Below are positions 1-64,000 of a DNA stretch of 64,000 nt, in pieces; position 1 is the first letter of the stretch; each line of letters opens with the position of its first letter. Origin of the DNA: Ciceribacter sp. T2.26MG-112.2 (lineage in GTDB: Bacteria > Pseudomonadota > Alphaproteobacteria > Rhizobiales > Rhizobiaceae); the NCBI RefSeq assembly GCF_900492205.1, contig NZ_UEYQ01000001.1, positions 124,001 through 188,000 of the forward strand, written 5' to 3'. Below the pieces are notes generated by a model. The model saw only the letters and a program-made list of their open reading frames with translations. It was not told the DNA's origin and ran no database searches. A program made the position numbers and the translations under genes.

Positions 1-152
1 TCGACCATCTGCCTCCGCGAGGCGTCCTTGTCGCGCAGTTGAACCATGGTCACACCGCCGGCGACGGCCAGCCGCGCGGTCTCGACCATGCCGAGCGGTC
101 GGCAAAGCTCCGGGTCGAGCACGAGATAGAGGGAAAGGTCGAAGCGCTTCAC
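1..152 (-). CDS. thiE: Thiamine phosphate synthase ThiE (partial, N-terminus only)
   Basis: The gene runs off the left edge of the window; only about 50 N-terminal codons are present. They read MKRFDLSLYLVLDPELC, with AGGVTMVQLRDKDAS further on. The VQLRDK segment is the conserved substrate-binding strand of ThiE TIM barrels. ThiE joins the phosphorylated thiazole made by ThiM to HMP-pyrophosphate, giving thiamine phosphate in the cytoplasm. The chosen start is a GTG that overlaps the thiM stop (GTGA), so the two genes are translationally coupled in one thiamine-salvage unit. No catalytic region can be inspected here. Confidence 0.85.
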   Translation of the reverse strand, partial: MKRFDLSLYLVLDPELCRPLGMVETARLAVAGGVTMVQLRDKDASRRQMV

Positions 153-952
153 ATCCGCACCACCCCGGCACGGTTGTCGAGCATGACGCCGTCGATCTGC
201 GCCAGAAGATCAAGGAAGCGCACGGAAAAGCTGCCCGGCCCTTGCGCCTCTTTCCCGGCCTGCTCGCCGGCCACGGCGAAATGGGCAAGGGCGGCCACCG
301 TCGCGTCGAAGGGATCGTCCGGGCGGATCGCGGCATAGGCGCCGACGAGGCAGGTGAGCGAGCAACCCAGCGCCGTCACCTTCGGCATCAGCGGCGAGCC
401 GCCTTCGATCTTTGCCGCTCGACGGCCATCGGTGACATAATCAGTGACACCTGTGACGGCGACGATGCAGCCTTGCGTCTCCGCGAGTTGTCGCGCGGCC
501 TCCTCCGCCTGCTCGACGGGATCGCGGCTGTCGACACCCTTGGCGCTGCTCACCCCACCGGCAAGGGCGATGATCTCCGAGGCGTTGCCACGCACGATGG
601 TCGGCCCAAGCGCGAGAAGATCGGCGGTCGCCTTGCGGCGAAAGGCCGTGGCGAAATGGGCGACGGGGTCGAGCACCCAGGGACGGTGGGCCGCCTTCGC
701 ACCGCCGATCGCCGCCTTCATGCCCGCCACCCAGGCGGGCGAGAGCGTGCCGATATTGATGGTGAGCGCACCGGCGAAACCGGCGAATTCGCCGGTCTCT
801 TCTTCCGCATGCACCATGGCGGGCGAGGCGCCGGCTGCAAGAAGCACATTGGCGGCGACGTTCATCGCCACGTAATTGGTGATGCACTGAACGAGCGGCG
901 CGGTGGCTCGCATTTCGGTCAGCAGGGTTCCAGGTGTTTCGGTCTTCGTCAT
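149..952 (-). CDS. thiM: Hydroxyethylthiazole kinase ThiM
   Basis: This 267-residue protein phosphorylates 4-methyl-5-(2-hydroxyethyl)thiazole, the thiazole salvage step of thiamine synthesis. Family signatures are visible: PLVQCITNYVAMNVAANVLL at about 19-38, the glycine-rich AGASPAMVHAEEE, the WVLDPVA strand, and a TALGCSLTCLVGA segment holding the conserved GCS loop near the active-site cysteine. The length is normal for ThiM (about 265). It is the first gene after a TPP riboswitch and overlaps thiE by 4 bases. Its Shine-Dalgarno sequence lies inside a hairpin directly before the ATG, which points to translational control by TPP. Confidence 0.95.
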   Translation of the reverse strand: MTKTETPGTLLTEMRATAPLVQCITNYVAMNVAANVLLAAGASPAMVHAEEETGEFAGFAGALTINIGTLSPAWVAGMKAAIGGAKAAHRPWVLDPVAHFATAFRRKATADLLALGPTIVRGNASEIIALAGGVSSAKGVDSRDPVEQAEEAARQLAETQGCIVAVTGVTDYVTDGRRAAKIEGGSPLMPKVTALGCSLTCLVGAYAAIRPDDPFDATVAALAHFAVAGEQAGKEAQGPGSFSVRFLDLLAQIDGVMLDNRAGVVRM

Positions 953-976
953 CTTGCCCCTTTCGAGCGGGGCAAG
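953..976 (-). promoter_or_regulatory. Ribosome-site-sequestering hairpin before thiM
   Basis: Read on the minus strand, CTTGCCCC (976-969) pairs perfectly with GGGGCAAG (960-953) around an 8-base loop. The ATG of thiM begins at the next base. The paired arm contains the AAGGGG Shine-Dalgarno sequence, so folding would hide the ribosome site. This fits the expression platform of a translational TPP riboswitch; the mechanism itself is inferred. Confidence 0.6.
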
Positions 977-1017
977 TGCAAGGGGACAGACGACGCGCGA
1001 ACGGCGAAAAGGCCCCG

Positions 1018-1100
1018 AGCGACTCCCTCCGCCAGCATTATCTGGTTCAGGTTCAAAGGGTACTTCTCAGCCCGTCTTGCGACGAACGCCCCTGTCTCTC
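1018..1100 (-). promoter_or_regulatory. TPP riboswitch (THI element)
   Basis: On the minus strand the conserved THI-box landmarks appear in order: a GGGGCG start (about 1092), CTGAGA (1070-1065), a TACCC run, GAACCTGA (about 1054-1047), and CAGATAATGCTGGC (1044-1031), ending with GGAGGGAGTC (about 1030-1021). GAC at 1096-1094 can pair with GTC at 1023-1021 to close P1. It lies 66 bases upstream of thiM, a known TPP-regulated salvage gene. Binding of thiamine pyrophosphate would be expected to lower thiM-thiE expression. Confidence 0.93.
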
Positions 1101-1299
1101 AATAGACCCGTTATAGACACCGCCGAGACGGCTGTCACCTCCCTGGCCGGTTCATGATGGCGGCACGTGGGACCGATACCCGCATTGCGCGAATTTTGAA
1201 CTCCCAATCTCGTCAGAGACTGCGGCGTGCGCTATGGTGGAACCATCCAGATGGAGGCGCGCCGAGACGCTAAGGCGCTGCAACGAGGAGGCGAATGGC

Positions 1300-2826
1300 A
1301 TGGATCATCGTTTCGTCGGATTGCCCAAGGATGCGCGGGGAAAGACCGCAAAGACCTATCTCTATGCCGCCAACCGCAAGACAAGGAAACGCCAGGTCCT
1401 CTGGGGCGACTGGCTGCAGGTCACGTCGGAGCAAGCGGATGGCTGGCTGGAAGTGCTCTGGAGCCCGACCGGCACAAATCCCGAAACACTCTACATCCCC
1501 AAGGACCATACCACCGACGAACGGCCGCTGGAGATCGTCTTTCTCGACGTCGGGCAGGGCGATGGCGCGGTGCTGATCGCGCCGGAAGAGAATCTTGGCG
1601 AGGCGGTCGTCGTCATCGATGCCGGCGTCTCCGAGCACATGTACGAATTCCTGCTCCAGCGCTTCCGCTCCTACAACACCAGCTTCAAGTTTCGCGCGGC
1701 GATCATCACCCATCCGGACATCGACCACTATGGCGGCTTCGAACCGATTTTCGCCTGGCGGAATTTCGGCTTCGAAACAGTCTACCAGAATGGCCTAGTG
1801 GAGCGTGTCGGCGGCGAAAAATTCGACAAGCTCGGCGGCAAGGTGAAGGATGCCGCGACCGGCATCAGCTATGTCGGCGATCTGGCGCTGTCGCGCGCCG
1901 ACATGGAACGGCATTTCGGCACCGTCGCGGCCAATGAGAGGCAGGCCTTCGCCCAGACGATGAAACATGCGCTCGACAATCCCAATATCGGCGACTTCGC
2001 CATGCTGTCGGCCCGTCACGGCACCCAGGAAGACGGCCGCGGCTGGCTGCCGGGATTTGCGCCGTCTAACCAGCGCGGTTTCAGCATCGAGGTGCTCGGA
2101 CCGGTGCCCGAACCGGACGCGGCGGGCAAGGATCGCCTGCGCGTGCTTGGCGACTATGGCGAGACGAAGAACGGACATTCCGTCATCCTGCGCCTGCACT
2201 ATGGCGACTTCAAAATCCTGTTCGGCGGCGACCTGAACGAGAAGGCGGAGAAATACCTGCTCTGCCACTACGGCGGAGAGGCCAAGTTCCCGAAGATCGG
2301 CACGCTGGCCTATGAGGCGATGATCGCCAAAGCGTCGACCCGGCTGCGCTCGGATCTGATGAAGGTCTGCCATCACGGCTCGGAAAAGGTGACGGATGCC
2401 TTTCTCGACGCGGTCAACCCGGCCGCCTTCGTCATCTCGTCGGGGGACGAGGAAGGCCATATCCATCCGCGGCCAGACCTGCTTGGCCGGCTCGGCAAAC
2501 GCGGCCGCGGCGACGCGCCGGTCATTCTCTCGACCGAACTGCAGCGCTCGGTGCGCGAGGCCGAAGACGAGAAACTGGTGCAATCGCTGCAGACCGCCGT
2601 GCTGAAACTGCACGACAAGCCGGACAAGACGCTACGCGACAAGATCATCAACGACATCTGGACGCTCGGCCGCTCGAACGTCACCGTCTATGGCACCGTT
2701 TACGTCAAGACCAACGGCAAGCGGCTGATCGCCGCCTTCCGCATCGAGACCGGCAGCGAGATCGAGAAGTGGTTCACCTTCGAATATGCGCTCAATGCGG
2801 CAGGCGAACTGATCCGGGTGGAGTGA
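1300..2826 (+). CDS. ComEC/Rec2-type metallo-beta-lactamase-fold protein with N-terminal SH3-like region
   Basis: This soluble protein of about 508 residues carries the ComEC/Rec2 class of MBL domain. FLDVGQGD lies at about 81-88, the metal motif HPDIDH at 138-143, a GGDLN strand further on, and CHHGS with His358-His359. Residues 10-70 (KTYLYAANRKT, WGDWLQVT, GWLEVLW) look like a small SH3-type beta barrel. There are no membrane segments, unlike the true DNA-uptake channel ComEC. The start was placed at ATG 1300 because GAGGAGG sits 8 bases upstream; the frame stays open for another 22 codons without a ribosome site. The family suggests a hydrolase on nucleic acid or a phosphodiester; the substrate is unknown. 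It is monocistronic with its own terminator. Confidence 0.75.
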   Translation: MDHRFVGLPKDARGKTAKTYLYAANRKTRKRQVLWGDWLQVTSEQADGWLEVLWSPTGTNPETLYIPKDHTTDERPLEIVFLDVGQGDGAVLIAPEENLGEAVVVIDAGVSEHMYEFLLQRFRSYNTSFKFRAAIITHPDIDHYGGFEPIFAWRNFGFETVYQNGLVERVGGEKFDKLGGKVKDAATGISYVGDLALSRADMERHFGTVAANERQAFAQTMKHALDNPNIGDFAMLSARHGTQEDGRGWLPGFAPSNQRGFSIEVLGPVPEPDAAGKDRLRVLGDYGETKNGHSVILRLHYGDFKILFGGDLNEKAEKYLLCHYGGEAKFPKIGTLAYEAMIAKASTRLRSDLMKVCHHGSEKVTDAFLDAVNPAAFVISSGDEEGHIHPRPDLLGRLGKRGRGDAPVILSTELQRSVREAEDEKLVQSLQTAVLKLHDKPDKTLRDKIINDIWTLGRSNVTVYGTVYVKTNGKRLIAAFRIETGSEIEKWFTFEYALNAAGELIRVE

Positions 2827-2922
2827 GCGCCATCCCAGCATGAATCTCCGGGACGGTGCCCTTTCGGCTCCGCCCGCTTGCGTAGGCCCACACTCGCGGC
2901 AGTGCCATTTGCCGCAGCGGCC

Positions 2923-2945
2923 AAAACCGGCTATCCCGGTTTTTC
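2923..2945 (+). terminator. Rho-independent terminator after the MBL gene
   Basis: AAAACCGG (2923-2930), a five-base loop and CCGGTTTT (2936-2943) form an 8-bp stem running into TTTTT. It lies about 100 bases after the MBL stop codon and just before the HAD gene. Confidence 0.7.
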
Positions 2946-2978
2946 GCCCGCCCTTCCCCATCCAGAGGATCTTCCCGA

Positions 2979-3653
2979 TTGAGCACCGCCCGACACACGG
3001 TCTATGACAAGCGTTATGCCGGCTTCCTGTTCGACATGGACGGAACGCTGCTGAATTCCATCGCCGCCGCCGAGCGGGTCTGGGCAAAATGGGCGGCGCG
3101 CCACGGGCTCGATGTCGAGGCCTTCCTGCCTACCATGCACGGCAAGCGCGGCATCGACACCATTCGCGGGCTAGCCCTGCCGGGCGTCGACGTCGAAGCC
3201 GAAGCGCTGGTCATCGAGCGCGGCGAGATCGAGGATGTCGAGGGCGTGGTGGCCCTGCCCGGCGCGATCGACTTCCTCAACGCGCTGCCGTCAGACCGCT
3301 GGTCGATCGTGACATCGGCGCCGGTTGCGCTCGCCCGCGCCCGGATCGAAGCCGCCGGCCTGCCGCAGCCGCCGAAGATCGTGACCGCCGAGGATGTCGT
3401 GATCGGCAAGCCCGATCCCGCCGGCTATCGGCTCGGCGCCCGGCATATCGGCGCAGACCCGGCCAGTTGTCTCGTATTCGAGGATGTTCTGGCAGGGGTG
3501 CTCGCAGCCGAGGCCGCAGGGTCTGACGTGATGGTGGTCACCGCCACCCATGGCCATCCCATGGAAACCCCGCACCCGACGATTGCGTCTTACGAGGGCC
3601 TAGTCGTGCGCGTCGATTCGACGGGCCATATGCAGATCGTCCGGGCGACCTGA
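2979..3653 (+). CDS. HAD-superfamily (subclass IA) phosphatase, sugar-phosphatase-like
   Basis: This 224-residue HAD hydrolase has motif I FLFDMDGTLLNS (nucleophile Asp19, general acid Asp21), motif II VTSAP, motif III K in VIGKPDP, and motif IV VFEDVLAGVLAA. A small alpha-helical cap fits between about 30 and 95. Family members of this layout hydrolyse sugar phosphates or phosphoglycolate-like metabolites; the substrate cannot be read from sequence. The start is TTG 2979, with AGAGGA upstream, because no ATG occurs before motif I. It stands alone between a terminator and the convergent prfC. Confidence 0.8.
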   Translation: MSTARHTVYDKRYAGFLFDMDGTLLNSIAAAERVWAKWAARHGLDVEAFLPTMHGKRGIDTIRGLALPGVDVEAEALVIERGEIEDVEGVVALPGAIDFLNALPSDRWSIVTSAPVALARARIEAAGLPQPPKIVTAEDVVIGKPDPAGYRLGARHIGADPASCLVFEDVLAGVLAAEAAGSDVMVVTATHGHPMETPHPTIASYEGLVVRVDSTGHMQIVRAT

Positions 3654-3748
3654 CCGGCCTTCATCTGCGGCAAAGCCCGGGTTCACGCCCGGGCGTCATG
3701 CTGCGGTATATCGAGGGCGGGCAGGACGCCGCCCTGCGGAGCGGACGA

Positions 3749-5332
3749 TCACGCCGCCTTGATGGCGTGATATTCCTTGATCGCGGCCATCTTGATCGCC
3801 GGATAACGCTCGCTTTCATAGCGCAGCGAAAAACTGTCCTGCGCCATGAAGACGGGGTCGCCGTCGAGGTCGCGGCAGATGTCGCCGCGGCGCGCCGTCA
3901 TGAACTTTTCCAGTTCGCCCGGCTGGTCGGCGGAGATCCAGCGGCAGACCGAGAAGCGCGACATTTCGAACGAGACCGGCAGGCCGTATTCGCCCTGCAG
4001 GCGCTCCTTCAACACATCGAGCTGCAGCGCACCGACGACGCCGACGATGGCCGGCGAGCCGTCTTCCGGCGAAAACAGCTGCACGACGCCCTCTTCCGCC
4101 ATCTGCTGGAGGGCTTCCTTCAGCTTCTTCGCCTTCATCGCATCCTCGAGACGAACGCGACGCAGGATTTCCGGCGAGAAGTTCGGCACGCCCTGGAAGA
4201 CCAGCGGCTCGCCTTCGGTCAGCGTATCGCCGATGCGCAGCGTCCCATGGTTCGGAATGCCCACCACGTCGCCGGCAAAGGCGGTATCGGCAAGCTGGCG
4301 CTGCGAGGCGAAGAAGAACTGCGGCGCGGTCAGCCCGATCTGCTTGCCGGTGCGCGCGAGCCTGACCTTCATGCCGCGCTCCAGCTTGCCCGAGCAGATG
4401 CGGGCAAAGGCGATGCGGTCGCGATGGTTCGGGTCCATGTTGGCCTGGATCTTGAAGACGAAGGCCGTCATCTTGTCTTCCGCCGCATGGACGGTGCGGA
4501 TGTCGGCCACCTGGTCGCGCGGCGGCGGTGCGATTTCGCCCAGCGCATTGATCAGGTCGCGCACGCCGAAGTTCTTCAGCGCCGAGCCGAAGAAGACCGG
4601 GGTCATGTGGCCTTCGAGGAAGGCCTGGCGATCGAAGGGACGGCAGGCCTCCTGGGCCAGTTCCAGCTCTTCGATGAAGGCGGTGCGTTCGTTTTCCGGC
4701 AACTGCTCGGCGACATTGGCCGGGCTGTTGACCGGCAGGCCCTCGACCTGCTTGTCGGAGCCGCGGAAGGTGTTTTCCACCAGATTGTAGGAGCCGCAGA
4801 AGGACTTCGAGCGGCCGACCGGCCAGGTCACCGGCGCGGTGTCGAGCGCCAGCTTCTCTTCCACCTCATCGAGGATCTCGAAGGGGTCGCGGCTTTCGCG
4901 GTCCATCTTGTTGATGAAGGTGATGATCGGGATGTCGCGCATGCGGCAGACCTCGAACAGCTTCAGCGTCCGCGGCTCGATACCCTTGGCGGCATCGATG
5001 ACCATGACGGCCGCGTCGACCGCCGTCAGCGTGCGATAGGTGTCGTCGGCGAAGTCTTCGTGGCCGGGCGTATCGAGAATGTTGAAGACATTGCCGTCAT
5101 ATTCGAAGGTCATCACCGAGGTGACGACCGAAATGCCGCGCTCGCGCTCGATCTTCATCCAGTCCGAACGGGTCTGGATGCGATCCTTCTTCGCCTTGAC
5201 CTCACCAGCGAGCTGGATGGCGCCACCGAACAGCAGCAGCTTTTCGGTGAGCGTCGTCTTGCCGGCGTCCGGGTGGGCAATAATAGCGAAGGTGCGGCGA
5301 CGGGAGACCGCCTCTGCAAGCGTTTCGGCCAT
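3749..5332 (-). CDS. prfC: Peptide chain release factor 3 (RF3)
   Basis: This 527-residue translational GTPase recycles RF1/RF2 from the ribosome after peptide release. The G motifs are clear: G1 AHPDAGKTT (19-27), the G2 region ERGISVVTSV, G3 DTPGHEDF, and G4 NKMD. These are followed by the RF3-type domain II and a C-terminal region with VVGALQLDVLKERL. Length equals the family norm (about 527-529). An AAAAGGAA ribosome site precedes the ATG. It is divergent from dut, with a shared intergenic region of under 100 bases. Confidence 0.97.
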   Translation of the reverse strand: MAETLAEAVSRRRTFAIIAHPDAGKTTLTEKLLLFGGAIQLAGEVKAKKDRIQTRSDWMKIERERGISVVTSVMTFEYDGNVFNILDTPGHEDFADDTYRTLTAVDAAVMVIDAAKGIEPRTLKLFEVCRMRDIPIITFINKMDRESRDPFEILDEVEEKLALDTAPVTWPVGRSKSFCGSYNLVENTFRGSDKQVEGLPVNSPANVAEQLPENERTAFIEELELAQEACRPFDRQAFLEGHMTPVFFGSALKNFGVRDLINALGEIAPPPRDQVADIRTVHAAEDKMTAFVFKIQANMDPNHRDRIAFARICSGKLERGMKVRLARTGKQIGLTAPQFFFASQRQLADTAFAGDVVGIPNHGTLRIGDTLTEGEPLVFQGVPNFSPEILRRVRLEDAMKAKKLKEALQQMAEEGVVQLFSPEDGSPAIVGVVGALQLDVLKERLQGEYGLPVSFEMSRFSVCRWISADQPGELEKFMTARRGDICRDLDGDPVFMAQDSFSLRYESERYPAIKMAAIKEYHAIKAA

Positions 5333-5427
5333 GAAGTGAAATTCCTTTTGTTGGCCGGTTATCTAGCGAGTCGAGGTCGAATATGCAATTGGGAAGCGGA
5401 ATGCCCCCGCAAGGAAGGATGACCGTC

Positions 5428-5892
5428 ATGCGCGATGTTCTCGGCCCCATGCTCAACCTCGTTCGCCTGCCGCACGGGCGCGACATGGCCCTGCCGGCCT
5501 ATGAGACCGCGGGCGCCGCCGGCATGGATCTGAGGGCCGCCGTCGCGGAAGGCGAGCCGCTTGTTCTTTCGCCGGGCGATCGAACGCTGGTGCCGACCGG
5601 CTTCGTCTTCGAGATCCCGGAAGGCTTCGAGGCGCAGATCCGTCCCCGCTCCGGCCTCGCCTTCAAGAACGGCGTCACCTGCCTCAACACGCCGGGCACG
5701 ATCGACAGCGACTACCGCGGCGAGGTGAAGGTGCTGCTGGTCAATCTCGGGCACGAGCCGTTCGAGATCAGCCGCGGCATGCGGATCGCCCAGATGGTGA
5801 TCGCGCCGGTCGTGCAGGCGCGCGTTTCGGAAATCTCCGACGCTTCAGAAACAACGCGCGGCGCCGGCGGCTTCGGTTCGACCGGGGTCTGA
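5428..5892 (+). CDS. dut: Deoxyuridine 5'-triphosphate nucleotidohydrolase (dUTPase)
   Basis: This trimeric dUTPase converts dUTP to dUMP plus PPi, keeping uracil out of DNA. The five family motifs are present: [33 protein letters not shown] (uracil pocket and catalytic Asp), [10 protein letters not shown], and the C-terminal P-loop-like [10 protein letters not shown]. The start at ATG 5428 gives 154 residues, the usual length, and has AAGGAAGG about 9 bases upstream. The frame is also open from ATG 5383, but that start lacks such a site. Confidence 0.96.
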
Positions 5893-6000
5893 GACGGTCC
5901 TCCCCAGGCGGCGCGCCTCGGTACATTCTCAGGAGCCGTTCCCGCCCCGCGGCCGAATTCTAGTGGCGGCCGAGCGACGAACGCCGCCCATTGATTGCGG

Positions 6001-6633
6001 CTAGCGCTGCGCTTCGGTCGCCATGCGGACGGCCAACCCGGCGAGAACCGTGCCCATCAGCCAGCGCTGCACCACCATCCAGAAGGGCCGGCCGGCAAGA
6101 AAGAGCGCGATCGAACCGGCCATCAACGCGATCATCGCGTTGACGGTGACGCTGATGGCGATTTGGCTGGCGCCGAGCACCACGGATTGCAGGAGCACGC
6201 TGCCCAGCGCCGGATCGACGAATTGCGGCAGCAGCGACAGATAGAGGACCGCGGCCTTGGGGTTCAAAAGGTTGGTGACCAGCCCCATCATGAACAGCCT
6301 TCGCGGGCTGTCCTTCGGCAGGTCGCGGACCTGGAAGGGCGAACGCCCGCCCGGCCGCACCGCCTGCCAGGCAAGCCAGAGCAGATAGGCGGCGCCGGCG
6401 AATTTCAGGGCGTCATAGGCAAAGGGCACGGCCATGACCAGCACGGTGATGCCGAGCGCCGACATCAGCATGTAGAAGACGAAGCCGAGCGCCACGCCGC
6501 CGAGCGAGACGAGCCCGGCGGCCGGGCCCTGGCAGATGGAGCGCGACACCAGATAGATCATGTTCGGCCCGGGCGTCAGCACCATGCCGAGGCAGATGAA
6601 GGCGAAGGCAATCAGGGACGAAGAAGAAGGCAT
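6001..6633 (-). CDS. LysE/RhtB-family amino-acid exporter
   Basis: This inner-membrane protein of about 210 residues has roughly six hydrophobic segments. The LysE/RhtB signature TPGPNMIYLVSRSICQG falls after the first helix, and GLVTNLLNPKAAVLYLSLLPQFV is the typical NPK motif of the middle helix. Members export amino acids or homoserine lactones; the substrate is not predictable. The start at 6633 (MPSSSS) places the first helix at the N-terminus as in relatives. A second LysE paralogue starts 131 bases away in the opposite direction. Confidence 0.85.
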   Translation of the reverse strand: MPSSSSLIAFAFICLGMVLTPGPNMIYLVSRSICQGPAAGLVSLGGVALGFVFYMLMSALGITVLVMAVPFAYDALKFAGAAYLLWLAWQAVRPGGRSPFQVRDLPKDSPRRLFMMGLVTNLLNPKAAVLYLSLLPQFVDPALGSVLLQSVVLGASQIAISVTVNAMIALMAGSIALFLAGRPFWMVVQRWLMGTVLAGLAVRMATEAQR

Positions 6634-6764
6634 GGGGCGAGGCCTCGGCTGGCGTTTCTCGCCCACGACCTAAGCCAGGCCCTCGGCCCGCCGCAACGGC
6701 GATCTTGTCACCATTGCAAGTTCGGTTGCGCGGCGCTAGCAATGCGTCATCCACGGAGGCCCCC

Positions 6765-7379
6765 ATGACACCCACAACGCTCCTCGCCTATAGCGGCGCG
6801 CTTTTCGTTGCCGCAGCCATTCCCGGCCCCGGCATGACGGCGATCGTGGCGCGAGCGCTCGGGTCCGGATTTCGCCCGACCTTCTTCATGGGGCTCGGCC
6901 TGATCCTCGGCGATCTCTGCTATCTGACCGCCGTGATCCTCGGCCTGGCACTGGTGGCGCAGACCTTCACCACGCCCTTCCTGATCATCAAATATCTGGG
7001 CGCGCTCTATCTTGTCTACATCGCCTGGAAGCTCTGGACGACAGGCCTTATCGCGCAGGATATCCAGGCAAAGCGCTCCAATAGTGTCGGCCTCTCCTTC
7101 CTTTCCGGCCTGCTCGTCACGCTCGGAAACCCGAAGACCATGCTGTTCTACGTGGCCCTCGTGCCCACCCTGATCCCGCTCGAAGCCATCGGCCCGAGCG
7201 ATTACGCCGCCCTCGTCGGCGTCACCTTCGTGGTGCTGATCGCCGTGCTCATTCCCTATATCCTGCTCGCCTCGCAGGCCCGGACGCTCCTAAAAAAGCC
7301 CAACTCCCTCAAGGCGCTGAACCGCTCGGCGGCCAGCATCTTGGCGGGCACCGCCGCCTATATCGCCGCGCGCGCCTGA
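6765..7379 (+). CDS. LysE-family translocator
   Basis: This is a 204-residue membrane exporter of the LysE type. It begins MTPTTLLAYSGALFVAAAIPGPGMTAIVARALG and carries GLLVTLGNPKTMLFYVALVPTLIP, both diagnostic motifs. Five to six transmembrane segments are evident. A GGAGG site lies just before ATG 6765. It is divergent from the neighbouring LysE gene, but the two are only distantly alike, so a recent duplication is unlikely. The exported compound is unknown. Confidence 0.85.
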   Translation: MTPTTLLAYSGALFVAAAIPGPGMTAIVARALGSGFRPTFFMGLGLILGDLCYLTAVILGLALVAQTFTTPFLIIKYLGALYLVYIAWKLWTTGLIAQDIQAKRSNSVGLSFLSGLLVTLGNPKTMLFYVALVPTLIPLEAIGPSDYAALVGVTFVVLIAVLIPYILLASQARTLLKKPNSLKALNRSAASILAGTAAYIAARA

Positions 7380-7514
7380 ACAAAGTTTCGCAGGGTCGGA
7401 CGGCCGCCTGCGCGAATTTTCTAACCAAACGCGCCCGCCTAGGCGATGGGTTCTGGCGAGTGGCCGGCTTTCGCCCTATTGTGCCGTCAAAGCAGATCCA
7501 AAGGGAGATCCACC

Positions 7515-8483
<969 letters not shown>

Positions 8484-8844
8484 GCGCAATCGCTTGCCAA
8501 CTCATCTCGAGGAGGGCGCCCGGCGGCGCCCTTCTTTCGTTTCGGCCTGAGCCGAGCCCCCTCGCGTTCGCCTCCCATGGCCGCCACAGCGGCCCCGCGC
8601 GGAGGTCACCAGCACTCGCCCTGCCCTCTTTGCGGCTACCCCCTTCACCACCTCCTACCGTTTCCGACGCAGCCGGCCCCGACGGGCAGACGGCCGAACT
8701 CCGCCCCACCTCGTCAACGGTCAAGCCCTCTTTAGACCACGTCAAGCGCGCAATTTGCGGCCCCTTCTCCAGTCGCCGCCTCACCCCTCGAATGCTCCTC
8801 CGCCCAGGCCCGATCCATCCGCCCGATCCATCCGGCCCTATCCT
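8484..8844. other. Intergenic stretch between cysK and comM
   Basis: About 360 bases without a supportable gene. It holds the cysK terminator at 8514-8537 and then a pyrimidine-rich stretch. A short near-tandem direct repeat of CGATCCATCCG lies around 8811-8836, before the end of the convergent comM. Open frames here lack ribosome sites and recognisable protein features. Confidence 0.5.
8514..8537 (+). terminator. Terminator after cysK
   Basis: GGGCGCC (8514-8520), loop CGGC and GGCGCCC (8525-8531) form a GC-rich perfect stem followed by TTCTTT. It lies about 30 bases past the cysK stop. Confidence 0.8.
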
Positions 8845-10377
8845 TCAGGCCGCCGCCGACAGCCGTTCCGAGGCGATGCGGTAGGAGATGGCCTCTGCCA
8901 GGTGGATGCGGCCGAGCAGCGGCGCGCCGTCGAGATCGGCGAGCGTGCGCGCCACCTTCAGCACCCGGTGATAGCCGCGGGCGGAGAACTTGAACTTGTC
9001 GGCGGCATCGCGCAGCAATTGCAGGCCGGCCGGATCGGGTTCGGCGAGCTTCTCGATCAGCGCCGTCGAACAGCGGGCATTGGTGGTCACGCCGTCGATC
9101 CCCGCCGCCTCGAACCGTTCGCGCTGCATGTCGCGGGCCAGCGCCACGCGCCGCGCCACATCGGCGCTTCTCTCCGCCGCCATCGGCCGGATGAGGTCGG
9201 ATGCCGAGACCGCCGGCACGTCGATGCGGATGTCGATGCGGTCCATCAGCGGCCCGGAGATCCGCCCCTGATAGTCCGAAACGCAGCGGGGCCCCCGCGC
9301 ACAGGTGTGGCCCGGCTCGCCGGCCATTCCGCAGCGGCACGGATTCATGGCCGCCACCAGCTGGAACTCGGCGGGATAGGAGACCCGGTGATTGGCTCGC
9401 GCGATGATGCATTCGCCGGTCTCCAATGGCTGGCGAAGCGCATCGAGCACCGGCGGGGCAAATTCCGGCAGTTCGTCGAGGAAGAGCACGCCGCGATGAG
9501 CAAGCGACGCCTCACCCGGCCGGGCGCGCAACCCGCCGCCGACCAGCGCCGCCATCGTCGCCGAATGATGCGGCGTGCGAACCGGACGGCGGTCGGACAG
9601 CTTGCCGCCGGAAAGCTGTCCGGCAATCGAATGGATCATCGACACTTCCAGCAGTTCGGCTGCCGAAAGCGGCGGCAGGATCGACGGAAGTCTCGCGGCG
9701 AGCATCGACTTTCCCGAGCCCGGAGGGCCGACCATCAGGAGATTGTGCCCGCCGGCAGCCGCGACCTCGAGCGCCCGCTTGGCGCTTTCCTGGCCCTTGA
9801 TGTCGGCAAGGTCCGGCAGGTTGGACGGCAGCGCGCGCACCGCCGGTTCGGGCCTGGTCAACACCTGGGTACCGCGAAAATGGTTGGCGAGCGCGATCAG
9901 GCTGCGTGGTGCCAGGATATCGATCTCGGCGCCGGCCCAGGCGGCCTCCGCCCCGCAGCCGGCCGGACAGATCAGCCCCTTGCCGAGGGCATTGGCGCCG
10001 ATCGCGGCCGGCAGGGCGCCCGCGACATTGGCGATCGTGCCGTCGAGATTGAGTTCGCCGATCACCACATAGTCCGACAGCGCATCGCCCGGGATTGCGC
10101 CGAGCGCCGCCATCAGGCCGAGCGCGATCGGCAGATCGAAATGCGACCCCTCCTTGGGAAGATCGGCCGGCGCCAGATTGACGGTCACCTTCTTGGGCGG
10201 CAGTGCCAGGCCAGAGGCGTGCAGGGCCGCCTGCACCCGCTCGCGGCTCTCGGCCACCGCCTTGTCGGGAAGCCCGACGATGTGCATGTTGATCTTGCCC
10301 GGCGCGACCATGACCTGGACATCGACCGGAACGCCTTCAATCCCCTGGAATGCGACTGTACTGACACGCGCCACCAT
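8845..10377 (-). CDS. comM: YifB/ComM-family magnesium-chelatase-like AAA+ ATPase
   Basis: This protein of about 510 residues has an N-terminal Lon-protease-like domain without protease activity (ARVSTVAFQGIEG start, KVTVNLAPADLPKEGSHFDLPIA). An AAA+ module follows: Walker A VGPPGSGKS, Walker B LFLDELPEF, then NPCRCG with further cysteines forming a zinc-like insert. The C-terminus is SARGYHRVLKVARTLADL. ComM is a hexameric helicase promoting branch migration during natural transformation in some bacteria. The start at 10377 (MVARVSTVAF) matches family N-termini. Confidence 0.9.
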   Translation of the reverse strand: MVARVSTVAFQGIEGVPVDVQVMVAPGKINMHIVGLPDKAVAESRERVQAALHASGLALPPKKVTVNLAPADLPKEGSHFDLPIALGLMAALGAIPGDALSDYVVIGELNLDGTIANVAGALPAAIGANALGKGLICPAGCGAEAAWAGAEIDILAPRSLIALANHFRGTQVLTRPEPAVRALPSNLPDLADIKGQESAKRALEVAAAGGHNLLMVGPPGSGKSMLAARLPSILPPLSAAELLEVSMIHSIAGQLSGGKLSDRRPVRTPHHSATMAALVGGGLRARPGEASLAHRGVLFLDELPEFAPPVLDALRQPLETGECIIARANHRVSYPAEFQLVAAMNPCRCGMAGEPGHTCARGPRCVSDYQGRISGPLMDRIDIRIDVPAVSASDLIRPMAAERSADVARRVALARDMQRERFEAAGIDGVTTNARCSTALIEKLAEPDPAGLQLLRDAADKFKFSARGYHRVLKVARTLADLDGAPLLGRIHLAEAISYRIASERLSAAA

Positions 10378-10566
10378 TGCCCGCCCCCAAATAGCCAGTC
10401 CTTGCCACGCAACTACATCTTGCGCGGGCCACGAGTTGCAATCTGGCACAGAACGAGATCGATAACAAGAACATTAGCGGAACAAGTTCGCGCTATACTC
10501 GATATGCGGTTGCGTCCGGTTGTATAGATGGAACGAAGAGGGATCAGACGCGGAGTAGAGCGGGTT

Positions 10567-11514
10567 TCAGGCCCGCTTCTTCTCGATCGCGTCCCACAGC
10601 AGGGCGGCAATGTCGGCGCCGCCGAACTTCTTGACTTCGCGGATGCCCGTCGGCGAGGTCACGTTGATCTCGGTCATGTATTCGCCGATGACGTCGATGC
10701 CGACCAGCAGGAAGCCGCGCTCCTTCAGCGCCGGGCCGATGCGGGCGCAGATTTCCTTTTCCCGCGCCGTCAGTTCGGTGGCCTCGGCGCGTCCTCCGAC
10801 ATGCATGTTCGAGCGGCTGTCGGTCTCGGCCGGCACGCGGTTGATCGCACCCACCGGCTCGCCGTCGACGAGAATGATGCGCTTGTCGCCCTTGCGCACC
10901 GCCGGCAGATAGGCCTGGGCGATGAAGGGCTCGCGAAACATCTGGTGGAACATCTCGATCAGCGAGGTGAAGTTGCGGTCGTCGCGCGTCGAGTGGAACA
11001 CGCCGGCGCCGCCATTGCCGTAGAGCGGCTTCAGGATGATGTCGCCCATCTCCTCGCGGAAGCGGGCAATCTCGGTCACATCCCGGGTGATCAGGGTCGG
11101 CGGCATCAGGTCGGCAAATTCGGTGACGAAGATCTTTTCCGGCGAATTGCGCACCCAGGCCGGATCGTTGACCACCAGCGTCTTCGGGTGGATGCGCTCC
11201 AGAAGATGGGTCGAGGTGATATAGGCCATGTCGAAGGGCGGATCCTGGCGCAGGAGCACCACGTCCATGGTCGACAGATCGACCCGTTCCGGCTCGCCCA
11301 GCGTGAAGTGGTTGCCCTTCTCGTCGCGCAGTTCCATCGGCTCGACCGTGGCGATGATCTTGCCATCGCGCATGGACAGCCGGTCGGGCGTGTAGTGGAA
11401 CAGCTTGTAGCCGCGCGCCTGGGCTTCCAGGCTCATCGCGAAGGTCGAATCCCCCGCGATCGCGATACCCGCGACATGATCCATCTGGACCGCAATATTC
11501 TTGATCTTCGCCAT
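10567..11514 (-). CDS. gshB: Glutathione synthetase
   Basis: This 315-residue ATP-grasp ligase joins gamma-glutamylcysteine and glycine to give glutathione. Visible features are the N-terminal [37 protein letters not shown], the ATP-grasp loop [12 protein letters not shown], and the metal/ATP strand [13 protein letters not shown]. Length matches the bacterial enzyme (about 315). The start at 11514 ([14 protein letters not shown]) agrees with relatives. The nearby cupin gene lies upstream on the same strand but 90 bases away. Confidence 0.96.
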
Positions 11515-11604
11515 GGCCTGCCCCTCGTTCAAAAGCAACCGAGATTTAGGCCGCCTCCCGGCCAAAGGCAACGACGCGGACCATCAATTCTCCTGAACCT
11601 CGGC

Positions 11605-12105
11605 TCAGCCGAAAATGCGCTTGGCGGTCGGCGACCGCAAGGCATTGCGAATGCGGTAGAGCATGGCCAGCGGTTCAGGGAAAGGCCTGCGGACAAAGGC
11701 GATCTTGCGGACATAGTCGTCGACGCGCCAGGTCGCCCAGGTGCCGCCGCGGAAATAGGCGATGTCGCCGACCTTCAGCAGCCGCTCGGACCCATCCTCC
11801 GCCGTCACATGGACCTCGCCCTCCTGGATGACCACGGTTTCGTCCCAGCCGAAATACCAGCGGAACTCACCTGCCGTGCAGTCCCAGACCGCCGTCGAGC
11901 TCGCCTCGTCGGCGCTCGACGAATGGTCGCCGACGCGGGCGAGCGGCGTGCCGCGCAGGATCCATTCGGGATTGATGGGTGCCGGCTTCAGCGCCAGATG
12001 GCTGCTATGGGCGGCCACCAGCGGCGGCATTTCCTCGTTGCGAAAGGTCCTTGGTACAGCAAGCAGCGTGCCGGCCATGCCGACGAGCATGAGTTTGAAA
12101 GCCAT
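11605..12105 (-). CDS. Cupin-domain protein with hydrophobic N-terminus
   Basis: This 166-residue protein has an N-terminal hydrophobic segment (MAFKLMLVGMAGTLLAVP) that may be a signal peptide or anchor. A DUF861/cupin_3 type barrel follows: WYFGWDETVVIQEGEVHVTAEDG and KVGDIAYFRGGTWATWRVDD. That barrel is the shape of ureidoglycine aminohydrolase-type cupins. In those proteins metal ligands sit in the WDETVVIQEGEV segment; here the usual histidines are sparse, so catalysis is uncertain. No partner is evident. The cupin fold is likely; the function is unknown. Confidence 0.7.
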   Translation of the reverse strand: MAFKLMLVGMAGTLLAVPRTFRNEEMPPLVAAHSSHLALKPAPINPEWILRGTPLARVGDHSSSADEASSTAVWDCTAGEFRWYFGWDETVVIQEGEVHVTAEDGSERLLKVGDIAYFRGGTWATWRVDDYVRKIAFVRRPFPEPLAMLYRIRNALRSPTAKRIFG

Positions 12106-12226
12106 GTCCGTTCCCAGATTAGATCATCTGCACGGAAAGATAGCATTGGGGAGTTACGTTTCGCTTTTCCCGATCGTTCAAATTGTAACGATCGGCCTTG
12201 CCCTCCAACAGGCCCGCGAGGGGGCC

Positions 12227-13342
12227 TCAGGCGAAACTCGCCTCACGTGCGTACGAGCGGACCGCGCCGCCTTCTACAGGCGAACCCGGCCTTTCGATGC
12301 GCCGTCCCGTCTCCTTGGCGAAGAAGTGGATGCGCTCGGGCGCGACGGTCAATTGCAGTTCCTCGGTGATCTCGGCTTCCACCGGCACGACGGCCGTCAG
12401 TGCCTGCGAAGACAGATGCCCGTGCACCAGCCGGTGCGCTCCGAGTTCCTCGACATAGTCGACCTTGAAGGGCAGGCGCTGGTCACCCTCGCCGGCCAGC
12501 GTCAGGTCTTCGGCACGCACGCCGACAGTGACCGAACCCGTCGTGCCTGGCTGAGCGCCGAAGGCCATCGACACGTCGCCGATCACCAGCCGGTCGCCCT
12601 CGATCGCGCCATCCAGCAAATTCATCGCCGGCGCGCCGATGAAGCTCGCGACGAAGGTGGAGGCCGGACGATGGTAGACCTCGAGCGGCGTGCCGATCTG
12701 CTCGATCGTCCCGCCGTTCAGCACCACCAGCCGGTCGGCCAGCGTCATCGCTTCGAGCTGGTCGTGGGTCACGTAGATCGCCGTGGTCGCCAGCCGCCGC
12801 TGCAGCTTGCGGATCTCGCCGCGCATGGTGACGCGCAGCTTGGCGTCGAGGTTCGACAGCGGCTCGTCGAACAGGAAGACCGCCGGCTTGCGTACGATGG
12901 CGCGGCCCATGGCGACGCGCTGGCGCTGGCCGCCGGACAGCGCCCTGGGCTTGCGCTTCAGATAGGGCTCGATCTCCAGCATGCGGGCCGCTTCCGTGAC
13001 GCGCGCCTCGATCTCCGCCTTCGGCGTCTTGCGGTTCCTAAGGCCGTAGGCGAGGTTGTCGTAGACGCTCATATGCGGATAGAGCGCATAGTTCTGGAAC
13101 ACCATGGCGATGTCGCGCTCGGCTGGTTCGACATTGTTGACGACGCGCCCGCCAATGCTGACCGTGCCTTGCGATATGGCCTCCAGCCCCGCCACCATGC
13201 GCAGCAAGGTCGACTTGCCACAGCCCGAAGGGCCAACCAGCACGATGAATTCGCCGTCCTCGATGGCGATGTCGATGGCTTTGACCGCGTGCACGCCGCC
13301 GTCGTAGATCTTCGAGACCTGGTCGATCAGAATGGACGCCAT
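12227..13342 (-). CDS. ugpC: sn-Glycerol-3-phosphate ABC transporter, ATP-binding protein UgpC
   Basis: This 371-residue ABC ATPase belongs to the CUT1/MalK subfamily. Walker A GPSGCGKS, the Q-loop [12 protein letters not shown], signature [14 protein letters not shown], Walker [17 protein letters not shown] and the switch THDQLEAM are all present. A C-terminal TOBE-like region follows ([20 protein letters not shown]). It energises uptake of glycerol-3-phosphate or glycerophosphodiesters through UgpA/UgpE. It is the last gene of the ugpB-A-E-C operon, 13 bases after ugpE. Confidence 0.94.
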
Positions 13343-13355
13343 GGGTTTACCTTTC

Positions 13356-14213
13356 TCACTTGTCGCTTTCGGTCAGGCCCTTGATGAACCAGCTCTGGAA
13401 GATCACCACGACGACGACGGGCGGCAGCATGGCGAGCACCGCCATGGCGAAAGCCTCGTTGTAGTCGGGGATCTGCGAGCCGACCCAGACCTGCAGGATC
13501 TGCTTGATGCCGCGCATCAGGGTGTAGAAGCTCTCGTCCGTGGTCATCAGCATGGGCCAGAGATACTGGTTCCAGCCATAGACGAACATGATGATGAAGA
13601 CCGCCGCGATCATCGTGCGCGACAGCGGCACGAGCACGTCGATGAAGAACTTCACCGGGCCCGCGCCGTCGATGCGGGCGGCCTCCAGCAGTTCGTCCGG
13701 CACCGACTTGAAGAACTGCCGGAAGAAGAAGGTACCGGTCGCCGAGGCCAACAGCGGCAGGATCAGGCCGACATGGCTGTTCAACAGGCCGAGCTCGCTC
13801 ATCACCTTGTAGGACGGCATGATGCGCACCTCGAGGGGCAGCAGCAGCGTGGTGAAGATCAGCCAGAAGGCGAGCGTGGCGAAGCGGAAACGGAAATAGA
13901 CGATCGCATAGGCGGCCAGCATCGACAGCACGATCTTGCCGATGGCAAAGCCGAGGCCGAGGATCAGCGAGTTCACCGCCATGGTCATGCCCGTGACTTC
14001 GCCGGTAAATCCGCCCTTGCGGAAGAGGACCTTGCCGTAGGTCTCCTCCAGGTGTCCGCCGATCGACAGCATGAGGCCGTTCGAGTGGATTTCGGCCGCG
14101 GTATGGGTCGAGGTGGTGAACGCCACCACCAGCGGCCCCAGCATCAGGATGACGCCGGCGATCAGGATGAGGTGGTCGAAGAACTTGGTGCGATACATCA
14201 ATCCGTCCCTCAA
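13356..14213 (-). CDS. ugpE: sn-Glycerol-3-phosphate ABC transporter permease UgpE
   Basis: This 285-residue inner-membrane permease has six predicted helices. The EAA loop [24 protein letters not shown] contacts the ATPase. The N-terminus ([28 protein letters not shown]) and the [22 protein letters not shown] segment are characteristic of UgpE. It overlaps ugpA by 4 bases (ATGA), indicating coupled translation of the two permease halves. Confidence 0.94.
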
Positions 14214-15091
14214 CCGTAATGAACGCGGCGTTCGATGAAGCGGAACTGGATCAGCGTTAGCGCCAGCACGATGACCATCAGGATCACCGACTGGGCCGAA
14301 GACGAGCCGAGGTCGTTGCCGCGGAAGCCGTCGAGATAGACCTTGTAGACCAGCGTGATCGGGTTGTTGGCCGGCTTGTCCTTCACGATCACATCGATCA
14401 CGCCGAAGGTGTCGAACAGCGAATAGGTCATGTTGATGACCAGCAGGAAGAAGGCCGTGGGGGTCAGCAGCGGCAGGATGACCGTCCAGAAACGGCGGGT
14501 GCCCGACTTGCAGTCGATCGCGGCTGCCTCGCGGATCGAGGCCGGAATGCCCTGCAGGCCGGAGAGGAAGAAGATGAAATTATAGGGGATCTGGTTCCAG
14601 ACCGCGACGGCGATCATGGCGAAGGCCGTATCGAAATAATTGATCCCGACCTTCATGTCCCAGCCGAACAGCGCGACGAAATGCACGAAGGGTCCGATGT
14701 GCTGGTCGAAGAACATCATGCCGATCAGGCCCGCGACCGGCGGGGCGATGGCGTAGACGACGATCAGCAGTGTCTTGTAGGTGGATTGGCCACGAATGAC
14801 GGCATCCGCCTTCAAGGCCAGCAGCAGGCCGAGCGACAGCGTCAGGAAGGTGACGATCAGGCTGTATGCCACGGTGAAGCGCGCGATCTTCTGGTATTCC
14901 GGCGCCGTCAGCGCATCGGTGTAGTTGTCGAGGCCGACGAAGGCCGAGCCGAAGCCGAAGGGATCCTCGATGAAGAAGGACGAGTGGATCGCCTGGGCCG
15001 ACGGCCAGTAGAAGAAGATCGAAATGATCGCGAACTGCGGCAGGAGCAGCAGATAGGGAATAAATCGCGAATTGAACTGGACGCGCTTCAT
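14210..15091 (-). CDS. ugpA: sn-Glycerol-3-phosphate ABC transporter permease UgpA
   Basis: This 293-residue permease partner of UgpE starts MKRVQFNSRFIPYLLLLPQ, with a first helix reaching FYWPSAQAIHSSF, a motif typical of UgpA. The EAA loop is EAAAIDCKSGTRRFWTVILPLLTP. Six membrane segments are visible. A terminator-like hairpin separates it from ugpB upstream, which would lower permease expression relative to the binding protein. Confidence 0.94.
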   Translation of the reverse strand: MKRVQFNSRFIPYLLLLPQFAIISIFFYWPSAQAIHSSFFIEDPFGFGSAFVGLDNYTDALTAPEYQKIARFTVAYSLIVTFLTLSLGLLLALKADAVIRGQSTYKTLLIVVYAIAPPVAGLIGMMFFDQHIGPFVHFVALFGWDMKVGINYFDTAFAMIAVAVWNQIPYNFIFFLSGLQGIPASIREAAAIDCKSGTRRFWTVILPLLTPTAFFLLVINMTYSLFDTFGVIDVIVKDKPANNPITLVYKVYLDGFRGNDLGSSSAQSVILMVIVLALTLIQFRFIERRVHYG

Positions 15092-15106
15092 GGGGTGCTT
15101 TCAAGG

Positions 15107-15134
15107 AAAAACCCGGGGGCTGGGCGCCCCCGGG
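15107..15134 (-). terminator. Intra-operon terminator-like hairpin between ugpB and ugpA
   Basis: On the minus strand CCCGGGGGC (15134-15126) pairs perfectly with GCCCCCGGG (15120-15112) around a 5-base loop and is followed by TTTTT. The hairpin falls 24 bases after the ugpB stop and before ugpA. Partial termination or 3'-end protection here would favour the abundant binding protein, as known for many ABC operons; that role is inferred. Confidence 0.75.
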
Positions 15135-15157
15135 AGTTCTGACAAAGGCGACGGAGA

Positions 15158-16456
15158 TCAGCCGGCCGTCTTGGCGAAGCGGGCGAGCAGTTCGTCGGCT
15201 TCCTTCTTGATGGTTTCCATGGCTTCCTTCGGCGTGGTTTCGCCGGCGAAGATGCGGTTGTATTCGCGTTCCATCACCGAGCGGATCTGCGGATAGAAGC
15301 CCATGCGATAGCCCTTGTCCCATTCGCCGCCCGGCAGGGACAGCTGCTGGATGCCGACTTCGGCGGCCGGCTTCTCGTTGTAGAAACCTTCAGACTTGGC
15401 CAGTTCATAGGCTGCCTTGGTGATGGCGACGTAGCCGGTGGCCTGGTGGTAGAACTTCTGGATCTCGGGCGAGGTCAGGAAGTGGAAGAAGGATGCGGTG
15501 CACTTGTTCTCGGCTTCCGGCTTGCCGGCCATGGCGAACAGGGCGGCGCCGCCGATGAAGGTGTGAACGCCTTCCGGATGAACCGACTTCCAGAAGGGCA
15601 GGAAGGTGGCCGAGAAGGGCATGGTCGCGGTCTTCTGCAGGCCGCCGAACGAGCCCGACGAACCGATCCAGAGAGCGACCTTGCCTTCTTCGAAGGGCTT
15701 CTGGTTGTCGCTCCAGCCGGCGCCGTAATAGCCGAACAGGCCCTGGTCGTACCAGGCCTTCAGCTTTTCGTACATCATGACGTGGTTCGGGTCGGTGACG
15801 TTGATCGTCGTGTCGACGACGCTGTCATAGCCGTTGTTGTTCGAGGCGAACTGGAGATTGTGGCGCGAGAAGAAGTTCTCGGTGAACTGCCAGGTGAGCT
15901 GCGACTGGACGAGCGGGGTGTAGCCGGCCTCTTTCAGTTTCGGAGCGATGGCTTCGAATTCTTCCCAGGTCTTCGGTGCTTCGACGCCGGCCTTCTTCAG
16001 CGCGTCGGTGTTGACGTACATGATCGGCGCCGAGGAGTTGAACGGCATGCCGACGAACTTGCCTTCGCTATCGGCGTAGAAATAGCGCACGCCTTCGATG
16101 AAGTCGTCGCGGTTGAACTCGAAGCCTGCATCCTTGATCAGGTCTTCGGCGGCAACGGCAGCACCCTTGGCATTGATGATGGTGGCGGCGCCGGCGTCGA
16201 AGACCTGCAGGATGTTCGGCTGTTCGCCCGAACGGAAGGCGGCGATGCCGGCCGACAGGGCTTCTTCATAGGTGCCCTTGGAGACCGGCGTCAGGGCGCA
16301 TTCGCTCTGGGCGGCGTTGAACTTCTGGGCGACTTCGTTGATGACTTCGCCATTGCGGCCGCCCATGCCGTGCCACCAGGTGATGTTGGTCGCGGCCAGC
16401 GTCGTCGATGCGGTCATGGACAAGGCCAGAGCGGCCATGGAAATCTGTTTGAACAT
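15158..16456 (-). CDS. ugpB: sn-Glycerol-3-phosphate-binding periplasmic protein UgpB
   Basis: This 432-residue solute-binding protein has a Sec signal peptide (MFKQISMAALALSMTASTTLA) followed by ATNITWWHGMGGRNGEVINE, the usual mature N-terminus of UgpB. The central FNSSAPIMYVNTDALKKAG and WIGSSGSFGG stretches fit CUT1 binding proteins. It delivers glycerol-3-phosphate or glycerophosphodiesters to UgpAE. It is first in the operon and is preceded by a PhoB-like box, so phosphate starvation is the expected inducer. Confidence 0.95.
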   Translation of the reverse strand: MFKQISMAALALSMTASTTLAATNITWWHGMGGRNGEVINEVAQKFNAAQSECALTPVSKGTYEEALSAGIAAFRSGEQPNILQVFDAGAATIINAKGAAVAAEDLIKDAGFEFNRDDFIEGVRYFYADSEGKFVGMPFNSSAPIMYVNTDALKKAGVEAPKTWEEFEAIAPKLKEAGYTPLVQSQLTWQFTENFFSRHNLQFASNNNGYDSVVDTTINVTDPNHVMMYEKLKAWYDQGLFGYYGAGWSDNQKPFEEGKVALWIGSSGSFGGLQKTATMPFSATFLPFWKSVHPEGVHTFIGGAALFAMAGKPEAENKCTASFFHFLTSPEIQKFYHQATGYVAITKAAYELAKSEGFYNEKPAAEVGIQQLSLPGGEWDKGYRMGFYPQIRSVMEREYNRIFAGETTPKEAMETIKKEADELLARFAKTAG

Positions 16457-16530
16457 GGAAAAATCCTCTCCGCCAATATTGGGGTGAGGACTGCATTAGC
16501 CGCGATCTGTGACGCGAAAATAAATGTTTT

Positions 16531-16548
16531 ATGTCATTTCGATTACAG
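16531..16548 (-). promoter_or_regulatory. Candidate PhoB (Pho) box upstream of ugpB
   Basis: On the minus strand the site reads CTGTAAT, four bases, then ATGACAT: two 7-base units with an 11-base period, agreeing with CTGTCAT at 12 of 14 positions. It lies about 75 bases before ugpB in an AT-rich stretch. ugp operons are classical PhoB targets in enterobacteria and rhizobia. The site is predicted from pattern only. Confidence 0.6.
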
Positions 16549-16576
16549 TTTTCGCCGATACGAAAGCAAAGCGAAA

Positions 16577-16945
16577 CTAGAACGCGCCTTCATAGTGCCG
16601 CGGCAACTTCCACGGCGTGATCGCGACGATATCATAGCGCAGCGACAGCCGCGCCACGTCGGGCTGGCGGGCGAGCCAATGGTCGCCCGCCGCGCGGATC
16701 CGATCTTGGCTGGCGAAAGTCACGGCGTCGACCGCGGCCTTCAGGTCGCGGCGCGCCTTGACCTCGACGAAGGCCACGAGCTCGCCGCGCCGCGCAATGA
16801 TGTCGACCTCGCCCGCCCGGACGCGGTAGCGCATGGCGAGGATGCGATAGCCTTTCAGCATAAGGTAGAGGGCAGCCGTCCATTCCGACCAGCGTCCCCG
16901 GCGCTCCGCACGCTTTCTCGCCTCCGGCGCCGCGAACCTCGTCAT
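16577..16945 (-). CDS. yraN: YraN family (UPF0102) endonuclease-fold protein
   Basis: This 122-residue cytoplasmic protein has the restriction-endonuclease-like core of the family: GRWSEWTAALYLMLKGYRILAMRYRVRAGEVDIIARR followed by ELVAFVEVKAR. That gives the G-E-x-D...ExK metal-site pattern. The biological function of the family is not settled. The start at 16945 overlaps the rsmI stop by ATGA, the usual rsmI-yraN coupling. The open frame continues upstream only because it shadows rsmI. Confidence 0.9.
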   Translation of the reverse strand: MTRFAAPEARKRAERRGRWSEWTAALYLMLKGYRILAMRYRVRAGEVDIIARRGELVAFVEVKARRDLKAAVDAVTFASQDRIRAAGDHWLARQPDVARLSLRYDIVAITPWKLPRHYEGAF

Positions 16946-17853
16946 CCGTCGCCCTTCAGCGCGAGCAGCCGCTGATAGAGTTCCTTGCGCGGCTGGCCCG
17001 TCAGTTTGGCGGCCTCCGTCGCTGCCTTGGCCGTCGGCAGCGTCTCCGACAATTCGATGAGCACCCGGTCTACCTCGCCAGCTTCCGGCGCGGCCTTTGC
17101 GAGCGGCGGGCCGACGACGAGGACGACCTCGCCCTTGACCGCCTTGTCGGCATACTGGTCGGCAAGTTCCTTGAGCGTGCCGCGGCGAAATTCCTCGAAG
17201 GTCTTGGTCAGTTCGCGGCACACCGAAGCCTGCCGTTCGGCTCCGAGTTCTTCCGCGGCGGCGGCGAGCGTGTCGCCGATACGGTGCGGGCTCTCGAAGA
17301 AGATCAGGGTGGCCGGAACATCGCGCAATTGCGCCAGCCGCTCGTGGCGCGCCTTGTCCTTCACCGGCAGGAAGCCGGCAAACAGGAAGGCGTCGTTGGG
17401 CAGGCCGGAGCCGACAAGGGCGGCGAGCGGCGCCGAGGCGCCGGGGATCGGCACGACGCGGTGGCCCGCCTCGATCGCCAGCTGGCCGAGACGATAGCCC
17501 GGGTCAGAGACGAGTGGCGTGCCTGCATCCGAGACGAGCGCCACGGACCTGCCGGCCTCGAGCGCCGCGATCAGCTTCGGGCCTGCCTCGTTGGCATTGT
17601 ATTCGTGATAGGAATAGGGGCGGTTCTGGATGCCGTAGCGATCGAGAAGCACCCGGGTTACGCGCGTGTCTTCGCACGCGAGCACGTCAGCGCCGGCCAG
17701 CGTTTCGAGCGCCCGAAGCGTGATGTCGCCGAGATTGCCGATCGGGGTCGCGACAAGGTAGAGCGCCGGCTCCAGCGGTCGGGCGGCGATCATCACATCG
17801 TTGATGCGATAGGTCCGCGGCTGCGCCGTCGCTTGTCTTTCATCTTCCGTCAC
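16942..17853 (-). CDS. rsmI: 16S rRNA (cytidine1402-2'-O)-methyltransferase RsmI
   Basis: This tetrapyrrole-methylase-fold enzyme 2'-O-methylates C1402 of 16S rRNA with SAM. Diagnostic motifs are LYLVATPIGNLGDITLRAL, ACEDTRVTRVLL, VSDAGTPLVSDPG, PIPGASAPLAAL and FFESPHRI. The GTG at 17853 gives 303 residues and has AGGACGG upstream; an ATG at 17793 would give 283. The start is therefore uncertain by 20 codons. The frame stays open for hundreds of codons further upstream, but that region is the antisense of dnaN. Confidence 0.94.
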   Translation of the reverse strand: MTEDERQATAQPRTYRINDVMIAARPLEPALYLVATPIGNLGDITLRALETLAGADVLACEDTRVTRVLLDRYGIQNRPYSYHEYNANEAGPKLIAALEAGRSVALVSDAGTPLVSDPGYRLGQLAIEAGHRVVPIPGASAPLAALVGSGLPNDAFLFAGFLPVKDKARHERLAQLRDVPATLIFFESPHRIGDTLAAAAEELGAERQASVCRELTKTFEEFRRGTLKELADQYADKAVKGEVVLVVGPPLAKAAPEAGEVDRVLIELSETLPTAKAATEAAKLTGQPRKELYQRLLALKGDG

Positions 17854-18102
17854 TTGGTCCGTCCTGTCGCCTGGCCTTGTGTCCCACCTTATCGTCCAGC
17901 CCCTGCCGCAGGGCAAGGGCGGCATTGACCGCGCGCCGTTAGGCATGGTGTCAAATTGGTGCGCGACATCACAGCTGCCTCTTGCTTTTCGCGCGCAATT
18001 CCTGCCATTTTGCCCGTCCCACACGATCCGGCCTCCGACGGCCGGCAAGGAACAATGCGACCCGGCCCACCGGATCGCGACAGGTCGAAAGCGGAAGCGT
18101 CC

Positions 18103-19221
18103 ATGCGTATTACTCTCGAACGGTCCAACCTTCTCAAGTCGCTCAATCACGTGCATCGCGTGGTCGAACGTCGCAACACGATCCCGATCCTGTCGAACGT
18201 GCTGCTTCGGGCCGAAGGCGCGAGCCTGGCGATGAAGGCGACCGACCTCGATCTCGAGATTACCGAGGCGACGCCCGCCATGGTCGAACAGGCCGGCGCG
18301 ACGACCGTTCCGGCGCACCTGCTCTATGAAATCGTCCGCAAGCTGCCGGACGGCGCCGAAGTGCTGCTGGCCACCACGCCCGACGGCGCGGCCATGACGG
18401 TCGCCTCGGGCCGTTCGAAATTCTCGCTGCAGTGCCTGTCGGAAGCCGACTTCCCCGACCTGACGGCCGGCAACTTCACCCATTCCTTCAAGCTGAAGGC
18501 CTCGGCTCTCAAGATGCTGATCGATCGCACCCAGTTCGCGATCTCGACCGAGGAGACCCGCTACTACCTGAACGGCATCTTCCTGCACACGATCGAGAGC
18601 GCCGGCGCGCTGAAGCTGCGCGCGGTCGCGACCGACGGCCATCGCCTCGCCCGCGCCGACGTCGAGGCTCCCTCCGGTTCGGAAGGCATGCCGGGCATCA
18701 TCATCCCGCGCAAGACGGTCGGTGAGTTGCAGAAGCTGGTCGACAATCCCGAGCTGATCGTCACCGTGGAAGTCTCCGACGCCAAGATCCGCCTGACCAT
18801 CGGCGAGATCGTCATGACCTCCAAGCTGATCGACGGCACCTTCCCCGACTATCAGCGCGTCATTCCGCAGGCGAACGACAAGGAAATGCGCGTCGATTGC
18901 CAGAGCTTTGCGCAGGCGGTCGATCGCGTCTCGACCATTTCCTCCGAGCGCGGACGCGCGGTCAAGCTTGCCCTTAACGAGGGCCATCTGACGCTCACCG
19001 TCAACAATCCGGATTCCGGCAGCGCGACCGAAGAGGTCGCCGTCGGCTATGACAACGACCCGATGGAAATCGGCTTCAACGCCAAGTACCTGCTGGATAT
19101 TACGGCGCAGTTGTCGGGCGACGACGCGATCTTCCTTCTGGCCGATGCGGGCTCCCCGACACTGGTGCGCGATACGGCCGGTGACGACGCTCTCTATGTC
19201 CTGATGCCGATGCGAGTGTGA
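18103..19221 (+). CDS. dnaN: DNA polymerase III subunit beta (sliding clamp)
   Basis: This 372-residue clamp starts MRITLERSNLLKSLNHVHRVVERRNTIPILSNVLL and ends with the conserved YVLMPMRV, the C-terminal segment next to the partner-binding pocket. Three repeated clamp domains are evident (about 1-125, 126-250 and 251-372), with TRYYLNGI and KLIDGTFPDYQRVIP as family hallmarks. It tethers polymerase III to DNA. It is not next to dnaA here, which I recall as normal in rhizobia. It is divergent from rsmI. Confidence 0.97.
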   Translation: MRITLERSNLLKSLNHVHRVVERRNTIPILSNVLLRAEGASLAMKATDLDLEITEATPAMVEQAGATTVPAHLLYEIVRKLPDGAEVLLATTPDGAAMTVASGRSKFSLQCLSEADFPDLTAGNFTHSFKLKASALKMLIDRTQFAISTEETRYYLNGIFLHTIESAGALKLRAVATDGHRLARADVEAPSGSEGMPGIIIPRKTVGELQKLVDNPELIVTVEVSDAKIRLTIGEIVMTSKLIDGTFPDYQRVIPQANDKEMRVDCQSFAQAVDRVSTISSERGRAVKLALNEGHLTLTVNNPDSGSATEEVAVGYDNDPMEIGFNAKYLLDITAQLSGDDAIFLLADAGSPTLVRDTAGDDALYVLMPMRV

Positions 19222-19347
19222 TTCGGCGACGCATTCGGGGGATATTTCTCCATCCGCGCCATTTCGCCTTGTTTTTGCGACAAACCGGCGCAACATGCGC
19301 TTGGCGCGGATGAACGCGCGTGACGGTCTTGAGTGGGGAGTTAGGCC

Positions 19348-19941
19348 ATGGTTCGACGCTTGAAGGAACGGTTCGAAAAGAAGTTCGACGAAGAGATCCG
19401 CTTCTTCAAGGGGATGATGCAGGGCCCGAAGAGTGTCGGCGCCATCGTTCCGACCTCGTCCATCACCGCCCGCAAGATGGCGAGCGTCATCAATCCGCAG
19501 TCCGGTCTGCCGGTTCTCGAGCTCGGCCCGGGCACCGGGGTCATCACCAAGGCGATCCTGGCACGCGGCGTCAAACCGGAAGACCTCGTTTCCATCGAGT
19601 ATTCCGAGGATTTCTACGATCATCTGACCCAGGACTTTCCCGGCGTCAATTTCATCCATGGCGACGCTTTCGATCTGCCGAACACGCTCGGCAAGTTCGC
19701 CGATCAGACCTTCGACTGCGTCATTTCGGCGGTGCCGCTTCTCAGCTTCCCCATGCCGGCCCGGGTCAAACTTCTCGAAGACCTGCTCGACCGCCTTCCG
19801 CCTGGTCGGCCAGTGGTGCAGATCACCTATGGCCCGGTTTCGCCGATCCTGGCCCAACCGGAGCGCTACCAGATCCAGCACTTCGATTTCATCGTCCGCA
19901 ATATTCCGCCGGCGCAGCTGTGGATTTACCGCCGCGGCTGA
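19348..19941 (+). CDS. pmtA: PmtA-type phospholipid N-methyltransferase
   Basis: This is a 197-residue SAM-dependent methyltransferase. The N-terminal basic helix RRLKERFEKKFDEEIRFFKG probably binds membrane lipid, followed by GAIVPTSSITARKMASVI and SAM motif I LELGPGTGVITKAIL. The downstream ISAVPLLSFP and PAQLWIYRR are typical of rhizobial/Agrobacterium PmtA. It methylates phosphatidylethanolamine stepwise toward phosphatidylcholine at the inner membrane face. A GGGGAG site precedes the ATG. It is followed closely by a histidine-phosphatase gene. Confidence 0.88.
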   Translation: MVRRLKERFEKKFDEEIRFFKGMMQGPKSVGAIVPTSSITARKMASVINPQSGLPVLELGPGTGVITKAILARGVKPEDLVSIEYSEDFYDHLTQDFPGVNFIHGDAFDLPNTLGKFADQTFDCVISAVPLLSFPMPARVKLLEDLLDRLPPGRPVVQITYGPVSPILAQPERYQIQHFDFIVRNIPPAQLWIYRRG

Positions 19942-19966
19942 TAGCTGACGGCGGGCGGCACACCTG

Positions 19967-20557
19967 ATGTTCGGTCTCTACATCACCCATCCGCAGGTCA
20001 GGATCGATCCGGCCATACCCGTTCCGCAATGGGGGCTTTCGGATCTCGGTCGCGACCGCGCCACCGAGGCTGCCACGCGGCCCTGGGCGAAGCGCCTCGC
20101 CCGTATCGTCTCCAGCGCCGAGGTGAAGGCGATCGAGACCGCGGAAATCCTCGCCAGGGCCGCCGGCATCTCCTTCGAGACGGTCGAGGCGATGCATGAG
20201 AATGATCGCTCCGCGACCGGCTTCCTGAAGCCCGACGCCTTCGAGCAGGCCGCCGACTGGTTTTTCGCTCATCCCAACGAGAGCTTCCGCGGCTGGGAGC
20301 GGGCGGCGGACGCCCAGGCCCGGATCGTCTTAGCCGTGGACGCCATCCTCGACGACCACGACCCGGCGGCGCCGATCGCCTTCGTCGGCCATGGCGGTGT
20401 CGGCACCCTGCTCAGGTGTCACCTGCTGAGCATCCCGATCAGCCGCAGCCACGATCAACTGCCCGGCGGCGGCAATCTTTATGCCTTCTCTCTTGCGGAT
20501 CGGCGTATCGCATGCGACTGGACGCCGATCGAAGACTGGAAGGGGATCGAGCCATGA
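19967..20557 (+). CDS. Histidine phosphatase superfamily protein with altered RHG motif
   Basis: This 196-residue protein has the branch-1 fold. The catalytic histidine strand reads LYITHPQV where most members have Lxxx[17 protein letters not shown], an acidic HENDRSATG segment and the second histidine [14 protein letters not shown] follow. Both histidines are kept, but the arginine and glycine of the first motif are replaced, so phosphatase activity is uncertain. It overlaps pyrF by 4 bases and follows pmtA by 25, suggesting one transcript. The substrate is unknown. Confidence 0.75.
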
Positions 20558-21246
20558 CGCCACGCGAACGCCTCATCGTCGGCCTGGATGTGCCGACCGT
20601 CCGGGAAGCGGAAACCATTGTCCAAACGCTCGGTGACGACATCCTGTTCTACAAAATCGGCTACCAGCTCGCCTTTGCCGGCGGGCTTGAGTTCGCCCGC
20701 GAGCTTGCGGAGAGCGGCAAGAAGATCTTCCTCGACATGAAACTGCTCGACATCGACAACACGGTCGCCTCCGGCGTCGAGAACATTGCCAAGATGGGCA
20801 TGTCGATGCTGACGCTGCACGCCTATCCCAAGGCCATGCGCGCCGCGGTCAAGGCAGCCGAAGGCTCCGGCCTCTGCCTGCTCGGCGTCACCGTGCTGAC
20901 CTCGATGGACGAGCAGGACCTGGTCGATGCCGGTTATGAATATGATCCGCACACCTTGGTGCTGAAGCGCGCCGAACAGGCCCGCACTGCCGGCATGGGC
21001 GGTATCGTCTGCTCCGCCGAAGAGGCAAGCGCCGTGCGCAAGGTGATCGGCCCCGACATGGCGCTGGTAACCCCCGGCATTCGCCCGGCCGGCGCCGACA
21101 AGGGAGACCAGAAGCGGGTGATGACGCCGGCCGACGCGCTCAAGGCGGGATCCAGCCATCTCGTCGTCGCGCGCCCGATCGTCAAGGCGGAGGACCCGAA
21201 GGCCGCCGCGCGGGCGATCCTCGCCGAGATGGCGACCGCCCTCTGA
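20554..21246 (+). CDS. pyrF: Orotidine 5'-phosphate decarboxylase
   Basis: This 230-residue TIM-barrel enzyme makes UMP from OMP. The active-site array is visible: LIVGLDVPT (Asp), FYKIGYQL (Lys), and [13 protein letters not shown] (the D-x-K-x-x-D set). Phosphate-binding [22 protein letters not shown] and the C-terminal [12 protein letters not shown] complete it. Start ATG 20554 lies within the stop of the upstream histidine-phosphatase gene (ATGA overlap). Confidence 0.96.
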
Positions 21247-21275
21247 GAGGACGGCGGCTCAGCACGCCGGATCAT

Positions 21276-22364
21276 TCAATCATTGCCGACGATCTCGTTG
21301 GACGGGTCGGTATTGCGGATCAGCCCCTTCCAGCCGCCTGAAATGCGATTGCCGCGTACGACATTGTATTTGGCGAGATCCCGCGGATCGAGGCTGCTGC
21401 CCAAAGGCAGGTCCGGGGCGCTGAGGCGATGGGTGGTGCGGCCATTGCGCTGATTCAACCAGATCGCCGGGCGCGGACGAACCATCCCCTCATAGTGAAA
21501 CCGATTGCCCTCGATGCGATTGTATTGCGGGGGCTGATGGCGGATCGTCCCGCCCTCGCCGGCGTTGCGGTAGAGGAAAATGCCGCCATTGACCGCGTCC
21601 TCGAAGATATTGCCGGAAATGACGTTGCGGGCAGAGCCATCGACCGCGACCTGCTCGCGCCGCGTCGTCTTCACGGCAAAGCGGTTGCCGATGATGCGGT
21701 TTTCGGCGCTCTCGGCGTCGAGATAGAGCGCAGTTGCCGTCGTTTCACCGCGGAACCGCGATCCGCTGACCGTCACCCCGGTGACCCCCGGCCCGAGATA
21801 GAGCGGCAAGGTTCCCTGGGCGACGACATCGAGATTGTCGAGAATGATCGCCGTCGGCGCGGCCGCCTGCGCGCGCGCGGTGTGGCCCGACGTCAGCGAT
21901 GACCGCCGCACCTGTTCCGCCTGCCCGTTCAGGCCGAGGCCGGCGAGGCGCATGTTGCCGATGACCGTGCAGTTCTTCACCGTGATCGCCTTCGGCACGC
22001 TCCAGCTTCCGTCTCGTGCCTGCAGCGACCGGATCATGACCGTTGGCCGACGATGGCTGATCGGCATGTCAGGCGTTCCGAGCGTCCCGCCACGGCAATC
22101 GAATGTAATGCCGGACGCCTTGGCGCCGGAAAAGGCGATCGGCCGGGCAATGACATCCTTCGGATCGAGCGTCACGTCGCAGGAGACTTCGACGGGACTG
22201 GCCTTGGCGCCGGGCGGGCTGCGCAATTGCTGGTAGACCGAAGCCGGGCAAGCCTTCGCCTCGGCGGATCCGGCGGAAAGCGCAACAGCACCAGCCGCCA
22301 GCAGAAAAAGCGCAATCCCCGCTCCGACCAAAGAGCGGATCGCGTGGCTGTGTGTTTCCGGCAT
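21276..22364 (-). CDS. Exported right-handed parallel beta-helix repeat protein
   Basis: This 362-residue protein has an N-terminal signal (RSLVGAGIALFLLAAGAVALSAGSAEA). Beta-helix rungs follow (ITVKNCTVIGNMRL, VTVSGSRFRGE, NRIIGNRFAVKT, NVISGNIFED, NRIEGNRFHYEG, NVVRGNRISGG). The fold is that of NosD/pectin-lyase-like surface or carbohydrate-active proteins. The mature region has one cysteine pair early (ACPAS...EVSCDVTLD). It stands alone and converges on pyrF. The substrate and role are unknown; a polysaccharide-related function is only a guess from the fold. Confidence 0.7.
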   Translation of the reverse strand: MPETHSHAIRSLVGAGIALFLLAAGAVALSAGSAEAKACPASVYQQLRSPPGAKASPVEVSCDVTLDPKDVIARPIAFSGAKASGITFDCRGGTLGTPDMPISHRRPTVMIRSLQARDGSWSVPKAITVKNCTVIGNMRLAGLGLNGQAEQVRRSSLTSGHTARAQAAAPTAIILDNLDVVAQGTLPLYLGPGVTGVTVSGSRFRGETTATALYLDAESAENRIIGNRFAVKTTRREQVAVDGSARNVISGNIFEDAVNGGIFLYRNAGEGGTIRHQPPQYNRIEGNRFHYEGMVRPRPAIWLNQRNGRTTHRLSAPDLPLGSSLDPRDLAKYNVVRGNRISGGWKGLIRNTDPSNEIVGND

Positions 22365-22480
22365 TGGCCCTTCCCCATCGACAGGCGGAAACCCGTATCA
22401 CCGCGACACGGCGCAGCGCTTGACCGGGACGCCGATTTGCTCAATTAAACCATGATAACCAACAGGGATGGGACGAAAAA

Positions 22481-22768
22481 ATGGCCAAGGGCTACTGGAT
22501 CGCAAGAGTCGATATTCGCGATGCCGAAGGGTACAAGGGTTATGTCGCGGCGGCAAAGCCGGCTTTCGAAAAGTACGGCGCGAAATTCCTCGCGCGCGGC
22601 GGCGAATTCACCGAACTCGAAGGCAAGGCCCGGGCCCGCAACGTCGTCATCGAGTTTCCCTCGCACCAGGCCGCGGTCGATTGCTACAATTCGCCTGAAT
22701 ACCAGATCGCCGCGAAAATCCGCCAGCAAGTGGCCGATGCGGAAATGGTCGTCGTCGAAGGCGTCTGA
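22481..22768 (+). CDS. DUF1330 domain protein
   Basis: This 95-residue cytoplasmic protein begins MAKGYWIARVDIRDAEGYKGYVAAAKPAFEKYGAKFLARGG and contains VVIEFPSHQAAVDCYNSPEYQ. Both are the DUF1330 pattern, a ferredoxin-like dimeric alpha/beta-barrel fold. The family has no agreed function. A GGGACG site precedes the ATG. An inverted repeat GAAGGGCC...GGCCCTTC (22784-22811) follows and may end its transcript. Confidence 0.85.
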   Translation: MAKGYWIARVDIRDAEGYKGYVAAAKPAFEKYGAKFLARGGEFTELEGKARARNVVIEFPSHQAAVDCYNSPEYQIAAKIRQQVADAEMVVVEGV

Positions 22769-22888
22769 GTTAAGACCTTTTTCGAAGGGCCGAGCGCGTT
22801 GACGGCCCTTCCGCTTACCTTTCGATTCGGCTAAAGACAGCTTGAATTCCAGCGCATCCTGCGCACGCCTATTCCAAGGAGCCAGCCC

Positions 22889-23869
22889 ATGACCTTGTCC
22901 AACCTTCCGCCGCTCGTCACCGTGTTCGGGGGATCGGGTTTCGTCGGGCGGCATGTCGTTCGGGCGCTCGCCAGGCGCGGCTACCGCATTCGTGTCGCGG
23001 TTCGTCGCCCCGACCTCGCCTTCTTCCTGCAACCGCTCGGCAATGTCGGGCAGATCTCATTCGTCCAGGCCAATCTCCGCTACCGCGCCTCCGTCGACAA
23101 GGCGGTCCAGGGTGCTGATCATGTGGTCAACTGCGTCGGCATCCTGTTCGAGAGCGGTCGCAACAGCTTTGACGCCGTCCAGGATTTCGGTGCCCGCGCC
23201 GTTGCCGAGGCCGCCCGTTCCGTCGGCGCCAGGCTCACCCACATTTCGGCGATCGGCGCCGACGCCAAGTCGGATTCCGACTATGCCGCGACCAAGGGCC
23301 GTGCCGAAGAAGCCGTCCGGTCGATCCTGCCCGATGCCGTGATCCTGCGCCCCTCGATCGTGTTCGGGCCGGAAGACGGCTTCTTCAACAAGTTCGCCGC
23401 CATGACCAAGGTCATGCCGGTCCTGCCGCTCGTCGGCGGCGGCAAGACGAAGTTCCAGCCGGTTCATGTCGAGGACGTGGCCGAGGCCGTCGCCCGCTCC
23501 GTCGATGGCAAGCTCACCCCCGGCGCCGTCTATGAACTGGGCGGCCGCGACGTCATGACGTTCCGCGAATGTCTCGAAGCCATGCTCGAGGTGATCGGCC
23601 GCAAGCGCCCCTTCCTGACGCTGCCCTTCGGCATCGCCTCGCTGATCGGCAGCCTTTCGTCGATGATCCCCTTCGTCAAGCCGGCGCTGACCAGCGACCA
23701 GGTCAAGCTGTTGAAGTCCGACAATGTCGTGTCCGACGCCGCCAAGGCGGAAGGCCGCACGCTCGAAGGCATGGGGATCAACCCGGTTTCGCTCGAATCG
23801 ATCCTGCCGACCTACCTCGTCCACTACCGCCCGCACGGCCAGTTCACCGGCTCGGGCAAGGCTGCCTGA
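22889..23869 (+). CDS. Complex I NDUFA9-like NAD(P)-binding protein (atypical SDR)
   Basis: This 326-residue protein has an N-terminal Rossmann motif VTVFGGSGFVGRHVVRALARRGYRIRVAVR. VVNCVGILFE follows, then a Y-x-x-x-K-like SDYAATKGRAEEAV and ILRPSIVFGPEDGFFNKFA, the pattern of the NDUFA9-like atypical short-chain dehydrogenases. In mitochondria the relative is an accessory subunit of complex I. Whether bacterial versions bind complex I is not established. AAGGAG precedes the ATG. No nuo genes are nearby. Confidence 0.85.
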   Translation: MTLSNLPPLVTVFGGSGFVGRHVVRALARRGYRIRVAVRRPDLAFFLQPLGNVGQISFVQANLRYRASVDKAVQGADHVVNCVGILFESGRNSFDAVQDFGARAVAEAARSVGARLTHISAIGADAKSDSDYAATKGRAEEAVRSILPDAVILRPSIVFGPEDGFFNKFAAMTKVMPVLPLVGGGKTKFQPVHVEDVAEAVARSVDGKLTPGAVYELGGRDVMTFRECLEAMLEVIGRKRPFLTLPFGIASLIGSLSSMIPFVKPALTSDQVKLLKSDNVVSDAAKAEGRTLEGMGINPVSLESILPTYLVHYRPHGQFTGSGKAA

Positions 23870-24057
23870 CCTCTGGCGGAACCGGATCGGCCGTCTCTGC
23901 GTTGCACAAAAGACGCAGGGACGAAATCCTTGCGTTAACCGCGAATTCAGCAAGATCTTCTATTGATGCCCCTGCGGGCAATGCGTAAACAACCACCAGT
24001 TCGGACGCGGCGGACACCGCCGGCGACGATCACAGCATCATATCGAGGGGCCTCTTC

Positions 24058-24216
24058 ATGGGTAAGTCTATCGCACTGTTTTTCGCGTGTGCGGCACTGG
24101 TCATCATCGCCGGCTCGTTCCTGGCGCCGTCCACGGTTGCTGCGCGCAAGGGCAATTGCGCACCCGCCTATGGCGTCGATCCCTGCAGCACCGGCTCGAT
24201 CTCGGTCACGCAGTAA
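24058..24216 (+). CDS. Small secreted peptide, 52 residues, two cysteines
   Basis: A short open frame starts MGKSIALFFACAALVIIAGSF, a plausible signal peptide ending near VAARKG. A mature tail of about 20 residues follows (GNCAPAYGVDPCSTGSISVTQ region) with two cysteines nine positions apart. GAGGGG lies upstream of the ATG, and a strong terminator follows 20 bases after the stop, which supports expression. No family is recognised. It could be a periplasmic or secreted peptide, or a small stress protein. Confidence 0.55.
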   Translation: MGKSIALFFACAALVIIAGSFLAPSTVAARKGNCAPAYGVDPCSTGSISVTQ

Positions 24217-24235
24217 GTTTTCGTATAATCAGACG

Positions 24236-24265
24236 AAAAAAGGCCGCTTCCGGGCGGCCTTTTTC
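24236..24265. terminator. Bidirectional terminator between the small peptide gene and uppP
   Basis: GGCCGC (24242-24247), loop TTCCGG and GCGGCC (24254-24259) are flanked by an A-run on the left and a T-run on the right. The structure can therefore terminate both the plus-strand peptide gene and the convergent uppP. Confidence 0.85.
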
Positions 24266-24285
24266 ATGTCCTGTGCGGCGCTTTC

Positions 24286-25101
24286 TCAAGCGCCCCCGAT
24301 ACCCAGCATCAGCCCGATCAGGCCGAGCGTTCCGACAATGATCCGCCACCAGGCAAACGGCGCATAGCCGCGCTTCGACACGAAGTCGAGCAGGCTGCGC
24401 ACCACCAGTAGCGCCGAGAGAAAGGCTGCGACAAAGCCGATGGCGATGATCGCGCCATCGTCGACGCTCAGCGCATCGCGGTTCTTGTAAAGGTCGAGGA
24501 CAAAGGCGCCGACCATGGTCGGCATGGCGAGGAAAAAGGAAAATTCCGCCGCCGAGCGCTTGTCCGTTCCGAGCAGCAGCGCGCCGACGATGGTGGCGCC
24601 CGAACGCGAGACGCCGGGGATCATGGCGACGCACTGGCAAAGGCCGATCTTGAAGGCGAGCGACAGGGGATAGTCCGTCACCTCGGTATATTTCGGCGTG
24701 AGCTTCAGCCGGTCGATCCACAAGAGCACGAAGCCGCCGAGGATCAGCATGACGCAGATCACCATGGGCGTTTCGAACAGCACCGACTTGATGAAGTCAT
24801 GGGCCAGTGCCCCGATCACCGCCGCCGGCAGGAAGGCGAGAAGGATCGCCGCGACGAATCGACGGCTCCCCGGATCGGTCGGCAGGCCGATCGCCAGCAA
24901 GAAGAGCTTGCGAAAATAGACGCTGAGGATCGCCAGGATGGCGCCGAGCTGGATCAGAACGGCAAAGGTATTTTCCGGCGACTTGAAGCCGAGAAAATGG
25001 CCGGCCAGCAGCACATGGGCGGTCGAGGAGACCGGAATGAACTCCGTCAGGCCCTCGATCAGGCCAAGGAAAAGCGCGCTGAGAATGGATTGATCTTCCA
25101 T
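24286..25101 (-). CDS. uppP: Undecaprenyl-diphosphate phosphatase UppP (BacA)
   Basis: This 271-residue inner-membrane enzyme dephosphorylates undecaprenyl pyrophosphate to recycle the lipid carrier of cell-wall and glycan synthesis. The signatures are [20 protein letters not shown] with the catalytic E-rich loop and [17 protein letters not shown] (the PGxSRSG motif). About eight hydrophobic segments are present. The start at 25101 has AAGGAC about 6 bases upstream; the frame extends 20 codons further without such a site. Confidence 0.95.
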
Positions 25102-25249
25102 GGAATGTCCTTGAGAAGCGGGGCGGGAGGACGTGCGATTTGCTTGTATTGCGTCAACCAAGCTCCTATAGCTTGGAAGCCGTGGTCATGACCAGCCGCA
25201 AGTCGCGCGCCCGTGCCGGTGTTCAAACGCCTGAAGAATTCGAGTAACA

Positions 25250-25942
25250 ATGCCAACATTGTATCATCACCCCATGTCCACCGCGTCCCGGTTCGTCCGG
25301 CTGGTGCTCTCCGAATACGGCTTCCAGGTCGATCTCGTGGAGGAGCAGACATGGGAAAAGCGCCGGGAATTCCTGTCGCTCAATCCGGCCGGCACCCTGC
25401 CGGTCTATGTCGATGACAACATGCGGGTCCTGTGCGGACCTGTGGTCATTTCCGAATTTCTCGACGAGACCCACGGTGTGCTGAAGCGCGATCGCCGGCT
25501 CTTGGCCGAAGATCCGTTCCAGCGCGCCGAGATCCGCCGGCTGACCGAATGGTTTCTGCAGAAGATGGAGCAGGACGTGACCCGCCCGCTGGTGCGCGAA
25601 CGCGTCCACAAGCTGCTGATCCCCAACGGGCTCGGTGGCGGTGCGCCCGATTCGAAAGTCCTGCGCACCGCGCGCGGCAATATCCGCCAGCACATGAAAT
25701 ACTTGAGCTGGCTTTCCGGCTCGCGTCCCTGGCTTGCCGGCGACCGGCTGAGCTATGCCGATCTCGCCGCCGCCGCGGCGATTTCCGTGCTCGACTATCT
25801 CGGGGAAATCGACTGGGCGGAATATCCGGTCGCCAAGGAATGGTACCAACGGATCAAGTCGCGCCCGTCCTTCCGTCCGCTGCTGGCCGAGCGCCTGCGT
25901 GGCCTGACCCCTGTTTCGCACTATGCGGACCTGGATTTCTGA
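25250..25942 (+). CDS. Glutathione S-transferase family protein
   Basis: This 230-residue protein has a thioredoxin-fold N-terminal domain: LYHHPMSTASRFVRLVLSEYGF, then LNPAGTLPVYVD with the cis-proline, and VISEFLDE for the glutathione gamma-glutamyl contact. An all-helical C-terminal domain contains WLAGDRLSYADLAAAAAISVLDYLG. It is followed at 12 bases by queG, so they are probably co-transcribed. The substrate is not predictable. The Shine-Dalgarno sequence is weak. Confidence 0.88.
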   Translation: MPTLYHHPMSTASRFVRLVLSEYGFQVDLVEEQTWEKRREFLSLNPAGTLPVYVDDNMRVLCGPVVISEFLDETHGVLKRDRRLLAEDPFQRAEIRRLTEWFLQKMEQDVTRPLVRERVHKLLIPNGLGGGAPDSKVLRTARGNIRQHMKYLSWLSGSRPWLAGDRLSYADLAAAAAISVLDYLGEIDWAEYPVAKEWYQRIKSRPSFRPLLAERLRGLTPVSHYADLDF

Positions 25943-25954
25943 GGAAGCTGGGCC

Positions 25955-27109
25955 ATGCCGCAAGAGCAGGCCATATCCGCCCCCGACAAGAAACGCGCGT
26001 CGCTGACCGCCCTCATCAAGAAGGAGGCCGAGGCGCAGGGGTTCGATGTCTGTCGCATCACCGCGCCTGACGCCATTCCCGAAGCGCCGGGGCGCCTCTC
26101 CGCCTATATCGAGGCCGGCTATCACGGCACGATGGACTGGATGCCGGAGACGCGCGAGCGTCGGGGCGATCCCCGCGTGCTGTGGTCGGACGTGCGCTCG
26201 ATCGTCATGTTCGGCATGAATTACGGCCCCGATCTCGACCCGCGTTATCTCCAGGCGCGGCCCGAGAAGGGAGCGATCTCGGTCTATGCCCGCAATCGCG
26301 ACTATCACGATGTCATGAAGGGGCGATTGAAGGAGGTCGCCACCCGCTTTGCCGCACGCGCCGGCGCCGACGTCAAGGTGTTCGTCGACACCGCCCCGGT
26401 AATGGAGAAGCCGCTGGCCGCAGCGGCCGGGCTCGGCTGGCAGGGCAAGCACACCAACCTGGTCAGCCGCGAGTTCGGCTCCTGGCTGTTTCTCGGCAGC
26501 CTGTTCACCACGGCCGACCTGTCGCTGGACGAGGCGGAGCTGGATCATTGCGGCTCGTGCCGCGCCTGCCTCGACGCCTGTCCGACCCATGCCTTTCCCG
26601 CGCCCTACAAGATCGATGCGCGGCGCTGCATCTCCTATCTGACCATCGAGCACAAGGGCAGCATCGATCCGGATCTGCGTGTCGCCTTTGGCAACCGCAT
26701 CTACGGCTGTGACGACTGTCTGTCGGCCTGTCCGTGGAACAAGTTTGCCAGCGAGGCGCGCGAGATGAAGCTTCAGGCACGCGCCGACCTGATAGAGCCC
26801 AACCTTTCCTTCCTGCTTTCGCTCGACGACCCGACCTTCCGCACCTTCTTCAGCGGCTCGCCCGTCAAACGCATCGGACGCAATCGGTTCGTGCGCAATT
26901 GCCTGATCGCCGCCGGCAATTCAGGCCTCATCGATCTGATCCCTGCCTGCCGGACGCTGATCGGCGACACGGCGCCGGAGGTTCGCGGCATGGCGGTGTG
27001 GGCGCTTTCGCGGCTGCTGCCGCAGGCGGATTTCGCACAATTGCGCCAGGCGTACCTTCCGGCCGAGACTGAAGCCGAGGTAAGACGCGAATGGACGATG
27101 GCGGAGTGA
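25955..27109 (+). CDS. queG: Epoxyqueuosine reductase QueG
   Basis: This 384-residue cobalamin- and iron-sulfur-dependent enzyme carries out the last step of queuosine tRNA modification. Two [4Fe-4S] ligand sets are clear: [15 protein letters not shown] and [11 protein letters not shown]. Upstream lie [18 protein letters not shown] and [11 protein letters not shown], all QueG landmarks. A C-terminal HEAT-like repeat ([30 protein letters not shown]) is present, as in other family members. GAGGAAG precedes the start. Confidence 0.95.
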
Positions 27110-27113
27110 AGTG

Positions 27114-28007
27114 ATGCATGTGATGATTTTCGGCGCCGGCTATTCCGGCAAGGCCATCGGCCGGCTTCTGTCTTCCACCGGACATCGGGTCGCCGGCACG
27201 ACACGCAGCAGCGAAAAGCAATCCGCCTTGCGAGAATGCGGGATCGCGCCCTTGCTGTTCGACGGCAGCGAAATCTCGCCGACGCTCAAAGCCGAACTGG
27301 CCACGGTCACCCATCTCGTCCAGTCGATCGCGCCGGGCCGCGACGGTGACCCGCTGATCCGCCTTTTCGGCGAGAACGAACTCAAGGCGCTGATGCCGAA
27401 GCTCGAGTGGATCGCCTATCTCTCCACCGTCGGCGTCTATGGCGATCATGGCGGCGCCTGGGTGGATGAGGACACGGTGCTCAATCCCGTGTCGCAGCGC
27501 TCGGTCGAGCGCGTCGAGGCCGAAATGTCCTGGCAGGCGCTTGCCGAACGCACCGGCGTGCCGCTCGCGATCCTGCGCCTTTCGGGTATTTACGGTCCGG
27601 GACGCAACGCCTTCGTCAACCTTTCCAACGGCACGGCGCGGCGCCTCGTCAAGAAGGACCAGGTGTTCAACCGCATCCGCGTCGAGGACATCGCCGGTGC
27701 GACCGCCTTCCTCGGCGAAAGGCTCCAGCCGGGCATATATAACGTGACCGACGACGAGCCCTGCCCGCCGCAGGACGTGGTTGCCGAGGCAGCACGATTG
27801 ATGGGGATCGCACCACCACCGGAGCAGTCCTTCGAGACGGCCGAACTCACGCCGATGGCGCGGTCCTTCTATGGCGAGAACAAGCGGGTCTCCAATCGCC
27901 GGCTGAAGGCGCTCGGCTTTGCCTTCTCTCATCCGGACTACCGTCAGTCGCTGCAGGATCTCTGGTCGAACGGCACCTGGAACAAAGCCGGCCACCGGGC
28001 GTTTTAA
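27114..28007 (+). CDS. YeeZ-like NAD-dependent epimerase/dehydratase family protein
   Basis: This is a 297-residue extended SDR with Rossmann loop IFGAGYSGKAIGRLL. AYLSTVGVYGDHGGAWVDE supplies the S/T and Y positions, followed by LRLSGIYGPGRNAFVNL and VTDDEPCPPQDVV. The sequence resembles the YeeZ group, whose substrate is unknown. The start was taken as ATG 27114, seven bases after GCGGAG inside the end of queG; a GTG at 27111 is the alternative. It is probably the last gene of the gst-queG unit. Confidence 0.82.
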   Translation: MHVMIFGAGYSGKAIGRLLSSTGHRVAGTTRSSEKQSALRECGIAPLLFDGSEISPTLKAELATVTHLVQSIAPGRDGDPLIRLFGENELKALMPKLEWIAYLSTVGVYGDHGGAWVDEDTVLNPVSQRSVERVEAEMSWQALAERTGVPLAILRLSGIYGPGRNAFVNLSNGTARRLVKKDQVFNRIRVEDIAGATAFLGERLQPGIYNVTDDEPCPPQDVVAEAARLMGIAPPPEQSFETAELTPMARSFYGENKRVSNRRLKALGFAFSHPDYRQSLQDLWSNGTWNKAGHRAF

Positions 28008-28060
28008 CAGCACAACAAGACCTCCGGACGAGCGATCCACCGCCGTCTGCCCCCGAATCT

Positions 28061-28084
28061 CCACATTTCAGGCATGAAATGTGG
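28061..28084 (+). terminator. Perfect 10-bp hairpin downstream of the SDR gene
   Basis: CCACATTTCA, loop GGCA, and TGAAATGTGG form a perfect stem-loop about 50 bases after the SDR stop. The nearest T-run (ATTTTTGCG) starts some 12 bases later, so it may be an imperfect terminator or an RNA-stability element. Confidence 0.45.
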
Positions 28085-28229
28085 CGGTTCGGATTATTTT
28101 TGCGTGATTTTTTTCGTGATCGCACCATTTTGGGAATCCCCCGGAATGGATTTCCGCTTTTTCTCTGAAATTAAACTACTTTTGCTGAATTCGATCAAAT
28201 CGCACCCATAGCGATTCGCCTTCAACAAT

Positions 28230-28259
28230 CACGAATGTTACAGCCTGAAACATTCCGTG
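28230..28259. promoter_or_regulatory. Imperfect palindrome, candidate operator
   Basis: CACGAATGTTACAG (28230-28243) faces CTGAAACATTCCGTG (28245-28259) across a single central C. The arms match except for one mismatch and one extra base. It lies about 90 bases before the RlpA-like start. The cognate regulator is unknown. Confidence 0.4.
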
Positions 28260-28350
28260 ATGCAGCAAAGGCACGTTTTTGCCATTTTTCCCCTCGTTTT
28301 GGCGACGCCACGCAAAATTTGGCTCGTGTCAACGACTAGGGAAATGCAAA

Positions 28351-28713
28351 TTGACGAATATCCGGCGCTCAACCTTCACTGTCGCAACAATAGTGGCCCT
28401 CGCTGCTTTCCTGCCGCTCTCGGCCCACGCGGCCTCTTCCTGCGGCGGCGCATCCTGGTATGCGTTGCACTCCAAGACAGCTTCCGGTGAACGCATGAAC
28501 CCGTCGCTTCTCACCGCTGCCCACAAGTCGCTGCGTTTCGGCACCAAGCTGAAGGTCACCAATGCCAAGAACGGCAAGAGCGTCGTGGTGCGAATCAATG
28601 ATCGCGGCCCGTTCATTCGCGGCCGGGTGCTCGATCTCTCCAAGGCTGCCGCGCAGAACATCGGCATGATCCGCTCCGGCCACGGCAAGGTCTGCTACGA
28701 GATCATCGGCTGA
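28351..28713 (+). CDS. RlpA-like double-psi beta-barrel secreted protein
   Basis: This is a 120-residue protein with a Sec signal ([24 protein letters not shown]). A double-psi beta-barrel follows: [68 protein letters not shown]. The DRGPF...LDLS core and the aspartate are those of RlpA lytic transglycosylases, but the SPOR domain is absent. It would act on peptidoglycan in the periplasm. Start TTG 28351 has AGGGA upstream and places the signal peptide correctly; the frame extends 24 codons further without a signal-like start. Confidence 0.8.
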
Positions 28714-28812
28714 TCGCCGAGCCGCGACCGGACACGACGCCGACCGGTTAGACGCTTGCTCTTCAAACGGTTCGCAGTTACCACGCTCTCTTCGAATTCA
28801 GGAGAATGGAAC

Positions 28813-30102
28813 ATGCGTCTGGGCGGCCGCCTCGCTGGTGCGATCGAAGTGCTGGATGACATCGAAACGCGTCGCCGCCCGGTGGCGGACGCGCTGAAGG
28901 ACTGGGGCCTCGCGCACCGCTTCGCCGGATCCGGCGACCGCGCCGCGATCGGCAACATCGTCTATGACGCGCTGAGAATGAAGCTCTCGCATACCTGGCT
29001 GATGGACGACGACAGCGCCGCAGCACTCGGCTGGGCGGTGCTGCTGCGCCAGTGGGGCCTTGTCCCCGAAGCACTGGCGGCCGAGTTCGACGGCGACAAT
29101 TTTGCCCCGAAGGCGCTGACGGCGGAGCAACTGGCGGCCTTTTCGTCCCGCGACCTCGCAGATGCGCCGCTGCATGTGCAGGGCGACATCCCGGAATGGA
29201 TCCAGCCGTCCTTCGAAGCCGCCTTCGGCGAAGACTGGCTTTGCGAAGCCAAGGCGCTCGCCGAACGCCCGACGCTCGACCTGCGCGTCAACACCATCAA
29301 GGCCAATCGCGACAAGGTTCTGAAGGCGCTCGACCGCACCAATGCAAAGGCCGCCAGCATTGCCCGCTTCGGCATTCGTATCCCCGCAGGCGAAGGTGCC
29401 TCGCGCCTGCCCAACGTCACCGCTGAACTCAGCTTCCAGAAGGGCTGGTTCGAGGTGCAGGACGAGGGATCGCAGATCGTCTCCGACCTGGTCGACGCCA
29501 AGGAAGGCGACCAGGTTCTCGATTTCTGTGCCGGCGGCGGCGGCAAGACGCTCGCCATGGCGGCAGTGATGAACAACAAGGGCCAGGTCCATGCCTATGA
29601 CGCAGACCGCAAGCGCCTGGCGCCGATCATCGAACGGCTGAAGCGCGCCGGGACCCGCAATGTCCAGGTGCACGATAGTCTGCGCGGCATCGACAGCCTG
29701 AAGGGCCATGTCGATCGCGTGCTGGTCGATGCCCCCTGCACCGGCACCGGCACCTGGCGCCGGCGCCCCGATACGAAGTGGCGCCTGACGCTGCGCAATC
29801 TGCAGGAGCGCGTCGCCCAGCAGCAGGAAGCGCTGACCGAGGCTGCAGCCTATGTCCGCCCGGGCGGGGAACTGCTCTACGTCACCTGTTCGGTGCTGCC
29901 CGAGGAAAACGACGCCCAGGCCGCCGCCTTTTGCGCCGCCAATCCCGAGTTCGAGATCGCGCCGACGCTCGACGGCTGGGATCGCCTGTTCGGCAGGGAT
30001 GCACCGCGCCCACGCTCGCAGAACGGCCTCAGCGTCACCTTGAGCCCCGCCTCGACCGATACCGACGGTTTCTTTTTCTGCCGGATGCGCCGCAAGGCAT
30101 GA
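28813..30102 (+). CDS. RsmB/NOP family rRNA (cytosine-5) methyltransferase
   Basis: This 429-residue protein has a helical N-terminal RNA-binding region (1-140). The SAM domain contains VLDFCAGGGGKTLAMAAVM, the catalytic motif DAPCTGTGTWRRRPD and the second cysteine YVTCSVLPEEN. These two cysteine motifs define m5C RNA methyltransferases. RsmB itself modifies C967 of 16S rRNA; rhizobia carry more than one RsmB-type gene, so the exact target is uncertain. AGGAG lies before ATG 28813. Confidence 0.88.
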   Translation: MRLGGRLAGAIEVLDDIETRRRPVADALKDWGLAHRFAGSGDRAAIGNIVYDALRMKLSHTWLMDDDSAAALGWAVLLRQWGLVPEALAAEFDGDNFAPKALTAEQLAAFSSRDLADAPLHVQGDIPEWIQPSFEAAFGEDWLCEAKALAERPTLDLRVNTIKANRDKVLKALDRTNAKAASIARFGIRIPAGEGASRLPNVTAELSFQKGWFEVQDEGSQIVSDLVDAKEGDQVLDFCAGGGGKTLAMAAVMNNKGQVHAYDADRKRLAPIIERLKRAGTRNVQVHDSLRGIDSLKGHVDRVLVDAPCTGTGTWRRRPDTKWRLTLRNLQERVAQQQEALTEAAAYVRPGGELLYVTCSVLPEENDAQAAAFCAANPEFEIAPTLDGWDRLFGRDAPRPRSQNGLSVTLSPASTDTDGFFFCRMRRKA

Positions 30103-30244
30103 GGCGCATCCGCCCGGTGGGACTTGACGAACCGCAAGCGGTTGGCGCTTTTCTATTCTCGACTATTTGACACCAGTTTCTTTTTCCGCCAAGACAAGGT
30201 CGTTCGTTTCACGCAGAGGGCGCGCAAGCGTCGAAGGAGAGACC

Positions 30245-31525
30245 ATGTCCCGCAAATCCATTCTTGGCGCCTCGTTCGCGCTCTTGATTGCCTCGGCAAG
30301 CTTCATGGCCGGCCCCGCTGCTGCGGCCACCGACGCGGCCGCCGTCGTCAACCATTATGCGGCGCTTGCCCATGCCAAGTATGAGGATTCGCTCAACACC
30401 GCCAAGGCGCTCGACGCTGCCATCGACGCGCTGATCGCTACCCCGAGCGACGAGACGCTGAAGGCCGCGCGCGCCGCCTGGATCAAGGCCCGCGTGCCTT
30501 ACCAGCAGTCGGAGGTCTATCGCTTCGGCAATGCCGTGGTCGATGACTGGGAAGGCAAGGTCAATGCCTGGCCGCTCGACGAGGGCCTGATCGACTATGT
30601 CGATGCCTCCTACGGCACCGAGAGTGATGAGAACGCGCTGTTCGTCGCCAATGTGATTGCCAACCCGAAGCTGAAGATCAACGGCAAGGATGTCGACGCC
30701 ACCAATCTGACGCCGGAATTCCTCTCCGAGACGCTGCATGAAGCCGGCGAGATCGAGGCCAATGTGGCGACCGGCTACCATGCCATCGAATTCCTGCTGT
30801 GGGGCCAGGACCTCAACGGCACGGGTCCCGGCGCCGGCAACCGCGCCTATACCGACTTCGACACCAAGAACTGCACCAACGGCCATTGCGACCGCCGCGC
30901 CGCCTATCTCAAGGCCGCCTCCACGCTGCTGGTTTCCGATCTCCAGGAAATGGTCACCGCTTGGGCACCAGACGGCGAAGCGACGAAGACCGTGACGGCC
31001 GATCCGAAGGCCGGCATTTCCGCCATCCTCACCGGCATGGGCTCGCTGTCCTACGGCGAACTGGCCGGCGAGCGCATGAAGCTCGGCGTGCTGCTGCACG
31101 ACCCGGAAGAAGAACACGACTGCTTCTCCGACAACACGCACGCCTCGCATCTGAACGACGCCGTCGGCATCGCTTCCGCCTATACCGGCGAGTATACCCG
31201 CGCCGACGGCACGAAGATGACCGGCCCTTCGCTCTCCGAACTGGTCGCCGCCAAGGATACGGCCCTCGACGCCGAGATGAAGGCCAAGCTCACCAAGACG
31301 CTCGACGCCATGAACGCCATGGCCAAGCGCGCCGAGACGGTCGAGGCCTATGACCAGATGATCGGTGAAGGCAATGCCGAGGGCAACGCCACCGTCCAGG
31401 CCGCCATCGACGGGCTGATCGACCAGACCAAGACCATCGAGCGCGTCATTGCGTCGCTGGATCTGGGTACGATCGAGCTTGAAGGTTCCGACAGCCTGGA
31501 TAACCCTAACGCCGTGTTCCAATAA
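30245..31525 (+). CDS. Imelysin (peptidase M75 / IrpA-like) periplasmic protein
   Basis: This 426-residue protein has a Sec signal (MSRKSILGASFALLIASASFMAGPAAAA). Two imelysin helical repeats follow, with the family motif GxHxxE as G177-Y-H179-A-I-E182 in GYHAIEFLLWGQDL. The insertions ENALFVANVIANP and HDPEEEHDCFSDNTHASHLND are typical of the IrpA branch. Imelysins are linked to periplasmic iron handling. GAAGGAGAG precedes the ATG. It is first in a four-gene operon (imelysin, di-heme protein, second imelysin, DUF1513), an arrangement shared by many proteobacteria. Confidence 0.9.
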   Translation: MSRKSILGASFALLIASASFMAGPAAAATDAAAVVNHYAALAHAKYEDSLNTAKALDAAIDALIATPSDETLKAARAAWIKARVPYQQSEVYRFGNAVVDDWEGKVNAWPLDEGLIDYVDASYGTESDENALFVANVIANPKLKINGKDVDATNLTPEFLSETLHEAGEIEANVATGYHAIEFLLWGQDLNGTGPGAGNRAYTDFDTKNCTNGHCDRRAAYLKAASTLLVSDLQEMVTAWAPDGEATKTVTADPKAGISAILTGMGSLSYGELAGERMKLGVLLHDPEEEHDCFSDNTHASHLNDAVGIASAYTGEYTRADGTKMTGPSLSELVAAKDTALDAEMKAKLTKTLDAMNAMAKRAETVEAYDQMIGEGNAEGNATVQAAIDGLIDQTKTIERVIASLDLGTIELEGSDSLDNPNAVFQ

Positions 31526-31534
31526 GACAAAGGC

Positions 31535-31560
31535 GGGCCATCGGACCTCTCCGGTGGCCC
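31535..31560 (+). other. Intercistronic hairpin between imelysin and di-heme genes
   Basis: An 11-bp stem (31535-31545 with 31550-31560, one G-U pair, loop CCTC) lies 9 bases after the imelysin stop and 13 bases before the next ATG. No T-run follows, so it is more likely an RNA-processing or stability element than a terminator. Confidence 0.55.
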
Positions 31561-31573
31561 GAATTCCATCAAC

Positions 31574-33106
31574 ATGTCCCGCATCACCGCCCGCATCCCC
31601 CGGCATCTGCTGCTCGCAACCGCCTTGTCTTTTGCCGTGCTCGGCACCGCTCTGGCCGATGATCCGGTGCGGCGGACGGATCTGACGCCAAAAGACCTGA
31701 AGCGCGTCGAGAAGGTCACGAGCCCGACGACCGACTTCTCCAAGCCGGAACCGTTCGAACTGATGCAGGGCGGGGCTGCCACATCGACCCACCCGGTCAA
31801 CGGCGATGCCTTTTCGCATTTTTCCGCCAACATCACCTTTTCCGAGGAGGAGGAGTTCAAGCTCGGCAATGCGCTGTTTCGCAAGTTCTGGGTCTCCTCG
31901 CCCTCCTCGACCCAGGCGTCCGACGGTCTCGGGCCGCTGTTCAACGCCCGCGCCTGCCAGAGCTGTCACCTGAAGGACGGACGCGGCCACCCGCCGGAGG
32001 GGGCAGCCGATGCCACTTCGATGTTCCTCAGGCTCGCCCGCCCGGCGCGCACCGACGAGGAACGCCAGGCGGTGGCCGAGCTTGCGGCCGTCAATTTTCC
32101 CGATCCGACCTATGGCGGCCAATTGCAGGATCTGGCCGTTCCCGGCATTGCCGCCGAAGGCCGGATGAAGATCACCTATACCGAGGAAACCGTGACGCTC
32201 GCCGGTGGCGAGACAATATCGCTGCGCAAGCCGACCTATGCGATTGCCGATCTCGCCTACGGTCCGCTAGACCCGGAGACGACGCTCTCGCCGCGCATCG
32301 CCAATCCGATGGTCGGCATGGGGCTGATCCAGGCGATCACTGACGCCGACATCCTTGCCCGGGCCGATCCGCAGGATCGCGACGGCGACGGCATTTCCGG
32401 CCGCGCGGCGCGGGCCCGCGATCACCGCACCGGCGAGTTGAAACTGGGCCGCTTCGGCTGGAAGGCACAGAACGCCTCCGTGCGCGACCAGAGTTCCAGC
32501 GCCTTCAAGGGCGATCTCGGCATTTCGACGCCGGACGACCCACATCCCTTTGGCGACTGCACGCAAGCGCAGGAAAAGTGCCTGTCCATGCCGACCGGCG
32601 TGCAGAGCCGGCTGGGCGACACCGAAGCCCCCGACCCGGTCCTCGACCTCGTCACCTTCTATTCGGAAAACCTGGCGCTTCCGGCCCGGCGTAACATCGA
32701 CGATCCGACCGTACTCAAGGGGAAGTCGATCTTCTACGCCTCGGGCTGCGTCGCCTGCCACACGCCGAAATACGTGACCAGCCGCAAGGCGGAAAACAAG
32801 GCGCATCGGTTCCAGTTGATCTGGCCCCATTCCGACTTTCTGCTGCATGACATGGGCGAGGGGCTTGCCGATGGGCAGCAGGTCGGCGATGCCGGCGGAC
32901 AGGAATGGCGCACGGCGCCGCTCTGGGGCATCGGCTTGACCGAAGAGGTGAACGGCCACACCTTCTTCCTGCATGACGGACGCGCCCGCAATCTCACCGA
33001 GGCGATCCTCTGGCACGGCGGCGAGGCGCAGGCGGCCCGAGATACATTTGCAGGGCTCGCGCCCGATGATCGCAAGGCGCTGATTGCCTTCCTGGAGTCG
33101 TTATGA
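31574..33106 (+). CDS. Di-heme c-type cytochrome oxidoreductase (DUF1111)
   Basis: This 510-residue exported protein has a signal peptide (HLLLATALSFAVLGTALA). Two heme c attachment motifs are present, CQSCH (Cys128-His132) and CVACH (Cys392-His396). The DUF1111 surroundings include GLGPLFNARACQSCHLKDGRGHPP and LWGIGLTEEVNGHTFFLHDGRARNLTEAILWHGGEA. The fold is related to MauG/di-heme peroxidases. In this operon it may deliver or accept electrons for iron handling by the imelysins; that role is inferred. The stop overlaps the next start by ATGA. Confidence 0.9.
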   Translation: MSRITARIPRHLLLATALSFAVLGTALADDPVRRTDLTPKDLKRVEKVTSPTTDFSKPEPFELMQGGAATSTHPVNGDAFSHFSANITFSEEEEFKLGNALFRKFWVSSPSSTQASDGLGPLFNARACQSCHLKDGRGHPPEGAADATSMFLRLARPARTDEERQAVAELAAVNFPDPTYGGQLQDLAVPGIAAEGRMKITYTEETVTLAGGETISLRKPTYAIADLAYGPLDPETTLSPRIANPMVGMGLIQAITDADILARADPQDRDGDGISGRAARARDHRTGELKLGRFGWKAQNASVRDQSSSAFKGDLGISTPDDPHPFGDCTQAQEKCLSMPTGVQSRLGDTEAPDPVLDLVTFYSENLALPARRNIDDPTVLKGKSIFYASGCVACHTPKYVTSRKAENKAHRFQLIWPHSDFLLHDMGEGLADGQQVGDAGGQEWRTAPLWGIGLTEEVNGHTFFLHDGRARNLTEAILWHGGEAQAARDTFAGLAPDDRKALIAFLESL

Positions 33107-34206
33107 AACCTCTCGTTCTCGGCCTCTTCATTGCCCTTGGCTTCTCGGCGACAGCAACTGCGCAGGAGGCCGGGACGACCCCGGCGACCCTGAAGAGCGA
33201 GGCGATCCCGGCGGTCATGGAAAAGGCCGTCGAAAACTTCATTCGCCCCGGCTACCATCGGTTCCGCGACCGGTCGGCCACCCTTGAGGCCGACATGCAC
33301 GCGCTCTGTGCCGGGCCCTCTGCCGAAGCCCTCGACAAGGCCCGTGTCGCATTCGACAAGACGGTCGCCGCCTGGAGCACGGTCGAGATCGTCCGCGTCG
33401 GGCCGGTGATCGAGGCCAACCGCTTCGAGCGCATCCTCTTCTATCCCGATCGCAAGAGCACCGGGCTGAAGCAGGTCCAGGCCATTCTGGCCAGGCCGGA
33501 CGAGAGCGCGACATCGGTCGAAACACTGAAGGACAAGAGCGTCGCCATGCAGGGGCTCGGCGCGCTTGAATTCGTGCTTTTCGGCACCGGATCCGAGGCC
33601 TTGCCGAAGGATCAGCAGGGCTTTCGCTGCCGCTACGGTGCCGCCATCGCCGGCAATCTGGTGCGGCTCGGCAACGAACTCGCCGACGAATGGGACAAGG
33701 ATGGCGGGATAAAGGACGCCTGGAAACACCCCGGACCCGACAATCCGGTCTTCCGTGACGGCCGCGAGGCGATTACCGCGCTGCTCGGCATTCTGGTCCA
33801 TGGCGCCGAGGCGATCCGCGACCAGCGGATCGAGACTTTCTACAAGGGCGCGGACAACAACACCTTCCCACGGCAAGCTATCTACTGGCGCAGCCGCAAC
33901 ACCTGGCATTCGGTGGAGGCCAATATAGAAGCCCTCCGCACCCTGATGCGGGAATCGGGCATGGCCGACCTCCTCGACGAGGATTCGCGATCGATCGTCT
34001 CCTCGATCGACTTCGTCGCCAGATCGCTCGTCAGGGTGGCCAACGACATCGATCCGGATATCGAGGCGGCCGTCGCCGATCCGATCGAGCGCACCAAGCT
34101 CGACTTCCTGCTGCTCAACAGCAAGGACCTGATCCTGCGCCTCAGCAACGATTATGGCGGCGCGATCGGCCTTACCGCCGGCTTCTCCTTCTCCGACGGC
34201 GACTAG
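33103..34206 (+). CDS. Second imelysin-family periplasmic protein, signature histidine replaced
   Basis: This is a 367-residue protein with a signal peptide (MKPLVLGLFIALGFSATATA) and a helical imelysin domain. Where the family has GxHxxE it reads G151-L-G153-A-L-E156 (QGLGALEFVLFG), so the histidine is a glycine while the glycine and glutamate remain. Length is in the family range. It is translationally coupled to the di-heme gene upstream and directly abuts the DUF1513 gene. It may bind metal differently from its partner or serve a structural role. Confidence 0.85.
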   Translation: MKPLVLGLFIALGFSATATAQEAGTTPATLKSEAIPAVMEKAVENFIRPGYHRFRDRSATLEADMHALCAGPSAEALDKARVAFDKTVAAWSTVEIVRVGPVIEANRFERILFYPDRKSTGLKQVQAILARPDESATSVETLKDKSVAMQGLGALEFVLFGTGSEALPKDQQGFRCRYGAAIAGNLVRLGNELADEWDKDGGIKDAWKHPGPDNPVFRDGREAITALLGILVHGAEAIRDQRIETFYKGADNNTFPRQAIYWRSRNTWHSVEANIEALRTLMRESGMADLLDEDSRSIVSSIDFVARSLVRVANDIDPDIEAAVADPIERTKLDFLLLNSKDLILRLSNDYGGAIGLTAGFSFSDGD

Positions 34207-34207
34207 G

Positions 34208-35290
34208 ATGCGGAAACCGGGGCTGATCGACCGGCGATCCTTCGTGAAGGCGGCAGGTGCGCTCTTCCTCGCCTCGCTTTCGCCGCGCGCGCTGTTCGCC
34301 CTCGAGCGCAGCGACGCAGTCTTTGCCTCCGGCTTCCGCGCGCCAGACGGATCTTTCGGCATCGGCCTGGTCGCCGAGGACGGGACGTTCATCGATCGGA
34401 TCGACCTGCCCGACCGGGTCCACGGCCTGGGCCACAGTCCGGCGACCGGGCTTTCGGTCGCGTTCGCCCGGCGTCCCGGCACCTTTGCGGTCCTCTTCAA
34501 CGCCCGCAAGCGCAGCGAACCGATCATCATCGCCGCGCCGGACAACCGCCATTTCTTCGGCCACGGCCAATTCTCGCCGGACGGCCGCCTGCTTTATGCC
34601 AGCGAGAACGATTTCGACGCCAATCGCGGCATGATCGGTGTCTACGATGCGACGGACGGATTCCGCCGGGTTGGGGAATTTCCCGCCCACGGCATCGGCA
34701 CCCATGACATGACGGTCAGCGACGACGGCCGCTTCCTGATCATCGCCAATGGCGGGATCGAGACCCATCCGGATTTCGGTCGCACCAAGCTCAACCTCGA
34801 CCATATGGAACCCTCGCTGGTGATCGCCGATGCCGCGACCGGCGCCCTGATCGAGAAGCACGTCATGCCGCGCGAACTCAGCCAGTTGTCGACCCGGCAT
34901 CTCGACGTAGCCGAGAATGGCCGCGTCTGGTTCGCCTGCCAGTACGAGGGCCCGCGCAACGATACGCCGCCGCTGGTCGGCCATTTCGCCCGGGGCGAGG
35001 CCCTTGCCTTCGTCTCCCTGCCGCAAGACATCACCGCAGGCCTCGCCAACTATGTCGGCGCGATCGCCGTCAACCGGCGCGACGGTCTCGTCGGCTTGAC
35101 CTCGCCGAAGGGTGGGCTGGCCGTCACGCTCGAGGCACGGAGCGGCAAGGTGGTTTCGACAGCCGTCGTCGCCGATGCCGCCGGCATAGCACCCGCCTTG
35201 TCGGGCTTCGCCGTCTCCTCCTACGACGGGCATTTCCAGACGACGCAAAGCCCGCTTGCCTGGGACCAGCATATCCTGCGGATTTCGTGA
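34208..35290 (+). CDS. DUF1513 Tat-exported beta-propeller-like protein
   Basis: This 360-residue protein has a twin-arginine signal, IDRRSFVKAAGALFLASL (R-R-x-F-x-K), so it should be exported folded to the periplasm. The body has repeated strands such as HFFGHGQFSPDGRLLYASENDFDANRG, GIGTHDMTVSDDGRFLIIANGGIETHPDFGR and LDHMEPSLVIAD, which is the DUF1513 propeller pattern. It starts one base after the second imelysin stop and ends the operon. The function is unknown; the company of imelysins points to iron metabolism. Confidence 0.88.
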   Translation: MRKPGLIDRRSFVKAAGALFLASLSPRALFALERSDAVFASGFRAPDGSFGIGLVAEDGTFIDRIDLPDRVHGLGHSPATGLSVAFARRPGTFAVLFNARKRSEPIIIAAPDNRHFFGHGQFSPDGRLLYASENDFDANRGMIGVYDATDGFRRVGEFPAHGIGTHDMTVSDDGRFLIIANGGIETHPDFGRTKLNLDHMEPSLVIADAATGALIEKHVMPRELSQLSTRHLDVAENGRVWFACQYEGPRNDTPPLVGHFARGEALAFVSLPQDITAGLANYVGAIAVNRRDGLVGLTSPKGGLAVTLEARSGKVVSTAVVADAAGIAPALSGFAVSSYDGHFQTTQSPLAWDQHILRIS

Positions 35291-35332
35291 GCGCGCCCTT
35301 GGCGACAAGCGCCTCCGCTCTATCTTAAGTCC

Positions 35333-35785
35333 ATGCGCAAAGCCGTCATCCACATCATCTTCATCGCCGCCGTTGTCGGGCTCGGCATTCTCTCGGGCCT
35401 CTCCAACATGCCGGGCGAATGGTATCGGTCGCTGGAGAAACCGTTCTTCAATCCGCCGGCCTGGATCTTCGCCCCGGTGTGGACGGTGCTCTACGTGCTG
35501 ATTGGCATTGCCGGGGCAAGGGTCTGGCTCAAGGCGCCGGCCTCCGCCGCCATGCAGATCTGGTTCGCCCAGATCGCGCTCAACATGATGTGGTCGCCGG
35601 CCTTCTTCGGCCTCGAGGCACCGGGCCTCGCCCTGCTGGTCATCTTCGGCCTCCTCGTTACCATCATCGGCTTCATCTGGCAGGCGGGGCCGATCGATCG
35701 CGTGGCGCGACTGCTGTTTTTCCCCTATCTCGCCTGGGTGGGCTTCGCCACACTGCTCAACGCCTCGATATTCCTGATGAACTAG
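35333..35785 (+). CDS. tspO: TspO/MBR family tryptophan-rich sensory protein
   Basis: This is a 150-residue, five-helix membrane protein. The family pattern is clear: SNMPGEWYRSLEKPFFNPPAWIFAPVWTVLYVLIGIAGARVW, then QIALNMMWSPAFFGLEAPGLALLVI and FPYLAWVGFATLLNASIFLMN. TspO binds porphyrins and, in Rhodobacter and Sinorhizobium, takes part in oxygen- or nutrient-related signalling. The ribosome site is weak. It sits just after the putative iron operon, but a 42-base gap makes co-transcription uncertain. Confidence 0.92.
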   Translation: MRKAVIHIIFIAAVVGLGILSGLSNMPGEWYRSLEKPFFNPPAWIFAPVWTVLYVLIGIAGARVWLKAPASAAMQIWFAQIALNMMWSPAFFGLEAPGLALLVIFGLLVTIIGFIWQAGPIDRVARLLFFPYLAWVGFATLLNASIFLMN

Positions 35786-35872
35786 GACAGGATGCGGCCG
35801 AATCCGCCTTTCGGCCGCTTGCCGAAGCGCATCCGGCATGCCAATTTCGCGCCTGCGAAAAGAGGCACATCC

Positions 35873-36322
35873 ATGAGTGAAATCGATAGCGACGCGGTCG
35901 GCGAGCGGATCCGCAGGAGCTTCGCCCGGCAGGGCGCCATGCACACGCTCGGCGCGGAACTCACCAGCGTCAGCCAGGGCGTGGTCGAAATCGAGATGCC
36001 CTTCGACGAGAAGCTGACCCAGCAGCACGGCATCCTGCATGCCGGCGTGATATCCGCGGCCCTCGATGCCGCCTGCACCTACAGCGCCTATACGATGATC
36101 GAGCCGGACGTCTCGCTTCTGACGATCGAGTTCAAGGTCAACCTGATGTCGCCCGGCAAGGGCGAGCGCTTCCTGTTTCGCGGCGAGATCACCAAGCCGG
36201 GCTCCACGATCATCGTCGCCGATGGACGCGGCTACGCCCTGAACGACGGCCCCGCCAAGCTCATTGCCTCGATGACCAGCACGATGATGGTCGTCCGCGG
36301 CCGCAAGGAGATTTCCGGATGA
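35873..36322 (+). CDS. PaaI-family hotdog thioesterase
   Basis: This 149-residue protein has a single hotdog domain: VVEIEMPFDEKLTQQHGILHAGVISAALDAACTYSA, containing the HGGxxHxG-like QQHGILHAG, followed by LLTIEFKVNLMSPGKGERFLFRGEI. It would hydrolyse acyl-CoA or aryl-CoA thioesters. The start was taken at MSEIDSDAVG (35873). It overlaps the next gene by 4 bases, so the two are coupled. The acyl substrate is unknown. Confidence 0.85.
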   Translation: MSEIDSDAVGERIRRSFARQGAMHTLGAELTSVSQGVVEIEMPFDEKLTQQHGILHAGVISAALDAACTYSAYTMIEPDVSLLTIEFKVNLMSPGKGERFLFRGEITKPGSTIIVADGRGYALNDGPAKLIASMTSTMMVVRGRKEISG

Positions 36323-36957
36323 CGTTCGAGCTCAAGTCGGTTTCGGGCAGATCAATCCTCTTCGTCATGGCGGTGGAAGCCGAATACGGCTCATTCCTGC
36401 GCTCGCGGATCGAACCTTTGATGACGGGGGTCGGCCCGGTCGAGGCCGCCATCGCGCTGACGCGGGCGCTCTCCGGGCTGGAGGCGGAGAACCAGCGGCC
36501 CGATCTCGTCGTCTCGCTCGGCTCCGCCGGCTCGGCCAGGCTGGAGCAGACCGAAATCTACCAGGCCTCCTCGGTCTCCTATCGCGACATGGACGCCTCG
36601 CCGCTCGGTTTTGAAAAGGGCCGCACGCCGTTTCTCGACCTGCCCGCCGCAGTCGAACTGCCGCTGCGCATTCCGGGCGTGCCGACCGCCAGCCTGTCTA
36701 CCGGCGCCAATATCGTCTCGGGCGCCACCTATGACGCGATCGACGCGGACATGGTGGATATGGAAACCTTCGCGGTCCTGAGGACCTGCCATGCCTTCAA
36801 CCTGCCGCTGATCGGACTGCGCGGCATTTCCGACGGCAAGCAGGAGCTCAAGCATGTCGATGACTGGAAGGAATATCTCCACGTCGTCGATCGCAAGCTG
36901 GCGCTCACGGTCGACAGCCTGTTCGAGGCGCTGGAAGACGGCGTTTTCTGGTTCTAA
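36319..36957 (+). CDS. Phosphorylase-superfamily MTA/SAH nucleosidase-like protein
   Basis: This 212-residue protein begins SILFVMAVEAEYGSFL and carries PLMTGVGPVEAAIALTRAL, LVVSLGSAGSARLEQTEIYQASSV, and the purine-site segment DMVDMETFAVLRTCHAFNLPLIGLRGISDG. The M-E-x-F-A and D-G pairs are those of 5'-methylthioadenosine/S-adenosylhomocysteine nucleosidases. It is likely to cleave a purine nucleoside in methionine/SAM salvage. AAGGAG lies inside the end of the thioesterase gene. A palindromic repeat follows two bases after the stop. Confidence 0.85.
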   Translation: MTFELKSVSGRSILFVMAVEAEYGSFLRSRIEPLMTGVGPVEAAIALTRALSGLEAENQRPDLVVSLGSAGSARLEQTEIYQASSVSYRDMDASPLGFEKGRTPFLDLPAAVELPLRIPGVPTASLSTGANIVSGATYDAIDADMVDMETFAVLRTCHAFNLPLIGLRGISDGKQELKHVDDWKEYLHVVDRKLALTVDSLFEALEDGVFWF

Positions 36958-36958
36958 A

Positions 36959-37003
36959 GCATGTCTCGCGAACCTGTGAAGCGGTTTCGCGAAGAAGACA
37001 TGC
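36959..37003. repeat. Rhizobial-type palindromic intergenic repeat
   Basis: GCATGTC-TCGCGAA (36959-36972) is mirrored by TTCGCGA (36986-36992) and GACATGC (36997-37003). The pattern (GCATGTC, CGCGAA, a GTGAAGCGGTTTCGCG centre, then GACATGCGCAAA) matches a dispersed palindrome I recall from many Rhizobiaceae intergenic regions. Only one copy was noticed in this window. Confidence 0.55.
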
Positions 37004-37138
37004 GCAAACAGAAGACTGCAGCCGATCGCGGAAATCCGAACCAACGCGACCGACTGTAGGGCCGGATCGCCCGGAATTGCGGACAATCGGCACAATTCTC
37101 CGATTGAAAGAAGCCACGCTTTTCATTAAAGGCTCGCC

Positions 37139-38701
37139 ATGACCCAGACAGCACATCCCGACAGCGTCCTCATCATCGATTTCGGCAGCCAGGTAACGCA
37201 GCTGATCGCACGCCGCGTGCGCGAAGCCGGCGTCTATTGCGAGATCGTCCCCTTCCAGTCCGCCGAAGAAGGTTTCCACCGGCTGAAGCCGAAGGCGATC
37301 ATCCTGTCGGGCAGCCCTGCCTCGACGCTGGACGAGGGAAGCCCTCGCGCGCCGCAGGTCATCTTCGACAGCGGTCTGCCGATTTTCGGCATCTGCTATG
37401 GCCAGCAGACGATGTGCGCCCAGCTCGGCGGCAAGGTCGAAAGCGGCCACCACCGCGAATTCGGTCGCGCCTTCCTCGAGATCGACAAGGAATGCCCGCT
37501 GTTCGAGGGCCTGTGGTCCGCCGGCTCGCGCCACCAGGTGTGGATGAGCCACGGCGACCGCGTCACCGCGATCCCCCCGGGCTTCGAGGTCGTTGCGACC
37601 TCGTCCAACGCCCCCTTCGCCTTCATCGCCGACGAGAAGCGCAAGTATTACGCCGTGCAGTTCCATCCGGAAGTCGTGCACACGCCGGACGGCGCCAAGC
37701 TGATCGGCAACTTCATCCACAAGATCGCCGGGCTCAAGGGCGACTGGACCATGTCGGCCTATCGCGCCAAGGCCGTGCAGGCCATCCGTGACCAGGTCGG
37801 CGACAAGCGCGTCATCTGCGCACTGTCGGGCGGTGTCGATTCCTCGGTCGCCGCGCTTTTGATCCACGAGGCCGTCGGCGACCAGCTGACCTGCATCCTC
37901 GTCGACCACGGCCTGATGCGCAAGAACGAGGCTGCCGACGTGGTCGCCATGTTCAAGGAACACTACAACCTCCACCTCATCCATGTCGATGCGATCGACC
38001 GCTTCGTCGGCGAACTGGAAGGTGTGAGCGACCCGGAAACCAAGCGCAAGATCATCGGCCGCCTGTTCATCGAGACCTTCGAGGACGAGGCGAAGAAGCT
38101 CGGCGGCGCCGACTTCCTCGGCCAGGGCACGCTTTATCCCGACGTTATCGAGAGCGTCTCGTTTACCGGCGGGCCCTCGGTGACGATCAAGTCGCACCAC
38201 AATGTCGGAGGCTTGCCGGAGCGCATGAACATGCAGCTCGTCGAGCCGCTGCGCGAGCTGTTCAAGGACGAGGTTCGCGTTCTCGGCAAGGAACTGGGCC
38301 TTCCCGACAGCTTCATCGGCCGCCATCCCTTCCCAGGTCCGGGTCTGGCGATCCGCTGCCCCGGCGGCATCACCCGCGAAAAGCTCGAGATCCTGCGCGA
38401 AGCAGACGCCATCTATCTCGACGAAATCCGCAAGGCCGGCCTCTACGACGCCATCTGGCAGGCCTTTGCCGTGCTGCTGCCGGTGCAGACCGTCGGCGTC
38501 ATGGGCGACGGGCGCACCTATGAATTCGTCTGCGCGCTGCGCGCCGTCACCTCGGTCGATGGCATGACAGCGGACTTCTACCACTACGACATGGAATTCC
38601 TCGGCCGCGCCGCCACCCGCATCATCAACGAAGTGCGCGGCATCAACCGCGTCGTCTACGACGTCACGTCGAAGCCGCCCGGCACGATCGAGTGGGAATG
38701 A
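37139..38701 (+). CDS. guaA: GMP synthase (glutamine-hydrolysing)
   Basis: This 520-residue enzyme converts XMP to GMP. The N-terminal class-I glutamine amidotransferase domain carries ILSGSPAST, the nucleophile cysteine in [10 protein letters not shown], and the histidine/glutamate pair in [10 protein letters not shown]. The ATP pyrophosphatase P-loop is [12 protein letters not shown]. The C-terminal dimerisation domain ends [17 protein letters not shown]. Length is normal (about 520-525). A strong terminator follows. Confidence 0.97.
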
Positions 38702-39002
38702 GGCTTCCTGCCTCTTTTTCGGACATTCTTGGCGGCCGGTGACCTTGTTACCGGCCGCCACTCGTTTTGCCCTACCCTTGCCAGTCCACCACCCCGAATA
38801 GTTCCACGGCAAAATCGGCAATTTAAGAAGATAATTTCTATCGTATTATATTTATATAATCATTATATATTTCAGCCTATCTCAATACATAGAGAAGTTA
38901 CAATTTATAAACCATACCACTCTACGCTCCCCAAAGAAGATTCGAGATCAATATTAGACGACTCGAAGTTTCCAGAGATCTATTTTCGGCGAGGGGGCCG
39001 CC
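38702..39002. other. Intergenic region between guaA and the globin-coupled transducer
   Basis: About 300 bases. It holds the guaA terminator (38731-38766), then an AT-rich island from about 38812 to 38960. In 38821-38880 only 10 of 60 bases are G or C, extreme for this genome. Within it TATATAAT, one C, then ATTATATA makes a perfect palindrome (38853-38869). No gene is supportable here; it is probably the promoter and control region of the transducer. Confidence 0.6.
38731..38766 (+). terminator. Terminator after guaA
   Basis: GGCGGCCGGT (38731-38740) pairs perfectly with ACCGGCCGCC (38750-38759) around a 9-base loop. CTCGTTTTG follows. It lies 30 bases after the guaA stop. Confidence 0.75.
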
Positions 39003-40571
39003 ATGACCAATTTCAAGCAGGACACCGTGCATTCCACGACCACCCATGCGGTCGAGCCATCAGCCGGAGAAAATGTCGAGCAGCGCCTCGACTTCATGCA
39101 GCTTTCGAAGTCCGACCGGGAGGGAATCCGCAGCCTGAAGGCGCTGGTTGACCGGGAACTACCGAAAGGGTTGGACAAGTTCTATTCGCAGCTGCGCAAG
39201 ACACAGGAGGTCCGCCGGTTCTTCTCCTCCGACGAACATATCGATCGCGCCAAGGGCGCGCAGGTGAACCACTGGTCGAAAATCTCGCAAGGCGACTTCA
39301 GCGCCGACTATGTCGCCAAGGTCAGAACGATCGGCACCGTGCATGCCCGCATCGGCCTCGAGCCGCGCTGGTATATCGGCGGCTACGCCATCGTGCTTGA
39401 TCATCTGGTCCAGGAAGTCGTTCGCGATGCCTTTGCCGGAAAGGGCATGTTCGGCATGGGACGGGCCAAGATAGAGGAGACCGGACGGGTGCTCGGCGCG
39501 CTGGTCAAGGCCGTGATGCTCGACATGGACCTCGCCATCTCCGTCTACATTGACGAGGCCGAGGTGGCCAAGCAGAAGGCGCAAGCCGAGGCGATCACCG
39601 CTGAGCGTAAACTCGTCTGCGACATCTTCGGCGATGCCATGGCCCGCATCGCCGCCAAGGACCTGACCCACTGCATGGGTCACGACGCGCCCGAGGCCTA
39701 TCACTCGGTCTGTTGCGACTTCAACAACGCGACGCAAGAACTGGCCGCGACGATCGGCGCCATCGAGACCGGGATGCGCCACATCAACAGTGGTAGCGAG
39801 GAGATCCGACAGGCGGCGGAGGATCTGGCCAAGCGCACCGAGCGACAGGCGGCCTCGCTCGGGGAGACCGCGGCCTCGCTCGACGAAATCACCACGACCG
39901 TGGGCGACTCGACCCGGCGCGCCGGCGAGGCGAGCCTGCTGGTGGAGCGGATGAAGAACGGCGCCGAGCATTCGGGTGAGATCGTCAAGCAGGCCGTGTC
40001 GGCAATGGACGCGATCGAAGCCTCCTCCACCGCGATCGGCAATATCATCGGCGTTATCGACAACATCGCCTTCCAGACGAACCTGCTGGCGCTGAATGCG
40101 GGCGTCGAAGCGGCCCGCGCCGGCGAGGCCGGGAAAGGATTCGCGGTGGTAGCCCAGGAAGTCCGTGAACTGGCCCAACGATCCGCCCAGGCAGCGCGCG
40201 AGATCAAGGACCTGATCACCCGGTCCGGTGAACAGGTGCGCAATGGCGTCGAGCTTGTCGGCAATACAGGCGAGGCGCTGCAGGCGATCGTCACCGATGT
40301 CGGAGAACTCGCCCATCACATCAGCGCCATCGTTCAGGCGGCCCGCGAGCAATCGACTGCACTCACCGAGATCAACACTGCCGTCAACAGTATGGACCAG
40401 GCGACCCAGCAGAACGCGGCCATGGTTGAGCAATCGACGGCAGCCACGCACGCGCTTACGGGCGAAATCGGCCGCATCGTCGGGATGATCCGCCAGTTCG
40501 AGACGGGAAATCCGGCCTTGATCCTCGGGGAAGATGCGCCCGGCGACGGGCGGCGGCGGCCGGCGGCCTGA
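39003..40571 (+). CDS. Globin-coupled (HemAT-like) soluble methyl-accepting chemotaxis protein
   Basis: This 522-residue transducer has no membrane segments. Residues about 30-190 form a sensor globin with the proximal heme histidine at His114 in [19 protein letters not shown], the pattern of HemAT oxygen sensors. A linker/HAMP-like stretch leads to an MCP signalling hairpin with tip [49 protein letters not shown]. No CheR-docking pentapeptide ends the protein (it ends GRRRPAA). It probably senses oxygen or another heme ligand and drives CheA. A GAGGGGG site precedes the ATG, downstream of an AT-rich region. Confidence 0.9.
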
Positions 40572-40680
40572 TGGAGCCCCGTTCACGGCCACGCTTGCGG
40601 AATGTCGCGGTTTTGTTATTCCAGTCAGCGCGTGCCGAACTGGCCGCCTTTCCCGCCCAGCCTCGACGAGGACCGATTCC

Positions 40681-41031
40681 ATGGCAGCCATGATCTACGG
40701 CATCAAGAACTGTGACACGATGAAAAAGGCGCGCCTGTGGCTCGACGAACACGGCGTCGACTATGCCTTCCACGACTACAAGGCCTCGGGGATCGACCGG
40801 GAACACCTCGAGCGCTGGTGCACCGATGCCGGCTGGGAGACCGTGCTCAATCGTGCCGGAACCACGTTCAGACAACTGCCCAACGAGGCCAAGGCCGATC
40901 TTGACCCGGAAAAGGCAATCTCTCTGATGCTCGCCCAGCCGTCGATGATCAAGCGGCCCGTGCTGGAAGCGAACGGCAAGCTGCTGATCGGCTTCAAGCC
41001 GGAGATCTATGCCGCCGAACTGAAGGCCTGA
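40681..41031 (+). CDS. ArsC/Spx-like reductase family protein (YffB type)
   Basis: This 116-residue thioredoxin-fold protein begins MAAMIYGIKNCDTMKKARLWLDEHGVDYAFHDYK. It has the single-cysteine C-D-T-M motif of the YffB branch rather than a CxxC. GTTFRQLPNEAKADLD and QPSMIKRPVLEANGKLLIGF are further family strands. It may use glutathione as co-substrate; a role in arsenate reduction should not be assumed. The start at 40681 has GAGGA upstream. YbaK starts three bases after its stop. Confidence 0.85.
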   Translation: MAAMIYGIKNCDTMKKARLWLDEHGVDYAFHDYKASGIDREHLERWCTDAGWETVLNRAGTTFRQLPNEAKADLDPEKAISLMLAQPSMIKRPVLEANGKLLIGFKPEIYAAELKA

Positions 41032-41034
41032 GCC

Positions 41035-41508
41035 ATGGCAAAAACGACACGGGCGACGCAGTTTCTCGAAAAGGCCGGCGTCGCCTTCACCACCGTGACC
41101 TATGACTACGATCCGAATGCCGAGCGCACCGGATTGCAGGCGGCGGAGGCGATCGGCGAGGCGCCGCACCGCGTGCTGAAGACGCTGATGGCCGAACTCG
41201 ACGGCAAGCCGGTCTGTGTCGTGGTGCCCTCCGACAGGGAGGTGAGCATGAAGAAACTGGCAGCCGCCTTCGGCGGCAAGCATGCGGCGATGATGAAACC
41301 GGCCGTGGCCGAGAAGACGACCGGCTATGTGGTCGGCGGCATCAGCCCCTTCGGCCAGAAGAAGCCGGTCCCGACCGCGATCGAGGTCGAGGCCCTGGCG
41401 GAACCACTGGTCTACATGAACGGCGGCCAGCGCGGCCTCCAGGTTCGGCTTTCGCCGCAAGATGCGCTGAAGGTCCTGGGCGCCATCACGGCCCCTCTGG
41501 TCAGTTGA
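41035..41508 (+). CDS. ybaK: Cys-tRNA(Pro)/Cys-tRNA(Cys) deacylase YbaK
   Basis: This 157-residue single-domain protein of the YbaK/EbsC type has TRATQFLEKAGVAFTTVTYDYDPNAERTGLQAAEAIGEAPHRVLKTLMAEL. It also has a conserved lysine-rich VVVPSDREVSMKKLAAAFGGKHAAMM and GYVVGGISPFGQKKPVPTAI. YbaK trans-edits Cys-tRNA(Pro). It is probably co-transcribed with the ArsC-like gene 3 bases upstream. Confidence 0.92.
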   Translation: MAKTTRATQFLEKAGVAFTTVTYDYDPNAERTGLQAAEAIGEAPHRVLKTLMAELDGKPVCVVVPSDREVSMKKLAAAFGGKHAAMMKPAVAEKTTGYVVGGISPFGQKKPVPTAIEVEALAEPLVYMNGGQRGLQVRLSPQDALKVLGAITAPLVS

Positions 41509-41613
41509 AGCCGCCATTCCGTTTCCGGGGTTGCCCCAGCATGGCGCCTTCATTTTCGCCGCAAAGCGCTTTAGGCTGGTCGCACCTATCGCCAACAACC
41601 CTCAGGCTTCCCC

Positions 41614-42867
41614 ATGACATTCCTGCCCGAATTTGAAATCGCCGTCGATCCGGTCCGTCTTGAAAAGCTCGCCCAAGTGGCCGTCAAGGTCGGCCTGCAA
41701 TTGGAAAAGGGCCAGGATCTGGTGATGACCGCGCCGCTGGCAGCCCTGCCGCTCGCCCGGCTGATCACCAAGCACGCCTACCTGGCCGGCGCCGGCATCG
41801 TCACCACTTTCTATGCCGACGAAGAGGCGACGCTTGCCCGCTACGATCACGCCCCGGACGAGAGCTTCGACAAGGCGTCCGGCTGGCTCTATGACGGCAT
41901 GGCCAAGGCCTATGAGAAAGGCGCGGCGCGGCTGGCCATCGCCGGCGACAATCCGATGCTGTTGTCCGGCCAGGATCCGGCCAAGGTGGCGCGCGCCAAC
42001 AAGGCAAATTCGATCGCCTACAAGCCGGCTCTGGAGCACATCTCCAATTTCGACATCAACTGGAACATCTGCTCCTATCCGAACCCGTCCTGGGCAAAAC
42101 TGGTCTTCCCGGACCTGCCGATCGCCGAGGCCGTCGAAAAGCTCGCCGAGGCGATTTTCGCCGCCTCGCGGGTCAACGAGGCCGATCCGGTCGCGGCCTG
42201 GGCGGCCCACAATGCGGAGCTTCGCAAGCGGTCGACCTGGCTGAACGGTGAGCGCTTCGCGGCGCTGCATTTTGCCGGCCCCGGCACGGACCTGACCGTC
42301 GGCCTTGCCGACGGTCACGAATGGCATGGCGGCGCGTCCACGGCCAAGAACGGCATCACCTGCAATCCCAACATCCCGACGGAGGAGGTGTTCACCACGC
42401 CGCATGCGCTGAAGGTCGAGGGCCATGTCTCGTCCACCAAGCCGCTGTCGCATCAAGGCACGCTGATCGACAATATCCAGGTGCGGTTCGAGGGCGGTCG
42501 CATCGTCGAGGCGAAGGCGTCGAAGGGCGAGGAAGTGCTCCTAAAGGTGCTCGACACCGACGAGGGGGCGCGCAGGCTGGGCGAAGTGGCGCTGGTGCCG
42601 CATTCCTCGCCCATCTCGGCCTCCGGCATCCTGTTCTACAACACGCTGTTCGACGAGAACGCGTCGTGCCACATCGCACTCGGCCAGTGCTATTCCAAGT
42701 GCTTCCTCGATGGGGCCTCGCTGACAGCCGACCAGATCAAGGCGCAGGGCGGCAATGCCTCGCTGATCCACATCGACTGGATGATCGGCTCGGACAAAGT
42801 CGACATCGACGGCATCCGCGCCGACGGCGCGAAGGTGCCGGTGATGCGCAAGGGCGAATGGGCCTGA
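41614..42867 (+). CDS. Aminopeptidase, M29 (thermophilic AmpS/PepS) family
   Basis: This 417-residue metalloaminopeptidase has an N-terminal domain with LARLITKHAYLAGAGIVTTFYADEEATLARY. The C-terminal metal domain contains NIPTEEVFTTPHALKVEGHV (E and H ligands), GEVALVPHSSPIS (H) and DWMIGSDKVDIDGI (D ligands). This is the M29 set E-E-H-Y-H-D. It is cytoplasmic and removes N-terminal residues from peptides. Length is normal (about 410-420). Confidence 0.92.
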   Translation: MTFLPEFEIAVDPVRLEKLAQVAVKVGLQLEKGQDLVMTAPLAALPLARLITKHAYLAGAGIVTTFYADEEATLARYDHAPDESFDKASGWLYDGMAKAYEKGAARLAIAGDNPMLLSGQDPAKVARANKANSIAYKPALEHISNFDINWNICSYPNPSWAKLVFPDLPIAEAVEKLAEAIFAASRVNEADPVAAWAAHNAELRKRSTWLNGERFAALHFAGPGTDLTVGLADGHEWHGGASTAKNGITCNPNIPTEEVFTTPHALKVEGHVSSTKPLSHQGTLIDNIQVRFEGGRIVEAKASKGEEVLLKVLDTDEGARRLGEVALVPHSSPISASGILFYNTLFDENASCHIALGQCYSKCFLDGASLTADQIKAQGGNASLIHIDWMIGSDKVDIDGIRADGAKVPVMRKGEWA

Positions 42868-42912
42868 GCGGTTCAATGATCGGAGAGGCCGGTCCTGCCG
42901 GCCTTTCCAGCG

Positions 42913-43800
42913 TCAGACGGCGGCTGACATTGCCGGCGGCGGCCGGGAGGCCCACTGCGCCGACCAGACGCTGACGAGCACCGCCACGAAGCCGAGCATT
43001 TGCAGCGGCGACAGGTTCTGGCCGAGCAGCGTCCAGCCGAACAGCGTCGCGACCAGCGGGCTCAGGAAGCCGAGCGAGGCCACCGCCGACGGCTCGAGGC
43101 GGGCAAGGCCCCAGAACCAGACGAGATACGTCAGGGCTCCGCCGATCAGTCCCAGATGGATGAAGCCGAGATAGTTCTCGAGTGTCAGGGATGGCAGCGC
43201 CGGTTCCAGCAGCAGCGCCAAAGGCACCAGCATGATGCCACCCGCGGTCAACTGCCAGGCGGTGAAGGTCAGGCTGGAGACCGGCGGACGCCAATGGCGA
43301 GAGAGCACCGTGCCCGCCGCCATGGACGCGGCCCCGGCAAGGCCTGCCGCCACGCCCAGCGGGTCGAGCGCCGCCTTTGGCGTCAGTATCAGCAGGGCCA
43401 CGCCGAACAGCCCTCCGGCCGCCGCCAGCACCACCGCCCGGCGCATCGGAGTGCCGATCACGAGCCGGGCGAGGCCGATGACGATCAGCGGCTGGATCGC
43501 CCCCACCGTGGCGGCGACGCCGCCCGGCAGGCGATAGGCCGAGACGAAGAGCATGGCCCAGAAGAAGGTGAAGTTCAGACCGCCGAGCACGAACACGCGC
43601 GGCCACCAGCGGCCGGACGGCAGCTGCTGCACGATGGCGAGTAGCAAAAGCCCGGCCGGCAGGGCGCGCAGCATGGCGACCGTGAGGGGGTAGCCCTGCG
43701 GCAGCAGGCCGGTGGTGACGATGTAGGTGCTGCCCCAGATCGCCGGCGCCAGCGCGGTCAGGGCGATCACCGCCAAGGGCGATTTTGTCTTAACTTCCAT
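42913..43800 (-). CDS. PecM-like drug/metabolite transporter (EamA, DMT superfamily)
   Basis: This 295-residue, ten-helix inner-membrane protein has two EamA repeats. The N-terminus LAPAIWGSTYIVTTGLLPQGYPLTVAMLRALPAGLLLL and VFVLGGLNFTFFWAMLFVSAYRLPGGVAATVGAIQPL closely resemble PecM of Dickeya and Agrobacterium. PecM is the transporter paired with the urate-sensing MarR regulator PecS. Here it is divergent from such a regulator, separated by 78 bases with a perfect palindrome. The exported compound is unknown. Confidence 0.85.
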   Translation of the reverse strand: MEVKTKSPLAVIALTALAPAIWGSTYIVTTGLLPQGYPLTVAMLRALPAGLLLLAIVQQLPSGRWWPRVFVLGGLNFTFFWAMLFVSAYRLPGGVAATVGAIQPLIVIGLARLVIGTPMRRAVVLAAAGGLFGVALLILTPKAALDPLGVAAGLAGAASMAAGTVLSRHWRPPVSSLTFTAWQLTAGGIMLVPLALLLEPALPSLTLENYLGFIHLGLIGGALTYLVWFWGLARLEPSAVASLGFLSPLVATLFGWTLLGQNLSPLQMLGFVAVLVSVWSAQWASRPPPAMSAAV

Positions 43801-43842
43801 TATCTCGACCTCAAACTATATTGTCAGATTACCCGCGGATAT

Positions 43843-43854
43843 CTTGACGTCAAG
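43843..43854. promoter_or_regulatory. Palindromic operator in the pecM/pecS intergenic region
   Basis: CTTGACGTCAAG is a perfect 12-bp palindrome located midway between the two divergent genes, 24 bases before the MarR start. Its position and symmetry fit a MarR-dimer operator controlling both promoters. Binding is inferred. Confidence 0.65.
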
Positions 43855-43878
43855 CAAAATTCTCGGCTAGCTAGTCCC

Positions 43879-44376
43879 ATGAACTTTTCCAAGCCCGATG
43901 CCGTCGACCAGATTCTCGCCCAGTGGAACAGGGAGCGGCCCGACCTCGACGTCTCCGCCATGGGGCCGCTCGGAAGGCTGGCTCGGCTGCGCACCCATCT
44001 GTCACGCGAGATCGACGCAGTTCTTTCAGCCCACGGGCTGAACAGCTCGACCTTCGACGTCCTGGCGACGCTGCGCCGGTCGGGCGCGCCATACCGTCTC
44101 TCGCCGTCCGACCTGATGGCGACGATGATGGTCACCTCGGGCACCATGACAAACCGCATTGACCAGTTGGAGAAGCAGGGCCTCGTCGAGCGCCTGCCCA
44201 ATCCGGACGACCGGCGCGGCCTGCTCGTGGCGCTGACGCCCAAGGGGCGCACGCTGGTGGACGAGGCGGTGACGGCGCATGTCGCCAATCAGGAGCGGCT
44301 GATGGCCGCGCTCACCGTCGAGGAACGCCAGGCGCTCGACGCGCTTCTGAGGCGACATCTGTCTGCCTTCGAATAA
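43879..44376 (+). CDS. MarR-family regulator, PecS-like (urate-responsive type)
   Basis: This is a 165-residue winged-helix repressor. An N-terminal extension with a tryptophan (AVDQILAQWNRERPDLD, Trp16) precedes the MarR core, as in urate-binding HucR/PecS proteins. The recognition region is YRLSPSDLMATMMVTSGTMTNRIDQLEKQGLVERLPNPDDRRGLLVALT. It probably represses itself and the divergent PecM-like transporter through the palindrome between them. Ligand identity is by family analogy only. Confidence 0.82.
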   Translation: MNFSKPDAVDQILAQWNRERPDLDVSAMGPLGRLARLRTHLSREIDAVLSAHGLNSSTFDVLATLRRSGAPYRLSPSDLMATMMVTSGTMTNRIDQLEKQGLVERLPNPDDRRGLLVALTPKGRTLVDEAVTAHVANQERLMAALTVEERQALDALLRRHLSAFE

Positions 44377-44510
44377 TTCGGCGGGCCGTCCGCCACGCGG
44401 ACCCATTTAAATCCCCGGCGGATATCCTATCTTCAACGAAGAACGGCTTGTTGCGGAACGGCTCGATTGTTGCCCCTCAAGCCCGATCGGCACAACAAGG
44501 AGAAGAGACC

Positions 44511-44852
44511 ATGGGACGGATCACAGGCGCAATGTTCGCGAGCCTTTCTCTGCTCACCGTCGCGACATCCCCGGCCATTGCCGACGACGCCGAATTGGCG
44601 GCGATCCTGTTCGGGCGCAACTACAATGATGGCGTCACGGCCGTTTCCGTCTGGCCCGGACATGCCGATCGCGGCGGGGGCGGGGCCGCAGAGCCGACCT
44701 CGCAGACGCCGGCCCGCCTGCGCGCAGCGCAGGCCGAAGTGGCCGCGGATCCGACGCTTCAGGCAGCGATCGAAAGACGCCATATCGCCCTGCATAACGT
44801 CGTCTGGGTCGAGACGGCGGCCAATGGTGGCCGGATCCTCTATTACCGCTGA
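44511..44852 (+). CDS. Hypothetical exported protein, 113 residues
   Basis: The signal peptide MGRITGAMFASLSLLTVATSPAIAD is followed by a mature region of about 88 residues: ELAAILFGRNYNDGVTAVSVWPGHADRG and LRAAQAEVAADPTLQAAIERRHIALHNVVWVE. AAGGAGAAGAG sits before ATG 44511. The reading frame shows normal GC-rich third positions. No family is recognised. Another open frame overlaps it, but its product is arginine/serine-rich and shadow-like. Confidence 0.6.
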   Translation: MGRITGAMFASLSLLTVATSPAIADDAELAAILFGRNYNDGVTAVSVWPGHADRGGGGAAEPTSQTPARLRAAQAEVAADPTLQAAIERRHIALHNVVWVETAANGGRILYYR

Positions 44853-44961
44853 GCACCGTTCCAGGGTCAACGCGTCCGTTCCTTGGCGTGAGAACCGCCG
44901 AGACGATGAAGGCGATCGTTCAGCGGACGCACCGAAGCGATGGCAGCGCGCCGTCCACCTT

Positions 44962-46602
44962 TCAGAACAGGCTCCCCTGACCGGCCGGCGGCTCGCTCTT
45001 CTTCGCCTGTCGAGACGCGGCTGCGGGCCTGGCGCTGACGGCCGACGAAGCAGGCGGTGACGACGGCTCGACCTCGGACCGCCCCGGCGCGCCCTCGCCG
45101 CCGCTGGTAACGGCCGACACACGGCCGTCGGAAAACTCGATTGAGATCGCCGCCCCTGCTCCAAGGCTGGCCGCTCGCGAGACCGGACGATCGCCGGCGT
45201 CGCGGATCACCGCATAGCCGCGTTGCAACACGTTCTTGTAGGACAGCGACTGCAACATGCGTTCCTGGCCGACAAGCGCGGCGCGACTAGCGCGAAGTTC
45301 GTTCACCACCGCGCTGTCGGCCCGCCGCATCAGGCCGTCCAGCCGGTCGCGGTTGCGGTCGGTCTGGGCACGCAATCGTCCCGGCAGATTGCGCAGCACG
45401 GCGTCGGCGCCGCTCACCCGCGCCCGCAGGCGGTCGATCATCCGCTCGACGATGCGTTCGGCCAGTGCCGCGCGCTCGGTAACCCTCTGGCGCCTCTCGC
45501 CGATGCGCCGCGCCAGCATGTCGGGACGCAGGGCCGATGCGGCGCGCTCGAAGCTGCGGCGCTTGGCCATGGTGTTGAGTTCGAGGCCACGGCCAAGCCC
45601 GGTCGCCGCCTCGTCGAAGCGCCGGCGCGGCAGCGCGAGCAACTGGTCGAGCGAGGGAAGCGCGCGCGTCAACGCCCTCAAACCCTGGCGGCGGATCTCC
45701 ATCTGCCGCGAGGTGGCACCCGACAGCCGGGCCGCAAGATTGGCCACCTGCGCCACCAGCTCGGCCTTGACCGGCACCGCCATCTCGGCCGCACCCGTCG
45801 GCGTTGGCGCCCGCACGTCTGCCGCATAGTCGATCAGCGTCCAGTCGGTCTCGTGGCCGACCGCCGAGATCAGCGGAATGCCGCTTGCTGCCGCCGCGCG
45901 CACGACGATCTCGTCGTTGAAGCTCCACAGGTCTTCGAGGCTGCCGCCGCCGCGCGCGACGATCAGCACGTCCGGCCGCGGGATCGGCCCGCCCGGCGCC
46001 AATGCATTGAAGCCGTGGATGGCATTGGCCACCTCCTCGCCAGACCCCTCGCCCTGCACCTTGACCGGCCAGACCAGCACATGGACCGGAAAGCGGTCGG
46101 CGATGCGATGCAGGATATCGCGGATGACGGCGCCGGTCGGTGAGGTCACGACCCCGATGACCTTCGGCATGTAAGGCAGAAGCTGCTTGGCGGCGGGATC
46201 GAATAGGCCCTCGGCCCCCAGCTTGCGCTTGCGCTCCTCGATCAGCGCCATCAGCGCGCCGGCGCCGGCCGGCTCCATCTGCTCGATGACGATCTGGTAT
46301 TTCGACGAGCCGGGGAAGGTGGTGATGCGGCCGGTGGCGATCACCTCCATGCCCTCCTCCGGCCGGTATTTCAGCTTGGAGAACGAGCCCTTCCAGATCA
46401 CCGCGTCGATCCGCGACTTGTCGTCCTTCAGGCTGAAATAGGCATGGCCCGAGGAATGCGGACCGCGATAACCGGAAATCTCGCCGCGCACGCGCACGTG
46501 ATCGAAGGCGGTCTCGATCGTGCGCTTGATGGAGCCCGACAGTTCCGAGACGGTGAACTCGGCAAGATTGGAGCGCGAATCATCGCTGGCAAAACTGGTC
46601 AT
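44962..46602 (-). CDS. xseA: Exodeoxyribonuclease VII large subunit
   Basis: This 546-residue protein has an N-terminal OB-fold ([55 protein letters not shown]). The catalytic region carries [13 protein letters not shown]-like [37 protein letters not shown] and [30 protein letters not shown] long coiled-coil C-terminus follows, with an alanine/proline-rich tail that makes it longer than the E. coli form (about 456). With XseB it degrades single-stranded DNA. xseB is not in this window. Confidence 0.95.
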
Positions 46603-46809
46603 GTCCCTTTCCTAGCGCAAAATGCGGGGAAGTTCAGCCGCCCTCTCGCCTCATCGCGCGGCATTCCGCGCTCGCCGCAAACCCCGGAACCACAAGGGCA
46701 AACGCCTGCCCGCCGACTCCGCCGGCCGGACAATGCGATCCTTCCATTTCCCCGCCTTTTCCTGCCGGGGGAAAATCGGTGAAATCATCTGCCCAAGAGG
46801 AACCCTTCC

Positions 46810-47073
46810 ATGACCGACCGCTTCGCCGCCTTCCAGCCTCCCCTTTCCGGTCCCGCCTCGACCGGCTTTACCGTCGTGCCGGATGATGCCACCGACCTGC
46901 CCGAGGCGACGCGGGCGCTTTATGTCGGCATGGGCGGCAATCTTGCCGTGACCATGCTGTCGGGTGCCGAATTCGTGCTCTCCGGCCTTCCCGACGGCAG
47001 TCTCCTGCCGCTGCGCGTCGTGCGGGTGCGCGCGACGGGTACCACCGCCGGCGCCATTGTCGGTCTTGCCTGA
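46810..47073 (+). CDS. Spike base protein, RCAP_rcc01079 family (gene-transfer-agent type), orphan
   Basis: This 87-residue protein (MTDRFAAFQPPLSGPASTGFTVVPDDATDLPEATRALYVGMGG and LPLRVVRVRATGTTAGAIVGL) matches the small spike-base proteins of Rhodobacter capsulatus GTA. In that particle rcc01079 contributes to the head spikes that aid attachment to recipient cells. No capsid, tail or packaging gene is visible within this window, so here it is an isolated gene. It is divergent from xseA. A short inverted repeat (47094-47109) follows the stop. Identification is from remembered family pattern. Confidence 0.75.
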   Translation: MTDRFAAFQPPLSGPASTGFTVVPDDATDLPEATRALYVGMGGNLAVTMLSGAEFVLSGLPDGSLLPLRVVRVRATGTTAGAIVGLA

Positions 47074-47201
47074 GCCTCCTCCACTCAAGGTTAGCCCGAC
47101 GGGTCGGGCGCGGCACGCTGCGTCCGGCCGCCTTTCGAGCGGAAACCGCCTGTTAGCTAATTCGCCCTAGAATCGCCGGACGAGTCCTTCAACAGAGACG
47201 C

Positions 47202-47435
47202 ATGATGATTTTTGCCACCGCCATGATGATCGGAATTGCCGCCAGCCTGACCCGCTCGGCGGTGAGCATCGCTCTGGCCGCGGTGCTGATCGGTGCCGTC
47301 TTCGCGCTTGCCGCAGCCGTTTCGCCCGGGCCTGTCGCCTGGTTGTCCCTGGCTTCGGCCTATGCCGGCTTCAATGCCGGCCTGATCCTGCATCTCGTCG
47401 GCCTCGTCGCCATCGAGCGTCGCAAGACCGTCTGA
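47202..47435 (+). CDS. Small membrane protein, 77 residues
   Basis: The protein is almost entirely hydrophobic. It has two to three helices (FATAMMIGIAASL, VSIALAAVLIGAVFALAAAVSP, WLSLASAYAGFNAGLILHLVGLVAI) and a basic tail ERRKTV. Third-codon positions are GC-rich, as in real genes here. The start is one of two adjacent ATG codons at 47202-47207 with GAGAC upstream. No family is recognised. It lies 128 bases after the spike-base gene; a link between the two is only positional. Confidence 0.55.
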   Translation: MMIFATAMMIGIAASLTRSAVSIALAAVLIGAVFALAAAVSPGPVAWLSLASAYAGFNAGLILHLVGLVAIERRKTV

Positions 47436-47500
47436 ACAACCCACCGCCTGCCCTCAGGTTTCGCTCGCTCACCGCTGGGCAAAGGGATTGCCGGCGGGGC

Positions 47501-49318
47501 CTAGAACCGCATGCGGTAGAGGGCCAGGCCCGATTTCGGATCGCGCGGCAAGGGCTCCAGATAGGTCGGCACCTCTCCCCGCTCGAGCGCCGCATAGAAC
47601 CCGTCGGGCTTCAGCTCCCGGATCGTCTCCGTCTGCGGATCCGTGCCGCAATAGGCGATGATCGTGGCACCGGCGCCGCGCAGGAAGGCCGCCGCCTCTG
47701 CGGGCGTCGCGAGGCCGATATGCAGTTCGGTCAGCATGCCGCCCTGGTTGCGGTGATAGGGAGCCGAAAGCACCCTGTGCGCCGTGAAGCGCAGGATTTT
47801 CGAGCCTGTATTCGACGGTGCGACCACGGTTGTCGGCGGCAAGGCCCCGAGTTGGCGAAGGGCTGCGGCCGCTTCGCAATCCTGCGAGGACGTCGCGGGC
47901 CCGACGCTCCCCTTCATCCGTTGGGTGACGCCGGCTGTCCCTTCGGTCGCGAACACACCGACAAGCAGCCAGACGCTCGGCACGGCGAGCAGCGTCGTCA
48001 CCGCGAAGGCAAAGCCGGCGCCCATGTTCTCCGGGTCGTCGCGGGCGTTTCGGCGCAGTTCGGCGATCAGCAGCGACAGGGGCAGGATCGACAGAAGGTT
48101 GGCGAAGACCGCGCCGCGCAGCTGGATCAGCGCGATCAGCCAGCTGACGAGGATCAGTGCCAGGAGGATGGCATGGATTTCGCGCCGGTCGTCGCGGACG
48201 ATACGCAACAGGCAGACGACGATGGCGAAGAAGCCCACCGCATAGAAACCGCCGAGGCTCGCCGGCTCGACCCGCAATTGCTGGAGGATCGACTGCGCCT
48301 CGATGACGAAGTCGAGCCAGAGGGTGACCAGAAGCGGATCGAGATCGTTGAGCGGGTTTTGCAGGCATTGCGGGGCAAGGATCAGCGCCGCGGCGAGCAC
48401 AGCTGCGCCATCGGCCATGAGGACGGCAAAGCGGGTGCGGCGTGAAGCGTGGCTGGCCAGCTGGACCGTAACCAGCAGCAGCAGTCCGCCCACGGCGGTG
48501 ATCCCGTAATAGCTGATCGAAAGGCTGTCGCAGGCCGCCATCGTGTAGAGGCGCGGCGGCACGGTGGCGAAGAACAGGGCCGAGATGGCGATCGTCACCG
48601 TCAGCGCGAAGGCCCGCGCCGCCGGGGCAAAGCCCGAGCCATGCCAAGCCCACAGGACCGCGACGACGAGGCAGGCGGTGGCGACGAAGGGGGAGGTTTC
48701 GGCACCGATCGCAATCGCCACTGCAGCCGCCAGGCCGGCAAGGGCAAAGCTCGCCGGCTTGTGACGCGGATCGACCAGCATGGCGGCGATGACGGCGACC
48801 AGCACCAGCTGGACATTGTGATGATCGATCGCGCCCGGCAGGAAGCGGTTTGAGGTCAGGGCCAGCAGGGCGGCAAGGCCAAGGGCGATCGGCATGGCGG
48901 GCAACCCGCCGATGCGGCGCGCCCCGACCGCCACGGCGACGAAGAGCGGCAAGATCAGAAACAGGGGCCAGACCAGCAATGCCGCGGCCTCGGCGCGCTC
49001 GGCCGGCAGAACCTGCGAGAAGGCGAGGATCAGCGCGGCGATCGGCAGATCGACCAGGCGCGACCAGTGCATCAGCGTTCCGCCATCCAGTCCGAGGCGA
49101 TATTGCGTTAGATCGAACCACGACTGGCCGCCGAGCAGATCGCGCACCTGCACGAGGCGCATCGCGTCGTCATTGTCGACGCCCACATAGTCGGTGGCTC
49201 CCGGCAGGTTGATCAGCAGGAGTATGACGATGGTCGCGATACCGAAGAAAGCGACGACGAAGTCGAGACGGGTCCAGAGCCTGCTCCATGTCTTGTCGGC
49301 CGTTACCTGATCGATCAT
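47501..49318 (-). CDS. GT-C fold integral membrane glycosyltransferase (STT3-like)
   Basis: This 605-residue protein has a first helix (FVVAFFGIATIVILLLINLPG) and then a periplasmic loop with the acidic catalytic-type motif D48-N-D-D51 (YVGVDNDDAMRLVQVRDLL). LDGGTLMHWSRLVDLP, GAIDHHNVQLVLVAVIAAMLVD and about a dozen membrane helices follow, with a C-terminal soluble part of about 130 residues. This is the architecture of GT-C enzymes that use polyprenyl-linked sugar donors. The divergent GT2 and GtrA genes would supply and flip such a donor, so it may be the polymer-modifying transferase of a Gtr-type set. The acceptor is unknown. Confidence 0.75.
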   Translation of the reverse strand: MIDQVTADKTWSRLWTRLDFVVAFFGIATIVILLLINLPGATDYVGVDNDDAMRLVQVRDLLGGQSWFDLTQYRLGLDGGTLMHWSRLVDLPIAALILAFSQVLPAERAEAAALLVWPLFLILPLFVAVAVGARRIGGLPAMPIALGLAALLALTSNRFLPGAIDHHNVQLVLVAVIAAMLVDPRHKPASFALAGLAAAVAIAIGAETSPFVATACLVVAVLWAWHGSGFAPAARAFALTVTIAISALFFATVPPRLYTMAACDSLSISYYGITAVGGLLLLVTVQLASHASRRTRFAVLMADGAAVLAAALILAPQCLQNPLNDLDPLLVTLWLDFVIEAQSILQQLRVEPASLGGFYAVGFFAIVVCLLRIVRDDRREIHAILLALILVSWLIALIQLRGAVFANLLSILPLSLLIAELRRNARDDPENMGAGFAFAVTTLLAVPSVWLLVGVFATEGTAGVTQRMKGSVGPATSSQDCEAAAALRQLGALPPTTVVAPSNTGSKILRFTAHRVLSAPYHRNQGGMLTELHIGLATPAEAAAFLRGAGATIIAYCGTDPQTETIRELKPDGFYAALERGEVPTYLEPLPRDPKSGLALYRMRF

Positions 49319-49450
49319 GCGTGCTCTATCCTTCGTCCAGGCCTCTCGCACTGTCGCGAGACAAAAACACGCCTGCCATGTCTTCGCGAAACCTAGCCTT
49401 AACCTTCTCAAGAAATAGTAAAACCAGGCCGGACGCCGCGTTCGTCGGGC

Positions 49451-50479
49451 ATGTCTCTGTCGCGAGTAGCCGATATGCCTGGGTCAGCATCCGAAAATCT
49501 CGACGTGGCGGTTCTGCTGCCCTGCTATAACGAAGGCGCGACGATCGGCGCCGTGGTGCAGGGCTTTCGCACGGCGCTGCCGCATGCCCGTATCTATGTC
49601 TACGACAACAACTCCACCGACGGCACGGCGCTGACCGCCATGCTGTCGGGTGCGACCGTGGTGCGCGAGCGCCGCCAGGGCAAGGGCCATGTCGTGCGCC
49701 GCATGTTCTGCGACATCGAGGCCGACGTCTATGTCATGGCCGATGGCGACGGTACCTATGCACCCGACGACGCCGAGGAACTGATCCGCACGCTTGTGAC
49801 CGAGCGCGCCGACATGGTGGTCGGCACGCGCCGTGGCGTACATGCCGATGCCGGGCGCAACGGCCATGCCTTCGGCAATCGGCTGTTCAACACGCTCTAC
49901 CGTTTCCTGTTCGGCAGCGACTTCACCGACATCCTGTCGGGCTACCGGGTCTTTTCGCGCCGTTTCGTCAAGAGCTTCCCCGCCGTTTCCGCCGGGTTCG
50001 AGATCGAGACGGAAATGTCGGTGCATGCCTCGCGGCTGAAGCTGCCGGTGGCCGAACTCGAACTCGACTACGGCCGGCGGCCGGAGGGCTCGCATTCCAA
50101 GCTCTCGACCTTCAAGGACGGCGCCAAGATCCTCTGGATGTTCGCCATGCTGATGAAGGAGACGCGTCCCTTCGCCTTCTTCGGCGCCATCGCGGCGACG
50201 ATCATGGCGGCGAGCCTCACCTTCATGACCCCGGTCCTCGTCGAATATTTCACCACCGGCCTCGTCAGCCGTATGCCGACCTGGATCCTCGCCACCGCCC
50301 TGATGCTGATGGCGCTGTTTTGCTTCACCGCCGGGCTGATCCTCGATTCGCTCGCCCGCTCGCGCGCCGAGCAATTGCGCATCCACTACCTGACCCTGCC
50401 GGCGCTTGCCCATGCACAGCAGGCGGCCCGGACGGAGCGCGAAAAGCGTAAGCCGGCGCGAACCGCCGACGCGGCATGA
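49451..50479 (+). CDS. Glycosyltransferase family 2, DPM1/GtrB-like, with C-terminal membrane helices
   Basis: This is a 342-residue protein with a GT-A domain: VAVLLPCYNEGATIGAVVQGF, YVYDNNSTDGT, VMADGDGTYAPDDA (the D-x-D region), and DILSGYRVFSRRFVKSFPAVSAGFEIETEMSVHA. Two C-terminal helices follow (FFGAIAATIMAASLTFM and ILATALMLMALFCFTAGLILDSL). It would transfer a sugar from a nucleotide donor to a polyprenyl phosphate at the cytoplasmic face. An internal ATG (49475) is an alternative start. It overlaps gtrA by ATGA. Confidence 0.88.
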   Translation: MSLSRVADMPGSASENLDVAVLLPCYNEGATIGAVVQGFRTALPHARIYVYDNNSTDGTALTAMLSGATVVRERRQGKGHVVRRMFCDIEADVYVMADGDGTYAPDDAEELIRTLVTERADMVVGTRRGVHADAGRNGHAFGNRLFNTLYRFLFGSDFTDILSGYRVFSRRFVKSFPAVSAGFEIETEMSVHASRLKLPVAELELDYGRRPEGSHSKLSTFKDGAKILWMFAMLMKETRPFAFFGAIAATIMAASLTFMTPVLVEYFTTGLVSRMPTWILATALMLMALFCFTAGLILDSLARSRAEQLRIHYLTLPALAHAQQAARTEREKRKPARTADAA

Positions 50480-50850
50480 AGAAGCTCGCCCGCTTCGGCA
50501 TCGTCGGAACCATCGGCTTTCTCGTCGATGGTTCCGTACTCTGGCTGCTGCTCGAGGCGACGCCGCTCGGCCCGTTCCTGGCGCGCGCCATCGCCATTGC
50601 TGTTGCGCTGGTCGCCACCTGGTATCTCAACCGCAGCTTCACCTTCGGCGCCTCGCGTCGCTCGATCGCGGTCGAAGGTTTCCGCTACGGCTCGGTCGGC
50701 ATCACCTCGGCCGTGGTCAACTACCTCATCTACAGCGGGCTTCTCCTGTCGCTGCCGATCCTTCAGCCGCTGGCGGCGCTGGTGATCGCCTCGATCGCCG
50801 CCATGGCCTTTTCCTTCTTCGGCTACTCGCGCTTCGTCTTTCGCCGCTGA
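50476..50850 (+). CDS. GtrA-family membrane protein (putative lipid-linked sugar flippase)
   Basis: This 124-residue, four-helix protein begins MKKLARFGIVGTIGFLVDGSVLWLLLE. It contains ALVATWYLNRSFTFGASRR and EGFRYGSVGITSAVVNYLIYSGLLL, then SFFGYSRFVFRR, all GtrA hallmarks. GtrA proteins are thought to move polyprenyl-phosphate sugars across the inner membrane. It is translationally coupled to the GT2 gene; with the divergent GT-C gene they form a three-component glycan modification set. Confidence 0.9.
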   Translation: MKKLARFGIVGTIGFLVDGSVLWLLLEATPLGPFLARAIAIAVALVATWYLNRSFTFGASRRSIAVEGFRYGSVGITSAVVNYLIYSGLLLSLPILQPLAALVIASIAAMAFSFFGYSRFVFRR

Positions 50851-50858
50851 GCTCGGGT

Positions 50859-51848
50859 TCAGACCGTCTCCCATCCGTCCTTTTCCCCGGCGCGATAAAT
50901 CGCGTCGATGAAGCGCTGGTTGTCGCGCGAGCTCTCCAGGCTGACGACCTCGGAACGATCACCGCTCAGCGCTGCCTTGGCAAAGGCCTCGGCCTCGCGG
51001 CGATATTGGCGGCTGTCCTGGAAACGGAACACCTGCGACTGGTTGTGCGACTGGTTGGAAAGCTCGACCTCTTCGGCGCCCCACCGATCGGCGTTGAAGG
51101 GCGAGCGGACCTCGATGAACCCTTCCGTGCCGTGGAACACCATGGACTGGCGGTTGGCCATCTGGGTCGAGACATAGAAGCTCAGCTCGAAGCTGCCGAA
51201 ATCCGCCTTGACGCTCGAATAGATGTCGGTGCCGAACTGCGCATCGCGCTCGACCGACGCCTGCACCTTCAGCGGCTCCGCACCGGTAGCAAAGCGGGTG
51301 GCGATCGCCGGATAGACGCCGATATCCGGCAGGCCGCCGCCGCCGAGTTCGGGAATATTGCGCATGTTGCCGGGGTCGCGGTTGAAATAGGTGAAGACGC
51401 CCTGCACGTGGCGCAGCCGCCCGATCGCCCCTTCGGCGAGCAGCGCGCGCACCTTGTGCCAGACCGGCGTGTAAGTGACCATGAACGCTTCGGAGACCAG
51501 CACGCCATTGCGGTCGCGCGCCGCGATCAGCTGGTCGATGTCGGATGCCTTGAGCGCGATCGGCTTTTCGCACAGCACATGCTTGCCGGCGTCCGCCGCC
51601 CTGATCGTCCACTCGACGTGCTGCGCGGTCGGCAGCGGAATGTAGACGGCATCAATCGTATCGGATGCCAGCATGTCCTCGTAGGAGCCGAAGGCGTGCG
51701 GCACGGAAAAACGGTCCGCCATGGCGCGTGCCTTGGAAGGATCGCGGCTGGCAACCGCCGTCACGACGCAGTTTTCGGCGTCCTGCATGGCCGGCACCAC
51801 GAGGTCGCGGCCGATCTTGGCCGTGGACAGAATTCCGAAACGCAGCAT
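50859..51848 (-). CDS. Gfo/Idh/MocA-family oxidoreductase
   Basis: This 329-residue NAD(P)-dependent dehydrogenase has Rossmann start [20 protein letters not shown]. The canonical C-E-K-P-I-A motif is present ([14 protein letters not shown], catalytic lysine), then [24 protein letters not shown] with the conserved D-x-G-x-Y. Members oxidise or reduce sugars, inositols or related polyols; the substrate here is unknown. The start was placed at MLRFGIL (51848). Its stop lies 8 bases past the convergent gtrA stop. Confidence 0.88.
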
Positions 51849-52047
51849 GGGGCTCCTCCTGTATCGTTGCCGCGCGACCCTAGTCAGAGATCCGCCGCTT
51901 GGCAACGGGCCTCGAAGGCAAACCACGATAGACCTTGGGACCGATCATGATTGGCCGAGAATGTCCCATCATCGTCCGGAGCAGAACTTTTTCCCTTTTT
52001 CTCATGCGGTATTTTCGGCTATCCCATCAACACAGAGGATGCAGAAA

Positions 52048-52608
52048 ATGGCCGCCAGCAACACCGCCCTCCTTGTCATCGACGTTCAGGAATCCTTCCG
52101 CCACCGCCCCTACTGGCGCGACGAGGACGTCGTCGACTTCCTCTCCAGGCAGCAGGCGCTGATCGACGGGGCGAAGGCCGCCGGCCATGCCGTCGTGCAG
52201 ATCTTCCACACCGACGAGGATGCGGAGTTCCGCCTCGACAGCGGATTCGTCACGACGCTCGCCGGCCTCAAGATCGAGCCGGACGTCATCATCCACAAGA
52301 CCCGCCACTCTGCCTTCGTCGGCACGCCGCTCGAGATCTGGCTGCGCCAGCGCGGCATCGGCCGGCTGATCGTCTCGGGCATCCGCACCGAGCAGTGCTG
52401 CGAGACGACGACGCGCCACGGCGCCGATCTCGGCTTCGCGGTCGACTACGTGACCGAGGCGACGCTGACCTTCCCGATGACCCATGCCTCGGGCCAGGTC
52501 TTCAGCGCGACCGACATCAAGACCCGCACCGAGCTGGTGCTGGCCGGTCGCTTTGCCCGCATCGCGACGGTGGAACAGGCGCTCGGCCAGATCGGTCTCG
52601 CCGCATGA
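52048..52608 (+). CDS. Isochorismatase-fold cysteine hydrolase
   Basis: This 186-residue alpha/beta protein has the catalytic triad regions LLVIDVQESF (Asp), IIHKTRHSAFVGTPLE (Lys) and SGIRTEQCCETTTRHGADLGF (nucleophile Cys). Such enzymes hydrolyse isochorismate, nicotinamide or ureido compounds; the substrate is undefined. AGAGGA lies 8 bases before ATG 52048; an in-frame ATG at 52039 sits on that site and is less likely. The gene overlaps a GlxA-type regulator by 4 bases, suggesting that the regulator senses its substrate or product. Confidence 0.85.
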   Translation: MAASNTALLVIDVQESFRHRPYWRDEDVVDFLSRQQALIDGAKAAGHAVVQIFHTDEDAEFRLDSGFVTTLAGLKIEPDVIIHKTRHSAFVGTPLEIWLRQRGIGRLIVSGIRTEQCCETTTRHGADLGFAVDYVTEATLTFPMTHASGQVFSATDIKTRTELVLAGRFARIATVEQALGQIGLAA

Positions 52609-53603
52609 CAGCCGCGCCCCGCCCCGACCGCCGGACCATCCCCGTCTATGTCGTGCTGCCGCCGCACACGCTCCTGATGGATGTCGCCGGTCCGGTCGAG
52701 GTGCTGCGCTATGCCAACAGCGAACAGGAGGAGATCCTGTTCGACTGCCATTTCGTCGCCGCCCATGCCGAACAGACGACCTCGATCGGGCTGACGCTCG
52801 CCAATCTGGAGCCTCTGCCCGAGCGACTGCCCGACGGCGCCTATGTGGTGATCTCCGGCAGCATGGGCGCGGTTCCCGATCCTTCGTCGGTTGCGGCCGA
52901 GCGGGCGGAGATCGCGCGCTGGCTCGCCCGCGTCGTCGTGCCCGGCATCACGCTCGTCACCGTCTGCTCCGGCGCCCTGCTCGCAGCATCCGCCGGTCTG
53001 CTCGACGGCCATGCCTGCACCACCCACGCGGACTGCATCGACGACCTGCAGCGTCTCGCCCCGACGGCGCAGGTGCTGGAAAACCGCCTCTTCGTCGAGG
53101 ACGGCGAACGCTTTTCCAGCGCCGGCATCTCCACCGGCATCGACCTGATGCTGCACATCGTCGCAAAGCTTATCTCCGCGCCGGTCGCGCTCGCGATCGC
53201 GCGGACCATGGTGATCTACATGCGCCGCAGCGGCGCCGATCCGCAGCTCTCGCCCTGGCTGTCCGGCCGCAACCACCTGCACCCGGCGATCCACCGCATC
53301 CAGGATGCGATCATGGCCGATCCGGCCCGCGACTGGACGCTGTCGCAACTCGCGGATCTTGCCCATCTGAGCGAGCGCCACATGACGCGGCTGTTTCGCG
53401 AGCATACCGGTCTGTCCGTCAACGCTTACGTCAATCTGATGCGGGTGACGCTGGCGCGCGACATCCTCTCCCATTCCCGCCTCGACATGGAGACGGTGGC
53501 CGAGCGGGCGGGTTTCTCCTCGCCGCGCCATCTCAGGCGCATCTGGGCGCAGCACAACAGCATACCGCCGAGCCACTACCGCACGTCCGATCACAGAAAT
53601 TGA
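52605..53603 (+). CDS. GlxA-family (DJ-1/PfpI plus AraC HTH) transcriptional regulator
   Basis: This is a 332-residue two-domain regulator. Residues about 10-190 are DJ-1/PfpI-like: PVYVVLPPHTLLMDVAGPVEVLRYAN, the nucleophile-elbow cysteine in ITLVTVCSGALLAASAGLLDG, and TTHADCIDDL. The C-terminal AraC double HTH is DWTLSQLADLAHLSERHMTRLFREHTGLSVNAYVNLMRV and METVAERAGFSSPRHLRRIWAQH. ATG 52605 overlaps the hydrolase stop. An open frame runs further upstream but is a shadow of the hydrolase gene. The ligand is unknown. Confidence 0.9.
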   Translation: MTAAPRPDRRTIPVYVVLPPHTLLMDVAGPVEVLRYANSEQEEILFDCHFVAAHAEQTTSIGLTLANLEPLPERLPDGAYVVISGSMGAVPDPSSVAAERAEIARWLARVVVPGITLVTVCSGALLAASAGLLDGHACTTHADCIDDLQRLAPTAQVLENRLFVEDGERFSSAGISTGIDLMLHIVAKLISAPVALAIARTMVIYMRRSGADPQLSPWLSGRNHLHPAIHRIQDAIMADPARDWTLSQLADLAHLSERHMTRLFREHTGLSVNAYVNLMRVTLARDILSHSRLDMETVAERAGFSSPRHLRRIWAQHNSIPPSHYRTSDHRN

Positions 53604-53691
53604 GTGGTCGATCACAGGCGCGGTTGCTAACCTGCAGGCTCTCAAGTCCGGCCGCCTTCGGCCGCCTCCCGCGAACCCACGGAGTTTACCC

Positions 53692-54642
53692 ATGCAGAAG
53701 CGTTCGCTCGGCCGCACCGGCCTTTCCATCTCCCCCGTCGTGTTCGGCGGCAACGTGTTCGGCTGGACCGCCGACGAAAAGACCTCGTTCGACCTGCTCG
53801 ATGCCTTCTTCGATGCCGGCTACAATGCGATCGACACGGCAGACGTCTATTCCTCCTGGGTTGACGGCCATGTCGGCGGCGAGAGCGAGGAAATCATCGG
53901 CAAATGGCTCAAGCGCGGCCATGTCGCCCGCGACAAGGCGGTTATCGTCACCAAGGTCGGCTTCGACAGCCAGGGGCGAAAGACCGGGCTTTCCGCCAAA
54001 TGGATTGCGGAAGCGGCCGAGGCCTCGCTGAAGCGGCTCGGCACCGATTACATTGACCTCTATCTCGCGCACAAGCCGGACGAGGAGGTGCCGATCGAGG
54101 AGACGCTCGAGGCCTTCGCCCGGCTCAAGCAGCAGGGCAAGGTGCGGGCGATCGGCTGCTCGAACTACGAGGCTGGCCAGTTGCAGGCTTCTCTCGACGC
54201 CGCGGCAAGCAACAATCTGCCGCGCTACGACGTCGTGCAGCCGGAATACAATCTCTATACCCGCGACAGGTTCGAAGGGCCACTGGCCGACCTCTGCATG
54301 CGGGAAGATGTCGGCGTCATCAGCTACTATGCGCTGGCCGCCGGCTTCCTGACTGGCAAGTATCGCAGCCTGAAGGACACGGAAGGTGCGGCGCGCAGCT
54401 ACCGCGTCGGCAATTATCTCGACGACAAGGGCTTGAGGATCCTCGCCGCCCTCGACCAGGTGGCCGCCGAGACCGGCACGTCGCCGGCAACCGTCGCCAT
54501 CGCCTGGGTCGCCGCCCGTCCCGGCATCACCGCGCCGATCGCCTCGGCCACCAGCCTTCGCCAGCTCGAAAGCCTGATTGCCGCCGGCAAGCTTCAACTT
54601 TCCGAAGCGCAGATGGCGCGCCTCACCGAAGCCGGAGCGTAA
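53692..54642 (+). CDS. Aldo/keto reductase
   Basis: This 316-residue AKR (TIM barrel) has the catalytic tetrad regions AIDTADVYSSW (Asp, Tyr), VIVTKVGF (Lys) and DLYLAHKPD (His). The NADPH-binding end is APIASATSLRQLESLIAAG. It starts MQKRSLGRTGLSISPVVFGGNVFGW, as in the YajO/Tas-type branch. GGAG precedes the ATG. A GNAT gene follows after 7 bases and may be co-transcribed. The carbonyl substrate is unknown. Confidence 0.92.
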   Translation: MQKRSLGRTGLSISPVVFGGNVFGWTADEKTSFDLLDAFFDAGYNAIDTADVYSSWVDGHVGGESEEIIGKWLKRGHVARDKAVIVTKVGFDSQGRKTGLSAKWIAEAAEASLKRLGTDYIDLYLAHKPDEEVPIEETLEAFARLKQQGKVRAIGCSNYEAGQLQASLDAAASNNLPRYDVVQPEYNLYTRDRFEGPLADLCMREDVGVISYYALAAGFLTGKYRSLKDTEGAARSYRVGNYLDDKGLRILAALDQVAAETGTSPATVAIAWVAARPGITAPIASATSLRQLESLIAAGKLQLSEAQMARLTEAGA

Positions 54643-54649
54643 GAATTCC

Positions 54650-55096
54650 ATGACCATCGAGATACGTGACGCCCAGCCCGCCGACGAAACCGCCTGGCGG
54701 CGGCTGTGGAAGGGATACCTGACCTTCTACAAGGTCGACCTGCCCGAAGAGGTCACCCACCACACCTGGACGCGCATCCTCGATCCGTCGTCCCGCGTCG
54801 CCATGCGGGTGGCGCTGGTCGACGGCCAGATGGCGGGCTTTGCCATCCACCATTTCCACGATTCCACCTGGGCCCTTTCGCCCGAATGCTATCTGGAAGA
54901 CCTCTATCTCGACGAGACCTTCCGCGGCCGGGGCCTCGGCCGGGCGCTGATCGACGACCTGATCACCCTGGCCAAGCAGAAGGGCTGGTCCCGCCTCTAC
55001 TGGCACACCAACCACGACAACGCGACGGCGCGCAAGCTCTACGACACCTATGCGAAGGAAGACGGGCACGTGCGCTACCGGATGGCGCTCCGTTGA
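54650..55096 (+). CDS. GNAT-family N-acetyltransferase
   Basis: This 148-residue protein begins TIEIRDAQPADETAWRRLWKGYLTFY. The GNAT motifs are CYLEDLYLDETFRGRGLGRALIDDLITLAK (the acetyl-CoA R/Q-x-x-G-x-G/A loop as RGRGLGRA) and WSRLYWHTNHDNATARKLYDTYA. The substrate is not predictable. It follows the aldo/keto reductase by 7 bases and converges on the LysR gene. Confidence 0.9.
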   Translation: MTIEIRDAQPADETAWRRLWKGYLTFYKVDLPEEVTHHTWTRILDPSSRVAMRVALVDGQMAGFAIHHFHDSTWALSPECYLEDLYLDETFRGRGLGRALIDDLITLAKQKGWSRLYWHTNHDNATARKLYDTYAKEDGHVRYRMALR

Positions 55097-55102
55097 TCTC
55101 GA

Positions 55103-55993
55103 TCAGCCACGGTGCCGAAAAAAATCCACGAAGGCCCTGAGCGCCGGGCGCATCTGGCGGCGCGAGGGATAGTAGATGAAGAAGCCCTCGAAGGGCGGGC
55201 ACCAGTCCTCGAGCACGGGGACCAGCCGTCCGGCGGCGACATCCGCGTCGACCCGACCGTCGAACAGGTAGGCAAGCCCAACCCCATCGATCGCGGCGCG
55301 GCGCATCAGCCGCTGGTCGGAGAGGATCAACGGGCCGGACACGTCGACGGCCAATAGCTTTCCCGCCTTTTCCAGCTCCCAGCGGTAGATGCGCCCGCTG
55401 GAAAAGCGCCGCCGGATGCAGCGGTGATGGATGAGGTCGCCCGGCGCCTGCGGCCGCCCATGGGCGGCTATGTAGGCCGGCGACGCGACGATCAGACCGC
55501 GCTGCGGACCGCTGGCGCGCACCGCGATCATGTCGGCCTCCAGATGTTCGCCGAGCCTCAAGCCGGCGTCGAAGCCCTCAGTGACGATGTCCTCGAAGCG
55601 GTCATTGGTGACGACGTCCAGCTCGATCTCCGGATAGGTCTTCAGGAAGGCGCCGAGACGCGGAACGATCAGGTCTTCGGCGGCGAGCATCGGCATGGTC
55701 ACGCGCAACGGCCCGGCCGGCGTGCCCCTGCGGTCGGCCAGCCCCTCCAGCACGGCACTGATGTCGGCGAGCGCCGGCGACAGCGTTTCCAAAAGCATGC
55801 GCCCCTCTTCCGTCGGCGCGACGCTGCGGGTCGTGCGGGCAAGCAGGCGCACGCCGAGGCTCGCCTCCAGCGCGGTCACGGCATGGCTGACGGCGGAAGG
55901 GGCGATGCCCAGTTCCTCGGCCGCCTTGCGAAAGCTGCGGCCTTCGGCGACGGCGGCCAGAACGGCAAGCTGCGAGAGTTGGATCCTGTTCAT
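55103..55993 (-). CDS. LysR-family transcriptional regulator
   Basis: This 296-residue regulator has the N-terminal winged HTH LSQLAVLAAVAEGRSFRKAAEELGIAPSAVSHAVTALEASLGVRLLARTTRSVAPTEEG. A two-lobed effector domain follows (LRVTMPMLAAEDLIVPRL, ELDVVTNDRFEDIVTEGFDAGLRLGEHLEADMIAVRASGPQ). It is divergent from an aldo/keto reductase. A 21-bp perfect palindrome overlaps its start codon, so it probably represses itself and controls the reductase. Confidence 0.92.
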   Translation of the reverse strand: MNRIQLSQLAVLAAVAEGRSFRKAAEELGIAPSAVSHAVTALEASLGVRLLARTTRSVAPTEEGRMLLETLSPALADISAVLEGLADRRGTPAGPLRVTMPMLAAEDLIVPRLGAFLKTYPEIELDVVTNDRFEDIVTEGFDAGLRLGEHLEADMIAVRASGPQRGLIVASPAYIAAHGRPQAPGDLIHHRCIRRRFSSGRIYRWELEKAGKLLAVDVSGPLILSDQRLMRRAAIDGVGLAYLFDGRVDADVAAGRLVPVLEDWCPPFEGFFIYYPSRRQMRPALRAFVDFFRHRG

Positions 55994-56013
55994 TGTTCTA
56001 TCTGATAGAACAA
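55993..56013. promoter_or_regulatory. Perfect 21-bp palindrome, candidate LysR operator
   Basis: TTGTTCTATC, a central T, then GATAGAACAA gives a fully symmetric site with the T-N11-A layout of LysR boxes. It touches the LysR start codon and lies about 110 bases before the divergent reductase. Confidence 0.7.
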
Positions 56014-56121
56014 GCCGCGACAGATTGCATGCATTATCGACGGGCTGATGCCGCGCTATCTTGCCCCTGTCACCTCCGTCTATACTGACGGACGGTGATC
56101 GAACATCAGAGGTACGATTTC

Positions 56122-57120
<999 letters not shown>

Positions 57121-57133
57121 GCCCCGCCTGATT

Positions 57134-58594
57134 TCAAACCTTGGTGCGCCTTGCGTCTGCGGCGATCGGCTGGCTGGCATAGTGCAGGCGTTTGTTTTCG
57201 TACATCATGTCGTCGGCCCGCTTCATCAGCGCTTCCATGCTTTCGCCCGGCTCGCTGGTCGCAAAGCCCAGCGATATGCTGAGCAGTGCATCGGAATAGA
57301 ACTGGTTGTTGATCTTCAGGATCTCGTGGATCGTGTCCACCATGCCCTGCGCGGCCTGGCGGTCTGCGCCGGGCATCAGGACCGCGAACTCGTCGCCGCC
57401 GATGCGCGTCGCATGGTGGGGCGGTTTCACGACGCTGTTCAAGACCTCGCCGAAACGCCGAAGCAAGGCATCGCCGGCGTCGTGCCCGCGCTGGTCATTG
57501 GCCTCCTTCAGGCCGTTGAGATCGACGACGATGGCCGAGACCGGCCTGAGCGACTTGCGCTCCAGCCGGTTCAACTCGTCGGTATAGAAGGCGCGGTTGT
57601 GCAGCTTGGTCAGGATGTCGTGCTTGCCGAGATATTCGAGATAGGCCTCGGCCTTCTTGCGGGCGGTGATGTCGGTCAGCGCAACCTGCACCCGCGACCA
57701 ATCGCGCTCATGGCCGGGGAAGACCGCGAAGTTGAGAAGGATATGCCGAACGCTGCCATCCAGCGCGTAGTTGACCACTTCGCGGCTGTGATAGAGCCGA
57801 TCGTCCCAGAGATCGATCAACTGCTCGCGGAACGGCTTTTCCATCTCGTCACGGAAGATCTCGCCCTGGCGAAGCAGCAGTGTCTGGCGATCGGGCGCGC
57901 CGAACAGATCAAGCGTGGCCTGATTGACATCAAGAACCCGGATTTCCGACATACACTGGCGTACGAATTCGGAATGCACGTCGGTAAACACCCGGAAGTC
58001 GACGATGCCGCGTGAACGGACATCTTCGATCAGCGTCCGGATACCGCTGAAATCCTCGATCCACAGCGAGACGGGCGAATGCTCGAAGACGCCTTCCGCA
58101 TAGCGCCGGTTCTCCAGCTCGGCGCGCCGCGCATCCTCCCGCTCCGTCACGTCTTCGGTGGTGACCAGCAATTGCCCGAGCGTCCGCTCATGGCCCGGAA
58201 GGACGGAACCACGCAGCTGGATATCAAGTCGCCGGCCCTTGAGCGTGTAGTTCACCGCCGTTCCGGCAAACTCCATCCTGCCTTCCCAAAGGTCCGTCAG
58301 TTCGTTGATGTGGGTCTCCCACATGTCGTCGCAGAAAACCCTGCCGAGATTTCCAGCGAGCTCATCGAGGTCTTGCGCCTCGAACAGGTCGAGCGTCTTG
58401 CGGTTGACCTGCAGGATACGGATCTTCGAGGAGCATTCCGCGACACGTGTGCGATCCTGTTTGAGAAAGGCGCGAAGATCTGTCACGCCGTCTGCGCGCC
58501 ATGCGTCGAACTGCGCTTTGACCTCGCTGAAATCCTCGATCCACATCGCAATCGGAGCGAGTTCGAAGATGTTCGCGTCCACGGAAACGTTCAT
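57134..58594 (-). CDS. PAS-PAS-GGDEF diguanylate cyclase, degenerate I-site
   Basis: This soluble protein of about 486 residues has two tandem, internally similar PAS regions. They carry FELAPIAMWIEDFSEVKAQFDAWRADG and FEHSPVSLWIEDFSGIRTLIEDVRSRG, each followed by a VLDVNQATLDLFGA-type strand. A GGDEF domain follows with an intact active site RIGGDEFAVLMPGAD. The R-x-x-D inhibitory site five residues before GGDEF is replaced (KPPHHAT), so feedback inhibition by c-di-GMP is unlikely. No EAL domain is present. The start is ATG 58594, or a GTG five codons upstream. Confidence 0.9.
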   Translation of the reverse strand: MNVSVDANIFELAPIAMWIEDFSEVKAQFDAWRADGVTDLRAFLKQDRTRVAECSSKIRILQVNRKTLDLFEAQDLDELAGNLGRVFCDDMWETHINELTDLWEGRMEFAGTAVNYTLKGRRLDIQLRGSVLPGHERTLGQLLVTTEDVTEREDARRAELENRRYAEGVFEHSPVSLWIEDFSGIRTLIEDVRSRGIVDFRVFTDVHSEFVRQCMSEIRVLDVNQATLDLFGAPDRQTLLLRQGEIFRDEMEKPFREQLIDLWDDRLYHSREVVNYALDGSVRHILLNFAVFPGHERDWSRVQVALTDITARKKAEAYLEYLGKHDILTKLHNRAFYTDELNRLERKSLRPVSAIVVDLNGLKEANDQRGHDAGDALLRRFGEVLNSVVKPPHHATRIGGDEFAVLMPGADRQAAQGMVDTIHEILKINNQFYSDALLSISLGFATSEPGESMEALMKRADDMMYENKRLHYASQPIAADARRTKV

Positions 58595-58927
58595 TGGAAT
58601 ATCGCCCACCGGAGAAAAATCGCGTCAAGAGAACCTTGACCCTCGGCATGTCGGGTCAGGCTATTCAGTATTGATTAAATCTCTATTGATCAAACAGGGG
58701 CAATTCCGGCCGGCCCGGGCGGTGCCGCACCGGTCCTGAGAACACCGGGAAAGCTCGCCAGGCACCCATTCGCCGTGCTCGGGCTTGTCCCGAGCATCTG
58801 CGTGCGGGTTGATTTCATTGACCTCAGAAAATCTTCGGCACAAGGCCGAGGATGACGCCGCGCAATGGTGCGGATGTGCCGGAAACCCGGAGCGGCGCCG
58901 AACGCCGCTCCCGCTTCTTCTCGTCCC
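58595..58927. other. Intergenic region between pheT and the diguanylate cyclase
   Basis: About 330 bases without a supportable gene. It contains the pheT 3' hairpin (58889-58911). It also contains a direct repeat ATTGATTAAA (58670-58679) and ATTGATCAAA (58685-58694) with a 15-base period, in an AT-rich patch that may be the cyclase promoter. Confidence 0.45.
58889..58911 (-). terminator. Hairpin after pheT, probable terminator
   Basis: GGAGCGGCG (58889-58897) pairs with CGCCGCTCC (58903-58911) around a 5-base loop, 16 bases after the pheT stop. On the minus strand only a weak GGGTTTCC follows, so efficiency is uncertain. Confidence 0.5.
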
Positions 58928-61354
58928 TCAGGCGCGCAGGCTGCCGCCGGTGGTCTTTTCGACATTACCGACGATCTTCTTCGTCAGCGCGTCGAAGTCC
59001 TCGTCGGTCAGGGTCTTTTCGACCGGCTGGATCAGCACCTCGATCGCCACCGACTTTCGGCCCTCGCCAACGGAAGCACCCTCGAAGATGTCGAAGACAT
59101 TGACGCCGGTGATCAGCTTGCGGTCGGCGCTGGCCGCCGCCTTGATGATCGCACCCGCCTCGACCGCCTTCTCGACCACGAAGGCGAAGTCGCGCTTCAC
59201 CATCTGGAAGGGCGAGAGGTCGAGCGCCGGCTTGGTGCGGGTCGCCTTCCGCTTCGGCTCCGGCACGACGTCGAGATAGACCTCGAAGCCGCACAAAGCG
59301 CCGGACACGTCGAGCGCTTCCAGCGTCTTCGGATGGAACTCGCCGAAATGGCCGATCACCACCTTCGGACCCATCTTGATCGTGCCGGAACGACCCGGAT
59401 GATACCAAGCAGGACCGCCCTGCTCGACCTGGACGTTCGACATCGGCAGGCCGCAGGCCTCCAGAACGGCGAGCGCATCGGCCTTGGCGTCATAGACGTC
59501 GACCGGCTTGCCGCCGCCCTTGGCCGCGTTCGACCACATGCGGCCGGCGCCTGCAAGCGAGGCCGTGCCGCGGCGGATGCCGCCGGCGATACGACGCTGG
59601 CCTTCCGGCCTGTCGTTCTCGTAGGTGCCCGAGACCTCGAAGATCGCCACGTCGCCGAAGCCGCGGTCGGCATTGCGCTGGGCAGCCGTTAAAAGGCCGG
59701 GCAGCAGCGATGGGCGCATGTCCGACATGTCGGCGGCGATCGGGTTGGCGAGCTTCAGCGCACGGCTTCCGCCGCCGAAAAGCTTTGCGTGCGCTTCCGG
59801 GATGAAGGACCAGGTGACGGCCTCCAGCATGCCACGCGAGGCCAGCGCCCGCTTGGCGGTGCGGGTACGGATCTGCAGGGGGGTGAGGATCTTGGCGTTG
59901 ACCGAACCAGTCGGCGCCAGCGGCTCGGGCTTGATCTTGTCGACGCCATGCACGCGCATGACCTCTTCCACCAGGTCGGCCTTGCCGTCGACATCCGGAC
60001 GCCAGGACGGAACGGCGACCGAGACCGTCTCGCCCTTGCCCGAGACCTCGAAGCCGAGGCCGGTCAGGATCTGGCGAGCCTCGTCATTGGAGACGGTGAG
60101 GCCGGTTAGCCGCTTTACTTCGGAAAAGGGGAAGTCGACGGTCTTGCGGTCGTAACCCTTGTAGCCGACGACCTTGGCCCTGGCCGCCGTACCGCCGCAC
60201 ATGGAGAGAACCAGTTCGGTGGTCCGCTCGAGGCCGGGCATCATGTATTCCGGGTCGACGCCGCGCTCGAAGCGATAGCGCGCATCCGTGATGATGCCGT
60301 GGCCGCGGCCGGTCTTGGCGATGTTGATCGGGTCCCACAGAGCCGATTCGATCAACACGTTGACCGTGTTCTCGTCGCAGCCCGAATGCTCGCCACCCAT
60401 GATGCCGCCGATCGATTCCGGGCCGTTGTCGTCGGCGATGATGACGTTGGCCGGATTGAGCTTGTAGGTGCGGGTATCGAGCGCCAGGATCTCCTCGCCC
60501 TCGCGGGCGCGGCGCACGGTGAGCACGCCCTTGACCTTGTCGGCGTCGAAGACGTGCATCGGCCGGCCCTGGTCGAAGGTCATGTAATTGGTGACGTCGA
60601 CCAGCGCCGAGATCGGGCGAAGACCGATCGCCAGCAGCCGCTGCTGCATCCAGCGCGGGCTCGGACCGTTCTTCACGCCGCGCACCAGGCGATAGGCAAA
60701 GCCCGGGCAGAGCTTCTCGTCGTCGAGCACGATCTTCACTTCGATCGGCGTTTCGCCCTCGGTCTTGAACTCGGGCGCCTTCGGCTGCTTGAGCTTGCCG
60801 AGGCCGGAGGCGGCGAGATCGCGGGCAATGCCGAAGACGCTCGTGCAGTCAGGACGGTTAGGCGTCAGGTTGATCTCGATGACCGGATCGTCGAGCCCGG
60901 CATAGGACGCGAACGACGCGCCGACCGGAGCGTCATCGGGAAGATCGATGATGCCGTCGTGGTTGTCCGACATGTTGAGCTCCTTTTCGGAGCACATCAT
61001 GCCGTGGCTTTCGACGCCGCGGATCTTGCCGACGGCGAGCGTCACGTCGATGCCCGGAACATAGGTGCCGGGACGGGCGAGCGCCCCGACCAGGCCGGCC
61101 CGCGCATTGGGGGCGCCACAGACGATCTGCACGGGCGAAGAGCCGTCACCGGCATCGACCGTCAGCACCTTCAGCCGGTCGGCTTCCGGATGTTTTTCGG
61201 CCGTCAGGATCTTGGCGATGACGAAGGGCTTGTAGGCCGCCTTGTCGTCGACGTCCTCGACCTCGAGGCCGATCGCGGTCAGCCGCTCGCAGATCTCGTC
61301 GAGCGTGGCGTCGGTTTCCAGGTGATCCTTCAGCCAGGAGAGTGTGAATTTCAT
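58928..61354 (-). CDS. pheT: Phenylalanyl-tRNA synthetase beta subunit
   Basis: This 808-residue subunit has an N-terminal tRNA-binding domain ([40 protein letters not shown]) and B1/B5 domains with the editing region ([34 protein letters not shown]). The C-terminal FDX-ACB anticodon-binding domain is [25 protein letters not shown]. With PheS it forms the alpha2beta2 enzyme charging tRNA-Phe. Its GGGGAGC ribosome site is encoded by the last codons of the intervening membrane gene, one base from that gene's stop. Confidence 0.97.
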
Positions 61355-61355
61355 G

Positions 61356-61919
61356 TTAGCTCCCCAAGACCAGGTTCAGTACAGTCTGCAAAATAAATGC
61401 GGCACCAAAAAATAAAAGCAGAGAAACCATAATATTGAATGTCATTCCAAATTTTCTATTCGTAATGAAAGCAACATTTTTTCCAATAACTTCACTGCAA
61501 ATCACAGATTCTATAACTGCGGCTCTCTTCTGGATATATACCACATCTATTACCACCAACTCACGCGGGGCAATGAACGGAAATCTAGTTACGAACTGAC
61601 CCTCTGGATTTACTAATTGCTCATAATTTCTTGCCGGAAATACTGAGAAATCGTCTGGCTTGAATGACATAACAAATTGAACATCATTCGCAGGCTTCCG
61701 CCCTGCGTTCTGCAGAAAATATTTCTCACAATATATTTCAGTTTTCTTATCATCCGCCTGAATGAAATGAATACTATTGTTCGATCGCCCCCAAATAAGT
61801 TTGACGCGTGCGCGGAACAACCAGAAAATCATGGCTCCGACTAGGGTGAAGATCAGTGATAGGATTTGACTGTGTACCGGCGACAGGATTTCCCAGAGTC
61901 GGGTGACAAGCTCTATCAT
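61356..61919 (-). CDS. AT-rich two-helix membrane protein inserted between pheS and pheT
   Basis: This 187-residue protein has an N-terminal helix ([17 protein letters not shown]), a soluble beta-rich domain (about 45-150) and a C-terminal helix ([21 protein letters not shown]). The domain includes [24 protein letters not shown] and [18 protein letters not shown]. Its start overlaps the pheS stop (ATGA) and its stop lies one base before the pheT ATG, so it sits inside the pheST operon. Base composition is foreign: 61441-61500 has 18 G/C of 60. No family is recognised. The central domain looks Ig-like; membrane topology suggests a cytoplasmic or periplasmic middle domain held between two helices. 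Confidence 0.75.
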
Positions 61920-63001
61920 AAACTCAATCCCCCAAACAGGGTCGGCACGTCGAGCGGGCGGAAACCGTAATGGCTCATCCAGCGCACATCGGCGTTGAAG
62001 AAGTCGCGCAGGTCCGGCATGCCGTACTTCAGCATGGCGATGCGGTCGAGGCCCATGCCCCAGGCAAAGCCCTGGTATTCGTCCGGATCGAGCCCGCCGG
62101 CGCGCAGGACGTTCGGATGAACCATGCCGCAGCCGAGGATCTCCATCCAGTCCGTGCCCTCGCCGAACTTGACGATCGGACCGGACGAGCGGTCGCATTG
62201 GATGTCGACCTCGAAGGACGGTTCGGTGAAGGGGAAGAAGGACGGGCGGAAGCGCATCACCACATTGTCGACCTCGAAGAAGGTCTTGCAAAACTCTTCA
62301 AGAATCCAGCGCAGGTGGCCGACATTGGCGGTCTTGTCGATCACCAGGCCCTCGACCTGGTGGAACATCGGCGAATGGGTGGCGTCACTGTCCTGGCGGT
62401 AGGTCTTGCCGGGAATGACAATGCGGATCGGCGGCTTCTGCGCTTCCATGGTGCGCACCTGCACCGGCGAGGTGTGGGTACGCAACACCTTGCGGTCGCC
62501 GTTGTCGTCGGGCTCCAGGAAAAAGGTATCGTGCATCTCGCGGGCCGGATGACCCTCGGGGAAGTTCAACGCGGTGAAATTGTAATAGTCGGTCTCGATG
62601 TCCGGACCCTCGGCGATCGAGAAGCCCATGTCGGCGAAGATCGCGGTGATCTCGTCGACGATCTGGCTGATCGGATGGATGCGGCCGCGCTCGGCCGGCG
62701 AGGAGCGGACGGGCAGCGAGACGTCGACCGTCTCGGCCTTCAGCCGCGCGGTGATGGCGGCGTCCTTCAGCTCGGTTTTGCGGGCGGTGATCTTTTCGGT
62801 GATTTCGTTCTTCAGTGCGTTGATCGCCGCACCGCGCGTCTGGCGTTCTTCCGGCGTCATCGAGCCCAGCGTCTTCAGGAGTTCGGAAATTGAACCCTTC
62901 TTGCCAAGCGCGGCGACGCGGACCGCCTCGATATCGGCTTCGTTGTCCGCCGCGGCGATGTCGGCGAGAAGCGCCGTTTTCAAACTGTCGAGATCGGACA
63001 T
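61916..63001 (-). CDS. pheS: Phenylalanyl-tRNA synthetase alpha subunit
   Basis: This 361-residue class II synthetase catalytic subunit has an N-terminal coiled coil ([43 protein letters not shown]). Motif 1 is [34 protein letters not shown], motif 2 [19 protein letters not shown], and motif 3 [17 protein letters not shown]. It starts at MSDLDSLKT (63001); the frame is open 19 codons further, across a terminator, and that part is unlikely to be translated. It overlaps the inserted membrane gene by 4 bases. Confidence 0.97.
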
Positions 63002-63058
63002 GTCCGTTTCCTGCCCCTTATACCACCGCGGGTCCCTAACGCCCCGGCATGACGACAA

Positions 63059-63095
63059 AATGAAAAACCCGCGCTAGCCCTGCCAGCGCGGGTTT
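63059..63095 (-). terminator. Terminator between rplT and pheS
   Basis: On the minus strand AAACCCGCGCT (63095-63085) pairs with AGCGCGGGTTT (63075-63065) around a 9-base loop and runs into TTTTTCATTTT. It closes the rpmI-rplT unit. The pheS start is only about 60 bases further on, so readthrough or attenuation could influence pheS. Confidence 0.85.
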
Positions 63096-63134
63096 CCCAA
63101 CAATTTCTTTTACAAAAGCTTGGGAAGCGCTGGC

Positions 63135-63539
63135 TTACTTGACCGCGCTTTCAAACTCGTTGGCCGTGCCGGCGTCCTTGAGGTAGGCCAGCGCCTTCTT
63201 GGCAGCGGCAACCAGGGAGCCGAAAGCTGCCGGTTCATGGATGGCCATGTCGGACAGAACCTTGCGGTCGACTTCGATGCCGGCCTTGTTCAGGCCGTCG
63301 ATGAAGCGGCCATAGGTCAGGCCGTGTTCGCGCACAGCAGCGTTGATACGCTGGATCCACAGGGCGCGGAAGTTGCGCTTGTTGACCTTGCGGTCGCGAT
63401 AGGCGAATGCCTTCGAACGGTCCACGGCGGCCTTTGCTGCGCGGATCGTGTTCTTGCGGCGGCCGTAGAAGCCCTTGGCTGCCTTGAATACCTTGTTGTG
63501 CTTGGCGCGGGAAGTTACGCCACGTTTTACGCGTGCCAT
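63135..63539 (-). CDS. rplT: 50S ribosomal protein L20
   Basis: This 134-residue basic protein reads [98 protein letters not shown], an unmistakable L20 sequence. It binds 23S rRNA domain II early in 50S assembly. It is downstream of rpmI with a 39-base gap. The C-terminal tail is longer than in E. coli (118), as is common in alphaproteobacteria. Confidence 0.98.
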
Positions 63540-63578
63540 GTCATGATCTCCTTAAATGATCCAAAAAGCGAAAGGGTC

Positions 63579-63782
63579 TCAGAGACCGTTCGGCAGGTAG
63601 TTCTTGATGACCTTCTTGCCGTCAGCTTCGGCGAGAACCATCGTGCCGCGTGCGTCGCGGATGAACTTGTTGGACCGCTTGATCATGCCGTGGCGCTTGC
63701 CGGCGGCAGCCGCCAGGACCTTGCCGGTGGCGGTGATCTTGAACCGCTTCTTGGCGGAGGACTTCGTCTTCATCTTGGGCAT
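63579..63782 (-). CDS. rpmI: 50S ribosomal protein L35
   Basis: This 67-residue basic protein starts [66 protein letters not shown]. The [13 protein letters not shown] start and NYLPNGL end are family hallmarks. The start at 63782 gives the normal size; upstream in-frame codons are leader sequence. infC is not adjacent in this window. Confidence 0.97.
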
Positions 63783-63958
63783 TTTGCTACTCCATTGTTC
63801 TTGTATCGAAACAGGCAGACGACGCCCGTTTTCAAGCATAAAGAACGGCCACGGCATGCCCTGCCGGACCGTTCGGACGCGCGCTTATAACCGCTGACGG
63901 ATAAAAGCGCAACGGGTCGCATCGGGAATCTCGAACGGCCGCCGACGATGCGGGCCCG

Positions 63959-64000
63959 CTAGCCGCGAAGCGGCACCGACAGCTTCACCGACAGTCCGCC
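63959..64000 (-). CDS. C-terminal end of an unidentified protein (partial)
   Basis: Thirteen in-frame codons before a TAG read GGLSVKLSVPLRG. Such a glycine- and hydrophobic-alternating end resembles the last strand of histidine-kinase ATPase domains, but 13 residues cannot establish this. The rest lies beyond the right edge of the window. Confidence 0.3.
   Translation of the reverse strand, partial: GGLSVKLSVPLRG

Follow-up and report, generated by a model that had tools for sequence, protein, structure and literature searches.

Cargo hotspots are known beside core genes and tRNAs. The nearest described system is the core defence hotspot cDHS1 of P. aeruginosa, which carries variable cargo between conserved core genes near pheS, pheT and rplT and is not obviously one mobile element (PMC10250203). 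Bordered by merR and a DUF4011 gene, cDHS1 is found past pheT and ihfA and is external to the operon; its median size is 26 kb and it contains many known defence systems. The locus described here is a gene located between pheS and pheT in a 64 kb stretch of DNA (hereafter the window). The slot that holds it resembles cDHS1 in having the same core flanks and different cargo in relatives (47 of 59 junctions filled), but differs in being inside the operon, in its size of 0.3-2.6 kb, and in holding co-directional genes with few PADLOC matches. A second described system, DhiTA (DUF4160/DUF2442) of Dickeya dadantii, is reported to be an experimentally tested toxin-antitoxin encoded by a bicistronic operon with its own tested promoter (PMC8198452). 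The same domain pair, in the same toxin-first order as given there, occurs at many sibling junctions; it is a counterpart of sibling cargo and not of the window gene. Cargo between pheS and pheT was not found described in the literature, for which coverage of subscription papers was thin.

A low-GC gene embedded between pheS and pheT

On the minus strand of the window the gene order is pheS, cargo ORF, pheT, and the insert is composed of this one ORF with no second gene inside. The corresponding features are:

61916..63001, minus strand: pheS (PheRS α, Pfam), upstream flank of the slot; start taken at ATG 63001
61918-61916, minus strand: TGA stop codon of pheS, inside the same ATGA as the cargo start
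61916..61919, minus strand: ATGA overlap of the cargo start codon and the pheS stop codon
61356..61919, minus strand: cargo gene, 187 aa, predicted helix / cytoplasmic β-sandwich / helix, of a family that its homologues mark as phage-associated; start codon ATG at 61919, stop codon TAA at 61358-61356
61815..61916, minus strand: N-terminal helix, predicted membrane segment 1, codons 2-35 (model; hydropathy peak at residues 19-37)
61500..61799, minus strand: predicted β-sandwich domain, codons 41-140 (model; N71, G73 and P95 invariant in 11 aligned members)
61368..61445, minus strand: C-terminal helix, predicted membrane segment 2, codons 159-184 (model, hydropathy)
61360..61365, minus strand: GGGGAG, likely ribosome site of pheT, inside the last cargo codons TTG GGG AGC (sequence)
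58928..61354, minus strand: pheT (PheRS β, Pfam), downstream flank of the slot

The size of the ORF, its low GC content, its ATGA overlap with pheS and the one-base gap that precedes pheT had all been reported in an earlier note made from the sequence alone, and were all confirmed at 61356-61919. The single base 61355 separates the cargo stop TAA from the pheT ATG (61354). GGGGAG (61365-61360) occurs five bases ahead of this ATG, in agreement with the proposal that the last cargo codons double as the pheT ribosome site; the ribosome-site match before pheT is of 4 bases at this junction. The GC content of the cargo ORF is 41.1% versus 62.3% for pheS and 65.6% for pheT, and the figure of 18 G/C in the 60 positions of 61441-61500 was reproduced. 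When the 64 kb were scanned in 564-nt intervals with a step of 50 bases, just six fell below 45% GC, every one over the cargo ORF. Judging from homologues that exist over its full length (see below), the ORF is a real gene.

Alignment to five relatives, four of which have an empty junction, is lost 4-7 bases short of the pheS stop and picks up again at the first base of pheT or the base preceding it, indicating that the spacer and the last pheS codons alone were replaced. No terminal repeats, inverted repeats or target duplication were found at the ends of the window insert, which is without transposase and does not qualify as a transposon or an IS.

A simple scan of the minus strand detected no promoter-like site from the pheS start to the cargo start, one such site within the cargo ORF and, shortly before pheS, a strong hairpin resembling a terminator. 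Since no promoter-like site lies ahead of the cargo ORF while a terminator-like hairpin precedes pheS, the cargo ORF would depend on the pheST transcript, through which it is most likely expressed. Between rplT and pheS, a strong 18-bp hairpin followed by a T-rich stretch (window 63061-63099, minus strand) may split pheST transcription from that of rpmI-rplT or be an attenuator.

Predicted fold of the window protein

The soluble domain had been noted as having no recognisable family, and database searches agree: the best values for the window protein were 0.7 in Pfam, below the cut-off, 0.081 in PHROGs and 0.11 in NCBIfam, none of which gives a family, and no PADLOC-DB model, effector models included, matched up to E=10. 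PDB sequences searched with profile A7 gave no match up to E=1. The fold prediction that had been suggested as a check was run with AlphaFold2 on 9 sequences and yielded a helix at residues 2-35, eight strands across 41-140 forming a β-sandwich, and a helix at 159-184 (mean pLDDT 80); the same plan was obtained with pLDDT 85 when the Yersinia massiliensis homologue was placed first among the same sequences. In 11/11 members, K/R residues beside the helices number 3-6 on the domain side versus 0-2 on the other, an excess that suggests that the β-sandwich domain is probably on the cytoplasmic side of the membrane.

Among solved structures, carbohydrate-binding modules (E 2.6e-5, TM 0.32) and integrin Ig-like domains (Z 9.9, rmsd 3.2 over 108 residues) match the fold. 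These are generic β-sandwiches and carry no information on function. The best viral models found by Foldseek, a Microbacterium phage Min1 protein (A6N1W4, E 1.5e-4) and a protein of virus sp. ctah610 (A0A8S5R7S0, E 3.3e-7), are two-helix β-sandwiches like the window protein with TM-scores of 0.42-0.49, a likeness in predicted fold.

Homologues and their association with phages

With the window protein as query, no match was found in the 296 other genomes of the family, nor in the genome contig, viral contig and plasmid collections; two alphaproteobacterial members used as queries did not match in the viral contig collection either. The first homologue was found in the phage collection, in Yersinia phage vB_YenM_324 (tblastn E=5e-14, 24% identity over 93% of the query; the two rows for this phage are two records of one phage), where it is annotated as a hypothetical protein (OM095401.1, 28228-28809). 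Other members occur on a Pantoea plasmid carrying phage tail, repressor and integrase genes, on three IMG/VR contigs, and in 8 of 5426 E. coli genomes, two of which were inspected and both carry it in a P2-like prophage. Profile searches of three samples, which may overlap, gave 4 matching genomes among 346 others of the order, 1 among 384 of the class and 2 among 397 of the phylum. A second scan of genome contigs added Yersinia massiliensis, Enterobacteriaceae bacterium RIT714, Lelliottia sp. and Collimonas sp.

After merging near-identical copies (L005 with L013; L011 with L017 and L170), 17 distinct members were counted outside the window. For thirteen of them the setting is a phage record, viral contig, prophage or island with an integrase (L002, L003, L004, L005/L013, L006, L012, L173, L014, L015, L016, L017, L295 and L293). 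Pfam confirmed capsid (L015, and L176, which is the same contig as L295), terminase (L017), portal (L016) and integrase genes (L014, L173, L293) nearby, the remaining phage contexts being based on record annotation, viral collection membership or ORF reading; the alphaproteobacterial prophage members adjoin capsid, portal, terminase or integrase genes. The family of the window gene is, from these contexts, phage-associated. The other four members (L171, L172, L174, L294) have no readable phage gene in the stretch shown, which counts against a phage or defence reading, and the window copy itself is not in a phage, prophage or integrase-island context.

The vB_YenM_324 protein and the P2-like prophage copies of E. 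coli and Pantoea are homologous to the window protein over almost the full length and share its helix/β/helix plan. In these elements it is an accessory gene located where the tail genes end or next to the integrase, whereas the window gene, 24% identical to the vB_YenM_324 homologue at the protein level, is embedded between pheS and pheT. Several members have defence-like neighbours, namely an MqsA-type antitoxin with a ParA-type ATPase, a TIR-type gene, a PIN gene and an IrrE-type protease. Of nine member neighbours submitted to PADLOC, six had no match and a seventh weak helix-turn-helix matches alone; neighbours of two members matched, a ParA-type ATPase to the candidate system PDC-M28B (2.4e-31) and a TIR effector (3.6e-7).

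A variable cargo slot within the genus

Of 60 congeneric genomes, 59 yielded pheT, and the junction was read in each of these, that of the window among them. There are 12 empty junctions (12-23 nt) and 47 filled ones (282-2180 nt) with 24 ordered arrangements of co-directional cargo, so that the insertion hotspot suggested in the earlier note, with unrelated cargo at the same junction in relatives, is indeed observed: the pheS-pheT junction in this lineage is a variable cargo slot. The window gene is carried at this site by one genome alone. An orthologue that would mark it as an old resident was sought among the 296 other family genomes and the 59 congeneric junctions, and the only occurrence was the window's own, in keeping with the proposal that the gene is an insertion.

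The 47 inserts include DUF2442 (32), DUF4160 (19), BrnT (10), BrnA (10), exoribonuclease-like (7) and ASCH (6) genes, the small membrane proteins of the slot TM144 (4) and TM140 (3), HEPN with a partner (2), and further single cases among which is the window gene; Pfam names of cargo families are based on one representative each. The models used to map cargo were grown from Pfam-checked or single representatives and from plus-strand ORFs, so that a family present solely on the opposite strand would escape them. Recognised plus-strand cargo accounts for 84% of the inserted bases in the genus and 83% in the family, and each of the 199 domain matches recognised, 119 of them in the genus and 80 in the family, has the same orientation as pheS and pheT. 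Six sibling cargo proteins, chosen outside BrnT/BrnA and DUF4160/DUF2442, were also given to PADLOC: the exoribonuclease-like protein matched an effector (1.2e-10), one small membrane protein matched weakly (0.0037) and four had no match.

A toxin-antitoxin-type gene occurs in 38/47 inserts, as a two-gene pair in 26 and as a lone DUF2442 in 12. The idea of an addiction-type cargo is therefore supported for the slot. The window gene, at most a candidate for an addiction or defence role, has no partner and no PADLOC match and, as a single ORF with no adjacent co-directional pair, lacks the layout of a type II toxin-antitoxin. In the 12 junctions with a lone DUF2442 (370-399 nt; for instance L033, L040 and L061), this antitoxin-type gene lies by pheT without the DUF4160 toxin. 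In L050, L054, L106 and L167, the docked DUF4160 or BrnT gives split matches in two frames, as if broken, next to an intact partner.

Distribution of the slot beyond the genus

To look at other genera of the family, 121 genomes were searched and 119 matched; 88 loci from other genera were read, of which 85 have both genes. Forty of these have a gap of at most 131 nt and 45 a gap of 316-2623 nt, the cargo of the latter including GFA (18, identified by Pfam), DUF2442 (15), DUF4160 (13), ASCH (5) and BrnT/BrnA (4), with a toxin-antitoxin-type gene in 19/45. A search of 56 genomes for other families of the order gave 55 matches, from which the best-scoring 28 non-family loci were read: 23 have both genes, with 12 gaps of at most 124 nt and 11 of 405-1265 nt, and five have no pheS within 1.5 kb. 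For the rest of the class (104 searched, 102 matched), 28 of the best-scoring 29 loci read have both genes; in 20 the genes overlap by 4 nt, 26 gaps are of at most 19 nt, one is of 108 nt, and a single junction is filled (328 nt) with an unrelated ORF. Given the filled junctions of the order versus 1/28 elsewhere in the class, the open, filled pheS-pheT junction is, within this sample, a feature of the order, the two genes usually overlapping elsewhere in the class.

Two neighbouring intervals served as controls, both belonging to the pheST operon itself. Gaps larger than 250 nt were found between rpmI and rplT in 0/36 genomes of the genus and 0/58 of the family, between rplT and pheS in 10/37 and 11/58, and between pheS and pheT, in the same genomes, in 32/38 and 34/58. 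The rplT-pheS inserts of the 10/37 congeneric loci and of most of the 11/58 longer family gaps are of about 1 kb (mostly 0.9-1.2 kb; see L130, L155 and L127) and, by eye, seem to hold a single co-directional family (…WIKR… proteins) where intact, as opposed to a mixture of cargo, being decayed elsewhere. The glyQ-glyS pair was dropped as a two-subunit synthetase control because it is not a tight pair in these genomes: glyQ is absent within 1.5 kb upstream of glyS in 30/30 congeneric loci and, in 20 longer congeneric stretches (L271-L290), is present in 19 at about 2.3-8.1 kb from glyS, a spacing that makes the pair unusable. In these 19/20 stretches the interval holds variable gene content and may represent another variable region nested in a pair of synthetase genes. 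Strong differences from close relatives were also seen in L182 (oriented 3500-6985 and 12001-13750) upstream of rpmI and downstream of pheT, indicating that the wider pheST neighbourhood is variable too.

Connections of the cargo with pheS and pheT

An ATGA overlap joins the last recognised cargo gene to pheT in 25/47 inserts of the genus and 10/45 of other genera, and the pheS stop is within an ATGA in 6/47 and 10/45, respectively. Ahead of pheT, all 12 empty congeneric junctions match the ribosome site over at least 6 bases; a match of at least 4 bases is missing from 31/47 genus inserts versus 0/12 empties, with a weaker contrast in other genera (26/45 filled versus 9/40 short-gap junctions).

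The divergence profile of the flanks displays no clear import tract, and recombination in the flanks is for this reason something that we infer. In a tree made from the recombining flanks themselves (488 columns, 7/56 inner branches strongly supported), the empty or filled state needs at least 7 changes versus 8-12 in 200 shuffles; this is fewer than in any shuffle and suggests that the state is partly inherited. On the same tree, BrnT requires 10 changes for 10 carriers, and the strongly supported group of five that contains the window comprises two empty junctions, one lone DUF2442, one BrnT/BrnA and the window gene.

Possible origin and role of the window gene

We favour, with modest confidence, the view that a protein of phage origin, serving in exclusion or defence, has lodged in a cargo slot embedded in the operon. 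The slot between pheS and pheT takes small co-directional genes or pairs, many of toxin-antitoxin type or phage-borne and devoid of mobile-element machinery of their own; these would be expressed from the pheST transcript and would have arrived by recombination in the flanking genes. The occupant found here would be a phage-derived two-helix membrane protein whose β-sandwich domain, if the predicted membrane orientation is right, faces the cytoplasm. Prophage accessory genes often block or abort infection by other phages and, going by its company, the window protein most likely does the same. Because its start codon is shared with the pheS stop and the pheT ribosome site falls within its final codons, it would impose no cost on the operon and would be hard to lose without harm to pheT. 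Much of the other cargo, such as GFA (18/45 inserts in the family) and ASCH, is not defence-like, which counts against the defence part of this reading.

A second and more tentative possibility is that the junction acts as a translational hostage dock. Empty junctions have a strong pheT ribosome site that many filled ones have lost, and in the latter pheT translation appears to rely on ribosomes that re-initiate at the ATGA overlap once the last cargo gene has been read. If so, a nonsense or deletion mutation in the cargo would reduce an essential PheRS subunit, so that any docked module, whether toxin-antitoxin, phage-derived or other, would be kept without a need for toxicity. Homologous recombination within the conserved flanks, pheS and pheT, would let strains exchange modules, and the outcome would be a modular, promoterless, operon-embedded cargo array across the order.

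It is rather unlikely that the window protein is a lone toxic membrane effector, in which activation of the β-sandwich would lead the helices to damage the membrane in abortive infection, with the operon ensuring steady low expression. Its predicted two helices and cytoplasmic domain would suit this role, as would the members located beside an MqsA-like antitoxin with a ParA-type ATPase, an IrrE-like protease, a TIR-type gene or a PIN gene. However, no conserved partner sensor lies alongside in the loci read, the window copy has none, and the PADLOC effector models were unmatched. Equally doubtful is a neutral guest, landed from a prophage in a slot that accepts any co-directional gene leaving pheT translated. 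The cargo families are unrelated, some looking decayed (L050, L054, L106, L167), and the window copy is unique in the family, as expected for such a guest, yet the ORF, with 41% GC against a GC-rich genome, is intact, exactly replaces the spacer and has a ribosome site at its 3' end. Toxin-antitoxin genes moreover seem over-represented (38/47), by eye and as judged without a background rate.

Selection for co-expression with the translation machinery had also been proposed, and is unsupported here because the cargo comes from unrelated families without any obvious tie to PheRS; that the protein serves PheRS or translation is very improbable, its position alone favouring such a role while its homologues reside in phages far from pheST, none of the 296 other family genomes matches and the sibling cargo is unrelated. 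Finally, an assembly error or a spurious ORF, which the composition sharply unlike both flanks might evoke, is hardly credible in view of the full-length homologues, the exact junctions with pheS and pheT intact, and the dozens of independent assemblies with similarly occupied junctions.

The window gene adds an undescribed membrane-protein family common to P2-like phages and alphaproteobacterial prophages. The slot itself lies inside the two-gene operon of an essential enzyme and has been used many times across the order, which raises the question of whether cargo is kept for its usefulness or because the translation of an essential gene hangs on it. The slot, together with this possible dependence of pheT translation on the cargo, is the part worth following, and sister species with empty and filled junctions offer natural pairs to compare. 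Reading the pheS-pheT junction is also a simple route to small toxin-antitoxin, defence or phage-derived genes in Hyphomicrobiales-type genomes.
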